From contig JADFYY010000006.1 in NCBI GenBank assembly GCA_015232825.1, forward strand, positions 1 through 44,905: a stretch of 44,905 nt of DNA, in the 5' to 3' direction. Shown here piece after piece: positions 1 through 44,905 of the stretch. The position numbers and the translations under genes are program-made. The stretch comes from Magnetococcales bacterium (lineage in GTDB: Bacteria; Pseudomonadota; Magnetococcia; Magnetococcales; Magnetaquicoccaceae). The notes under the pieces are model-generated. The model searched no databases. It had not been told where the DNA came from and saw nothing but the letters and a program-made list of their open reading frames with translations. Position 1 is the first letter of the stretch, and each line of letters begins with the position of its first letter.

Positions 1-317
1 TCGAAATAGTTTCTTTTCGATAGCCACTATCCGCATAGATGCTAGATTTGACAAAAAAAATGATCTTTTCACATGCAGTCGATTCTAACCATAGGTTGTT
101 GCATTTTTAATGAATAGTGCGTTATGTCAATTTAAGACACTACCGATGGTTTTATCTCCCACGCCCCTACCCTCCCGCCCAACCTGATAAAAAACAGTAA
201 GCAGTATTTGCATTAAGGAACAAATTCCGATAAACTCTCATCTCAATAATACACTGTTTTGCGCAGGGTTCGCATTGAAGCAAACGGACATCCAACCGGA
301 TAAAATGGGGTGGCTTC
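1..317 (+). promoter_or_regulatory. Leader region of the minor-pilin operon, weak promoter candidate
   Basis: No gene is visible in these 317 bases. The best promoter-like pair upstream of pilE is TTGCAT at 208-213 and TAAACT at 231-236 with a 17-base spacer, matching the sigma-70 consensus at only 3/6 and 4/6 positions. I did not find a convincing sigma-54 (GG-N10-GC) element, although many pilin genes use one. The pilE start is preceded by a purine-rich GGGGTGG stretch that can act as ribosome binding site. Confidence 0.25.
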
Positions 318-761
318 ATGAATACCATCAAACGACCTTGCCCGATCTATTCGTCAGCCCAGAACGGCTTTACCCTGGTTGAACTGCTGATCGTCGTGGC
401 AATCATCGGTCTCTTGAGTGCCATTGCCTTTCCAAACTATCAAGATTCCATACGCAAATCCCACCGAACGGATGCCCAGCAACTAATGGTCTCCATCGCC
501 AATCGGGAAGAGTTGTACCTGTTGGATGCCATGAGCTACTCAAACAATTTCACCACTCTGAACTTCACCAGCGATGGTTGGACGTGCGCCAACACTACCT
601 GCTCCAATACCTACTATTCGGTTGTTGTGACGCTGTCCACTTCTCCACCCGGTTACACCATCACCGCCACGCCTGTTGCCAACTCATCGCAGGTCAGCGA
701 CGGGGTCTTAACCTTAAGCAGTACCGGAACAAAAACACGCAATGGCGTAACAGGGTGGTAA
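318..761 (+). CDS. pilE: Type IV pilin, PilE-like
   Basis: This 147-residue protein is a type IV prepilin. A short basic leader ends in Gly17 and is followed by [20 protein letters not shown], the classic prepilin peptidase site with Phe as mature residue 1 and Glu22 as mature Glu5. The hydrophobic helix runs to about residue 38, followed by a PNYQDS segment typical of PilE-type minor pilins and a small globular domain with Cys residues in the WTCANTTC region. It is the first gene of a six-gene minor-pilin operon and should sit in the inner membrane before assembly at the pilus tip. Its order before fimT, pilV, pilW, pilX and pilY1 suggests a minor (PilE-type) pilin rather than the major subunit, but length alone does not separate these. 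The fimT gene starts 33 bases downstream. Confidence 0.85.
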
Positions 762-794
762 CATTCATGTAATCAACTTTCATCGAGACATATC

Positions 795-1292
795 ATGAAT
801 GGCCAAATAAAAAATATACAGCAAGGCTTTACGCTCGTTGAAATATTGCTCACACTCGGCATTGTGGCAATTCTGCTCTCCCATGGAATACCCTATATGC
901 GTGACGCAATCTTAAGCCAGCGCGTCAAGAATACCGCTTCCGATCTTCAGATCAGCCTAAATTTTGCTCGCAGCGAAGCCATCAAACGCAATGCCAGTAT
1001 TGACATCATCCCGACTGGCACCTGGAATGGCGGATGGACCATTCAAACCGTGGCCCCCGCACCAATACTAACGCTAAAAACAATGGATGCCTATTCCGAT
1101 CTGACCATCTCTGGGCCAGCCGGGAATATCACTTATTTGCGCAGTGGTCGTCTCTCCAGTGCGGTGACGAGCTTTCAAGTCTCTATCGCAGGAAATTCGG
1201 CTATCGCCATGCGATGTGTCAACATCAGCATCAACGGCATGCCCAACGCAAAAATCGACTCCGACTCCAACACGGCCAACGGGTGCAACTAA
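795..1292 (+). CDS. fimT: GspH/FimT-family pseudopilin
   Basis: The protein has 165 residues. The prepilin site is Gly11 followed by FTLVEILLTLGIVAILLSHG, with Glu16 as mature Glu5. After the helix comes the segment DLQISLNFARSEAIKRN, which is diagnostic of the GspH/FimT family (the 'ARSEAIKRN' helix). The C-terminal beta domain ends in a Cys pair (MRCVNI and NGCN). FimT-like pseudopilins are minor components that prime pilus assembly and in some bacteria bind DNA at the pilus tip. The ATG follows a weak upstream purine stretch. The stop is only 5 bases before the pilV start, so translation is probably coupled. Confidence 0.85.
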   Translation: MNGQIKNIQQGFTLVEILLTLGIVAILLSHGIPYMRDAILSQRVKNTASDLQISLNFARSEAIKRNASIDIIPTGTWNGGWTIQTVAPAPILTLKTMDAYSDLTISGPAGNITYLRSGRLSSAVTSFQVSIAGNSAIAMRCVNISINGMPNAKIDSDSNTANGCN

Positions 1293-1297
1293 AGACC

Positions 1298-1948
1298 ATG
1301 CGCAACCACGGCTTCACTTTGCTTGAGATTTTAATCACCATGCTCATCGTGTCCATTGGGCTGCTTGGTCTGGCCTCATTAATGACGCGCATCCACCTCT
1401 CCGAACTGGAGGCCTACCAACGCACCCAGGCATTGATCCTGCTCTCCGACATCACCGAACGACTCAACAGCGTCAACGTCCTCACCCGCCCATGTTTTGG
1501 CTTCACCACCAACTTAACCGATGGCACTCCATACATTGGAACCACAGGCAGCGGATGGGCCTTGCCTGCCCCTTGTGCCACCGGCACTACCGCCCACAAC
1601 ACTCAGGTGGATACGATCATCACTACCTTAAACAACCAGCTCCAAGGTCTCTCCGAAACCAAAGCGGGATCCACAACCGGGTCTGGGGCCATGCTCGGAG
1701 CCAGAGTCTGTATCCGTTTCGATAGCACCGACCTACTACTTGATAGTTTGGGCAACACCATCTCTGGCACAGAACTCTACACCATTACCGTGGCCTGGCA
1801 AGGAGTCGTTCCCACCTTCGCGCCCACCAGCGCATGCGCCAATGGTCTCTATGGCGCGGAAACATTACGAAGAACCCTTTCTACCACCATCCGTTTTGCC
1901 AGCCTTACTGCGGCACGACTCGAAACGGAGATACTCCCATGGCTATGA
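1298..1948 (+). CDS. pilV: Minor pilin PilV
   Basis: The reading frame is open further upstream, but the first sensible start is the ATG at 1298, five bases after the fimT stop, which places the prepilin site correctly at the N terminus: MRNHG then FTLLEILITMLIVSIGLLGL, with Glu10 as mature Glu5. The product has 216 residues. The run SIGLLGLASLMTR after the helix is the usual PilV signature. PilV is a minor pilin that, with PilW, PilX, FimU/FimT and PilY1, forms the priming and tip complex of type IVa pili. The 3' end overlaps the pilW start by 10 bases. Confidence 0.85.
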   Translation: MRNHGFTLLEILITMLIVSIGLLGLASLMTRIHLSELEAYQRTQALILLSDITERLNSVNVLTRPCFGFTTNLTDGTPYIGTTGSGWALPAPCATGTTAHNTQVDTIITTLNNQLQGLSETKAGSTTGSGAMLGARVCIRFDSTDLLLDSLGNTISGTELYTITVAWQGVVPTFAPTSACANGLYGAETLRRTLSTTIRFASLTAARLETEILPWL

Positions 1949-3027
1949 CCCAATCACCCAAGCCAGCCGGATTCTCCCTCATAGAGGTGATGATCTCCAT
2001 AACCATCGGTCTGGTGATTTTATTGGCAGTCATCTCTATGCTGGCCACCTCCACCCGCTCGCAACAAAATATGGAGCAATCCGCCAGTATTGTTGAAAAT
2101 GGTCATTTTTCCATCCAGACATTATTTGACGACTTACGTCATGCAGGTTTTTACGGTCACTATTATTCCCATGGACTCGCCACGCCCGCCGCTCTGCCCG
2201 ATCCCTGCGCCCTCACAGAGGCCTCTCTTCTGGCCGCCATGGCCTTGCCGGTGCAAGGTTACGAATCTACCAGTTTGACAACCCGCGCCAATGTCGCCAG
2301 CACAACCTGTTCCCTCCTGACAACCGCCAACCTGAAAACCGGATCCGATATCCTGGTAGTACGCCGCGCCGACACAGACATCTTTACTGGTACGCCGACT
2401 ATCAACGAGGTCTATCTGCAAAGCAATGTCACCACAGCCGACATCCAATTTGGCAATTCAGCCGCCAACGTCCCGACTACTACTGCAGATAATGGGGCCA
2501 TATCCATTCAAAAACGCAATGGTGCCACTCTCTTAGCCGCTGACACCCGCAAGTATCATGTTGGGGTCTATTTTGTCGCCCCTTGCAGCGTGGGAAGCGG
2601 TAGCTCTGGGGTCTGCACCACCATCGACGACTCTATTCCCACCTTGAAACGTTTGGATCTCACGTCATCAAACGGCGTCACCGCCATGGTCATCACACCC
2701 GTGGCCGAAGGGGTTGAATACATGAAACTGCTCTACGGCATTGACACCTCTCCAGCCACCACCGATCTCACAACCGGCCTGACCGGCGACGGCATTGCCG
2801 ACAGCCAAGTCACCATTCCGACCACCGTCGCCCAATGGCGAGATGTGGTCTCTGTCCAGGTCCATCTTCTGGTACGCGCCTCCGCAACCACGACAAACCA
2901 TATCGATGATAAAAGTTATCAATTAGCCACCATCACGGTTCCGGCCTTTTCCGACAGTTACAGACGCCACGTCTTTAGCAGTGAAGTACGTCTCGTCAAC
3001 CTCGCTGGACCGAGGAGTCTGCAATGA
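1939..3027 (+). CDS. pilW: Minor pilin PilW
   Basis: The product has 362 residues from the ATG at 1939, chosen because GGAG at 1927-1930 lies 8 bases upstream; a second in-frame ATG at 1945 overlaps the pilV stop. The prepilin site is Gly11 then FSLIEVMISITIGLVILLAV, with Glu16 as mature Glu5. The segment after the helix, including ENGHFSIQTLFDDLRHAGFY, is typical of PilW, where it precedes a large extracellular domain. The rest is Thr/Ala-rich and contains several Cys residues. PilW belongs to the minor-pilin tip complex. Its last codons overlap the pilX start (ATGA). Confidence 0.85.
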   Translation: MAMTQSPKPAGFSLIEVMISITIGLVILLAVISMLATSTRSQQNMEQSASIVENGHFSIQTLFDDLRHAGFYGHYYSHGLATPAALPDPCALTEASLLAAMALPVQGYESTSLTTRANVASTTCSLLTTANLKTGSDILVVRRADTDIFTGTPTINEVYLQSNVTTADIQFGNSAANVPTTTADNGAISIQKRNGATLLAADTRKYHVGVYFVAPCSVGSGSSGVCTTIDDSIPTLKRLDLTSSNGVTAMVITPVAEGVEYMKLLYGIDTSPATTDLTTGLTGDGIADSQVTIPTTVAQWRDVVSVQVHLLVRASATTTNHIDDKSYQLATITVPAFSDSYRRHVFSSEVRLVNLAGPRSLQ

Positions 3028-3458
3028 ACACCCAATCCCGTGGTGCCGCAACTCTGCTGGCCAGCCTGATCATCTTGGTTCTCCTGACCATGATCGTGGT
3101 CTCATCCATGAACGTCAGTACCGTCAATTTTGGCATTGTTGGCAATTTGCAAACCATCAAGACCATGGATTCGGCAACCCAACAAGCCTTGGATACTGTC
3201 ATGTCACAAGGAGCCCATTTTACCGCTTCGATGCCCACATATACATTCAGATCAAACTCAGACATAGGCACCATAGCGGCCCCAACCTGCATTGATTCCC
3301 AAATCTCCAGTGGCAACAGTGCAAGTTGGACCATGGCACCCAGAGACAACACCTGGGAATTGACGGCCACCATCACCAATACCACGACAGGAGCGGTTTC
3401 CACCATTCATCAGGGGACACAAATTCGACAACTGGCGGGTGTTTGTTACCCGGAATAA
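3024..3458 (+). CDS. pilX: Minor pilin PilX
   Basis: This 144-residue protein starts in the ATGA overlap with pilW. Its N terminus, SRGAATLLASLIILVLLTMI, matches the PilX N-terminal pattern (RGAALLxxLxxLxxLT). As in other PilX proteins the Glu5 of ordinary pilins is absent. A NVSTVNFGIVGN stretch follows the helix, as in the family. Two Cys (CIDSQ and the C-terminal GVCYPE) may form a disulfide. PilX is a minor pilin of the tip complex that cooperates with PilY1, whose gene begins 19 bases downstream. Confidence 0.8.
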   Translation: MNTQSRGAATLLASLIILVLLTMIVVSSMNVSTVNFGIVGNLQTIKTMDSATQQALDTVMSQGAHFTASMPTYTFRSNSDIGTIAAPTCIDSQISSGNSASWTMAPRDNTWELTATITNTTTGAVSTIHQGTQIRQLAGVCYPE

Positions 3459-3477
3459 CGATAAGGGGGTCTCTCAC

Positions 3478-6400
3478 ATGCGCACAATTTTCGGCTTGAT
3501 TTTAATTCTCTGTCTGTGTCTGACGCCCGTTGGCACGAACCACGCAGCCTTTGACCCGGTCAATGATGACACAGACCTATTTTTGAGCAACCCCAATGTC
3601 ACAGCAGACCGTCCCAATGTTTTGATCATCCTCGACAACACCGCCAACTGGAACCAAGCATTCGTCAACGAAAAAGCGGCTCTGGTTTCTGTGGTATCCA
3701 ATTTGAGCGATGCCTTTAATGTCGGCCTGCAGTTGTTTCCCGAAACCGGCAATCCCAATGACAATGTGGACGGTGGATATATCCGTTTTGCCATACGGCA
3801 AATGACCACAACCCCGAAAAACAACAAAAACACTCTAGCCAACTTGGTAAACGCCCTGGATATTAGGGATGACAAAGGAAACAACGCCACCACGGGCTTG
3901 ACCATGTACGAGGCTTATCTCTATTTCGCTGGTTTGGCCTCGCGTGCCAGTTTTGGCAAAGTTAAAACCGACTATGAAAACAATGTTAGCCACCCCGCAA
4001 ACGGCTTGGGAAGCTATGCCTTGCCTGCTTCACCCACAGCCGCTTCCCTTTACAACTCCCCCATTGCCAATGGCTGCCAAAAAAATTTCATCATCTATAT
4101 CAGCAACGGACCAGCCAATGAAAATGCCAATGCCAGAGCTGATTCCGAAAACAAACTGGCTTCACTCACCGGTACGTCACCACCAAGCACCATCTCGATT
4201 ACGCCCAATGGTCAACAGGGTAACTGGGCTGACGAATGGGCCAACTACCTTGCCAACAGCGATATCAACAGCTCCATTAGCGGAAAACAGTCTGTCTACA
4301 CTTATGTCGTAGAAGTAGATCCCGGCACCACCGGTCAACAACAAGACATGACCGCCCTGCTCAAAAGCATGGCCAACAAGGGAATGGGACGCTATTTCGC
4401 CGTATCCAGTGGCAACTCCGGTCAGGCGATCATTAACACGCTCAACTCCATTTTTCAGGAGATTCAGGCGGTCAACAGCGTCTTTGCCGCTACCACCCTT
4501 CCGGTCAGCGTCAATGTCCGTGGCACCAACCTGAATCAGGTCTATGTTGGCATGTTTCGTCCCGATTCCCAAAAATTGCCTCGTTGGTATGGCAATCTCA
4601 AGTGCTATCAACTGGGATTGGATACCAGCACCAACGATCTGTATTTAGCAGACATGAACAACATTAAAGCGGAAAACACCACTACCGGTTTTCTCACCCC
4701 GACAGCCACCAGTTTCTGGACCGAAAGCTCCACATTCTGGTCGTTTAGGGACAATTCACTCAATGGTTCTGGCGGTGGATCGGATCTGCCAGATGGCGAT
4801 CTGGTGGAAAAGGGGGGCGTGGCCCAAAAACTGCGTCTCGACAATGCCGCCTCCCAGGCTCTGCGCAACCTCTACACCTGTACTGGAGAGTGCACCAACG
4901 GCAGTTCGCTCTCTTCGTATCCCTTCAATAAAGACAACACCGATATCACCTCAGCCAGCCTGATGCTGGATGTCCAATCTGTCTCTTCCCTGACTGGACT
5001 GGTGAATCAAACCATCACCGAGCTGACGGATGTCAAATCCGTCACTTCCCTCTCCACCGCTGGAGCAAGCGTCAACGTCTCCAGCTTAACCAATGGCTCA
5101 GTCACCCAAACCATCTCTTCCTTAACCACCACAACAACTAAACCCATCACCAGCCTGACCAACTCATCCATTGTCAAAACCATCACCCAATTGACTCAAC
5201 CCGCAAACAAAACCGCTGAGGCGACCATCACGGATCATGGATATCCAAACGGACAAATCGTCACCATCTCGGCTCCAACCTGCGATTCCAAATATTCGGT
5301 GACGAGTACCGCCATCACGGTGATTGACAACAATAAATTCCGCTATACCATCGCCGCTGGCAATGCAAACAATTGCACGAACGCCGCCACATCCACCACC
5401 ACAGGCTCCATTGTCACCGCCACAGTCGCATCCCACGGCTTTACCGATGGCCAGTCTGTCACCATCTCTGGTGTGACCCCTACCGGATATAATAACAGCT
5501 ACACAATCACCAAACTGACAGACGATACCTTCTCTTTTTCCGCCACGCCCTTAGCCGTGCCAACCGTCTTCGGATATGCCGCCGGGCAAACCTCGACCGC
5601 CACAGCCACCCTGACTGCCCATGGCTACAACGTCGGTGACACCATTACCATTGCCGGGGCCACACCGACCGGATACAACGGCAACATCACCATTCTGACC
5701 AAAGAGACCAACACCTTCACCTATGCCGCATCCCCCATGGCCAATGCCACAGGCACCCTCACCGCCACCAAAGGGAGTACCACCGTGACCGCCACGACCG
5801 TAGCGGATCATGGCTTTGTCACTGGCAATACCGTCACCATCAATGGGGCCACTCCAACCAGTTACAACGGTTCTTACAGCATTACCTATCTTACCCCCAC
5901 TTCATTCTCTTACACCACGGCCACGGCCCTGCCTCCGCAAACAGGAACCGGCATTACGGCTTCAAGCGGTGTCTCCACCAAGGCTGTGGCCACGGTAGCT
6001 GGCCACGGCTTTGCCTCAACAGAGCAAGTCACCATCAGCGGGGCCACCCCAACTGATTATAATGGATCTTACACGATCACCAAAATTGATGACAATTCGT
6101 TTTATTATACCCTCACATCCACCCCAACCCCTGCAACCGGGACCATCACCGCCAGACTAACCACACCCACTGCGTTTGCCACACTCACGGCCCATGGATA
6201 TTCTACCGGCGACTCGATTCAAATCAGCGGGGCCACACCCTCGACTTACAACCGCACCATTGCCATCACTGTCCTGGATAACGACCATTTTAAATATTCC
6301 CTAGCCTCCTCGCCCCTGACTGCGGCAACCGGTACACTCATCGCGGCCAACCAATCCCTCACCGCCCAAGCCACTGCCATCTCTCATGGTTTTGCCAATG

Positions 6401-8241
6401 GCAGTTCGATCACCATTGCTGGAGCCACTCCAACGGATTTCAATGGCACTTTCACTATCACTAAAATTGATGACAATAGTTTTACCTATACCCTCCTCAC
6501 CACCCCCCAAGGTACGGCCACTGGAACCATCACTGCTGAGGAGGGAGGGGTTGGTGTCACCAATACAGCTCGCGACAACCTCATTGACTGGATCCGGGGC
6601 GAAGATAATTACGAAGATGAAAACCTGAATGGCACTAGCACTGATGTACGGGCATCTATCCATGGTGACGTGCTGCACTCCAAACCGGCGGTGATCAATT
6701 ACAATCGCTTAGGGACGGATAACGACGTCATGGTCTTCTACGGGGCCAACGACGGCGTTTTTCGTGGCATCAAAGGGGGATTCTCCAGTGAAGCGGGCTA
6801 TGCAGACCCGGCCTCCGAGGTTTGGGGATTCATTCCATCCGAATTTTTTGGCAAGCTGAAACGACTGCGCAACAACGATCCGATCTTAAGCAGCACCTAT
6901 AAAAAGCATTATTTCGCCGATGGTTCCATTGGCTCATATGTCAAAGATGCCAACAACGACGGAAAACTCCTAGCCGCAGACAATGACAAGGTGCATATCT
7001 TTATCGGAATGCGTCGCGGGGGGCGTTTGATCTATGCCCTAGACGTCACCACGCCAGAAAGTCCGAAACTGCTCTGGAAAAAAGATTACACCTCCACAGG
7101 CTACACAGAACTTGGCTACACATGGTCCGAACCCAGGGTCATCCCAAAAATCAACGCCAATTCAGGCAATCCGGTACTCATTTTCGGTGCAGGCTTTGAT
7201 CCCACGGTGGAAGACGTCACCCCAGACACCATTACGGCAGCCACCTCAACCACCGTTACGGCTGGAGCAACGATTTACACGCGCAGCATGGGACGAGGAA
7301 TTTTCGTGGTGGATGCAGCCACAGGAGCAGTTCTCTGGCAGGCTGGACCTGGTCGCATTCCTGGAGACCTAGCCACCCACCCCTACCTCACGGTCAGAGG
7401 CATGAACTACAGCATTCCAAGCGATATCACGGTCATCTCCAACAAGGGGGGCTCACTCCCCAATCGGGCCTATGTCGGAGATACAGGAGGCAACGTGTGG
7501 CGCGTCAACCTAAACGATGCCGATGTCAACAACTGGACCGTAACCAAACTGGCGTCGATTGCCACCACCGACTCCTACAAAAATATGCGTAAATTTCTTT
7601 ATCCACCGGACGTTGTTTATTCCACGGATTACGATGCGGTATTGATTGGCAGTGGCGACCGCGAACACCCGTTGGACGAAAAGGTGGAAAACCGGATGTA
7701 CATGTTCAAAGACACGGACACAAACGTCACCTCAACGGACGCCAATATCCTTGAGAGCAACCTGTACAACGCCACCACCAACTGCATTCAAGACTCCACG
7801 GCCTGTGTGGCCGAGGATTCCACCTCGGCCCAATCCAGTCTCAACAGTGCCAAAGGGTGGTATATCCAGTTGCTGCCGGGTGAAAAGTTGGTAAGCAACG
7901 CCGTCAGCATCAATAAAGTCACCTTTTTCAACACCCACCAACCGGCTTCGTTGGCATCGGATACCAGTTGCGCCAACAATCTAGGGATAGCCAGGGCCTA
8001 TCAGGTCTCTTATCTCAACGCCACAGCACTGACTGATCGCGACAGCGATAGCAAAACAAGCTCTTCGGATCGTTACCAAGTCCATCCTGGCGGCGGTTTT
8101 CTGCCCCCACCAACTCCGGTGGTGGTGGAAATTGACGGCAAAATCGAGGTAGGTGTGGTATCTGGCGTTCGGGTGGACGAGCCACCTGGAGTGGCGTTTA
8201 ATAACCGTTTGCGGCGTTTTTGGTTCAAGGAAATGGAGTAA
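3478..8241 (+). CDS. pilY1: PilY1/PilC pilus tip protein with a repetitive insertion
   Basis: I chose the ATG at 3478 (1587 residues) because an AGGGGG ribosome binding site lies about 10 bases upstream and a signal peptide follows directly (MRTIFGLILILCLCL, cleavage near Ala24). Upstream frame extension into pilX is unlikely. Residues 47 to about 330 form a von Willebrand A domain, but its metal site is degenerate: D53-x-T55-x-N57 instead of DxSxS. From residue 1031 (NLIDWIRGED) to the end is the PilC/PilY1 beta-propeller, including IHGDVLHSKPAVINY, FYGANDGVFRG and a DxNxDG calcium-binding-like loop near residue 1157. PilY1 is exported and sits at the pilus tip, where it controls adhesion and retraction. 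Between the two domains lie about 500 residues of low-complexity SLT-type and HG-type repeats, which makes the protein several hundred residues longer than usual PilY1. The opposite-strand DUF790 gene ends 8 bases later. Confidence 0.9.
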   Translation: MRTIFGLILILCLCLTPVGTNHAAFDPVNDDTDLFLSNPNVTADRPNVLIILDNTANWNQAFVNEKAALVSVVSNLSDAFNVGLQLFPETGNPNDNVDGGYIRFAIRQMTTTPKNNKNTLANLVNALDIRDDKGNNATTGLTMYEAYLYFAGLASRASFGKVKTDYENNVSHPANGLGSYALPASPTAASLYNSPIANGCQKNFIIYISNGPANENANARADSENKLASLTGTSPPSTISITPNGQQGNWADEWANYLANSDINSSISGKQSVYTYVVEVDPGTTGQQQDMTALLKSMANKGMGRYFAVSSGNSGQAIINTLNSIFQEIQAVNSVFAATTLPVSVNVRGTNLNQVYVGMFRPDSQKLPRWYGNLKCYQLGLDTSTNDLYLADMNNIKAENTTTGFLTPTATSFWTESSTFWSFRDNSLNGSGGGSDLPDGDLVEKGGVAQKLRLDNAASQALRNLYTCTGECTNGSSLSSYPFNKDNTDITSASLMLDVQSVSSLTGLVNQTITELTDVKSVTSLSTAGASVNVSSLTNGSVTQTISSLTTTTTKPITSLTNSSIVKTITQLTQPANKTAEATITDHGYPNGQIVTISAPTCDSKYSVTSTAITVIDNNKFRYTIAAGNANNCTNAATSTTTGSIVTATVASHGFTDGQSVTISGVTPTGYNNSYTITKLTDDTFSFSATPLAVPTVFGYAAGQTSTATATLTAHGYNVGDTITIAGATPTGYNGNITILTKETNTFTYAASPMANATGTLTATKGSTTVTATTVADHGFVTGNTVTINGATPTSYNGSYSITYLTPTSFSYTTATALPPQTGTGITASSGVSTKAVATVAGHGFASTEQVTISGATPTDYNGSYTITKIDDNSFYYTLTSTPTPATGTITARLTTPTAFATLTAHGYSTGDSIQISGATPSTYNRTIAITVLDNDHFKYSLASSPLTAATGTLIAANQSLTAQATAISHGFANGSSITIAGATPTDFNGTFTITKIDDNSFTYTLLTTPQGTATGTITAEEGGVGVTNTARDNLIDWIRGEDNYEDENLNGTSTDVRASIHGDVLHSKPAVINYNRLGTDNDVMVFYGANDGVFRGIKGGFSSEAGYADPASEVWGFIPSEFFGKLKRLRNNDPILSSTYKKHYFADGSIGSYVKDANNDGKLLAADNDKVHIFIGMRRGGRLIYALDVTTPESPKLLWKKDYTSTGYTELGYTWSEPRVIPKINANSGNPVLIFGAGFDPTVEDVTPDTITAATSTTVTAGATIYTRSMGRGIFVVDAATGAVLWQAGPGRIPGDLATHPYLTVRGMNYSIPSDITVISNKGGSLPNRAYVGDTGGNVWRVNLNDADVNNWTVTKLASIATTDSYKNMRKFLYPPDVVYSTDYDAVLIGSGDREHPLDEKVENRMYMFKDTDTNVTSTDANILESNLYNATTNCIQDSTACVAEDSTSAQSSLNSAKGWYIQLLPGEKLVSNAVSINKVTFFNTHQPASLASDTSCANNLGIARAYQVSYLNATALTDRDSDSKTSSSDRYQVHPGGGFLPPPTPVVVEIDGKIEVGVVSGVRVDEPPGVAFNNRLRRFWFKEME
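5233..6540 (+). repeat. Seven HG-type repeats coded within pilY1
   Basis: Seven imperfect tandem units with a period of 186-198 bases (62-66 residues) begin at 5233, 5431, 5617, 5806, 6001, 6190 and 6382. Each unit carries HG(Y/F)xxGxxVTISGATPTxYNGSY followed by ITxxDxxxFxYT, here written as a consensus. Unit 1 is aberrant, with a Cys pair in place of the ATP segment. The DNA is diverged between units, so these are old protein repeats rather than recent DNA duplications. They are preceded (about 4975-5215) by a shorter Ser/Leu/Thr-rich repeat of the form SSLTNxSVxxTI. Confidence 0.85.
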
Positions 8242-8249
8242 AATTAATA

Positions 8250-9479
8250 TTATTCCATTTCCACACCCAAAAACCCATCCAAACACTTTTCCACCCGTTT
8301 GACCGGCGGAAACTGGTTAAAGACAAAACCGTGATCTTGAAACCAACGGGAGTTCTCCAGCAATTTGGATAAAGCCGGTTGTTTGCTTAAAGCTCGATCC
8401 ACTCCCACAGCCAAAAAAACAGGCTTGTGGGAGCCATCCAGACGGGCCAGACGCCGTGGAAGATGTCCTTCGTGCCACGCATGAAAAAGTTCCAGGTGGA
8501 CCGTGATGCCGTTCTTATGCCGAAAACTGAAATCAGGAATGGCCATCTCCTGACCACCCAACTCCACCAACGGGGAGGTGGTCAAAATCTTCCAGTCCGC
8601 GACCTCCTCCTTGAATTTGGCCGCAAAGGTGGTGAATTCATCGGGAACATAGGCCGTGGTGCGGGTGTAATGGGATTTCAAACCACTGGTCTCATCCAAC
8701 TCCAAGGTGGCGGCGGGTTCGTTGCGGATGCGGGTCATGGCCGTCACCTTCCAACGAGAAAGGGCGCAGACCGCCGGGAGAAAATTGGCCAACTTGATGC
8801 CATATTTGCGCGTCACGTCAAACAGACTCAGCGGGCCGTCCAGATCCAAACGCAGCCCCTTTTCGCTAGTAGGAACAATCGTGGCCAAGAGTTGAAAAAA
8901 CTTCAAATGACGAAAAAATTGTCGTCGTTTGCCAATATCCGACTCCCAGATATAAAGAGTCATGGCATGGGACCAGATCAATGGACCTTGTGCCAAGGCC
9001 ATATTGTATCGATGTAGAAGATCTTCCGGCTCAATGGAATCAAAAGCCATCAAAGGTTGGCGCACCGGCAGATCGGCATGGAGATCCAATGCCAGTTGAT
9101 CGGGGTCGTCACGTCCCATATCCCTGACCACCGCACGACGAAAAAGCTCCAAATCATCCCTGTCGTCTGCCCGCAGATGTTTGGCCGCCGTGGTAAAAAT
9201 GGCCATACGTTGCTCTTCCAGCCCTTCCAGAGACTCCCGAAAGGTACAACGATCCAACAATAACTTGTTCACCCCCTTGGCGATCATGGGCGAGCGGTAA
9301 GAGTTGATCAACGGTAAGACGGCATCGGCCAACTCTTCACGACTTTGACCTTCACCCGCCGCATAAACCAGCGAGAGATCCCGGACGAGATTTTGCAAAA
9401 TCAGAGTGGTCGTATCGACAAAACGGGGAATCAGCCGCCCCTCGCGCCGATCATAACGCAACAGCTCCCTAGTCAGCAT
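8250..9479 (-). CDS. DUF790 family protein, Bax1-type nuclease partner of XPB
   Basis: The protein has 409 residues and matches the DUF790 family, whose archaeal members are called Bax1 and bind XPB helicase. Visible family marks are LLHRYNMALAQGPL near residues 154-167, LDLDGPLSLF near 211-220 and a C-terminal nuclease-like core with Asp316 in IPDFSF and Glu330 in VHLELF, a PD-(D/E)xK-type arrangement. From known Bax1 biochemistry the protein should be a structure-specific DNA nuclease acting on bubble or fork DNA with the helicase; that activity is inferred here. The start codon overlaps the end of the helicase gene by 7 bases, so the two are co-translated. The 3' end nearly meets pilY1 from the other strand. 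Confidence 0.8.
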   Translation of the reverse strand: MLTRELLRYDRREGRLIPRFVDTTTLILQNLVRDLSLVYAAGEGQSREELADAVLPLINSYRSPMIAKGVNKLLLDRCTFRESLEGLEEQRMAIFTTAAKHLRADDRDDLELFRRAVVRDMGRDDPDQLALDLHADLPVRQPLMAFDSIEPEDLLHRYNMALAQGPLIWSHAMTLYIWESDIGKRRQFFRHLKFFQLLATIVPTSEKGLRLDLDGPLSLFDVTRKYGIKLANFLPAVCALSRWKVTAMTRIRNEPAATLELDETSGLKSHYTRTTAYVPDEFTTFAAKFKEEVADWKILTTSPLVELGGQEMAIPDFSFRHKNGITVHLELFHAWHEGHLPRRLARLDGSHKPVFLAVGVDRALSKQPALSKLLENSRWFQDHGFVFNQFPPVKRVEKCLDGFLGVEME

Positions 9480-10855
9480 ATGGGCAATCCCCGTTGATAG
9501 GCCGAGTGCTGACGACGGCGTTCGCTGGTAAAGGTTTCGGCGGTATCTTTGGAGACCAGTTCATAAAGAATGGCCTGCTTGCCTTCCCTTGGACGCAGTA
9601 GACGTCCCAGACGTTGAACATGCTCCCGAATCGAACCACTGCCAGAGACGATAATCCCCACACTGACTTCAGGCAGATCGATCCCTTCGTTGAGTACTCG
9701 CGAATTGACCAAAAAAGGCAACTCCCCGGCACGAAAGGCCTCCAAAAAACGGATCCGCTCGGCGATTTTGGTCTTGTGGGTAATGACCGGCAGAAAAAAG
9801 GTTTCACCAATGGCATAGGCCGTGGCATTGTCATCGGTGAACAGCAAGGCACGTTCCTGGCGGTGACGGCGTAGCAGACGCCACACCATACGCAATTTGG
9901 CGCGAGAAGCCCGCGCCAGACGTTTCTGCATGCGATAGGCGGCCATGGCAGCACGACCTTCCTTGGAACGACAGCAGATCATGACAAACTCGCTCCAAGC
10001 CGCAGGCCGACCAAAATTGATCCCAGTGGAACGGGCAAACTCCTTGTATTGGGCATAGGCGGCGTCATAAGCCAACCGTTCGTCGGGATCTAGCGTGACC
10101 GGCACCTGTTCCAGACGGTAAGGAGCCAGAAACTCCCCTTCCAATTCAGAAATTTCACAACGATGGACCATAGGACCAAGCAGGTCGAACAGATCTTCTT
10201 CCAACCCATCGGCCCGTTCTGGGGTGGCGGTGAGTCCCAACCGATAAGGAGCCACACACATCACGGCGGCCAGTCGTGTGGTGGGGGCAGGCAGATGGTG
10301 ACACTCGTCACAAATGAGCAGACCAAAACGGGCTCCAATACGCTCCATACCCAAATAGGCCGAATCATAAGTACTGACGGTAATGGCTTCGAGACGATTC
10401 TCCCCACCGCCCATCATGCCAATGGGGAGACCAAAGGCCTGTTCAAGTTGGTCATGCCATTGTTGCGTGAGATTAATCGTGGGAGTCAAAATCAAGGTGT
10501 CGCGTTGAATCCGCGCAATGGCCATACGGGCAACCAACGTTTTACCTGCCCCCGTAGGCAACACCACCACCCCTTGATGTCCAGCTTTGACCCAGGCGAG
10601 AAATGCGGCCTGTTGATGCGGTCGTGGCGCGTGGTCGTCTTTGGTTTGGAAAGATTGCGGAAAAAAAGCACGTGCGGAATCCTCATAAGGAATTTTTCCG
10701 CGATGCAAAATCAAGACAATAGGACCGTAACGTCTGGCTTCGGCGCGATAACTATCACTGCGTTCATCCCAACTGACCAAATGAGCGACTGGAGCCATCT
10801 CCTGAGCCGAACCAAACAAAAGCAAGGTTCCTTGATCAAAAACGATGCGAATCAT
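9473..10855 (-). CDS. XPB/Rad25-like superfamily 2 DNA helicase
   Basis: This 460-residue helicase has an N-terminal segment of about 70 residues that may correspond to the XPB damage-recognition domain. The motor follows: Walker A LPTGAGKT (residues 99-106), DECH box at 183-186, LGLTATPERADG at 207-217 and a C-terminal helicase domain ending in HVQRLGRLLRPREGKQA. Human XPB reads TATLVREDD at the same place; here the RED motif is R-A-D (214-216), with Glu replaced by Ala. A basic helical stretch (about 285-325) sits where XPB has its thumb region. XPB proteins unwind DNA in transcription and nucleotide excision repair; archaeal XPB does so with Bax1. The gene overlaps both the VanZ-like gene upstream (ATGA overlap) and the DUF790 gene downstream. 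Confidence 0.85.
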   Translation of the reverse strand: MIRIVFDQGTLLLFGSAQEMAPVAHLVSWDERSDSYRAEARRYGPIVLILHRGKIPYEDSARAFFPQSFQTKDDHAPRPHQQAAFLAWVKAGHQGVVVLPTGAGKTLVARMAIARIQRDTLILTPTINLTQQWHDQLEQAFGLPIGMMGGGENRLEAITVSTYDSAYLGMERIGARFGLLICDECHHLPAPTTRLAAVMCVAPYRLGLTATPERADGLEEDLFDLLGPMVHRCEISELEGEFLAPYRLEQVPVTLDPDERLAYDAAYAQYKEFARSTGINFGRPAAWSEFVMICCRSKEGRAAMAAYRMQKRLARASRAKLRMVWRLLRRHRQERALLFTDDNATAYAIGETFFLPVITHKTKIAERIRFLEAFRAGELPFLVNSRVLNEGIDLPEVSVGIIVSGSGSIREHVQRLGRLLRPREGKQAILYELVSKDTAETFTSERRRQHSAYQRGLPIC

Positions 10856-11463
10856 GCCGAAGAGAGAACAAGGCCTTCCGATTGATCTTCAAGACACCCT
10901 TGCTGACGACAAACCATGGTGCCGAACCATAACCCAATGGCCGCACCAACTGCATTCATCCCCACATCCCGCAGATCAAAATGACGATTGGGCAACATCC
11001 ATTGAATAATCTCATCCGAAAACCCGGCCCCAACCACAGCCAGATACACCCAAAGCAATCCCGTTCCCCTTGGCCGACCCGCAGCCCGAAACACCAAAAA
11101 CGCCAAAATGCCATACTCCAAGAAATGAATCCGTTCCACAGCATTATCCATGCTATAGGCCAAACCAATAATGGCCACAAATGGCAGCATGGCGATGGTT
11201 CTCTGATCCTTACGAATGCGATGAAACATAACCACAATGGCAAAAAATAAAGCGAGAATCAAACCAACGGAAATCAAGGTAAAGGCTTCATTTTTACCAA
11301 TCGTCTTGAATACAAATCGCACCACAAAGGGAGTAAGGGGCAAAGTCAAATAGATGGTGAGCAAATAGGCCCACACCACCGCCCATCGTGGTCCAGGATA
11401 GTGGATAGAGAGGTGTTGAGAAAGATTGACAAAAGAGAACAGGCTCAGAAATGGATTTTTCAT
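10852..11463 (-). CDS. VanZ-like integral membrane protein
   Basis: The 203-residue protein has about four to five hydrophobic membrane segments (near residues 28-50, 60-80, 90-105, 115-130 and 170-190). It carries the VanZ-type signature: ERIHFLEYGILAFL followed by DEIIQWMLPNRHFDLRDV and GMNAVGAAIG. VanZ proteins are linked to glycopeptide tolerance in Gram-positives, but their role in Gram-negative bacteria is unknown. It is the first gene of an operon with the XPB-like helicase and DUF790 nuclease, sharing an ATGA overlap with the helicase. A membrane protein in a DNA helicase-nuclease operon is unexpected. The start is preceded by a GGGGATGG stretch. Confidence 0.8.
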   Translation of the reverse strand: MKNPFLSLFSFVNLSQHLSIHYPGPRWAVVWAYLLTIYLTLPLTPFVVRFVFKTIGKNEAFTLISVGLILALFFAIVVMFHRIRKDQRTIAMLPFVAIIGLAYSMDNAVERIHFLEYGILAFLVFRAAGRPRGTGLLWVYLAVVGAGFSDEIIQWMLPNRHFDLRDVGMNAVGAAIGLWFGTMVCRQQGCLEDQSEGLVLSSA

Positions 11464-11586
11464 AAGCCATCCCCATCAACGATGAGATCGTGGACAGGGA
11501 TGGCAACCCCAAAAACCCCGCTCTGGGCAAGAATGTGCGAATAGAAATTCATGTCATCCTTAACGAACCTCGCGGGGAGTAAAAGT

Positions 11587-12675
11587 TTAACCGTTAACCC
11601 GTTCAAACTCGCGCATAAAGGCGATAAGGGCATCCACACCCTCTTCTGGCATCGCATTATAAATGGAGGCCCGCATGCCACCCACCGAACGATGCCCTTT
11701 GAGCGTCACCAGCCCTGCAGCCTTGGCTCCAGCCAAAAAGGGATCGGTCAACTCCGCTTTGGCAATGGTAAACGGCACGTTCATACGGGATCGACTGGCC
11801 TTCTCAGTGGGACAAAGATAAAATCCCGAAGCGTCGATGGCATCATAAAGCTTGTTGGCTTTGGCCACATTGCGTTGTTCAATGACCGCCACCCCACCTT
11901 GCTCCTTCACCCATTCCAGCACCAATCCCAAGATATAAATGGCATAGGTGGGAGGGGTGTTGTACATGGAACCATCCTTAGCCTGAACCTGATAATCCAG
12001 CATGGCTGGCAGGTTGGCTTTGCGGCCCAATAAATCCTTACGAACAATCACCACAGTGACGCCACTGGGACCAAGATTTTTCTGTGCCCCGGCATAAATC
12101 ATTCCGTAACGCGAGACGTCCACACTCCGGGAGAGAATGTTGGAAGAGGCATCTGCAATCAAAGGCACACTCCCGGTATCTGGAATCTCCTGATATTCCG
12201 TACCAAAAATGGTATTATTGCTGGTAATATGGACATACGCAGCATTGGGATTAAGAGTCAACTCAGCTTGGGTCGGGATGCGGCAATAATTGACACTTTT
12301 AGTCGTTGCGGCCACACGCACATCCGAAAAAATTTTCTTGGCCTCAGCAAAAGCCTTTTCAGACCAACTGCCCGTCATGACATAATCGGCGGATTGGGTG
12401 GCTGGATCCGTGATCAAGTTCATCGGGATCATGGTGAATTGCAACGAAGCCCCGCCTTGCAAAAACAGCACGGCGTAATCGTCGCCAATTCCCATGAGCT
12501 GACGCAATAGAGCTTCCGATTGAGCAATGATGGCCATATACTCCTTGGAACGATGGCTCATCTCCATCACCGACATGCCAGACCCCCGGTAATCGAGCAT
12601 TTCGTCCCTGGCCCTTTCCAGGACAGACACAGGGAGTACCGCCGGTCCAGCACTAAAATTATACACACGTTTCAT
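11587..12675 (-). CDS. serC: Phosphoserine aminotransferase
   Basis: The 362-residue length and full-length similarity identify SerC, which transfers the amino group of glutamate to 3-phosphohydroxypyruvate in serine synthesis and also acts in pyridoxal phosphate synthesis. The N terminus KRVYNFSAGPAVLP and the following SVMEMSHRSKEY are hallmark SerC sequences. The pyridoxal phosphate lysine is Lys199 in AGAQKNLGPSG, at essentially the same position as in E. coli. The product is cytoplasmic. A good ribosome binding site (AAGGAGA) precedes the ATG. The gene stands alone, 123 bases from the VanZ gene, with no obvious hairpin terminator in that gap. Confidence 0.95.
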   Translation of the reverse strand: MKRVYNFSAGPAVLPVSVLERARDEMLDYRGSGMSVMEMSHRSKEYMAIIAQSEALLRQLMGIGDDYAVLFLQGGASLQFTMIPMNLITDPATQSADYVMTGSWSEKAFAEAKKIFSDVRVAATTKSVNYCRIPTQAELTLNPNAAYVHITSNNTIFGTEYQEIPDTGSVPLIADASSNILSRSVDVSRYGMIYAGAQKNLGPSGVTVVIVRKDLLGRKANLPAMLDYQVQAKDGSMYNTPPTYAIYILGLVLEWVKEQGGVAVIEQRNVAKANKLYDAIDASGFYLCPTEKASRSRMNVPFTIAKAELTDPFLAGAKAAGLVTLKGHRSVGGMRASIYNAMPEEGVDALIAFMREFERVNG

Positions 12676-12843
12676 CTTACAAGATTCTCCTTTGTTTTGT
12701 TTTTATATCGGCAAAGATCATGGTCAGGTGCAGTGATTTCTGCTATATTTTTTTGATAGGTTATTCCAGCATGTGTCGCCAAGCAAGCAAGAGATGACCT
12801 GTATGGCTGCAAAAAACGAAAATTCAGGGGAGTTCACAAATAA

Positions 12844-13941
12844 ATGCGCACCATTCTGGTGATTGATGATGATCCTTTGGCCCGCTTGCACCTGGAACGT
12901 TTCCTGAAACGGGAAGGTCACGCCATCTTGTTGGCAACCAATGGCCAGGAGGGGGTAACCCTGTTTCGTTCCAAAGCCCCAGACCTAATCCTGATGGATG
13001 TGATGATGCCCATCATGAACGGTTATGAAGCCACCCGACAAATCCGGGCTGAATCTTCTGGAGATGCCATGCCACCGGTAATTTTTCTGACGGGTGTGGA
13101 AGACCAGGAACAATTGGCGGAGTGTCTGCGTTGTGGAGGGGATGATTTCATCTCCAAACCCATCAACCACATTATTTTGCAGGCGCGCCTGAATGCTTGG
13201 TTGCGACGGGTGGAACTGGCCGAAAAAATTGCCAGAGACCGGGAAGCCATTGAAAACGTGATTTTAAAAATGCGCAAAGACGACCGTTTCGATACCCAAT
13301 CCTTGCGTTTTCTCATGACCCCTGTGGACAAAACCACGGGTGACCTCGTGCTATCGGCCCGCGATGAGTCAGGGATCCATTATCTCATGCTCGGAGATTT
13401 CACCGGACATGGGCTTGCCGCTGCGGTATGTGGACCTTTGGTTTCGGATGTTTTCTACAATATGATCCAACACAGATCTTCTTCTTTGGATATCCTGAAC
13501 AAAATCAACGAAAAGATTCATGACAGGCTGCCTGTTGATATGTTTCTGACCGCCTGTTTTCTCGCACTAGACCGGCAGGCTAAACGCATGATCGTTTATA
13601 ACGCTGGCATGCACCCCTTATTGCTCTATCGAAACAACACCTGGATCTCAGGACCAGAGTCAGCCCAGATGCCCCTGGGGATTATCAAAGACATTTCCTA
13701 TAAAGATGCCGTATCCTATTTGGATGTTCAAGAGAATGATCTGATTTATCTTTATTCCGATGGCGTCTACGAAACCCAATCACCGGATGGTGCCTTTTTT
13801 GGGGTGGAAAATTTATGTAACGCCCTGCCAGAAATTGCTCACATGGCCAAGCCACTGGATGCCATTCATGAATCATTGACCCAATTTCGAGGCGATGCCT
13901 TTCAACGGGATGATATCACCCTGGTAGAACTCAAGGTGTAA
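12844..13941 (+). CDS. Response regulator with PP2C-type (RsbU/SpoIIE) phosphatase output
   Basis: The protein has 365 residues. Residues 1-125 form a receiver domain with acidic pocket Asp8/Asp9, phosphoacceptor Asp52 in LILMDVMMP, and the conserved Lys in FISKPI. A short coiled linker (about 125-155) joins it to a PPM/PP2C phosphatase domain of the SpoIIE/RsbU class, recognised by LGDFTGHGLAAA, IYLYSDGVYE and the C-terminal RDDITLVEL metal-binding motif. Such proteins dephosphorylate anti-anti-sigma (STAS) factors on receiver phosphorylation; no STAS or anti-sigma gene is present nearby, so the target is unknown. An AGGGGAG site precedes the ATG. The diheme cytochrome gene starts 9 bases downstream, implying co-transcription. 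It is divergent from serC with a 168-base gap. Confidence 0.9.
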   Translation: MRTILVIDDDPLARLHLERFLKREGHAILLATNGQEGVTLFRSKAPDLILMDVMMPIMNGYEATRQIRAESSGDAMPPVIFLTGVEDQEQLAECLRCGGDDFISKPINHIILQARLNAWLRRVELAEKIARDREAIENVILKMRKDDRFDTQSLRFLMTPVDKTTGDLVLSARDESGIHYLMLGDFTGHGLAAAVCGPLVSDVFYNMIQHRSSSLDILNKINEKIHDRLPVDMFLTACFLALDRQAKRMIVYNAGMHPLLLYRNNTWISGPESAQMPLGIIKDISYKDAVSYLDVQENDLIYLYSDGVYETQSPDGAFFGVENLCNALPEIAHMAKPLDAIHESLTQFRGDAFQRDDITLVELKV

Positions 13942-13950
13942 GACTTACCG

Positions 13951-14688
13951 ATGAAACCCTATCCAATGATTTCTGCAACGGTGGCACTTCTGCTGACAAT
14001 GACGTTCTCCTCATCCTGGGGAGCGATGGATATCGCACCATCCGCACTCTATTTAACCATCCTGGGTGGAAAAATATATGATGACTGGGGACGGGAGTTG
14101 AAAAAAAAACCACCCAGTGAGACTCACCCCTCTTATCCATCTGGAAGCAAAAAGAAAGGAATGGACACTTGGCTCTGCCATGAGTGTCATGGATGGGATT
14201 ATCAGGGCAAGGATGGAGCTTTTGGAGACAAAACATCCCCTAATTACACCGGCATTACTGGAATTCGGCACTGGGTCGGCAGAGATGCGGACCCAGTGGT
14301 GACTCTATTGCGGGGAGAGAAACATCTTTACACCCAAGAGATGCTCTCTGACCAAGAGATCCAGGCGATTGCGCTCTTTGTAACGCAGGGTCAAATGGAA
14401 ATGGAAAAATATGTTCAAGGGGAACAGATTCTGGGGAATCCTGAAAAAGGAAAAGATTTTTATCAAACTATTTGTTATCGATGCCATGGAATTGATGGTA
14501 AAAAAATTAATTTCGGCACCTGTAAAGAACCCGAATATTTAGGAACTCTGGCTCGAAAAAATCCCTTTGAGGTATTGCACAAAATTCGCAACGGTCAACC
14601 AGGCCAGGATATGATCACAATGGCGGCTTTGCCTGTTACAACGCAAGTAGATATTCTGGCTTACGTGAGCAGGTTGCCGGAAAATTAA
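13951..14688 (+). CDS. Periplasmic diheme cytochrome c
   Basis: The 245-residue product has a signal peptide (hydrophobic core about residues 7-22, likely cleavage near Ala25) and two CxxCH heme c motifs: CHECH at 76-80 and CYRCH at 175-179. Each is followed by a CHG-type loop (CHGWDYQGKDGAFG and CHGIDGKK), as in class I cytochromes. Candidate axial Met residues occur in the segments after each motif, including MITMAALPVT near the end. It should be exported and matured in the periplasm as an electron carrier or redox partner. It lies between the receiver-phosphatase gene and, beyond a region of gene debris, a kinase with its own CxxCH motif. That neighbourhood hints at a redox-sensing role, but a plain electron-transfer role is equally possible. 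Confidence 0.88.
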   Translation: MKPYPMISATVALLLTMTFSSSWGAMDIAPSALYLTILGGKIYDDWGRELKKKPPSETHPSYPSGSKKKGMDTWLCHECHGWDYQGKDGAFGDKTSPNYTGITGIRHWVGRDADPVVTLLRGEKHLYTQEMLSDQEIQAIALFVTQGQMEMEKYVQGEQILGNPEKGKDFYQTICYRCHGIDGKKINFGTCKEPEYLGTLARKNPFEVLHKIRNGQPGQDMITMAALPVTTQVDILAYVSRLPEN

Positions 14689-14737
14689 TAAAATTAATTA
14701 CTTTTATTGAAACCAAACCAGTAGGTGGCAAAAACTT

Positions 14738-14925
14738 GTGAAGATATCACGTGTTAAATTAATTAATTTCAAGCGGTTCGGGACACTTGAAATCTTATAT
14801 TGGCAATGCTACCGACCATTGGCCCAAACTGTCAATTTTTGTTTACAAGCCATTCCCAAGTCATCTCTTCCCTGGTCAGTCCTGAAGAAACCTATCGCCT
14901 GCCGGGAGGACGGTTATGCCTGTAA
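14738..14925 (+). pseudogene. Internally deleted AAA/RecF-OLD-like ATPase gene remnant
   Basis: From a GTG at 14738 the frame reads MKISRVKLINFKRFGTLEI, the standard N terminus of SMC/RecF/OLD-type ATPases just before their Walker A. Walker A and everything after it is missing. From 14794 a different frame reads LILAMLPTIG, FLFTSHSQVISSL and a TYRLPGGR ending at a TAA (14923-14925). That resembles the extreme C terminus of the same kind of ATPase, where the switch His lies in a THS-type motif. So the two ends of one gene appear joined after an out-of-frame deletion of most of the coding region. The C-terminal piece overlaps the start of the next remnant, as in intact two-gene ATPase-nuclease modules. 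Non-functional. Confidence 0.65.
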
Positions 14926-15074
14926 ATGTTCTTTTGTGCGAAGGTGGCGCGGGTAGTCCAGATGTGAGGGTTCTCGGAAAACTCCTGGGGGGAGTGTGTG
15001 AAATCAGGCCCGAAGGCGGCAAGTATGGTATGGGCCAAAAGATCATTGCCAAACGGTCGTCGCCAAGTCGCTAG
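14916..15074 (+). pseudogene. Truncated TOPRIM-like partner gene (fragment of an ATPase-linked protein)
   Basis: A 52-residue frame starts at ATG 14916, inside the end of the ATPase remnant. It reads MPVNVLLCEGGAGSPDVRVL, then a short linker and EIRPEGGKYGMGQKI, and ends at a TAG. The LLCEG start with a conserved Glu and a later Gly-rich GGKYGMG turn look like the beginning of a TOPRIM-type protein (DUF3226/OLD-like nuclease partner). Intact relatives would be about 200 residues or more; nothing further downstream is recognisable in a single frame. The Gly-Asp motif expected next is lost. I infer a frameshifted or deleted remnant, not a functional small protein. Family assignment is from memory of the sequence pattern and is moderate. 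Confidence 0.5.
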
Positions 15075-15300
15075 GAGATAAAGGCCCGAACCAAGGTCAA
15101 CAGTTCCTAGCTTGAACAGAAATGGGCGGCACATGGATTGCGGCCACTACAGAACAATTTCACATAGAAAAAATGCGAGCAAGAGATCTGTGGCACCTAA
15201 CCAACCGTATTGAAAGAAAATTTCTTACTCATACGTTTGAAATTTACCTTAATCGTCAACTGAACAGACCGCCATTACTATTCGACAGTCTATTGCAAAC
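15075..15300. other. Degraded intergenic stretch before the sensor kinase
   Basis: No intact gene is visible. A 60-residue open frame at 15122-15304 has no recognisable similarity and overlaps the kinase start; it is probably part of the decayed TOPRIM partner or chance. There is no clear hairpin and no good ribosome binding site directly before the kinase start. Confidence 0.4.
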
Positions 15301-17289
15301 ATGAAAGTCGAGCATTGCGTAATGAATTTTATTCGCCGCAAATTAGGTCGTAAATTATTGCTTCTATTAGGTTTAATTATCCTGATGACGATGTTGGCCA
15401 TGCAGCATTTTTTTGCCATGCACGAAAGAAATATCATCCTGCAACAAAACGCCCAAGCACGACAGGAACAAATTTTTGGAATCATCAACGGGTTGAGAGC
15501 GATCATGCTGGCAGGTCACGCCGAACTGGCCATGTCTTACGCCGATCAGTTGAAGCAAACCCCTGGATTCGTAGACTTTCATATCTTGCGCACCAACGGG
15601 GTAGAGGCCTTCAAGGATAACAAAACAATTGATGATATCAACTGGCGGCGCAATCGTTTGTTGTTTGAATTGAAGAATCACGAGGAGGCTGATCGCATAT
15701 TATCAGAAGATCGCCTGTTGTTTCTCAAACAAACGCCCTTGCAAGAGATTTTTTATTATCAAGAAAAGGGCAAGCACAATGAACCATTGGAGACCTTTTT
15801 AATCGCCATCCGTAATGATCGAGAGTGCCATATTTGCCACGGGAACACTGAAGCTGTGCGTGGTGTGGTCAAGTTGACCACATCTTTGGCCGCAACAGAG
15901 GTGGCCATTCAAGAGGCTATCTGGCGTTCAATGGTTTATTTGACCATTTTTATGATCATTCTGTTGTTTTTGCTGTATTGGATTATTCGCATAATGATAT
16001 TGCGTCCCATTCAGCAAATGGATGGGGCCATGAACCGAATTGCACAAGGAGAGTTAAATAGCAAAGCTGAGGTTTCAGGAATCGATGAATTTGCTAATAT
16101 AGCAACAACTTTTAATAACATGGCTGAGCAAGTATTGCTCGCATACAATGGGATTCAGCAGGAACGCAATAAACTTGCAACCGTTATTTTAAGTGTACGG
16201 GAAGGAATCGTCATTACCGATAATCTGGGGAATGTCGTCCTGATCAATCCAGCCATGGAGTCCATACTCAACAAAACCAGAGAACAAATTATCCAGCAAG
16301 GTTTTTTTCACATACTAGACGACTCAAATTATCTTGAAAACATAATAAATAATCGAAACACCCATGCGCCCAACATTGTTTATTACAACAGCATGGTACT
16401 GGATGTTTATGCCACAAGCATCTTAAACAATGAAGGCATCCTGATAGGCAATGCTGCGTTACTGAGAGATGTCAGTGAAGAAAAAAAATTAGAAAATGAG
16501 TTGCGGCAAAAAATTCATGAACTAGAAACAACGCGCCATGTGTTGATAGAAAGTGAAAAATTGGCCTCTATTGGGCGACTGGTCGCGGGGATCGCCCATG
16601 AAGTAAACACCCCGATTGGTGTGGCCTATTCGGCCTCCACGCAACTACAAGAAGAAAGCAAAAGCATTGTGACGATGTTGCAGCAAGAGGCCGTGGATGT
16701 GGATGCGTTAATCACTTCCATCGGCATCGTGGATTCTGTCGCGGCCCTAGTGGTGCGTAACCTGCGTCGCGCCTTTGAATTGATTCAGAGTTTCAAACGG
16801 ATCTCCATCGATCAATCCTCCGAAGTCAAACGCATCTATCGTGTGGGGGATGTGGTACACGATGTACTCATGAGTTTGCACAATCATTTCAAAAAAACCT
16901 CGATCAATATGGATATCGCATGCCCAGATGATCTGGAAGTAACGGGTATTCCAGGATATTTGCATCAGATACTAACCAATTTATTGATGAACAGTCTGAC
17001 CCATGGCTTTGCCGGTGGCAGGCTCTCTGGACGGATCAAGATGCAATTTTCCACAGATGGACACATCTTAAATTTTATCTATTCCGATTCTGGTGTTGGC
17101 ATGTCAGAAGATACGATAAAGAAGGCCTTTGAACCTTTTTTTACCACCAACAGAGAAGCTGGTGGGAGTGGGTTGGGACTTTATATATGCTACAATCTGA
17201 TTGTAAACTCTTTGGGGGGAAAAATTTTATTGTCTAGCACACCAGGGGATGGGGTACGCTTTGAATGTCGCTGGCCAATTGGGAGTTGA
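15301..17289 (+). CDS. Membrane histidine kinase with CxxCH heme-type motif in its sensor domain
   Basis: The protein has up to 662 residues; a second start is Met8 at 15322, and neither has a strong ribosome binding site. Transmembrane segments lie near 18-38 and 212-232, enclosing a periplasmic sensor of about 170 residues. This sensor contains RECHICHGN, a c-type heme motif (Cys176, Cys179, His180), as in Tll0287/DUF3365-like heme sensors. Then come a HAMP domain (about 230-282), a PAS domain (about 290-395), a HisKA dimerisation helix with phosphoacceptor His433 in GIAHEVNTPIG and a HATPase domain with N, G1 (DSGVGMS) and G2 (GGSGLGLYI) boxes. It probably senses a redox state or a gaseous ligand through covalent heme. 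It carries no receiver; the hybrid kinase downstream or the PP2C response regulator upstream could be its partner. Confidence 0.88.
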   Translation: MKVEHCVMNFIRRKLGRKLLLLLGLIILMTMLAMQHFFAMHERNIILQQNAQARQEQIFGIINGLRAIMLAGHAELAMSYADQLKQTPGFVDFHILRTNGVEAFKDNKTIDDINWRRNRLLFELKNHEEADRILSEDRLLFLKQTPLQEIFYYQEKGKHNEPLETFLIAIRNDRECHICHGNTEAVRGVVKLTTSLAATEVAIQEAIWRSMVYLTIFMIILLFLLYWIIRIMILRPIQQMDGAMNRIAQGELNSKAEVSGIDEFANIATTFNNMAEQVLLAYNGIQQERNKLATVILSVREGIVITDNLGNVVLINPAMESILNKTREQIIQQGFFHILDDSNYLENIINNRNTHAPNIVYYNSMVLDVYATSILNNEGILIGNAALLRDVSEEKKLENELRQKIHELETTRHVLIESEKLASIGRLVAGIAHEVNTPIGVAYSASTQLQEESKSIVTMLQQEAVDVDALITSIGIVDSVAALVVRNLRRAFELIQSFKRISIDQSSEVKRIYRVGDVVHDVLMSLHNHFKKTSINMDIACPDDLEVTGIPGYLHQILTNLLMNSLTHGFAGGRLSGRIKMQFSTDGHILNFIYSDSGVGMSEDTIKKAFEPFFTTNREAGGSGLGLYICYNLIVNSLGGKILLSSTPGDGVRFECRWPIGS

Positions 17290-17308
17290 TCATCGTTTCG
17301 GCCAAACT

Positions 17309-17390
17309 AGGGGCGTTACCCCTGGACCCCTAATAATTATTAAAAAAAAAGGGTGGAGGGGTCTGGGGAGGCGGTTCACCGCCTCCCCAG
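17309..17390. repeat. Nested GC-rich palindromic intergenic element
   Basis: Between the two kinase genes lies a compact set of inverted repeats. The inner arm pair 17363-17374 and 17379-17390 forms a perfect 12-base stem (CTGGGGAGGCGG / CCGCCTCCCCAG) with a TTCA loop. An outer pair, CCCCTGGACCCCT (17319-17331) and AGGGGTCTGGGG around 17358-17368, is complementary but for a one-base bulge and flanks an AT-rich AATAATTATTA core followed by a nine-base A run. A GGGG/CCCC pair at 17309-17323 adds a third small hairpin. No T run follows, so it is not a simple Rho-independent terminator. It looks like a REP/mobile intergenic palindrome. Confidence 0.6.
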
Positions 17391-17430
17391 GAATGGCCGA
17401 TCCAACAAAAACATATAAAAAGGATGTCGT

Positions 17431-19530
17431 ATGATTCCTCAAGAAAAAAGAATTCTACAACTCAAAACAAAATCGATGGATTTGAATCGAGACACACCCA
17501 CCCATTTGCCACCCTGGTTGGTTTTGGTGGTGGATGATGAACCAGACGTTATTACCATTACCCGACTCAATCTACGCAATTTTTCTTTTAGTGGACGCCC
17601 ACTGCAAATCATCGAGGCCTCATCAGGACGTGAAGCACGCCAAATTCTTTCCAAAACCAAAGACATTGCATTATGTATAATTGATGTTATTATGGAAACG
17701 GATGATGCGGGACTAAAACTGGTGCAATATATTCGTGAAGAGTTGGGCGACCAACAGATCCGTCTTGTAATACGCACAGGTCAACCAGGGATTGCGCTAG
17801 AACGATATGTGATTGATAATTTTGACATCGATGACTACAAAGAGAAAAGTGAACTCTCTATCCAAAAACTGTACACAACCGTTCGATCCTCATTAAAATC
17901 CTACCAAGACATTACCACCATCGATTTAGCGCGTAAAGAGCTTGAAGCAGTCAGCATCCAATTGCGTGATCGTGAAACTCACTTTCGACTCATTTTGGAA
18001 AGTGCCATCGATGGCATTATCACCATTGACTCTCATGGCCTTCTGAATGATATCAATCCGGCAGCAGAAAGCATGTTTGGTTATTATAAGCATGAGATAG
18101 TTGGAAAAAACATTGCAGAAATCATCATACCTCCTGAATTTCGTCAGGCTCACACACACTCCTTACAGCGTCACGCCATTGGAGATCCTTACAGTTTAAA
18201 AAGAAAAATAAATTTTAATGGATTACGCGCAGACGGTAAAATCATTGAACTAGAAGCAAGCTTAAATTCATTTCATCATGATGGAAAAAAATATTATACG
18301 GCCTTTCTTCATGATATCACCGAACAAAAACTAGCGGAACGAGCCTTGATCCGTGCCAAAGAAAAAGCGGATCAAGCCAATCAAGCCAAAAGTACATTCT
18401 TAGCCAATATGAGCCATGAAATTCGCACACCAATGAATATTATAATTGGTATGGGAGATATGCTAACGGCATCCTTATTGACCAAAGAACAGCAAGGGTT
18501 TGTGGATAAACTGCAAATAGCAGGCAACAATTTATTAAACCTGATCAATCACATTCTAGATCTCTCCAAGATTGAAGCTGGCCATTTGCAAATCACAGTG
18601 GAACCGATTCAAATACGCGATTTGTTGCATGAAACAATCGATTTGCTCCAGGTCTTAGCTGAAAGCAAAGGATTAAAAACAGAATGCCTAATAACAGAAA
18701 ATGTTCCAGAGTGGCTGCTTTTGGATGGGACCAGACTGAGACAAGTTCTATTGAATATTGTGGGCAATGCAATCAAATTCACCGAACATGGAATGGTGAC
18801 GCTGCAAGTGGGATTGGATGAAAAAACTTCCGACTATCTGCATTTGGAGATCAAGGATACCGGTGTAGGGATTGAGGCGGCCTATCATGAGTGTATTTTT
18901 GACGCCTTTATCCAATCCGACACCAGCATTACACGCCGATACGGGGGAACCGGTTTAGGACTTTCAATTGCCTATCAGTTAGTGGAAAAGATGGGGGGGG
19001 ATGTATGGGTGGAAAGCCAAATCGGTGTTGGCAGCACCTTTCATATCATTCTACCACTAAGGGTTGCAAAGGCTCCAATGGATCACTCCAACCAACCCAT
19101 GACCTTGGAAAATGTTTCAATCGCAACCCCCATGCGTATTTTATTGGTGGAAGACATCGAATTTAACCAACTCCTGATTCGCACCTTTCTGATGAATTCA
19201 CCGCATGTTCTAACAATGGCCTCCAATGGTGCGGATGCTGTAAGCCTCATAACACAAGGAGATTCCTCCTTTGATTTGGTACTCATGGATTTACAAATGC
19301 CGGTAATGGATGGTTATACCGCCACCCGATTCATTCGACAGTGGGAGCAGGAGACAGGGTTGAAACCTTTGACCATCGTGGCTTTGACCGCTCATGCCCT
19401 GGAAGAAGATATTCAACAAAGCAAGAATGCGGGTTGCGATTTTCATTTGACCAAACCGATCAGAAGACAGCAATTATTGGACAGCATTCAACAGATAAGC
19501 AAAAAAACTAAAGATTTATTTGCTGCTTAA
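17431..19530 (+). CDS. Hybrid histidine kinase: receiver-PAS-HisKA-HATPase-receiver
   Basis: This 699-residue protein is soluble, with no membrane segment. The N-terminal receiver (about 30-150) has LVLVVDDEPD and Asp85 as phosphoacceptor. Its VIMETDDAGL, LVIRTGQPG and DYKEKSELS segments belong to the type of receivers that in other proteins precede a DUF3369 region. A PAS domain spans about 180-300, then HisKA with phosphoacceptor His329 in NMSHEIRTPMN, a HATPase domain with DTGVGIE and GGTGLGLSI, and a C-terminal receiver with MRILLVEDIEFNQ and Asp620 in LVLMDLQMPVMDG. An AAGGA site lies upstream of the ATG. It follows the heme-motif kinase 141 bases downstream and is likely a relay partner; this is inferred from proximity. 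It overlaps the opposite-strand cyclic-nucleotide gene by 4 bases. Confidence 0.92.
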   Translation: MIPQEKRILQLKTKSMDLNRDTPTHLPPWLVLVVDDEPDVITITRLNLRNFSFSGRPLQIIEASSGREARQILSKTKDIALCIIDVIMETDDAGLKLVQYIREELGDQQIRLVIRTGQPGIALERYVIDNFDIDDYKEKSELSIQKLYTTVRSSLKSYQDITTIDLARKELEAVSIQLRDRETHFRLILESAIDGIITIDSHGLLNDINPAAESMFGYYKHEIVGKNIAEIIIPPEFRQAHTHSLQRHAIGDPYSLKRKINFNGLRADGKIIELEASLNSFHHDGKKYYTAFLHDITEQKLAERALIRAKEKADQANQAKSTFLANMSHEIRTPMNIIIGMGDMLTASLLTKEQQGFVDKLQIAGNNLLNLINHILDLSKIEAGHLQITVEPIQIRDLLHETIDLLQVLAESKGLKTECLITENVPEWLLLDGTRLRQVLLNIVGNAIKFTEHGMVTLQVGLDEKTSDYLHLEIKDTGVGIEAAYHECIFDAFIQSDTSITRRYGGTGLGLSIAYQLVEKMGGDVWVESQIGVGSTFHIILPLRVAKAPMDHSNQPMTLENVSIATPMRILLVEDIEFNQLLIRTFLMNSPHVLTMASNGADAVSLITQGDSSFDLVLMDLQMPVMDGYTATRFIRQWEQETGLKPLTIVALTAHALEEDIQQSKNAGCDFHLTKPIRRQQLLDSIQQISKKTKDLFAA

Positions 19531-20015
19531 TTTGAACACTTCACCCGCAAAACGCTTCGACCAACAAAGCCTTTAGTCTTGTCTGCCACTCTAGAGAGAC
19601 GACGACCAATCAAGCCAGCAAATGCCCGCGTAATCTTCCAATCAACGGTCATGAGCATCCGAAACGATTCGATATCTAAGGTAAGCGCAACGACACGAGT
19701 TTCCGCCACAACGTTTGCCATCCTTGGCTTATTGGACACCAAAGACATTTCACCACACAAAGAACCGACCGCACAGGGAAAGCTGAGAATGGCACCTTCT
19801 TCATCCGGCACATCCACCCTGGCTTGTCCCTCATAGACCACAAACATCATCGTCCCTATTGAACCATATTGAATTAACAACTGGTCACGCTCAAAGCTTT
19901 CGATACCAACCAAAGGAGCAACCAACGTGACTAAATCATTCTGGTTTAATTCGCAAAACCCTTCAACATTACTTAAAAAATCAACAATTTGATATATTGT
20001 TAAGTTCGACAGCAT
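19527..20015 (-). CDS. Cyclic-nucleotide-binding domain protein
   Basis: The protein has 162 residues and is essentially a single cNMP-binding (CAP-like) beta-barrel domain. Diagnostic residues are the phosphate-binding cassette with Gly88-Glu89 (CGEMSL) and the Arg98 region KPRMANVVAET; the usual Ser/Thr after Arg is Met here, which may alter ligand preference. No helix-turn-helix follows, so it is not a CRP-type transcription factor. It could be a stand-alone cAMP/cGMP sensor or a phosphorelay adaptor. A GGAGAGGA stretch precedes the ATG. Its last 4 bases overlap the end of the hybrid kinase gene in a tail-to-tail arrangement, and its 5' end is divergent from the unrecognised gene at 20142. 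Confidence 0.75.
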   Translation of the reverse strand: MLSNLTIYQIVDFLSNVEGFCELNQNDLVTLVAPLVGIESFERDQLLIQYGSIGTMMFVVYEGQARVDVPDEEGAILSFPCAVGSLCGEMSLVSNKPRMANVVAETRVVALTLDIESFRMLMTVDWKITRAFAGLIGRRLSRVADKTKGFVGRSVLRVKCSN

Positions 20016-20141
20016 GATCGAATCCTCTCCGTTGCCAATCCAATGGGAAACTCAACCCACAAAACCCCTCATCCACTCTCGGTTTACGGACGAAAAGTGT
20101 CTCTAAGGATCAACTTGCCATAAGCCCAAAAAGGACACATC

Positions 20142-20645
20142 ATGAAAAAAATCCCAAACAAAGAAGGCTGGATTCCCATGGCGGACTACGTCCATCATGG
20201 GGTGCGCAAGCCGCAATCCCGTCCAGTTTATCACTTCGGGAAAACACCAGCCCCTTTGCCGGAAACCTGGGTTTCTCTTGAGGATTATACCCTTCATGAC
20301 ATCAGAAAATTCCACATACCAACCAACGAATCCTTTATTAGTCGTCTCAAGCCCCCACCCGCTCAAGCGGAGATTCCAAAAGAGGCCTATTTAACCATCT
20401 TCGACGCCCTGCAAGAGGTATGGGCAATGCCCAAACCCAATGGCGCGGTCTTCTCCCGCCTGAACTCCATACGCGCAACCGACCAGACCGAATGGGCCGC
20501 AGGTCGTATTCCAGCCGAAGAGCTTGAGCGACGCCAAAAAACAGTGGACGCCATTCGCACCCAATTCGCGGCCCAAGCCGAGGAAGCGACAGAGTGGTTC
20601 TTAAACAATCGCTTCCGGCTGTTCGATACCTTGCCAAACGCATAA
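20142..20645 (+). CDS. Unrecognised 167-residue protein
   Basis: I do not recognise this protein. It starts with an AAAAGGACA ribosome binding site 6-8 bases upstream of the ATG. Residues 1-75 are Pro/His/Tyr-rich with two similar segments (EGWIPMADYVHHGVRKP and ETWVSLEDYTLHDIRKF), an internal repeat of about 40 residues. Residues 76-160 look like a mostly helical domain with Glu/Ala/Arg-rich charged stretches. No signal peptide or membrane segment is visible, so it is probably cytoplasmic. It is followed 91 bases later by the NAD(P)-binding gene, with a long inverted repeat in between. Confidence 0.7.
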   Translation: MKKIPNKEGWIPMADYVHHGVRKPQSRPVYHFGKTPAPLPETWVSLEDYTLHDIRKFHIPTNESFISRLKPPPAQAEIPKEAYLTIFDALQEVWAMPKPNGAVFSRLNSIRATDQTEWAAGRIPAEELERRQKTVDAIRTQFAAQAEEATEWFLNNRFRLFDTLPNA

Positions 20646-20646
20646 A

Positions 20647-20714
20647 CCGATTTTTCTTGCCTCCACCCCGTGAATCCGTTAGCCTTGCCATAATCCATTT
20701 GAACGAAAAATCGG
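20647..20714. repeat. Perfect 10-base inverted repeat spanning 48 bases
   Basis: CCGATTTTTC at 20647-20656 is repeated as the inverted copy GAAAAATCGG at 20705-20714. The arms lie just after the stop of the unrecognised gene and just before the ribosome binding site of the next gene. Loop and arms could form an extended operator or an mRNA hairpin; no T run follows, so it is not a terminator. Chance is possible given the AT-rich arms. Confidence 0.4.
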
Positions 20715-20736
20715 CAATGTGACAAGGAGAAAAAAG

Positions 20737-21630
20737 ATGATTCTGGTCACTGGATGCACTGGACAGGTCGGTTCCTCTCTGATACGCCAACTTCTGCGCA
20801 ATGGCATAAAAGCAGATGAAATCCGTGGAATGGTCCGTCACCCCGGACAAACCAAAGATCCAGCCTTTCCCAGAGAGGTTGAATTATTCCGTGGCGACAT
20901 CGCCGACCCCCAAGCCCTCCCCGCCGCCATGGAAGGAGTCACACAGGTCATCCACCTCGTAGGCATTCTGGTAGAAACGGGCTTGCAAACCTTCCAACGC
21001 ATTCATGTCGAAGGGACACGTCATCTCGTTCAGGCCGCCAAAAATGCGGGGGTAAACCGGTTCATTGCGGTAAGCGCATTGGGTACGCGCCCCATGGCCC
21101 GGAGTACCTATCACCAAACCAAATGGCAAGCCGAAAAACTCATCCGTCACAGCGACCTGAACTTTACCATCTTCCGGCCTTCGGTCATTTTCGGCCCTCT
21201 GGATGGGTTCACCAACGCCTTCGCCACCATGGCCCGATTTTCCCCTGTGGTTCCCCTTTTAGGCAAAGGGATGACCCGCATGCAACCCGTCTGGGTAGAA
21301 GATGTGGTCCACTGCCTGATCCAGGCATTGAAAGACCCATCCACCCATGGCGAAACCCTGGAAATAGGCGGACCTGAACAACTGACGTTCCGACAGATCA
21401 TGGAGACCATCCTCGATATTCTGGGCAAACGTCGTCTCAAGCTCCCCATTCCCTTTAGCATGCTCACCCCGCAGGCTTGGATACTAGAACGGATCATGGC
21501 CCGTCCTCCTCTGACTGTGGATCAAATGATCATGGCGCAAGAAGATAACATCCTCTTGCATCCTTTTCCTTGGGAACGTTTCGGACGCTCCCCCCGCACC
21601 TTGCGGGAGGGTCTAGAAGAGTATCTTTAA
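20737..21630 (+). CDS. NAD(P)-binding protein, atypical SDR (NmrA/NDUFA9-like)
   Basis: I used the ATG at 20737 (297 residues) rather than the upstream GTG at 20719, because AAGGAG at 20724-20729 lies 7 bases before it. The N terminus MILVTGCTGQVGSSLIR carries the GxxGxxG dinucleotide motif of a Rossmann fold. A YHQTK segment in STYHQTKWQAEKL gives the Tyr-x-x-x-Lys pair of short-chain dehydrogenase relatives, and IFRPSVIFGP is typical of extended SDRs. Proteins of this type include NDUFA9-like complex I assembly factors and NmrA-type redox sensors. The substrate cannot be read from the sequence. Convergent mtaB ends 55 bases downstream with a DnaA-box-like palindrome between them. Confidence 0.8.
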   Translation: MILVTGCTGQVGSSLIRQLLRNGIKADEIRGMVRHPGQTKDPAFPREVELFRGDIADPQALPAAMEGVTQVIHLVGILVETGLQTFQRIHVEGTRHLVQAAKNAGVNRFIAVSALGTRPMARSTYHQTKWQAEKLIRHSDLNFTIFRPSVIFGPLDGFTNAFATMARFSPVVPLLGKGMTRMQPVWVEDVVHCLIQALKDPSTHGETLEIGGPEQLTFRQIMETILDILGKRRLKLPIPFSMLTPQAWILERIMARPPLTVDQMIMAQEDNILLHPFPWERFGRSPRTLREGLEEYL

Positions 21631-21648
21631 TCCCCTTTTTTCAAAAAT

Positions 21649-21682
21649 TCATCCACAGCTTATCCACAAAAGCTGTGGATAA
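21649..21682. other. Cluster of three DnaA-box-like 9-mers in a palindrome
   Basis: TTATCCACA (21660-21668) and TGTGGATAA (21674-21682) are two consensus DnaA boxes in inverted orientation, five bases apart. A third, TCATCCACA (21649-21657), matches 8 of 9 positions. In addition ATCCACAGCT (21651-21660) and AGCTGTGGAT (21671-21680) make a perfect 10-base stem with a 10-base loop. The site lies between two convergent genes. The hairpin could also serve as a bidirectional transcription stop. Confidence 0.65.
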
Positions 21683-21685
21683 CTT

Positions 21686-23080
21686 TCATTCCTCATGCGA
21701 AACCGCCTCAACAACCCGTCCAAGCAGGCTGTTGGACTTCTCATCGATTCCAACGACCCTCACCGACAATAAACCTCCTCGCCATTCGGCGCGAGCCTCT
21801 GGAAAACGCATCGGCAAGAAACCATCGGTCTTACCACTCCCCCATCCCTCTTCCACCGTTTCCACCAGCACCGTTTCTGTGCATCCCAATCGTTTAACCA
21901 AAACCCTAGCCAATTGCGCCTCTCCAGCCTGACGCAAACGAAGGGCGCGTTCCCGAATCTGCTCACCAGAAACCCAAAGAGAGGACGGCATCGCGGCGGC
22001 TAGCGTGTCAGGACGCACGGAATAAGGGAAGACATGCAGCAACGACAACTCGGCCTCAGAGGTCAACGCCACGGTTTGAGCAAAGGCCTCTTCGGTTTCT
22101 GAGGGAAACCCGGCGATAAAATCTGCACCAAAGACCACCTCTGGTCGTGCCTTGCGGACCCATGCGATCCGCTCCAGCACTTCACGACGCCCCCGCCCCC
22201 GCCCCATACGCTTGCGCACCCCATCATCCCCAGACTGAATCGAAAGATGCAAATAACCACAAAGTCGCTCCCTTGTGGCAAACAGGGTAACCAACTCCTG
22301 ATCGATGTCTAATGGATCCAAAGAGGATAACCGCAGACGTCCCAACCCAGGCAAATCCAGCAGGGCTTGAACCAACCCGGCCAGCGAAGAGGGAACCTGA
22401 AAATCACGACCATAGGCCCCGATATTCACCCCAGTCAGCACCAACTCTTCATAGCCAGCCTCCAAAAAGTGTTGCGCCTGCTCCACGACCCGTTGCAGCG
22501 GAACCGAACGGCTTGGACCCCGCACACTGGGAATCAGACAATAGGCGCAGGCCCGATCACAACCATCCTGGGCATGAAGAAAGGCACGAGAGCGATCCCC
22601 GAAATGGTCCACAGGGTCAGACAAAGGAACCTCTGTCAAACGAGAGACATCTCCCACCCGAATCCGTTCATGACTATCCTGGAGGGCCATCTCCTCCATC
22701 ACCTCCCACAAACGACCCTTTTCACCATTGCCAAGCACCAAGTCCACCCCTGGCAAGGCCGCCACGTTTTCTGGTGCCCTCTGGGCATAACACCCAGTGA
22801 CAACAATCCGGGCATCGGGATACTCCCGCACCGCACGCCGGATCAATTGGCGTGCCTGGCGGTCACTCTCGCCCGTGACCGAGCAGGTGTTGATAACCAC
22901 CAGATCCGCCACTTCACCCGCCTCCACCAGACGATAGCCCCGTCCCACGCCCCCCTGCCCCATGGCAGCACTTTCGAATTGATTGACGCGACATCCCATG
23001 GTCAATACGGTCATAAGTCTGGGAGGCTCTTCTGGACCATTGACGTCAGGATCCAACCGATTTAAAGTATTCTCTAGCAT
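21686..23080 (-). CDS. mtaB: tRNA N6-threonylcarbamoyladenosine 2-methylthiotransferase
   Basis: The protein adds a methylthio group to the t6A base at position 37 of tRNAs reading ANN codons, using two iron-sulfur clusters. Its N-terminal UPF0004 domain supplies three Cys: Cys30 (MGCRVNQFES), Cys66 (INTCSVT) and Cys97 (TGCYAQ). The radical SAM motif CDRACAYC gives Cys174, Cys178 and Cys181. The GCRVNQ form separates MtaB from MiaB and RimO. The C-terminal TRAM-like region is present. As written it has 464 residues, with 18 bases between its start and that of the divergent nucleotidyltransferase gene. No clear ribosome binding site precedes the first ATG; the ATG at 23014 (residue 23, MTVLTMGCRVNQ) is a plausible alternative start. 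Confidence 0.9.
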   Translation of the reverse strand: MLENTLNRLDPDVNGPEEPPRLMTVLTMGCRVNQFESAAMGQGGVGRGYRLVEAGEVADLVVINTCSVTGESDRQARQLIRRAVREYPDARIVVTGCYAQRAPENVAALPGVDLVLGNGEKGRLWEVMEEMALQDSHERIRVGDVSRLTEVPLSDPVDHFGDRSRAFLHAQDGCDRACAYCLIPSVRGPSRSVPLQRVVEQAQHFLEAGYEELVLTGVNIGAYGRDFQVPSSLAGLVQALLDLPGLGRLRLSSLDPLDIDQELVTLFATRERLCGYLHLSIQSGDDGVRKRMGRGRGRREVLERIAWVRKARPEVVFGADFIAGFPSETEEAFAQTVALTSEAELSLLHVFPYSVRPDTLAAAMPSSLWVSGEQIRERALRLRQAGEAQLARVLVKRLGCTETVLVETVEEGWGSGKTDGFLPMRFPEARAEWRGGLLSVRVVGIDEKSNSLLGRVVEAVSHEE

Positions 23081-23098
23081 AATCTTGATAAGGACACC

Positions 23099-24457
23099 AT
23101 GATCCCATCCTTTCCAAACGCATTCGCGCCGTTCATTAGAAATCTCCTGGACGATATCAATCGGCTGATCGGGCCGATCTATCTTGTCGGAGAAGCTCCC
23201 TTGTGCGGCATTCAGGGCAGACCCCTGCCTAATACCCTTGACATCCTAGTGGCTCATCCCCTGGCCGAATGTCGCAAACGACTGCATCGGGGAGATCACC
23301 CCGAAGCCATCATGGGACAGAAGCATAACAGTCTCTTGCTGCCCATCAAAGAGTGGATGCATCCCAAGGTACTCGATATCGCCTCTTTTAAAAGTCGTCC
23401 CAATCATCCAGCCACCGTGGAAGAAGATCTGCTGCATCGGGATATCACCATCAATGCCATGGCCTATACTTGGCCAAACGGCCCTTTGATCGATCCATTT
23501 GGAGGCCGTCAGGATCTGCTTACTGGCGAGATCCGTCTGGTCAACGGGATAGAAACCCTGCAACAAAATCCCCTACGGGCATTGGTTTTCTTTCGCTTTG
23601 CCATGCAATTGAACCGACCTCCCAACCCGGATGATCTGCATCTAGTAGAACAAACCTCCCTGGCCTCGACTCTACCCGAACAAATTCGGATAGAAATGGA
23701 TCGGATCCTCTCTCTGCCTCTGGCCAACGAAGAGTCCCAAAACCAATTACGAGAACTGTTCGCCTCTCCTCTTGGCAATCAAATTCTCCCTCATCTTTCA
23801 TCCCTGCATAGCATGGAGTTGCAACCAGGGAGTGAAGATCCCTGGAAACAGATGCTCGATACCACACTCGCCATCACCGCTCCCTCGGATGGAGAAGAGA
23901 TCTCCCTGCTCGATCTGCGTTGGGTCACCTTGCTAGGCGGAATCGGTCTTTTGAAAAATTGTTCCATTGACCACATGGAATCCAATCTGGCCCAAATCAA
24001 CAAACGTCTGGAATACTACCAGTTTTCCAGACGGCGTTCGCGACGAATTCTTGCTCTGTTGCGCAATCTGAGCAGTACGACTACCCCAACCGACCGTCAA
24101 TTAAAACGGTACTTGCAAGATCACATCCCCCTAGAAGGGGTGTTTCGCCTGTTGCAGGCCGTCACGGCCGCCAATCCCAATATTACCGAAGCAGACCGGA
24201 TCAACGAGGAACTGAAGTTTCAGGAGATCCGCAACCGTTGCCGGGCCTTGCGCCAAGTCGAAAAACGTCTCCGGCCCATCGACTTGGTTCTCTCTGGCGG
24301 AGAAATTTTAGACATCATCCGCAAAAAGCCCGGCCCCTGGCTTAGAGACCTGCAAGCCTCCCTTGTGGATCTGGTCAGCCAAGATCCAAGCCGCAACAAC
24401 AAGGCGGAATTGCAGAATCAAGTCCAAAAGTGGATCAAAAAACAAAGAGAAATTTAA
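23099..24457 (+). CDS. CCA-adding/poly(A) polymerase family protein with altered head motifs
   Basis: The 452-residue protein belongs to the class II nucleotidyltransferase family that includes CCA-adding enzymes and poly(A) polymerase. Supporting segments are VLDIASF (about 91-97), EEDLLHRDITINAMAY (108-123), IDPFGGRQDLLTGEIRLV (131-148) and NPLRALVFFRFAMQL (157-171). The catalytic head is changed, however. The GGxVRD loop reads YLVGEAPLCG (28-37), and the DxD metal pair reads T46-L-D48, so the first Asp is Thr. DPLR reads NPLR, losing the Asp. From this I infer weak or absent nucleotidyl transfer, perhaps a tRNA-binding or regulatory relative. It starts with an AAGGA site 4 bases upstream and is divergent from mtaB with an 18-base gap. 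Its last 4 bases overlap the opposite-strand FHA gene. Confidence 0.75.
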   Translation: MIPSFPNAFAPFIRNLLDDINRLIGPIYLVGEAPLCGIQGRPLPNTLDILVAHPLAECRKRLHRGDHPEAIMGQKHNSLLLPIKEWMHPKVLDIASFKSRPNHPATVEEDLLHRDITINAMAYTWPNGPLIDPFGGRQDLLTGEIRLVNGIETLQQNPLRALVFFRFAMQLNRPPNPDDLHLVEQTSLASTLPEQIRIEMDRILSLPLANEESQNQLRELFASPLGNQILPHLSSLHSMELQPGSEDPWKQMLDTTLAITAPSDGEEISLLDLRWVTLLGGIGLLKNCSIDHMESNLAQINKRLEYYQFSRRRSRRILALLRNLSSTTTPTDRQLKRYLQDHIPLEGVFRLLQAVTAANPNITEADRINEELKFQEIRNRCRALRQVEKRLRPIDLVLSGGEILDIIRKKPGPWLRDLQASLVDLVSQDPSRNNKAELQNQVQKWIKKQREI

Positions 24458-25662
24458 TTCTGACGGTTTCTTTCCACCAAATGATGATATAAAGTACTCG
24501 GAAACATGAAAGTGAATTCATGTCTGCCAATCTTGATTTTATCGCCATCAAACAACTCTTTTTCATTACCTTTAAATACTTGATTATTAACTAAAATTCC
24601 ATTAGTAGAATTCGTATCCCGAATAAAATACTGCCCCTCAGAACCAAAACGTATTTGGGCATGATGCATAGAGATCGCCGCATCTGCCATTGAGATATCG
24701 TTATCCAGGCCCCTACCAATAGTCAAAATCTCCTCGCCATTCTCCTCAAACCGTTCTGGATGGATCAAAGGATAAATGGAACGCCCCAATACCTTGAACG
24801 GAACCACGTCGATACCGTTAGTAATATCAGCTAAAAACCCCATAGTAATTTCAGGATCCAGATCAGAGACCCGACTGGCATAACCACGAAAAACCCCGGA
24901 ACCAACGAGGCTCGGACGATGCATAATTTGCGTAAATATATTTTCGTTAAATTTAACAGAATACTCTTTTAACTGTTTAAAGTTAGCTTGACCCAGTGAA
25001 TTAACCAGTTGGCGCAACCGCAGTTGCGGTTGAATTCCCTTCAGATGTAAATACAAGCCACTAGGGGCCAGCAACGTAAAGCTCAAACGTCCGAAGGCAA
25101 CCACATCCCCTTCGCGCAAAGGCACTTCCTGTTCAATTGGAGCGTTGTTAACCCGGACCGGATTGGATCCTCCCAAAGAACGAATGCGAAATCGAGTGCC
25201 ACGCAACACATGGATCACAGCCTGCGTTCTGGAAACCGCATAATCAGGCATCACAAAATCATTGTCATAAATACGGCCCAACGTAAAAGAGCAGACCTCT
25301 TCGGACGAAGGGGGGGACTTGTAAAACACATAAACCAGTTCAGTCAGGCTCTGTGGCGCGTCTTTAGCCTGCATATCCATTGAATCTGGATCAAAAAGCA
25401 CGGTTTCGATGCGAGGGCTATTAGCGGGAGTGATCAACCCTTGCATAACCCGGTCTCCAGCCAACACCCAATGACCAAGCTTACGAACAAAACTTTGTTC
25501 CGAACTCTCGTTGGCCAGTTGGAGAAGAGCACGATAATTCAACCTCCCTCCTGCGACGAGAAGATCACGAATACTGGCACCGGGTGTTGAAAAAGGCATG
25601 AGCTTACCCAGAATGGATGGTTTATGGAAAAAACTCTTCCAAGTATAACCAGAAATCACCAT
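24454..25662 (-). CDS. Protein with two FHA domains
   Basis: The protein has 402 residues. FHA domain 1 (about 126-198) has FTLGRIYDND, the AVSRTQAVIHV segment and a NPVRVN loop. FHA domain 2 (about 312-388) is more canonical: TIGRGLDND, ISMHHAQI, FIRDTNSTNGILVN and DGDKIKIG. FHA domains bind phosphothreonine, so this is probably an adaptor for Ser/Thr kinase signalling or for a secretion or cell-division machine; no kinase gene is in the window. Residues 1-110 contain an LLVAGGRLNYRALLQ segment that I do not recognise. No signal peptide is visible. The ATG is the first in its frame after a stop and lacks a strong ribosome binding site. The 3' end overlaps the nucleotidyltransferase gene by 4 bases tail to tail. 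Confidence 0.85.
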   Translation of the reverse strand: MVISGYTWKSFFHKPSILGKLMPFSTPGASIRDLLVAGGRLNYRALLQLANESSEQSFVRKLGHWVLAGDRVMQGLITPANSPRIETVLFDPDSMDMQAKDAPQSLTELVYVFYKSPPSSEEVCSFTLGRIYDNDFVMPDYAVSRTQAVIHVLRGTRFRIRSLGGSNPVRVNNAPIEQEVPLREGDVVAFGRLSFTLLAPSGLYLHLKGIQPQLRLRQLVNSLGQANFKQLKEYSVKFNENIFTQIMHRPSLVGSGVFRGYASRVSDLDPEITMGFLADITNGIDVVPFKVLGRSIYPLIHPERFEENGEEILTIGRGLDNDISMADAAISMHHAQIRFGSEGQYFIRDTNSTNGILVNNQVFKGNEKELFDGDKIKIGRHEFTFMFPSTLYHHLVERNRQN

Positions 25663-25986
25663 AAAGCGATACCAAGTTCAACAAGTGCGGGGCAATTGAG
25701 ATCGAAGTCCGCTGGTCCAGCTATAAAGCGGCTCTCTACCTGTCGCAAAGAAGGGGATTCCAGCCATTGCTTGAGATGCGCTGAAATTTGCCATCTACAA
25801 AAAAAAATTAGAAACTGATATTAAACATTGAAATTGTGCATAAAAAGTCTGGTCCACAGGTTTTGGAGAATTCCGGGAGAGGGGAGAAAAAAGAGGGTGT
25901 TTCCGACTCCTTCTGGTCCAGAGGCTACCAAGTCGAAATCGAAACAATATCGGCCAACTATTGAAAATATTGGGATTTTCTGACAC
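25663..25986 (-). other. Gene-poor stretch with a possible C-terminal gene remnant
   Basis: No gene with a start codon is visible. On the minus strand one frame runs from about 25815 to a TGA that overlaps the FHA start by a few bases. It reads HLKQWLESPSLRQVESRFI and then AGPADFDLNCPALVELG, which looks more like real protein than its neighbours. It has no ATG or convincing GTG start and runs into a poly-T stretch upstream, so it may be the broken end of a lost gene that was coupled to the FHA gene. I do not recognise it. The rest of the stretch, about 25830-25986, holds nothing I can support. Confidence 0.3.
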
Positions 25987-26011
25987 AAAAAAAACCGCCT
26001 AGGAGGACGGT
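25987..26011 (-). terminator. Rho-independent terminator of tRNA-Glu
   Basis: On the minus strand the RNA would read ACCGTC, a six-base loop, GGCGGT and then a run of eight T. The stem has six pairs including one G-U. It lies 33 bases past the 3' end of the tRNA. Confidence 0.8.
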
Positions 26012-26043
26012 CTGAAATCGAAGAAAACCTTGCAGAATTTGAA

Positions 26044-26119
26044 TGGCGTCCCCAACGGGAGTCGAACCCGTGTTACCGGCGTGAGAGGCCAGCGTCCTAG
26101 GCCACTAGACGATGGGGAC
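26044..26119 (-). tRNA. tRNA-Glu (anticodon CTC)
   Basis: The 76-base cloverleaf is complete on the minus strand. The acceptor stem GTCCCCA pairs with TGGGGAC and the 3' CCA is encoded. The anticodon stem CTGGC/GCCGG encloses the loop CTCTCAC with T33 and anticodon CTC, which reads GAG for glutamate. The T arm carries the conserved GGTTCGA. It has its own promoter and terminator and lies downstream of nagZ-DUF971 on the same strand. Confidence 0.97.
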
Positions 26120-26133
26120 TTGCTACATCCACT

Positions 26134-26162
26134 CTTGTACCCTTTCTTGGCCTGTGGAGCAA
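26134..26162 (-). promoter_or_regulatory. Candidate promoter of tRNA-Glu
   Basis: On the minus strand TTGCTC (26157-26162) and TACAAG (26134-26139) are separated by 17 bases and lie 14 bases before the tRNA 5' end. The match is modest, 3/6 and 4/6, but the spacing and position are right. Confidence 0.45.
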
Positions 26163-26204
26163 GCCTTTTTAAACACAAAGTGAGATCATTTTTTTGTCAT
26201 GGAT

Positions 26205-26600
26205 TTAAGAGACAAGCTGAATGGGAATCACGCTGGACTTGCGCCGTTTGCCAGCGACTCGCAAAGCTTCCAGATAGGCGTTCCAGATGGCTTCTTGATT
26301 GAGACCCAACTCGAACAGGGTTTCCCAGGAATAAAGCCCACTGTCATGTCCATCATTAAAAACAAACTTGATCGCATAATGGCCAACAGGGTTAATGGCC
26401 GTGATGGTGACATCTTGTTTGCCATCGACCAGTTGCGCCTCTTCGGGAGTATGGCCCGCACACTTGGCGCAGGGACAGTTGACACGCAGGTATTCCATGG
26501 AATATTGACACTTCTCACCGGTATCCCAGGTGATCTCGATGCAACGATCCGCAGTTTTTTGACGAATTTCAGTGGGGATGTGCTGACTGCCGTAAGACAT
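26205..26600 (-). CDS. DUF971 (GBBH-like N-terminal domain) protein
   Basis: The 131-residue protein consists of a DUF971 domain, the fold at the N terminus of gamma-butyrobetaine hydroxylases. It shows IEITWDTGEKCQYSMEYLR, the Cys/His cluster CPCAKCAGH and a GHYAIKFVFNDGHDSGLYSW segment, all family hallmarks. The Cys cluster may bind zinc or an iron-sulfur centre; DUF971 proteins often occur near Mrp/ApbC iron-sulfur carriers, but that gene is not here. AGGAG precedes the ATG by 9 bases. It follows nagZ by 21 bases and should be co-transcribed. The true function is unknown. Confidence 0.85.
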   Translation of the reverse strand: MSYGSQHIPTEIRQKTADRCIEITWDTGEKCQYSMEYLRVNCPCAKCAGHTPEEAQLVDGKQDVTITAINPVGHYAIKFVFNDGHDSGLYSWETLFELGLNQEAIWNAYLEALRVAGKRRKSSVIPIQLVS

Positions 26601-26621
26601 GATGGATTCACTCCTGACTGT

Positions 26622-27710
26622 TTAGGCCTGATTGCCCGTAGGATCGACGGCGAAGAGTTCTTCCGCCATCGCCTCTACTTGCTGACGTTTTTTTTGATAT
26701 TTAGAATCTTTCAATAACGAATTGATCGATCCTGGCGTTACCCGAAAGGGCGCGAGTATGCGTTGAATTCGCTGAGACGATGCTTCGACTTCCCTTTGTT
26801 TCATGGATTTCAATGCCTGCGAAATTCCCATTATAACCGCTTCGTTGTCCTCCATGCGACCCGTACAACACAACACCAGATCACATCCCGCCGAAATGGA
26901 AAGACGGGCCCGCTCCTCCATGGAACCCTTGAGCGCGCCCATCTCCAAGGCGTCGGAAACAATGACCCCAGAGTATTTCCATTTCTGTCGTAAGGTCTTG
27001 TACAACAATGTGCGCGACCAAGTGGCTGGCAGACCGTCATCCACTTGCGAAAGTGCCAAATGCGCGGTCATGATGCCGGGTAAATGAGTCGCAAGGGCGA
27101 GAAATGGGTTCATTTCCCACCTCTTCATCTCCTTGAGACTCTTATCCAATACAGGCAAAGTAAGATGGGAATCCGCTCGTGCCGCACCATGGCCCGGAAA
27201 ATGCTTACCAATCGCCATGACGCCCGTTTCTCGGAATCCGTAAAGCCAGGAAGTGGCATTCAAAATAACTTCGGTAAAATGAGAGCCAAAGGCTCTTTCG
27301 CCAATGACCGGATCTGCTCCGTCCTCGCGTATGTCAAGAACTGGTGCGCAATTGACGCCAATTCCCAAAGCACGTAGTTCTTCGCCGCATAGCCTTCCCG
27401 CCGTATACAGAAGGCGTTCGGCGCGAATGGGATCTTCGCGGGCCAGGAGCGCGAATTGAAACGGACTGGGATAGCGCGTTAGTGAGGTACGGATTCTCTG
27501 CACCCGCCCCCCTTCCTGATCAATCCAGATCGTTGGCGCACCGGCTGTCTTGCCAATGGCCTTGATCAGAGCCACGGTCTGTTTGAGACTGGTTAAGTTG
27601 CGGCCAAACAGGATGACTCCAGTCGGGCGGGCACGATTTAAAAAATCGATCTCTTCCGCTGTCAATTCTGGGGCTTGAAGTGCGATAATTAGATGGATTT
27701 GTGGTTTCAT
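26622..27710 (-). CDS. nagZ: Beta-N-acetylhexosaminidase (GH3), cell-wall recycling
   Basis: This 362-residue GH3 enzyme removes N-acetylglucosamine from anhydromuropeptides during peptidoglycan recycling in the cytoplasm. It carries WIDQEGGRVQR near 62-72, KHFPGHG at 169-175 and the Asp180/His182 catalytic dyad of the NagZ-type general acid/base loop (ADSHLTLP). The nucleophile should be Asp253 in IVSDALEMGA. No signal peptide is present, which fits the cytoplasmic enzyme. An AGGATGA stretch precedes the ATG. It heads a two-gene unit with DUF971, and its 5' end faces the VanZ-like gene on the other strand. Confidence 0.93.
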   Translation of the reverse strand: MKPQIHLIIALQAPELTAEEIDFLNRARPTGVILFGRNLTSLKQTVALIKAIGKTAGAPTIWIDQEGGRVQRIRTSLTRYPSPFQFALLAREDPIRAERLLYTAGRLCGEELRALGIGVNCAPVLDIREDGADPVIGERAFGSHFTEVILNATSWLYGFRETGVMAIGKHFPGHGAARADSHLTLPVLDKSLKEMKRWEMNPFLALATHLPGIMTAHLALSQVDDGLPATWSRTLLYKTLRQKWKYSGVIVSDALEMGALKGSMEERARLSISAGCDLVLCCTGRMEDNEAVIMGISQALKSMKQREVEASSQRIQRILAPFRVTPGSINSLLKDSKYQKKRQQVEAMAEELFAVDPTGNQA

Positions 27711-27794
27711 TATGCTATCATCCTGTCACGTCACATCGTCGGTAGAGGTTTTGGGTGGTCTCACTCCATTAACACTAGGATATGGTCGGCAAAA

Positions 27795-28250
27795 ATGCAA
27801 CTCGAAGTGATCGGTAAATTCGTGAATCAGGTCGATTGTAAAAAAAAGGGGGGGCTTGCTTTGATGCTGCTGGGGTATTCAGGCTTGATTTATTATCTCT
27901 CCTCTCAAGTGTGGCAGGGTTTTCAACCAGTGTTTGATAATCAGGACAAGCTTGAACATATCCTCGCGTTTGGTTTCATGGCGTTCGTTGCCTGGACCTT
28001 GTTGCGTCAATGGTCCCAGGTGCGTTATGTCTGGTTATGGGCCTGGATTTATACGGTGATCTATGGCCTTTGTGATGAATGGCATCAGTTATTCGTTCCG
28101 GGTCGTTACGCAGATGTGGCGGATTTGCTGGCCGATGCCATAGGCGCAGCTTTGGCCATTTGTCTTTTGGAAATCCTGCGTGCCAGACATACGATCCGTC
28201 GCAATGAGGGTACTGGAGTGTTAAATAATCAGCTCCTCTCTGCGCATTGA
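27795..28250 (+). CDS. VanZ-like membrane protein (second copy)
   Basis: I start at the ATG at 27795 (151 residues) because the upstream part of the open frame has no membrane or family features and overlaps nagZ; the ribosome binding site is weak. It has about four membrane segments and the canonical VanZ signature: DKLEHILAFGFMAFVAW followed by DEWHQLFVPGRYADVADLLADAIGAALA. It is only distantly related to the VanZ-like protein at 10852-11463. Its function outside glycopeptide resistance is unknown. It is divergent from nagZ, a peptidoglycan-recycling gene, which may be meaningful since VanZ proteins are tied to cell-wall antibiotics. The molybdoenzyme gene ends 10 bases downstream on the opposite strand. 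Confidence 0.8.
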   Translation: MQLEVIGKFVNQVDCKKKGGLALMLLGYSGLIYYLSSQVWQGFQPVFDNQDKLEHILAFGFMAFVAWTLLRQWSQVRYVWLWAWIYTVIYGLCDEWHQLFVPGRYADVADLLADAIGAALAICLLEILRARHTIRRNEGTGVLNNQLLSAH

Positions 28251-28260
28251 CCGATATTTT

Positions 28261-30288
28261 CTACGGGAGGCGGACAACCTCCACCCGATTGTCATGAAAG
28301 GCTGGACCGCCATCGGGAGCGGTTGGCTGTGCATGGGATAATGCATTCAATCCAATGCCTTCAGGAAATGCGGACGCTGGCTGGTTCGCTTCACACAACG
28401 TCAATCCAGGCCGTACCGCATCGGTTACATAGGCGGTCATGGTCAACTTGCCCACGCCATTAAATACCACCACACGATCCCCATTCGCTATTCCTCGATT
28501 ATCGGCGTCCACAGGATGAATCCACACACGCGGTGGCCCCAGCCGTTTTAAGACCTCTGGAGAGCAAGTAAAGGTGGTGTTGAGTACCTCCAATGCTGGC
28601 GGTGTCATAAAGTCCAACGGATAGGCCGCAGCCTCTTTAGAGATGTCTCGATGGTTGACAGGCCAGTGGTCAGGCAATCGGGGCATCTGTGGTTGTGACC
28701 AGTTGGGACGAAATCGAAAGCGTCCATCTGGTTGGGGAAAACCATCCAGAAAGTGACGATCTCTCCAAGATGGGGAACAGTCCAGCCAAGGTTGAGGCCA
28801 TGTTTCAGGAAGGGGCAAACCAGATTCTGTCAATACCCGTTGCAGCGTAGCCGAGAGATCCAGTTGAAAAGGCTCCTCCTCAAATCCGAGTCGTTGCGCC
28901 AATGCGTTGACCAGATCATGGTTGCTTTTGGCCTGCCCAAGCGGGGCAAGCAGAGGTCGCGCATGTTGCAGGGTATACTGTCCATAGGACTTATAAAGAT
29001 CTTCGTGTTCCAAAAAAGTGGTAGCCGGTAGCAACACATCGGCAAAACGGGCTGTTTCGGTCATGACTTGCTCATGAACCACGGTGAAAAGATCCTGACG
29101 GGACAATCCTGCATAAACCTGTTGCAGATTGGGACAACTGCCAGCCGGATTGGCATGAGAGACCAGCAGTCCAGCCACTGGTGGTGCGAGATGAGGATCG
29201 AGAAGAATCTCTCCAAGGCGACTCATATCCAGGGTGCGTGGCGTATGCGTTCCAACTGGAGCAACAGGAAGGGGTTGGTTTGTCAGATTAAAGGCCCCAC
29301 CCGTGGCAAACAGGGCTCCCCCCCCTAGCCTACTCCACGCACCGGTCATGGCAGGCAGACAAGAGACGGCATGAAGATTAACGGCCCCGTTGTTCTGACG
29401 GCTCATCCCCAGTCCAATGCGAATGAATGGTGCCTTGGCATGGCCATAAAGACGAGCGAACTCCACAATCTGACTGCTATCCACGCCCGTGATGGCAGCG
29501 GCCCAAGCTGGCGTGCGAGATTCTAGGTGGCGTTGAACTTCACTGTCAAAGTCGGTGTATCGAGAGAGATAAGTCGGGTCGCTCAACCCTTCATCCAACA
29601 AGACATGCATGATGGCACAAGCCAAGGCACCATCTGTGCCAGGACGAGGGGCGATGTGGAGATCCGCCAGTCGGGCGGTATGGTTGCGATAAGGGTCTAC
29701 CACCACCAATTGTCCACCTTTGTGGCGGGCCTGCTTAACAAAACCCATCAGCGAGATGTGAGTGGCCGCCGCATTGATTCCCCACAAGATTGGCAGATCA
29801 CTCTCCGCCAATTCAGACGGATCCGGTCCTATGGCCTTACCAACACCCGCATTCCAGCCAGCCGATGCAATAGAAAAACAGATATTGCCATCCAATCCAG
29901 AGAATCCAGCACGAGCGGCAAGGCGGGCATAGGCGCGTCGTTGCAACACCCCCATGGTCCCACCATAGGTAAAAGGCAGAATGGCTTCAGGCCCAAGACC
30001 GCTCATGATCTCTTTGAGCTTTGAGGCGATTTGATCTAAGGCAACATCCCATGAGACCGCCTCAAAGGTGCCGGTTCCCTTCGGACCGGTGCGGATCATC
30101 GGTTCAGTGATGCGTGGACCGTGCTGAATGGCCTGATAGCGGGAGACCTTGCCGCAAATAATCCCTTGAGTGCAGGGATGATCAGGATGGCCATGAATGG
30201 ATTGCAGACGGCCATTATTGAGGGTGACCTTTAAGGCACAGGCACCGGGACAGTCCAAAGGACAGACGCTATCATAAATTTCAACCAT
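28261..30288 (-). CDS. Molybdopterin-dependent oxidoreductase
   Basis: The 675-residue protein is a bis-MGD molybdoenzyme of the DMSO reductase superfamily. It has an N-terminal [4Fe-4S] motif Cys9-x3-Cys13-x3-Cys17-x27-Cys45 (VCPLDCPGACAL and IICGKV), a large molybdopterin domain and a C-terminal molydopterin-dinucleotide-binding domain beginning near residue 555 (FMTPPALEVLNTTF, VWIHPVDADNRGI). Cys137 in GNICFSI sits where a molybdenum ligand is expected; this is inferred. No Tat signal is present, so it is probably cytoplasmic. The substrate cannot be told; it belongs to the CPLDCP group of uncharacterised oxidoreductases. A good AAAGGA site precedes the ATG. No maturation or small-subunit gene is adjacent. 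Confidence 0.87.
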   Translation of the reverse strand: MVEIYDSVCPLDCPGACALKVTLNNGRLQSIHGHPDHPCTQGIICGKVSRYQAIQHGPRITEPMIRTGPKGTGTFEAVSWDVALDQIASKLKEIMSGLGPEAILPFTYGGTMGVLQRRAYARLAARAGFSGLDGNICFSIASAGWNAGVGKAIGPDPSELAESDLPILWGINAAATHISLMGFVKQARHKGGQLVVVDPYRNHTARLADLHIAPRPGTDGALACAIMHVLLDEGLSDPTYLSRYTDFDSEVQRHLESRTPAWAAAITGVDSSQIVEFARLYGHAKAPFIRIGLGMSRQNNGAVNLHAVSCLPAMTGAWSRLGGGALFATGGAFNLTNQPLPVAPVGTHTPRTLDMSRLGEILLDPHLAPPVAGLLVSHANPAGSCPNLQQVYAGLSRQDLFTVVHEQVMTETARFADVLLPATTFLEHEDLYKSYGQYTLQHARPLLAPLGQAKSNHDLVNALAQRLGFEEEPFQLDLSATLQRVLTESGLPLPETWPQPWLDCSPSWRDRHFLDGFPQPDGRFRFRPNWSQPQMPRLPDHWPVNHRDISKEAAAYPLDFMTPPALEVLNTTFTCSPEVLKRLGPPRVWIHPVDADNRGIANGDRVVVFNGVGKLTMTAYVTDAVRPGLTLCEANQPASAFPEGIGLNALSHAQPTAPDGGPAFHDNRVEVVRLP

Positions 30289-30335
30289 GGAATTCCTTTG
30301 CCAAGCAAGTGCGATTCATGGATAATTAGAGGGTT

Positions 30336-30977
30336 ATGGAAAATTATTGGATTATCGCATTATTTAGTGCCCTCAGGGAAGCCAATCCGCAACCCAAGAG
30401 CGCGCTTTTTTTTCATTCGCCCTATGAACTTCTGGTTGCTGTGGTTCTTTCGGCCCAATCAACCGATGTCGGGGTGAACCGGGTGACGCCTGGCTTGTTC
30501 GCGCTTGCCAGCGATCCAGCCTCCATGGTTCGGTTGGGGGAGGATGGCTTGCGTGAACAGATCCGCTCCCTTGGGCTGTATAATAACAAAGCGAAAAATA
30601 TTCTGGCATTGAGCCGAATCCTGTTAGAAGAGTACCATGGTCAGGTTCCAGATACCAGAGAGGCGTTGGAGTCTTTGCCTGGAGTGGGACGCAAAAGTGC
30701 CAATGTGGTGTTGAATGTTGCGTTTGGCCATCCCACTGTGGCTGTGGACACCCATGTTTTCCGGGTGGCCAATCGTACTGGATTGGCACCGGGCAAAACA
30801 CCTGAGGCTGTTGAAAAAAAACTGTTGCAGTGCGTGCCAGAGGAGTTTTTGCTTCATGCCCACCATTGGTTGATTTTGCACGGTCGGCATGTCTGCATGG
30901 CCAGAAAACCGAATTGTGAAAACTGTTGTATCAGGACGTGGTGCCTCATGGGCGGGAATCAATTTAAGGATAAGTGA
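30336..30977 (+). CDS. nth: Endonuclease III
   Basis: The 213-residue enzyme is a bifunctional DNA glycosylase/AP lyase that removes oxidised pyrimidines in base excision repair. The helix-hairpin-helix reads LPGVGRKSANVV, with catalytic Lys120, and Asp138 lies in VDTHVFRV, both at the E. coli positions. The C-terminal iron-sulfur loop has Cys residues in CMARKPNCENCCIRTWC. A GAGGG ribosome binding site precedes the ATG. The SNF2 helicase gene begins 3 bases after the stop, so the two are one transcription unit. It is divergent from the molybdoenzyme with a 47-base gap. Confidence 0.95.
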   Translation: MENYWIIALFSALREANPQPKSALFFHSPYELLVAVVLSAQSTDVGVNRVTPGLFALASDPASMVRLGEDGLREQIRSLGLYNNKAKNILALSRILLEEYHGQVPDTREALESLPGVGRKSANVVLNVAFGHPTVAVDTHVFRVANRTGLAPGKTPEAVEKKLLQCVPEEFLLHAHHWLILHGRHVCMARKPNCENCCIRTWCLMGGNQFKDK

Positions 30978-30980
30978 TTC

Positions 30981-33900
30981 ATGGGTTCCTTGGAAGTTTG
31001 GCGACGAATTGACAAACTGACGGCGTTGGACAAGGTCGTAGCGCAATTGATTGCGATTTTCTATCTAACCGTCAGTCGGGTGGAGTTGCTTAAGGCTTTG
31101 CAAAAGAGCGAACAGCCACAGGTGTTGCCCAAAGGGATCGCCCTGAATCGTGCCTTAGATATGAGCTTGATTCGACTGCTCAAAGCCGGTCTGATAGTTG
31201 AGGAGAAGGTGTCTAGGGGGGTGAGTGGTGTTCGGATGCCACCTAATCTTTCCTGGGAAGCCATGCAAGCAATAGCCGAAGAGGAGTCGTTTCCCGCATT
31301 GATCCAAGCGGTTGGCGAGACAGCCCCGGCAATTATTCAATACAGTTGGGGATCGGCGCGCGCGGTTTCCTATGATCTTTGTCTGCGAGAGATCCGTACT
31401 GGCCTGTTTATCAACGACCTTGAACGAGTGAAATATTTTGTTGAGTTAGCCAAACGGGGATTCCCAGAAGCACTCCGAAACCCTCCATTTGTTCGCTTGT
31501 GTCTGCAACCGTTTCGATTGGAGTGGTTTCGCAGTCGCTCCTTGGAGCTGCAGGCTGTAGGCATGAAAGAGTTCATGGAGGAGGTGATTAAATCCTGTAT
31601 TCCGTTTGAAGAGCTGTTGATCTTGTTGCAGGAGTATCGGTTGTTCTCCACGGAGCATCACGGTCCTCATTTCCGGCATATCTTGGTTGTATTTCTTCTG
31701 ATTGCCCATCGTCTCGATGAGGCCAAGGAGATATTGACTGGCGAATTGCCGGTGGAGGCCCCGTTGTGTTTGCGCGCTTGGTTGGCCTATTTGCAAGGAG
31801 AGAATGATCGGGCGATTTTTGGGTTTGAAGAGAGCCTGAAAAAGCTGGACAAGGGAAATAAAGGCAAAACCAAAAAAATCTTTCTTGTCCATCCGAGTGG
31901 GATGTTCTTTATCCTGGCGTTATTAAAAAACGGCAGTCGCACGCATCGCCGTATGGCCATGGAGTATCTGGATCTGGTCTTTCGCACGCCGTTCGACCCG
32001 TATCGCCATGCCTATGAGGGGCTATTTTCCCTGGCACTGGTTATGGATAACCGAGTGCGGGCCGCGCAAAGTTGGCTGGAGCGGGATGAAACCCCCATAG
32101 GTTTAGGGGAGATGGATCTTGAAACCATTCACCGTCGTTTGGTGGCTGGAACCGGAAAGACAACCATGGAAGGGATGTCGCCATTTTTTCAATTTTTCTA
32201 TGTACTGGCTTATTATTGGGTTGATCAGGAGAAGGCACGCAACCATATACCGGTATTGCGCGAACTCCATCTTTTAGCCCAAGAGAATGGTCACGTCTGG
32301 ATGGCGAGGGAGAGTGCGGCACTGCTGGGCGTTTTGGATGGGCAAGCCAGTTTGGAGAAGGGCTGCATTGTCACGGTCATGCGCCCCAAAGCGATGTGGG
32401 AATGGGCATTGGAAGCCTTGGAAGATGTGGCCGGGGAGTTGAGTGTCACACAAGATAACAAGCTTCCCAAGGAACCGGATGCCAGTCGAGTGGTCTGGTT
32501 CATTAGCATTCCCAAGGGAGGACAATGCTGGGTCCATGCCAAGGAACAGAAGTGGACCTCCAAGGGGGAGTGGACCAGAGGACGGGTGTTGACACAACGG
32601 ACTTTGCGCGGTTTGACTCTATCTTCTGGAAAACTCTCTCCTCAAGACATGAAGCTGTGTTCGGCAGTGGAGGTCGATTTCAGCCGGTATGGAATTCGTG
32701 ATAGCAAAATGGAAGGGCAACGGTTACTGCCGTTGCTGGTGGGTCACCCCTTGGTATTTTGGGAAGAGGAGCCAACCATCAACGTCGAAGTGGTCATCGG
32801 TGAACCGGAATTAAGCGTCAAAGAGGAGAATGGTAAGGTTACCATGAGTTTCTCCCAGGATGCCTCCCGTGTTGGTGCCTATGCCATTCGGGAGACCCCG
32901 ACTCGCTGTCGAGTGGTGGAGATTCTACCACGACACAAGGAAGTTGCCGACATTTTGGGTGCCAAGGGTTTGGAAATCCCACTTGCACAACGGGAACGAA
33001 TTCTGAAAATTCTTCCTGGCTTGTCTACTTTGGCCACGTTGCAATCTGAAATCGGCGGGGTGGGCGAACATTTGCCGGTAGTCCCGGCCTCAGATCGACC
33101 GCGTATTCATGTCTTCCCTTATAATTATGGATTAAAAATCAAGATCATGATTCGTCCATTTGGGGATGAGGGGCCATGGATGCTGCCTGGTCAGGGGGCG
33201 ACCACGTTGATTGCGGACGTGGCGGGTCAGAGGGTGCAGACCGTGCGTGACTTAAAGGCTGAACGAAGTCGGGCGGAGGTGATTTTGCAGACCTCCCCCA
33301 TGTTGGCCGAAGGGTTGGGACCGGATTGGGAATGGACCTATGAAGAACCGGATCGCTGTCTGGATCTGTTGTTGGAATTGCATGCCTTGAAAGATGGCTT
33401 GGAGTTGGAATGGCCTGAAGGGCAACGGATGCAGGTGACTCGTGCCATAACGTTTGGCGATATGAGTTTGCGGTTTGCGCAGGAGAGAGATTGGTTCTCT
33501 CTGGATGGTGAGGTACGGGTGGATGAGTCGCTGGTGATGAGTTTACAGGAGGTGCTGAAACGGATGGCTGGCGCGGAAGGCCGTTTTGTCACTCTGGGAG
33601 AGGGACGTTATCTGGCGTTGACCGACGAGTTTCGGAAACGATTGGCGCAATTAGAGGCCTATTCACAATCCCACGGGAACAAGCGACAGGTTCATCCTTT
33701 GGCGATTGGGGCTTTGGATGGGATAATAAAAGAAGCCGGTTCATGCAATATGGATCAAGGATGGCGGGATCAGCTTGAACGGTTACGAGCGATGCGGGAT
33801 TGGGTGCCGGAATGGCCTTCGACCTTTACCGCCGATTTGCGCACCTATCAGAAAGAAGGGGTACGCTGGTTGGCGCAATTGGCGGAATGGGGAGCCGGGG

Positions 33901-35207
33901 CCTGTTTGGCGGATGATATGGGATTGGGCAAAACCTTGCAGGCTTTAGCCCTGCTGGTAATGCGAGCACCGAATGGTCCAGCTCTGGTCGTAGCCCCCAC
34001 ATCGGTATGCATGAACTGGGTGGATGAGAGTCGTCGATGGGCTCCGACTTTGAACGTCCGTCTGTTTGGCGGCGCAGAGCGACAAGAACAACTGGATACC
34101 TTGGGACCGTTTGATGTGATGTTATGCAGCTATGGCCTGTTGCAAAACGAGTCCGAGCGGTTTGCACAGGTCCATTGGCGAACCGTGGTATTGGATGAAG
34201 CTCAGGCAATCAAGAACCGGATGACGAAACGTTCCAAGGCGGTGATGGACTTGATGGCCGATTATAAAATGGTTACAACCGGGACTCCGATTGAGAACCA
34301 CTTAGGGGAGCTTTGGAACATATTCCAGTTCATTAATCCAGGCCTGTTGGGGTCGTTGGAGCGGTTCAATCGTCGGTTTGCTGGACCTATTGAACGGGAT
34401 GGAAATGACGAGGCCCGTTTGCGTTTAAGAACGCTGATTCGGCCATTTGTCTTGCGGCGTCTTAAGAGTCAGGTTCTAGAAGAGTTACCCCCCCGCACAG
34501 AGATCACCTTGCGGGTGGAACTGGATACCGAAGAACGAGCCTTTTACGAGGCTTTGCGGCGGAATGCGGTTTCACGGTTGAGCGAGACCAAGGTCTCGGA
34601 CGAGGAGAAGCGATTTCAGATATTGGCAGAGATTATGAAATTGCGGCGGGCCTGTTGCCATCCGACCTTAGTGGCTCCTGATTGCGGGTTGCAGGGGGCC
34701 AAGTTGGGGGTGTTCTGGGAGGTGGTGGAGGAGTTGTTGGCCAATGGCCACAAAGCCTTGGTGTTCAGTCAGTTTACCACTCATTTGGCCATTATTCGTG
34801 CCTTGTTAGATCAAGAGAAAATTTCCTACCAATATCTCGACGGGGCCACTTCTCCGGCTGCTCGTCGTGAAGGGGTGAATGCGTTTCAGGCTGGTAAAGG
34901 GGATTTGTTTTTGATCAGTCTCAAGGCTGGAGGTTTGGGTTTAAATCTTACGGCGGCTGATTATGTGATTCACATGGACCCGTGGTGGAATCCATCGGTG
35001 GAGGATCAGGCCTCGGACCGCGCCCATCGTTTTGGTCAACAACGCCCTGTTACTGTCTATCGCTTGGTGATTCGGGATTCCATTGAAGAGAAAATCGTGG
35101 ATTTGCATAGCCATAAAAGGGATTTGGCCGATGGGCTGTTGGATGGCAGTCAAACAGCTGGGACGATTTCCGCAGAAGAGCTGATGCGTTTACTCTCTGA
35201 AGAATAA
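30981..35207 (+). CDS. SNF2-family DNA translocase with a long N-terminal region
   Basis: The protein has 1408 residues. The SNF2 motor lies at about 945-1400: QKEGVRWLAQ, Walker A ADDMGLGKTLQ with Lys984, the DEAQ box in VVLDEAQAIKN near 1072, and then TTGTPIENHLGELWN, FRQ-type helicase C motifs FSQFTTHLA and DRAHRFGQQRPVTVYRL. The N-terminal 900 residues are not recognisable as known nuclease or methyltransferase domains. They read as mostly helical with TPR-like segments (about 150-450), then a beta-rich mid-part (about 500-900). SNF2 proteins move along double-stranded DNA to remodel complexes; here the target is unknown. The start lies 3 bases after nth and has AAGGATAAG upstream, which suggests a role in DNA repair. 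Alternatives include involvement in phage defence, but no partner gene supports that. Confidence 0.85.
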   Translation: MGSLEVWRRIDKLTALDKVVAQLIAIFYLTVSRVELLKALQKSEQPQVLPKGIALNRALDMSLIRLLKAGLIVEEKVSRGVSGVRMPPNLSWEAMQAIAEEESFPALIQAVGETAPAIIQYSWGSARAVSYDLCLREIRTGLFINDLERVKYFVELAKRGFPEALRNPPFVRLCLQPFRLEWFRSRSLELQAVGMKEFMEEVIKSCIPFEELLILLQEYRLFSTEHHGPHFRHILVVFLLIAHRLDEAKEILTGELPVEAPLCLRAWLAYLQGENDRAIFGFEESLKKLDKGNKGKTKKIFLVHPSGMFFILALLKNGSRTHRRMAMEYLDLVFRTPFDPYRHAYEGLFSLALVMDNRVRAAQSWLERDETPIGLGEMDLETIHRRLVAGTGKTTMEGMSPFFQFFYVLAYYWVDQEKARNHIPVLRELHLLAQENGHVWMARESAALLGVLDGQASLEKGCIVTVMRPKAMWEWALEALEDVAGELSVTQDNKLPKEPDASRVVWFISIPKGGQCWVHAKEQKWTSKGEWTRGRVLTQRTLRGLTLSSGKLSPQDMKLCSAVEVDFSRYGIRDSKMEGQRLLPLLVGHPLVFWEEEPTINVEVVIGEPELSVKEENGKVTMSFSQDASRVGAYAIRETPTRCRVVEILPRHKEVADILGAKGLEIPLAQRERILKILPGLSTLATLQSEIGGVGEHLPVVPASDRPRIHVFPYNYGLKIKIMIRPFGDEGPWMLPGQGATTLIADVAGQRVQTVRDLKAERSRAEVILQTSPMLAEGLGPDWEWTYEEPDRCLDLLLELHALKDGLELEWPEGQRMQVTRAITFGDMSLRFAQERDWFSLDGEVRVDESLVMSLQEVLKRMAGAEGRFVTLGEGRYLALTDEFRKRLAQLEAYSQSHGNKRQVHPLAIGALDGIIKEAGSCNMDQGWRDQLERLRAMRDWVPEWPSTFTADLRTYQKEGVRWLAQLAEWGAGACLADDMGLGKTLQALALLVMRAPNGPALVVAPTSVCMNWVDESRRWAPTLNVRLFGGAERQEQLDTLGPFDVMLCSYGLLQNESERFAQVHWRTVVLDEAQAIKNRMTKRSKAVMDLMADYKMVTTGTPIENHLGELWNIFQFINPGLLGSLERFNRRFAGPIERDGNDEARLRLRTLIRPFVLRRLKSQVLEELPPRTEITLRVELDTEERAFYEALRRNAVSRLSETKVSDEEKRFQILAEIMKLRRACCHPTLVAPDCGLQGAKLGVFWEVVEELLANGHKALVFSQFTTHLAIIRALLDQEKISYQYLDGATSPAARREGVNAFQAGKGDLFLISLKAGGLGLNLTAADYVIHMDPWWNPSVEDQASDRAHRFGQQRPVTVYRLVIRDSIEEKIVDLHSHKRDLADGLLDGSQTAGTISAEELMRLLSEE

Positions 35208-35381
35208 ATTTTAAAATTTTTTTGATTATTAAAAAAAATAGAATCTAAATTTAAGTAATTTGTATAGAATTTTATCAGAAATTATTCAAGATGGCTATTG
35301 AAACGCTTCATGGCGTGGTATTCTTAGGTTGGCGAGATTCACCTTATCAATTCGGATGTGTGTAAACAAGGAGAGGGTTTT

Positions 35382-35672
35382 ATGAAAAAGAGTTTGTTGG
35401 CTTTTGCGTTGATGTTGGGTTTGGTGGCTGGAGCTGGTTCGGCGGTTGCCGCTGATGTGGATGGCTTGGCAACCCCTCTGAAGTCAGGAACCTTTATGAT
35501 GGCTTCCGCAGATCAAGATTTGACCTCAGCGGTGGATGAAGGCCGCACGATTGACAAGAAGAAAAAGAAAAAAGCCAAGCATGGCAAGAAGCATAAAAAG
35601 AAGAAGGGAGCCTCTGAGAGTGGTGTTGGAGCCGGTGGTGCTGGACCGTTGGATATGGGTGCCCCACAATAA
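35382..35672 (+). CDS. Small secreted lysine-rich protein
   Basis: The ATG at 35382 (96 residues) is chosen because AAGGAG at 35368-35373 is 8 bases upstream and a signal peptide follows directly (MKKSLLAFALMLGLVAGAGS, cleavage after AVAA near residue 24). The mature part is acidic at first, then has an extreme basic block at residues 59-75 with 13 Lys and 2 His in 17 residues, followed by a Gly/Ser-rich tail. I know no function. It should be exported to the periplasm or beyond; the basic block could bind nucleic acid, LPS or other polyanions. A weak promoter (TTGAAA near 35298 and TATTCT near 35319, spacer 15) may lie upstream in an AT-rich stretch. A strong terminator follows at 35764. Confidence 0.8.
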   Translation: MKKSLLAFALMLGLVAGAGSAVAADVDGLATPLKSGTFMMASADQDLTSAVDEGRTIDKKKKKKAKHGKKHKKKKGASESGVGAGGAGPLDMGAPQ

Positions 35673-35703
35673 ATTCGACAGATCGTTTTCGGTTATTGGT
35701 TTT

Positions 35704-35739
35704 CCATGGAGCAATGCCGTTTATGGTATTGTTCCATGG
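35704..35739 (+). repeat. Long 3' hairpin after the lysine-rich gene
   Basis: CCATGGAGCAATGCC (35704-35718) and GGTATTGTTCCATGG (35725-35739) are complementary over 15 positions, with the two differences from perfect inversion forming G-U pairs in RNA, and a GTTTAT loop. It is a stable hairpin but is not followed by a T run; the terminator lies a little further on. It could protect the mRNA end or be part of a small RNA. Confidence 0.7.
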
Positions 35740-35763
35740 GACCAGAGCTAACACGGGATTGGT

Positions 35764-35798
35764 AAAACGTCCAGGATTATTCTTTGGACGTTTTTTTT
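35764..35798 (+). terminator. Rho-independent terminator
   Basis: AAAACGTCCA (35764-35773) pairs perfectly with TGGACGTTTT (35785-35794), with an 11-base loop and a run of eight T from 35791. It ends the transcript of the lysine-rich gene. AcnB transcripts come from the other strand and end at 35861. Confidence 0.85.
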
Positions 35799-35860
35799 GT
35801 GGTTCCAAAGGAAGGGTGATGATGAGGCAACGGGAATGACCCCGCTGCCTCATGAAGCGG

Positions 35861-38398
35861 TTACGCGCCGCCGGTTTGCTCGTAGTTCGGTATTTCGTGG
35901 AAATTCAGATACTTGTAAACGGTGTCCGATTTCGGAGTCACCCGTTCACTCATGATGGTCAAGTACTCTTCCACAGTTGGCAATCTACCCAGTTGAGAGG
36001 CGCAGGCTGCCACTTCCGCTGAGGAGAGAAAGACCTTGGAACCCGTACCAATGCGGTTGTTGAAGTTGCGAGTGGAGGTGGAAACCACTGTGGTGTTGTC
36101 CTGGACACGGGCCTGATTGCCCATGCACAAAGAACAGCCAGGGATTTCCGTCCGGGCACCCGACTTACCAAAGGTGCTGTAGATCCCTTCGGAAATGAGT
36201 TGCCGTTCGTCCATGCGGGTGGGAGGCGTGATCCAAAGGCGACCCGGAACCTGGGGTTGATTGTCCAGGATTTTGGCCGTTGCCCGGAAATGACCAATGT
36301 TGGTCATGCATGAACCAATGAACACCTCATCCACCTTGGTCCCCGCCACTTCCGACAGCAGCTTGACGTCATCTGGGTCGTTGGGGCAGGCCAAGACGGG
36401 TTCCTTGATCGTGTTGAGATCAATTTCGAGAACCGCTGCATATTCTGCATCGGCGTCAGGCTGCAACAAGGTTGGATTGGCCAGCCAAGCTTCCATGGCG
36501 GCAATACGCTTCTGGATGGCTGGAGCGGCTTTATATCCCTGATTGAGCATGCTTTTCAACAGCGTGACGTTGGAACGAAGATACTCAATGACGGGTTCTT
36601 TGTTCAACAGCACCGTGCAGGCTGCGGCAGAACGCTCAGCAGAGGCATCACTCAACTCAAAGGCTTGTTCCACTTTAAGGTCGGGCAAACCTTCAATTTC
36701 CAGCAGACGACCAGAGAAGATGTTCTTCTTGCCAGCCTTTTCAACAGTCAGCAGACCCTTTTGAATGGCCACATAGGGGATGGCGTTGACCAGATCCCGC
36801 AAGGTGACGCCGGGTTGCATCTCGCCGGTAAACCGTACCAAAACCGATTCCGGCATGACCAGAGGCATGGCCCCTGTGGCAGCGGCAAAGGCCACTAGTC
36901 CAGATCCCGCTGGGAAGGAGATGCCGATGGGGAAACGGGTGTGGGAGTCACCACCCGTTCCGACCGTATCGGGCAGACACATACGATTGAGCCAAGAGTG
37001 AATGATGCCATCGCCGGGTCTCAAAGCCACGCCGCCCCGTTCTTCAAAGAAGCCGGGCAAGGTCTTGTGGGTCTTGACATCCACGGGTTTGGGATAGGCT
37101 GCTGTATGACAGAACGACTGAATCACAAAGTCAGCGGAGAAACCGAGACAAGCCAGCTCCTTGATTTCGTCGCGGGTCATGGGACCGGTGGTGTCTTGAG
37201 AGCCGACGGTGGTCATGGTGGGTTCGCAATATTCGCCTGGACGGACGCCTGCCTTGCCCACGGCCTTACCGACCATTTTTTGTGCCAGCGTATATCCCTT
37301 GCCAGAAGAGGCTGGAGCTTCAGGAGAGAGGAACATCTCTGTGGGAGGTAAGCCGAGAACCTCGCGGGCTTTGGCCGTCAATTTGCGACCCACAATAAGA
37401 TTCACACGACCGCCAGCCCGCATTTCGTCCGGGAGGGTGTTGGGACTAATCGTGAACTTGCTGACAACGGCCCCATCCCGGCTGATGGTTCCGGTTTTGG
37501 TATTGATGGTGACCACATCGCCATTTTTCAAGGCACTGACATCACACTGAATGGGGAGCATGCCTGAATCTTCAGCGGTATTGAAAAAGATCGGAGCAAT
37601 GGTGCTACCAATGACCACACCGCCAGTACGCTTGGCAGGCACATGCGGAATATCCTGACCAATGTGCCAAAGAAGGGAGTTGACGGCTGATTTGCGGGAA
37701 GAACCCGTGCCAACCACATCACCCAAATAGGCCAAGGGATGACCTTTTTGTTTGAGAGTCGCGATTTGCTCAAGCGAACCGGGTTGACGGGTAACCAGCA
37801 TGGAGAGAGCGTGAACAGGTACATCGGGACGGCTCCACGCCTCAGAAGCGGGCGAGAGGTCGTCGGTATTGGTTTCGCCAGCCACCTGGAAGAGTGTGAC
37901 GGTCACCTCTTCTGGCATGGTGGGACGGGAGGTGAACCATGTGGCATCGGCCCAGTTTTGCAGCACCTGTTTGGCATGGGCATTGGTTTTGGCCTTGGTG
38001 GCCAAGGTGTCGAAGGCGTCATAGATCATGAGGGTGTTGGACAAAGCGTTCACGGCTTCGGTCGCCAGAGCGGCATTATCCAGCAGGTTGATCAGTGGGA
38101 TGACATTGAATCCGCCAATCATGGTCCCCAACAGGCGCACAGCTTCCTTTGCATCAATGACAGAGCAGGCAATTTTACCTTGAGCCACTTTGTCAAGAAA
38201 CCCTGCCTTGACCTTGGCCGCATCATCCACACCAGGGGGAACCTGATTGGCCAGCAGACTTTTTAAAAATTCCGCTTCGCCAGCCGGAGGATTCTGGAGC
38301 AATTGGGTGACTTCATCGGTTTGTTGCGCATTCAAAGGCAGGGGAGGAACCCCTTGTTTGGCGCGTTCGGCAACATGTTGACGATAGGCTTCGAGCAT
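35861..38398 (-). CDS. acnB: Aconitate hydratase B
   Basis: AcnB isomerises citrate and isocitrate in the TCA cycle. I start at the ATG at 38398 ([16 protein letters not shown], 845 residues), matching the known AcnB start MLEEYRKHVAERA, with AAGGAG 9 bases upstream; an in-frame ATG at 38407 lies too close to that site. The [4Fe-4S] ligands are Cys697 (GSCMTNIG) and Cys755/Cys758 (CSLCMGNQ). Other catalytic marks are GGDSHTRFP and the [12 protein letters not shown] segment. The N-terminal HEAT-like domain is present. AcnB in other bacteria can also bind mRNA as an iron-responsive regulator; that role here is unknown. The gene stands apart from dsbA by about 100 bases. Confidence 0.95.
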
Positions 38399-38435
38399 TG
38401 AATTCATTCTCCTTGAGAAAATTGACGGTAGCTTT

Positions 38436-38457
38436 AATATAACCGTCCAATGGGACG
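38436..38457 (-). promoter_or_regulatory. Candidate acnB promoter with a GGACG dyad
   Basis: On the minus strand TATATT (plus 38436-38441) matches 5/6 of a -10 box. Just upstream lies an inverted repeat CGTCC-N4-GGACG (38444-38457). A good -35 is not evident. The dyad beside the -10 box could be an operator. Confidence 0.35.
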
Positions 38458-38507
38458 CTTTATTTAACGGTACTCTAGTGTTGCCTTTTTTGCAAGCCAA
38501 CCTGTTT

Positions 38508-39155
38508 TCAATAAGCGGCAGCCACAGCCTCTTTGACCAATCGGCTCAAATTCTCATAACTAAAATCCAGCATGGGGCGACCATTGACAAAAAATTCAGG
38601 TGTTGCCCGGACATTAAAACGTTGTCCATCCTGAATATCTTGTTGAATCACCGCAGCGACTTCGGAACCATTCCTGTCAGCAGAAAACTGTTCCTGATTC
38701 AACCGCAAGGATTCCAAAATGGCCTGGGCACGCATGGGCTGGGCCGCATGATTGATTACCCAACGCTCTTGGCTGGCAAACAACAACTCCAAGGCTTGCC
38801 AAAATTGCTTCTGACGATGCGCAGCCTCCAGCATTTTAACCACCTGATCCGATCCAGGATGAAGCGGGGCATAGCGTACCATCACTTTGACCTGACCCGG
38901 ATATTGGTCGATAAACTGTTGCATGAGCGGATAAAAGTCTCGACAGGTCTCGCAAGCGGGATCCAAAAACTCGACAATCGTGACTTTGGCGTCACTAGGC
39001 CCTTTGACTGGAGCCCCGGCCCGCTCAAATGCCGTCGATTTACTGATGGAAACACTCTGTTGCTCGGCTTTATAATTCTGAAACAGCACAGCAGCAACAC
39101 CAAAAATCAGCAACATGGAGCCAGCAACAACGATAAAGAGGGTTTTTCTATTCAT
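38508..39155 (-). CDS. DsbA-type thiol:disulfide oxidoreductase (membrane-anchored)
   Basis: The ATG at 39155 (215 residues) is used because it overlaps the dsbB stop (ATGA) and has AAAGGAT upstream; the longer open frame is in the dsbB gene. Residues 6-27 form one hydrophobic segment, a signal anchor. The thioredoxin-like fold has CETC at 68-71 in [12 protein letters not shown] and the cis-Pro loop [11 protein letters not shown]. This resembles the DsbA/BdbD class that oxidises cysteines in exported proteins, using DsbB as electron acceptor. The neighbouring dsbB and the metal ATPase make one operon. The acnB gene follows at about 100 bases on the same strand. Confidence 0.88.
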
Positions 39156-39595
39156 TTTAATTTCATCCTTTGCGCATAAAAAAGCAAAAAGCCGATCAGA
39201 GTGAATGTCAAAAGAGACATAAGCGGAATGGTCAAGAACCCAAACAGAGAAAAGTGCGTTTCTGAACAGGGAATCCCCTGAACACACGGACGAATTCCTT
39301 TTGGAATGATTCCAGCGACCAAAAGCACATGGAATAATGCAACAAACCACCCCACTCCAACCAAAGGAGTGGCATATCGTACCACCTTTGGGTCATAAGG
39401 AAAGAGACCAATCGCAAGAATGGCCGTAAGAGGATAGAGGGCAATGCGTTGATACCAACAAAGAACGCAAACAGGAACCCCCATCACTTCGCTAAAAAAG
39501 AGGCTACCGAGGGTGGCACTGGTGACGACGATCCATGCAACAAAGAGTACCATCCATCCACGACTCGTCTCATTTATCCAATTATTATTATTCAT
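39152..39595 (-). CDS. dsbB: DsbB-like disulfide bond formation protein (BdbC type)
   Basis: The start is the ATG at 39595 (147 residues), overlapping the P-type ATPase stop by 8 bases. Four membrane segments are visible (about 15-35, 48-66, 75-96 and 118-140). The quinone-side pair is Cys43/Cys46 in CVLCWYQRIALYP, the key DsbB/BdbC motif, and the second pair is Cys104 and Cys110 in RPCVQGIPC. The protein reoxidises DsbA and passes electrons to quinones. It is the middle gene of an ATPase-dsbB-dsbA unit with overlapping ends on both sides. Confidence 0.92.
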   Translation of the reverse strand: MNNNNWINETSRGWMVLFVAWIVVTSATLGSLFFSEVMGVPVCVLCWYQRIALYPLTAILAIGLFPYDPKVVRYATPLVGVGWFVALFHVLLVAGIIPKGIRPCVQGIPCSETHFSLFGFLTIPLMSLLTFTLIGFLLFYAQRMKLK

Positions 39596-41810
39596 TTTTA
39601 TGCCACAATAAACGCCGACCATTGAAGATTACCAGAAGGCTGGTTCCCATATCTGCCAATACCGCCATCCATAACGTGGCAACACCCATAGCCGCAAGGA
39701 CAAGAAAGAAACCTTTGATGCCTAGGGCCAAAGCGATATTTTCCCACAAAATGCGTCTGGTTGCGCGTCCAAGATGGACGAACTCCCCAATTTTACGCAA
39801 GTCATCATTCATAATAGCGACATCAGCAGTCTCCAAGGCGGTATCCGTACCCGTAGCCCCCATGGCAATCGCAATAGAGGCCCTGGCCAAAGCTGGCGCA
39901 TCATTGATGCCATCTCCGACCATCCCAACCATACCATAAGTGCGTATCATCTCTTCAATGGCTCGCAATTTTTCTTCCGGCAACAATTCAGAACGCACCT
40001 CAGGAATTCCGGCCTGACGGGCGACCGCCTGGGCCGTGGTGGCGTTATCCCCGGTCAGCATGGTCACGGTAATCCCCATTTCCTGTAAGGCACGAACCGC
40101 TTCTGGCGTGGTTTCCCGCATCCGATCCGCCACAGCAATCACGGCCAGCGGTTCTTTGGATGACGCCAGAACCACCACGGTCTTCGCATCCTGTTCCAAA
40201 GGAAAGAGAATCGCCTCCACTTCATGACGGCACAGACCCAACTCTTCCAACAGGCGATGGTTGCCAATATGGTAGGTTTCACCCATGATTTCCCCCCTTG
40301 CCCCGCGCCCCATGATGGCCTCGAAATGGGTGACTGGGAGCAGAGTTTTTTCTTTTCCATGCGCCGCCAAAATCGCCGCTGCCACTGGATGTTCGGAATG
40401 GGCCTCTAGGCTGGCCGCATACTGCAAGATCTGTTTTGGGTCGTGATCTCCAAGCACGATACACTCTGTCATCTCCATGCGTCCATGAGTCAACGTACCG
40501 GTTTTGTCCATGGCAATGGCCCGCATCCCATGAACCTGTTCCAGGTAGAGTCCCCCCTTGATCAAAATGCCACGACGCGCCCCAGCCGCCAACCCACTGA
40601 CCACCGTCACCGGCGTAGAAATTACCAGGGCGCATGGGCAGGCGACCACCAACATCACCAGGGCATTATAAAACCAAGTAGAAAACGGAACATGCCACAA
40701 AAGGGGAGGCACCGTGGCAATCATCGCCGCGATAGCTACCACGGCTGGGGTGTAATATCGGGCAAACTGATCCACAAAGCGTTGCATTGGTGCGCGCTTG
40801 CCTTGGGCTTCCTGAACGGTATCAATAATTCTGGCCAAGGTAGAGTGTTGGAAATCAGCGGTCACACGGTATTCCAGCACCCCAGAGCCATTGATCGACC
40901 CGGCATAGAGCGCATCTCCTGCCTCTTTCGTAACAGGAACACTCTCCCCGGTTATGGGAGCTTGGTTGATACTAGACCGCCCTACAGTCACCACACCATC
41001 CAGGGCAATTCGTTCACCGGGTTTGATCCGGGCCATGCGACCAACCGTTACGGTAGAGGCCGTAACCGTTATCCACTCCCCGTTATCGGCTTGAATGGTG
41101 GCCGTCTCTGGGGCCAAAGACATCAATTCCCGCACGGCGTTGCGTGCTTTATCCAACGAAAAGGCCTCGACCCGTTCGGCTATGCCAAAGAGAAAAATCA
41201 CCATGGCCGCTTCAGGCCATTGACCAATGGCCATGGCACCCAACACCGCAAGACTCATCAAAAAATTGATATTCAAAGAGAGCATACGCAAAGCGATCCA
41301 ACCCCGCTTCAGGGTAGGCAATCCACCAACCAGAATTGAAATCAAAGCCAACCCAACGACCCACAGGGAGTGTTCATCCAGACCGGACCAGACCAGAATT
41401 TCCGCGCCAATGGCAGACAAGCCAGCGATCGTCATGACCAACCAATCACGCAGAGAGACAACCGGTTTATCCAGGATCGTGCGGGATTGGGCCATCCCAG
41501 AGGTTTCCGTCTCATCAGGCTCCATATCCACCGAGCTAAGAGCGGCGATCACCGCAGCCCGCTTGATGCCACGATGGATGATCACCAACTCCCGGCGCAT
41601 CATATCAAAATCCAAGTGCTGAAGCCCCTCCATGCCAGCAAGAGCGTTTCGGACCAGATCCGCCTCCACTGGACAACACATTTTAGTGATGCGAAACACC
41701 ATCTTTTCTTCATTCGGATCCGACAAAGGAGCGGATATCGGCGACAGGCCAACGGGCGGATTTGCAGAGCAACACCCAGAATGACAGGCAGAAGAACGAT
41801 TGACAGACAT
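39588..41810 (-). CDS. P1B-type heavy-metal transporting ATPase (Zn/Cd/Pb class)
   Basis: The ATG at 41810 (740 residues) has GGAG 8 bases upstream. The N terminus has a Cys/His cluster (SSACHSGCCS) and a ferredoxin-like metal-binding domain in which the usual CxxC is CCPVE (Cys45-Cys46-x-x-Glu49). The transport motif CPC is at 391-393 (VACPCALV), the phosphorylation site is Asp435 in DKTGTLTHG, and the HP motif lies in EAHSEHPVA. CCxxE is known from plant HMA zinc ATPases; the CPC motif fits export of Zn, Cd or Pb. Promoter and regulator support this: a MerR-type promoter lies upstream with a CadR/PbrR-like gene divergent. It leads the operon with dsbB and dsbA. The exact metal cannot be told from sequence. 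Confidence 0.92.
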   Translation of the reverse strand: MSVNRSSACHSGCCSANPPVGLSPISAPLSDPNEEKMVFRITKMCCPVEADLVRNALAGMEGLQHLDFDMMRRELVIIHRGIKRAAVIAALSSVDMEPDETETSGMAQSRTILDKPVVSLRDWLVMTIAGLSAIGAEILVWSGLDEHSLWVVGLALISILVGGLPTLKRGWIALRMLSLNINFLMSLAVLGAMAIGQWPEAAMVIFLFGIAERVEAFSLDKARNAVRELMSLAPETATIQADNGEWITVTASTVTVGRMARIKPGERIALDGVVTVGRSSINQAPITGESVPVTKEAGDALYAGSINGSGVLEYRVTADFQHSTLARIIDTVQEAQGKRAPMQRFVDQFARYYTPAVVAIAAMIATVPPLLWHVPFSTWFYNALVMLVVACPCALVISTPVTVVSGLAAGARRGILIKGGLYLEQVHGMRAIAMDKTGTLTHGRMEMTECIVLGDHDPKQILQYAASLEAHSEHPVAAAILAAHGKEKTLLPVTHFEAIMGRGARGEIMGETYHIGNHRLLEELGLCRHEVEAILFPLEQDAKTVVVLASSKEPLAVIAVADRMRETTPEAVRALQEMGITVTMLTGDNATTAQAVARQAGIPEVRSELLPEEKLRAIEEMIRTYGMVGMVGDGINDAPALARASIAIAMGATGTDTALETADVAIMNDDLRKIGEFVHLGRATRRILWENIALALGIKGFFLVLAAMGVATLWMAVLADMGTSLLVIFNGRRLLWHKNE

Positions 41811-41854
41811 GAGATTCTCCACTATTCGATTATTTCTAAGTGAACCCTGCAGCC

Positions 41855-41885
41855 ATTGCACACCCTGTAGCCGCTACAGGGTCAA
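41855..41885 (-). promoter_or_regulatory. MerR-type promoter and operator for the metal ATPase operon
   Basis: On the minus strand TTGACC (plus 41880-41885) and TGCAAT (plus 41855-41860) are separated by 19 bases, the long spacer typical of MerR-family promoters. Between and across them lies a perfect dyad ACCCTGTAG-CCG-CTACAGGGT (41862-41882) that matches the layout of PbrR/CadR operators. The regulator, when it binds metal, should untwist the spacer and open the promoter. Confidence 0.85.
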
Positions 41886-41908
41886 GTCTATTTTTTTAGG
41901 AGAGCGTT

Positions 41909-42331
41909 ATGCGTATCGGCGAACTGGCCAAACAGGCCGGTTGCGATGTGGAGACCGTGCGTTACTATGAACGCGATGGACTGCTCGCAAAACCGGAACG
42001 GGAAATTTCAGGCTATCGTAATTATAACACATTACATTTAGCGGATTTACAATTCGTGCGGCATTGCCGTTCCCTGGGCATGAAATTGGCTGAAATCAAA
42101 GTACTCATGAATTTCCGTTCATCCCCAGATGGGGATTGTGCCGGGGTCAATGCACTGCTTGATGTTCAAATTGTCCGCGTAGAAGAACAGATGGCCGCCA
42201 TGAGCTTGCTTAAAGAACAATTGATCGCCCTTCGAAACAAATGTGAGCATCGACGCACAAACAAAGAATGCGGGATCATGCAATCGCTCAATTATGCCGT
42301 TCAAGTACGGAAATGCCCCTGCCATAGATAA
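41909..42331 (+). CDS. MerR-family metal regulator, CadR/PbrR-like
   Basis: The protein has 140 residues: an N-terminal winged helix-turn-helix (MRIGELAKQAGC, VETVRYYERDGLL), a dimerisation helix and a metal site with Cys77 (DGDCAGVNALLD), Cys112 and Cys121 (KCEHRRTNKECGI). Cys77 and Cys112 match the CadR/PbrR ligand positions, and the tail ends in CPCHR. This pattern supports a Cd/Pb/Zn sensor rather than mercury (MerR) or copper (CueR). AGGAGA precedes the ATG. It is divergent from the metal ATPase with a 98-base gap holding the operator. Confidence 0.9.
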   Translation: MRIGELAKQAGCDVETVRYYERDGLLAKPEREISGYRNYNTLHLADLQFVRHCRSLGMKLAEIKVLMNFRSSPDGDCAGVNALLDVQIVRVEEQMAAMSLLKEQLIALRNKCEHRRTNKECGIMQSLNYAVQVRKCPCHR

Positions 42332-42334
42332 TCC

Positions 42335-42364
42335 TTGACATGGAGAACGTTCGTCCTCTATCCT
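42335..42364 (+). promoter_or_regulatory. Promoter and palindromic candidate operator of the lexA-like/umuDC unit
   Basis: A perfect -35 TTGACA (42335-42340) and TATCCT (42359-42364) with an 18-base spacer lie upstream of the first gene. Inside the spacer is an 8-base palindrome GAACGTTC (42345-42352), which is a natural place for a repressor such as the LexA-like protein to bind. This assignment to the repressor is inferred. Confidence 0.55.
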
Positions 42365-42398
42365 CTTGTTCACACCATTGGACACTCATGAGGCCGCC

Positions 42399-42992
42399 AT
42401 GTCACCCATCAATCGCGATTCGGATCATTTAAGCCGTCTACAAGACTATTATGCCCGTTATCGGGTATGGCCTTCTTATGCACAACTGGGTGAGGTATTG
42501 GGATTGTCTGCCAAGTCGGCGGTTGCCAAGTTTTTGCACCGTCTGGAGGTGGCGGGATTTATCCAACGCACCCCGGATGGGGCGTGGTCGCCGATGGAAC
42601 GTTTTTTTGAGCGTCCCTTAGCTGAAACCACGGTACGCGCTGGACTCCCAGAAATGGTGCTGGATGCGGCGGACAATCCGGTATTGATTGACTCCTTGTT
42701 GGTCAATACCCCGTCACGCACGGTCGTGCTACCGGTCAAGGGGGATTCCATGCGGGATGCAGGGATTTACGACGGGGATCTGGTGGTTGTGGAACGGGGT
42801 CAGGTTGCCAACTCTGGTGCCTTGGTGGTGGCGGAGGTGGATGGCGAATTCACCTTGAAAACCCTCATGCGAGAAGATCAGCTCTGGGCTCTCCATCCCG
42901 CCAATCCCGACTATCCAATCCTCTACCCCAAGCAGAGTTTAACCCTTTTCGGGGTAGTGACCGGACTGATTCGGAGGTACAACAAACCATGA
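42399..42992 (+). CDS. LexA-like self-cleaving repressor (S24 peptidase)
   Basis: I start at the ATG at 42399 (197 residues), where GAGG precedes it; the TTG at 42366 is an unlikely start. Residues 1-70 form a winged helix-turn-helix (YAQLGEVLGLSAKSAVAKFL) like LexA. The self-cleavage site is Ala81-Gly82 (RAGLPEM), and the S24 catalytic pair is Ser117 in KGDSMRDAGI and Lys154 in FTLKTLM. On RecA-bound single-stranded DNA such proteins cleave themselves and derepress their genes. It is the first gene of an overlapping three-gene set with umuD and umuC, so it probably controls this cassette. It might instead be the main LexA of the genome. Confidence 0.87.
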   Translation: MSPINRDSDHLSRLQDYYARYRVWPSYAQLGEVLGLSAKSAVAKFLHRLEVAGFIQRTPDGAWSPMERFFERPLAETTVRAGLPEMVLDAADNPVLIDSLLVNTPSRTVVLPVKGDSMRDAGIYDGDLVVVERGQVANSGALVVAEVDGEFTLKTLMREDQLWALHPANPDYPILYPKQSLTLFGVVTGLIRRYNKP

Positions 42993-43387
42993 TTTTGCAA
43001 GCAGTCACACCGGTGATGGCTGGCTTTCCCTCGCCAGCCAGAGATGAACCGTTTTTGCCATTGGATGTTGAACAGCTTTTGGTCGAACACCCAGAAACCA
43101 CCTTTTTCTGGCGTGTGGAGGGGTATTCCATGGAGGGGCTAAGAATTTATCACGGGGATTTTCTGGTGGTGGATCGGGCCATACCTCCAAGCCATGGCCG
43201 CATTGTCATTGCGGTACTTGAAGGCGGTTTTGTGGTCAAACAGCTTCTGTACGACCCAAATGGGGTGATTTTACGTTCGGGCCATTCCGACTACCCGGAC
43301 ATCCGGGTCACACAAGAACAGGATCTGGTCATTTGGGGGGTAGTCCGATGGGCATTGCACCGCATGGCGTACCCAACATCGCGTTGA
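42989..43387 (+). CDS. umuD: UmuD-like protein of translesion DNA polymerase V
   Basis: The 132-residue protein has the UmuD pattern: [10 protein letters not shown] with a cleavage site at Ala11-Gly12, Ser47 in VEGYSMEGL and Lys84 in GGFVVKQLL as the serine-lysine pair. RecA-assisted self-cleavage gives UmuD', which joins UmuC in pol V. The start overlaps the LexA-like stop (ATGA) and the 3' end overlaps umuC by 40 bases. Unlike E. coli, a second S24 repressor precedes it in the same unit. Confidence 0.92.
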
Positions 43388-44652
43388 TTGACGGCAACAA
43401 TTTCTACGTCTCCTGCGAACGGGTATTCAATCCAGGCTTGCGGGATAAACCGGTGGTGGTCTTGTCCAACAATGATGGCTGCGCTGTAGCGCGCTCCAAC
43501 GAGGTCAAGGCGTTGGGGGTCAAGATGGGAGAGCCTTGGTTTCGTCTGCGTGAACTGGCGCAACGTCATGGCATCATCGCGCTCTCCAGCAACTACGCCC
43601 TGTATGGCGACATGTCACAGCGCATGATGGCCCTGTTGAAACGGTTCGGTCTACGTCAGGAGGTCTACTCCATTGACGAATGTTTTCTGGAGCTACACAA
43701 CGCGCCCCCCGATCCAATCACGCAACTGGGCCGGACCCTACGCCAAGAGATTGCCAATGGTCTGGGTTTACCGGTATGTGTGGGCATTGGGGCCACCAAG
43801 ACCTTGGCCAAATTGGCCAATCATGTAGCCAAAAAGCGTGGGGAATATGCTGGGGTATGCAATTTCAATGGCATGATGCTCACGGATCTGGAATCCCTGC
43901 TGGCTGAAATCGCGGTCTCCGAGGTGTGGGGAGTGGGAGCCAAGGGGGCGGAGCGATTGCGGGCCATGGGGGTGACGCAAGTGCTTGGGTTGCGTCAGAT
44001 CGGAACGCGCCAGTTGCGTCAGAACCGTTTTTCGGTAGTCATGGAGCGTGTGGTACAGGAGTTAAACGGCATTCCCTGTCTGAGTTTAGAGGAGGTCTCG
44101 CCACCACGCCAACAGATTCAAGCCACCCGATCTTTTGGTCAACCCGTTTACTCCAAAGAGGAGTTGGCCGAGGCGGTCTTGACCTTTTTGCGTCGTGCGG
44201 TTGGGCGGTTGCGTCAACAGGAGTCGGTGACCGGGGCGTTGCATCTTTTCATTCAGACCAATCCATTCCGCGCCGGTGAGCCGCAGTACTGTCAGGGAAT
44301 CACCCTGCCCTTATCAACCCCCACCGCCGACGAATTGCAACTGGCGCAGGTTGTCATTGAAGCTCTATCGCTCCTCTATCGTTCTGGATACGCCTATCAC
44401 AAGGCCGGGGTGATTCTTATGGCCTTGGAGAGCAAACACCTTGTGCAAGGGGATCTGTTTACCGACGTGCAAGCAGAACGCAAAAGTACCGCATTGATGG
44501 CCACCCTAGACGCTCTGCGCCAACGTTTTGGCCCAGAGATCATCCATATCGCGGGTGAAGGGGTACGCCGACGTTGGGCCTCACGACCCGGCAACCGCTC
44601 TCCACGCTATACCACCCGATGGGAAGAGTTACCTGTGGCATATGCTGGGTGA
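43348..44652 (+). CDS. umuC: UmuC, Y-family translesion DNA polymerase
   Basis: I start at the ATG at 43348 (434 residues), with a GGGGGG site 7 bases upstream. Y-family motifs are [12 protein letters not shown] with catalytic Asp15, [18 protein letters not shown] and [10 protein letters not shown] with Asp110/Glu111. The helix-hairpin-helix ([12 protein letters not shown]), little-finger region and QGDLF clamp-binding motif near residue 370 are present. It forms the catalytic subunit of pol V, bypassing damaged bases with low fidelity. Its start lies inside umuD, so the two are co-translated. A toxin-like fragment overlaps its 3' end. Confidence 0.94.
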
Positions 44653-44821
44653 TGGGGGCTTGACTGGCGGTCATATGTTTGTTTATTATCGCATTTTCTA
44701 CAAACGGGTAGGAAACCGAATTATCCTACTCTTGGCCGGGTCGATGAAACCGGATCAGGAAAAAACCGTAAAGCAAGCCAGGGATTACCTAGCTGACTAT
44801 GAAAGGAGAATCGAACCATGA
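44642..44821 (+). pseudogene. Truncated HigB/RelE-type toxin fragment
   Basis: A frame that includes the ATG at 44642 reads YYRIFYKRVGNRIILLLAG, then SMKPDQEKTVKQARDYLADYERR. This matches the C-terminal half of HigB-type mRNA-interferase toxins (GYRVYF, VLLLxGGDKxxQ, DIxxAkeYW). The N-terminal half of the usual 100-residue toxin is absent, since umuC occupies the upstream bases. It is therefore likely a remnant left by a recombination at the umuC end, unless a TTG at 44528 inside umuC is used. It ends in an ATGA overlap with the antitoxin gene, the normal arrangement for this module. Confidence 0.6.
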
Positions 44822-44905
44822 ACAACAAACCAGCCGCATCTTTCGACGCCACCAGCAAGACCATGCTGCAAGATTCGGAAACGGCGGCCATGTACCTTGA
44901 AGAGT
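44818..44905 (+). CDS. HigA-type antitoxin, partial (cut by window end)
   Basis: The 29 visible residues run from an AAAGGAGAA ribosome binding site and an ATG in an ATGA overlap with the toxin remnant. They contain MLQDSETAAMYLEE, like the N terminus of addiction-module antidote proteins. The rest lies beyond the window. If intact, it would be an orphan antitoxin. Confidence 0.55.
   Translation, partial: MNNKPAASFDATSKTMLQDSETAAMYLEE

Follow-up and report, generated by a model that had tools for sequence, protein, structure and literature searches.

XPB-Bax1 is described for archaea in a 2026 review (PMC13024598); according to a 2012 study on XPB in bacteria, no complex of this kind had been identified there (PMC3353954). 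No report of a bacterial complex was found in the literature searched, most subscription papers lying outside that search. The locus described here raises two questions: what are an XPB-like helicase and a DUF790/Bax1-type nuclease doing side by side on a bacterial chromosome, and why should a gene for a VanZ-family membrane protein precede them? The genes lie in a stretch of 44,905 nucleotides (the window), which is one contig (JADFYY010000006.1) of a Magnetococcales genome of 3.03 Mb that is 77% complete.

The open reading frames run in the order VanZ, XPB, DUF790, all on the minus strand (Table 1). VanZ and XPB overlap by 4 bp (ATGA), and XPB and DUF790 by 7 bp. The original prediction of a three-gene cluster opened by VanZ with an ATGA overlap is borne out by the positions of the reading frames, and the Pfam assignments agree with it. 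The same order was found in nine genomes of the genus, that of the window included, often with identical overlaps, and the ATGA coupling was seen in six members. The three genes are probably made from one message. Upstream, serC is on the same strand at a distance of 123 bp from vanZ. The pilus-type protein encoded on the other side of the cluster contains about ten diverged repeats (...HGF..G..VTI.GATPT.YNG.YTIT...).

Table 1 Features of the window
Feature	Positions	Strand	Evidence
VanZ-family membrane protein gene, 203 aa	10852..11463	minus	Pfam VanZ 2.1e-13, 51.4 bits (cut-off 30.1)
XPB helicase, archaeal type by sequence, 460 aa	9473..10855	minus	Pfam XPB_DRD, ERCC3_RAD25_C; AfXPB 6p66_A match; tree
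DUF790/Bax1-type nuclease, 409 aa	8250..9479	minus	Pfam DUF790 2.6e-65; AlphaFold model; residues
vanZ leader hairpin, 3' arm with GGGGAUGG ribosome-binding region	11466..11504	minus	fold z -3.9
serC (phosphoserine aminotransferase), upstream of vanZ	11587..12675	minus	Pfam Aminotran_5
Pilus-type protein gene, 1600 aa, convergent with DUF790	3439-8241	plus	weak E1_FCCH match
Second VanZ gene, other VanZ clade	27693-28250	plus	VanZ tree

The helicase and the nuclease

Pfam analysis of the helicase gave matches above cut-off to XPB_DRD (7.7e-15) and ERCC3_RAD25_C (2.3e-18), and ResIII was also matched. The closest solved structure is AfXPB (6p66_A, E 6.6e-99, residues 3-449, about 41% identity). 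The motifs GAGKT, DECH and R-A-D are present, together with the damage-recognition domain (DRD) and the thumb region (ThM), which aligns to that of AfXPB without gaps. Its score against the NCBIfam equivalog for repair helicase XPB (NF045503, 548 positions) was 228 bits, far below the cut-off of 610, and this was read as divergence. Both the structure match and the tree place the protein with Bax1-partnered XPBs, so that the proposal that it belongs with XPB holds when tested by tree. From its sequence the helicase is of the archaeal, Bax1-partnered type and not the mycobacterial form, because the DRD and thumb are present and Mycobacterium tuberculosis-type XPB has no thumb (PMC3353954). The mycobacterial protein is likewise bacterial and has the helicase core of the XPB family. 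According to that study its N-terminal domain is of another kind and a Bax1 partner was not known for it; the window XPB adjoins Bax1. Another helicase in the genome (C268), which matches no more than part of the core (36% over 179 residues), was set aside.

The R-A-D sequence (in PERADG) had been singled out as a departure from the RED motif expected of XPB. The motif is indeed present at this site, but its middle residue is variable in bacterial XPBs found beside Bax1. Across the Magnetococcales the variants are RAD, RTD, RSD, RND, RVD, RPD and RED; other phyla have RVD, RDD, RGD, RQD and others. R and D do not vary among the aligned sequences. The motif of StXPB is itself R205-D206-D207 (PMC7672443). 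R-A-D was accordingly dropped as an oddity.

The nuclease matched Pfam DUF790 with 221 bits (cut-off 28.8, E 2.6e-65). An AlphaFold model (pLDDT 90) was used for a fold search of the PDB, and all eight of the matches below E 0.001 were Bax1 (best E 2.5e-22, TM about 0.6). The acidic nuclease-domain residue D305 of AfBax1 corresponds to D316 here, and both D316 and E330 are invariant over 26 bacterial sequences. AfBax1 also has an N-terminal site consisting of F119, Y131, D133, E135, Y155 and N156 (PMC7293015). Of this site D136, Y158 and N159 are kept in the window protein, and F119, Y131 and E135 are replaced by M121, H134 and P138, respectively. One nuclease site, the C-terminal one, is thus predictable from these residues and the N-terminal site cannot be predicted. 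The scores against the NCBIfam equivalogs NF053694 and NF053695 (85.8 and 84.0 bits) fall below the cut-off of 500.

The window pair resembles the archaeal XPB-Bax1 of A. fulgidus and S. tokodaii (PMC7293015, PMC7672443) in being a gene pair, in the DRD and thumb of XPB, in the Bax1 fold over its whole length and in the Asp and Glu of the nuclease domain. It differs from them in being bacterial, in sequence (identity is about 41% for XPB and 23% for Bax1), in the partly kept N-terminal Bax1 site, in the presence of UvrABC in the same cell and in having VanZ upstream in some genera.

Distribution and inheritance of the pair

XPB was found in 44 of the 48 Magnetococcales genomes and DUF790 in 42. 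In all 27 genomes of good quality XPB is single copy. DUF790 was found in none of 351 other Pseudomonadota sampled from the phylum. Where both genes are present they lie within 300 bp of each other in 32/41 genomes, and in one more (G021) they are on fitting contig ends. They are apart in eight (L025, L033, L036, L042, L048, L058, L062, L065); in several members of the sister genus the relocated Bax1 gene was seen near an rtcB gene. Two genomes (G015, G017) have XPB with no DUF790 detected.

Among named genomes 492 relatives of DUF790 were detected, and the best 80 were taken for comparison. All of these best 80 are bacterial; those from outside the Magnetococcales belong to Lentisphaerota/Victivallales, Poribacteria, Calditrichota, SAR324 and a small number of other groups. 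In 49 of the 51 non-Magnetococcales loci among them the XPB gene precedes DUF790 in the same orientation. The idea of an archaeal pair in a bacterium is therefore correct as regards the presence of the pair on a Magnetococcales chromosome; the pair is not archaeal only, since the best 80 of the 492 relatives are bacterial. XPB-DUF790 pairs are also carried by Deinococcus and haloarchaeal plasmids (H1-H15; L190-L193), and one plasmid pair adjoins orc1/cdc6 and transposases.

The XPB and DUF790 trees have the same deep groups, and in both the Magnetococcia form one clade (SH-aLRT 100 for XPB and 83 for DUF790). The shared distribution, the gene order and the agreement of the trees together imply that XPB-Bax1 is an old unit whose members have been inherited together. 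UvrB was present in 21/21 good genomes of the order that were tested. XPB-Bax1 is a co-inherited chromosomal core cassette of the Magnetococcales, most likely serving in repair beside UvrABC.

The VanZ gene and its leader

The VanZ proteins of the Magnetococcales are of two kinds, split with 100/99 support, with long branches flagged in the tree. One clade (n = 20) contains all the XPB-linked VanZs and two unlinked ones. The other (n = 28) includes the second VanZ of the window, and none of its members is near XPB in any genome. A profile of the XPB-type VanZ found matches in 21 Magnetococcales genomes and none above 36 bits in 351 other Pseudomonadota. In the 19 genomes with both genes assembled, the distance between VanZ and XPB is about 120 bp or less in 13 and no more than 5 kb in 16. 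In G035 and G045 the two genes are at contig ends in fitting orientation, which leaves G037 as the sole clearly unlinked case. In G026 (contigs C392 and C357), a 93% complete relative, XPB-type VanZ was found; XPB, DUF790, serC and UvrB were not found in it, possibly through assembly gaps.

The link covers five families (f1, f3, f9, f12 and f13) whose other neighbours differ. The VanZ-XPB-Bax1 order recurs in f13, where the genes upstream are different; f3 and f12 have an opposite-strand gene between VanZ and XPB. In one genome (G029, L080:4873-8591) VanZ is separated from XPB-Bax1 by a complete Gabija pair (GajA 3.5e-177, GajB 3.9e-215). In G008 and G025 VanZ is still beside XPB though Bax1 has been relocated, which is more than would be predicted of a mere passenger of the pair. 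VanZ was not found beside XPB-Bax1 in the sister genus, in G027, in most other families of the order or in any of the other phyla seen. As many relatives and other phyla thus have XPB-Bax1 without VanZ, VanZ is dispensable to the pair.

As a control for synteny, serC was examined. It is near XPB in 19 of the 40 genomes with both genes, over three families, and a functional tie is not evident. The genomic linkage with XPB is tighter for VanZ than for serC; gene-order inertia can still keep unrelated genes together. When the original prediction was tested on related genomes, VanZ proved to neighbour the helicase in many members of the order but in none of the other phyla seen: the link is real but limited to the Magnetococcia.

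A helical model of the window VanZ (pLDDT 83) gave no significant match in a fold search of the PDB. A 2025 survey assigns VanZ to the lipocone superfamily, with a predicted activity on lipid-carrier head groups (PMC12419801). Like the VanZ-1 family of that survey, the window VanZ is a helical membrane protein, and its subfamily keeps ExxQ and, in the last core helix, a DxxDxxxN-like motif. Unlike VanZ-1, it has E-R-x-H in helix 2 where VanZ-1 is reported to have Asn, and it adjoins DNA-repair genes rather than cell-wall genes. Its neighbours are serC, XPB and DUF790, with other metabolic genes in other families. The linkage to van or cell-wall genes that would mark a glycopeptide-resistance VanZ was not seen in this neighbourhood, and no plasmid match was found for the protein. 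VanZ elsewhere is tied to cell-wall and exopolysaccharide genes, and the survey mentions neither helicases nor DNA repair (PMC12419801).

Alignment of the serC-vanZ spacer revealed a strong hairpin that ends two bases before the ATG of vanZ. It is kept in 8/10 members of the genus (fold z -3.1 to -5.9), and its stem sequence occurs once in the window genome. In the eight sequences the hairpin columns pair in 85% of cells, compared with 35-51% when they are slid. These counts are suggestive of covariation but not decisive, as 41 of 500 shuffled controls pair equally well or better. Only one pair has undergone repeated two-sided change, with clear U-A/C-G exchanges. In G008 both arms are changed and the register is shifted, and the leader still folds (z -5.9), which is suggestive. 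The hairpin is a probable translational control element and may set the translation of vanZ and, via the overlaps, of the following genes. It was not recognised in the order's other families; the stem found in G028 is a different and weaker one. Rfam gave no match, and scans for promoters and terminators gave results near shuffle level. For SOS control, several LexA-type patterns were run on the serC-vanZ spacer and none gave a site; a paper with the Magnetococcus LexA site was not found.

Repair, defence or a membrane connection

The reading that we favour, and regard as probable, is repair by XPB-Bax1 alongside UvrABC, with VanZ as a co-regulated neighbour or passenger. XPB and Bax1 would form a two-subunit helicase-nuclease. 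XPB would open distorted or damaged DNA, giving a bubble or fork, which Bax1 would cut at the junction of single and double strands through its C-terminal site (D316, E330). In the Magnetococcia this would be an old, vertically inherited core function parallel to UvrABC. VanZ would be a lineage-specific membrane protein encoded on the same message, either co-regulated with the helicase gene or long kept as a passenger, and not a subunit of the complex. The full-length homology of both proteins, the Bax1 fold and the invariant catalytic D and E argue for repair, as do the occurrence of the pair across the class with matching deep groups and the ubiquity of UvrB in the good genomes; the VanZ-free loci of the sister genus, G027 and other phyla indicate that XPB-Bax1 does not need VanZ. 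Weighing on the other side, no biochemistry of a bacterial XPB-Bax1 pair was found in the literature searched, the N-terminal Bax1 site is kept only in part and neither protein attains its equivalog cut-offs. The genes are apart in eight genomes, two others have XPB without detected DUF790, and VanZ stays with XPB in G008 and G025 after Bax1 has moved. The original prediction had left repair and defence side by side. Defence, in which XPB-Bax1 would cut invading DNA, could be argued from the resemblance of the helicase core to PbeA of phosphorothioation-based defence (2.5e-51), from the plasmid-borne pairs and from the Gabija insertion in G029. However, PbeA was the best PADLOC match and is limited to the helicase core, PADLOC had no match for the nuclease or VanZ, no phage homologue was found and the trees are vertical. 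With XPB a single-copy core gene in all 27 good genomes and no PADLOC match to the nuclease, core repair fits better, and a defence role seems improbable.

A functional role for VanZ within the system, in which it would hold or control XPB at the membrane or couple an envelope signal to DNA processing, is rather unlikely. The close linkage of VanZ to XPB (16/19 genomes, with two more across contig ends) over families with differing neighbours, the confinement of this VanZ clade to the Magnetococcia within the phylum sample at above 36 bits, the ATGA coupling and the loci from which Bax1 has moved would all fit such a role. Yet XPB-Bax1 occurs without VanZ in the majority of the order's other families and in all other phyla seen, an opposite-strand gene intervenes in f3 and f12, serC likewise stays close to XPB in three families though nothing evident ties the two functionally, and VanZ elsewhere goes with cell-wall and exopolysaccharide genes. 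A fuller version, which we think unlikely, is that in the Magnetococcia a dedicated VanZ was recruited to XPB-Bax1, so that the opening and cutting of DNA would be coupled to the membrane or an envelope signal, and the vanZ hairpin would set translation. No VanZ-XPB mechanism is required by the data. A chance assembly of the three genes in the window genome is hardly credible: no common function is described for them (none is mentioned in PMC12419801), but the order recurs in nine members of the genus and in f13 behind different upstream genes, and this synteny rules chance out.

With repair beside UvrABC as the preferred reading, the link to VanZ is a clean lead, and a lead only, to a connection between repair and the membrane. 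The XPB and Bax1 genes are, as a pair, close to fixation in one bacterial order, alongside UvrABC, and are distributed among several phyla. Bacterial XPB-Bax1 proteins become available for study, and a testable question is raised: what does an XPB-type excision machine contribute to a cell already equipped with UvrABC?
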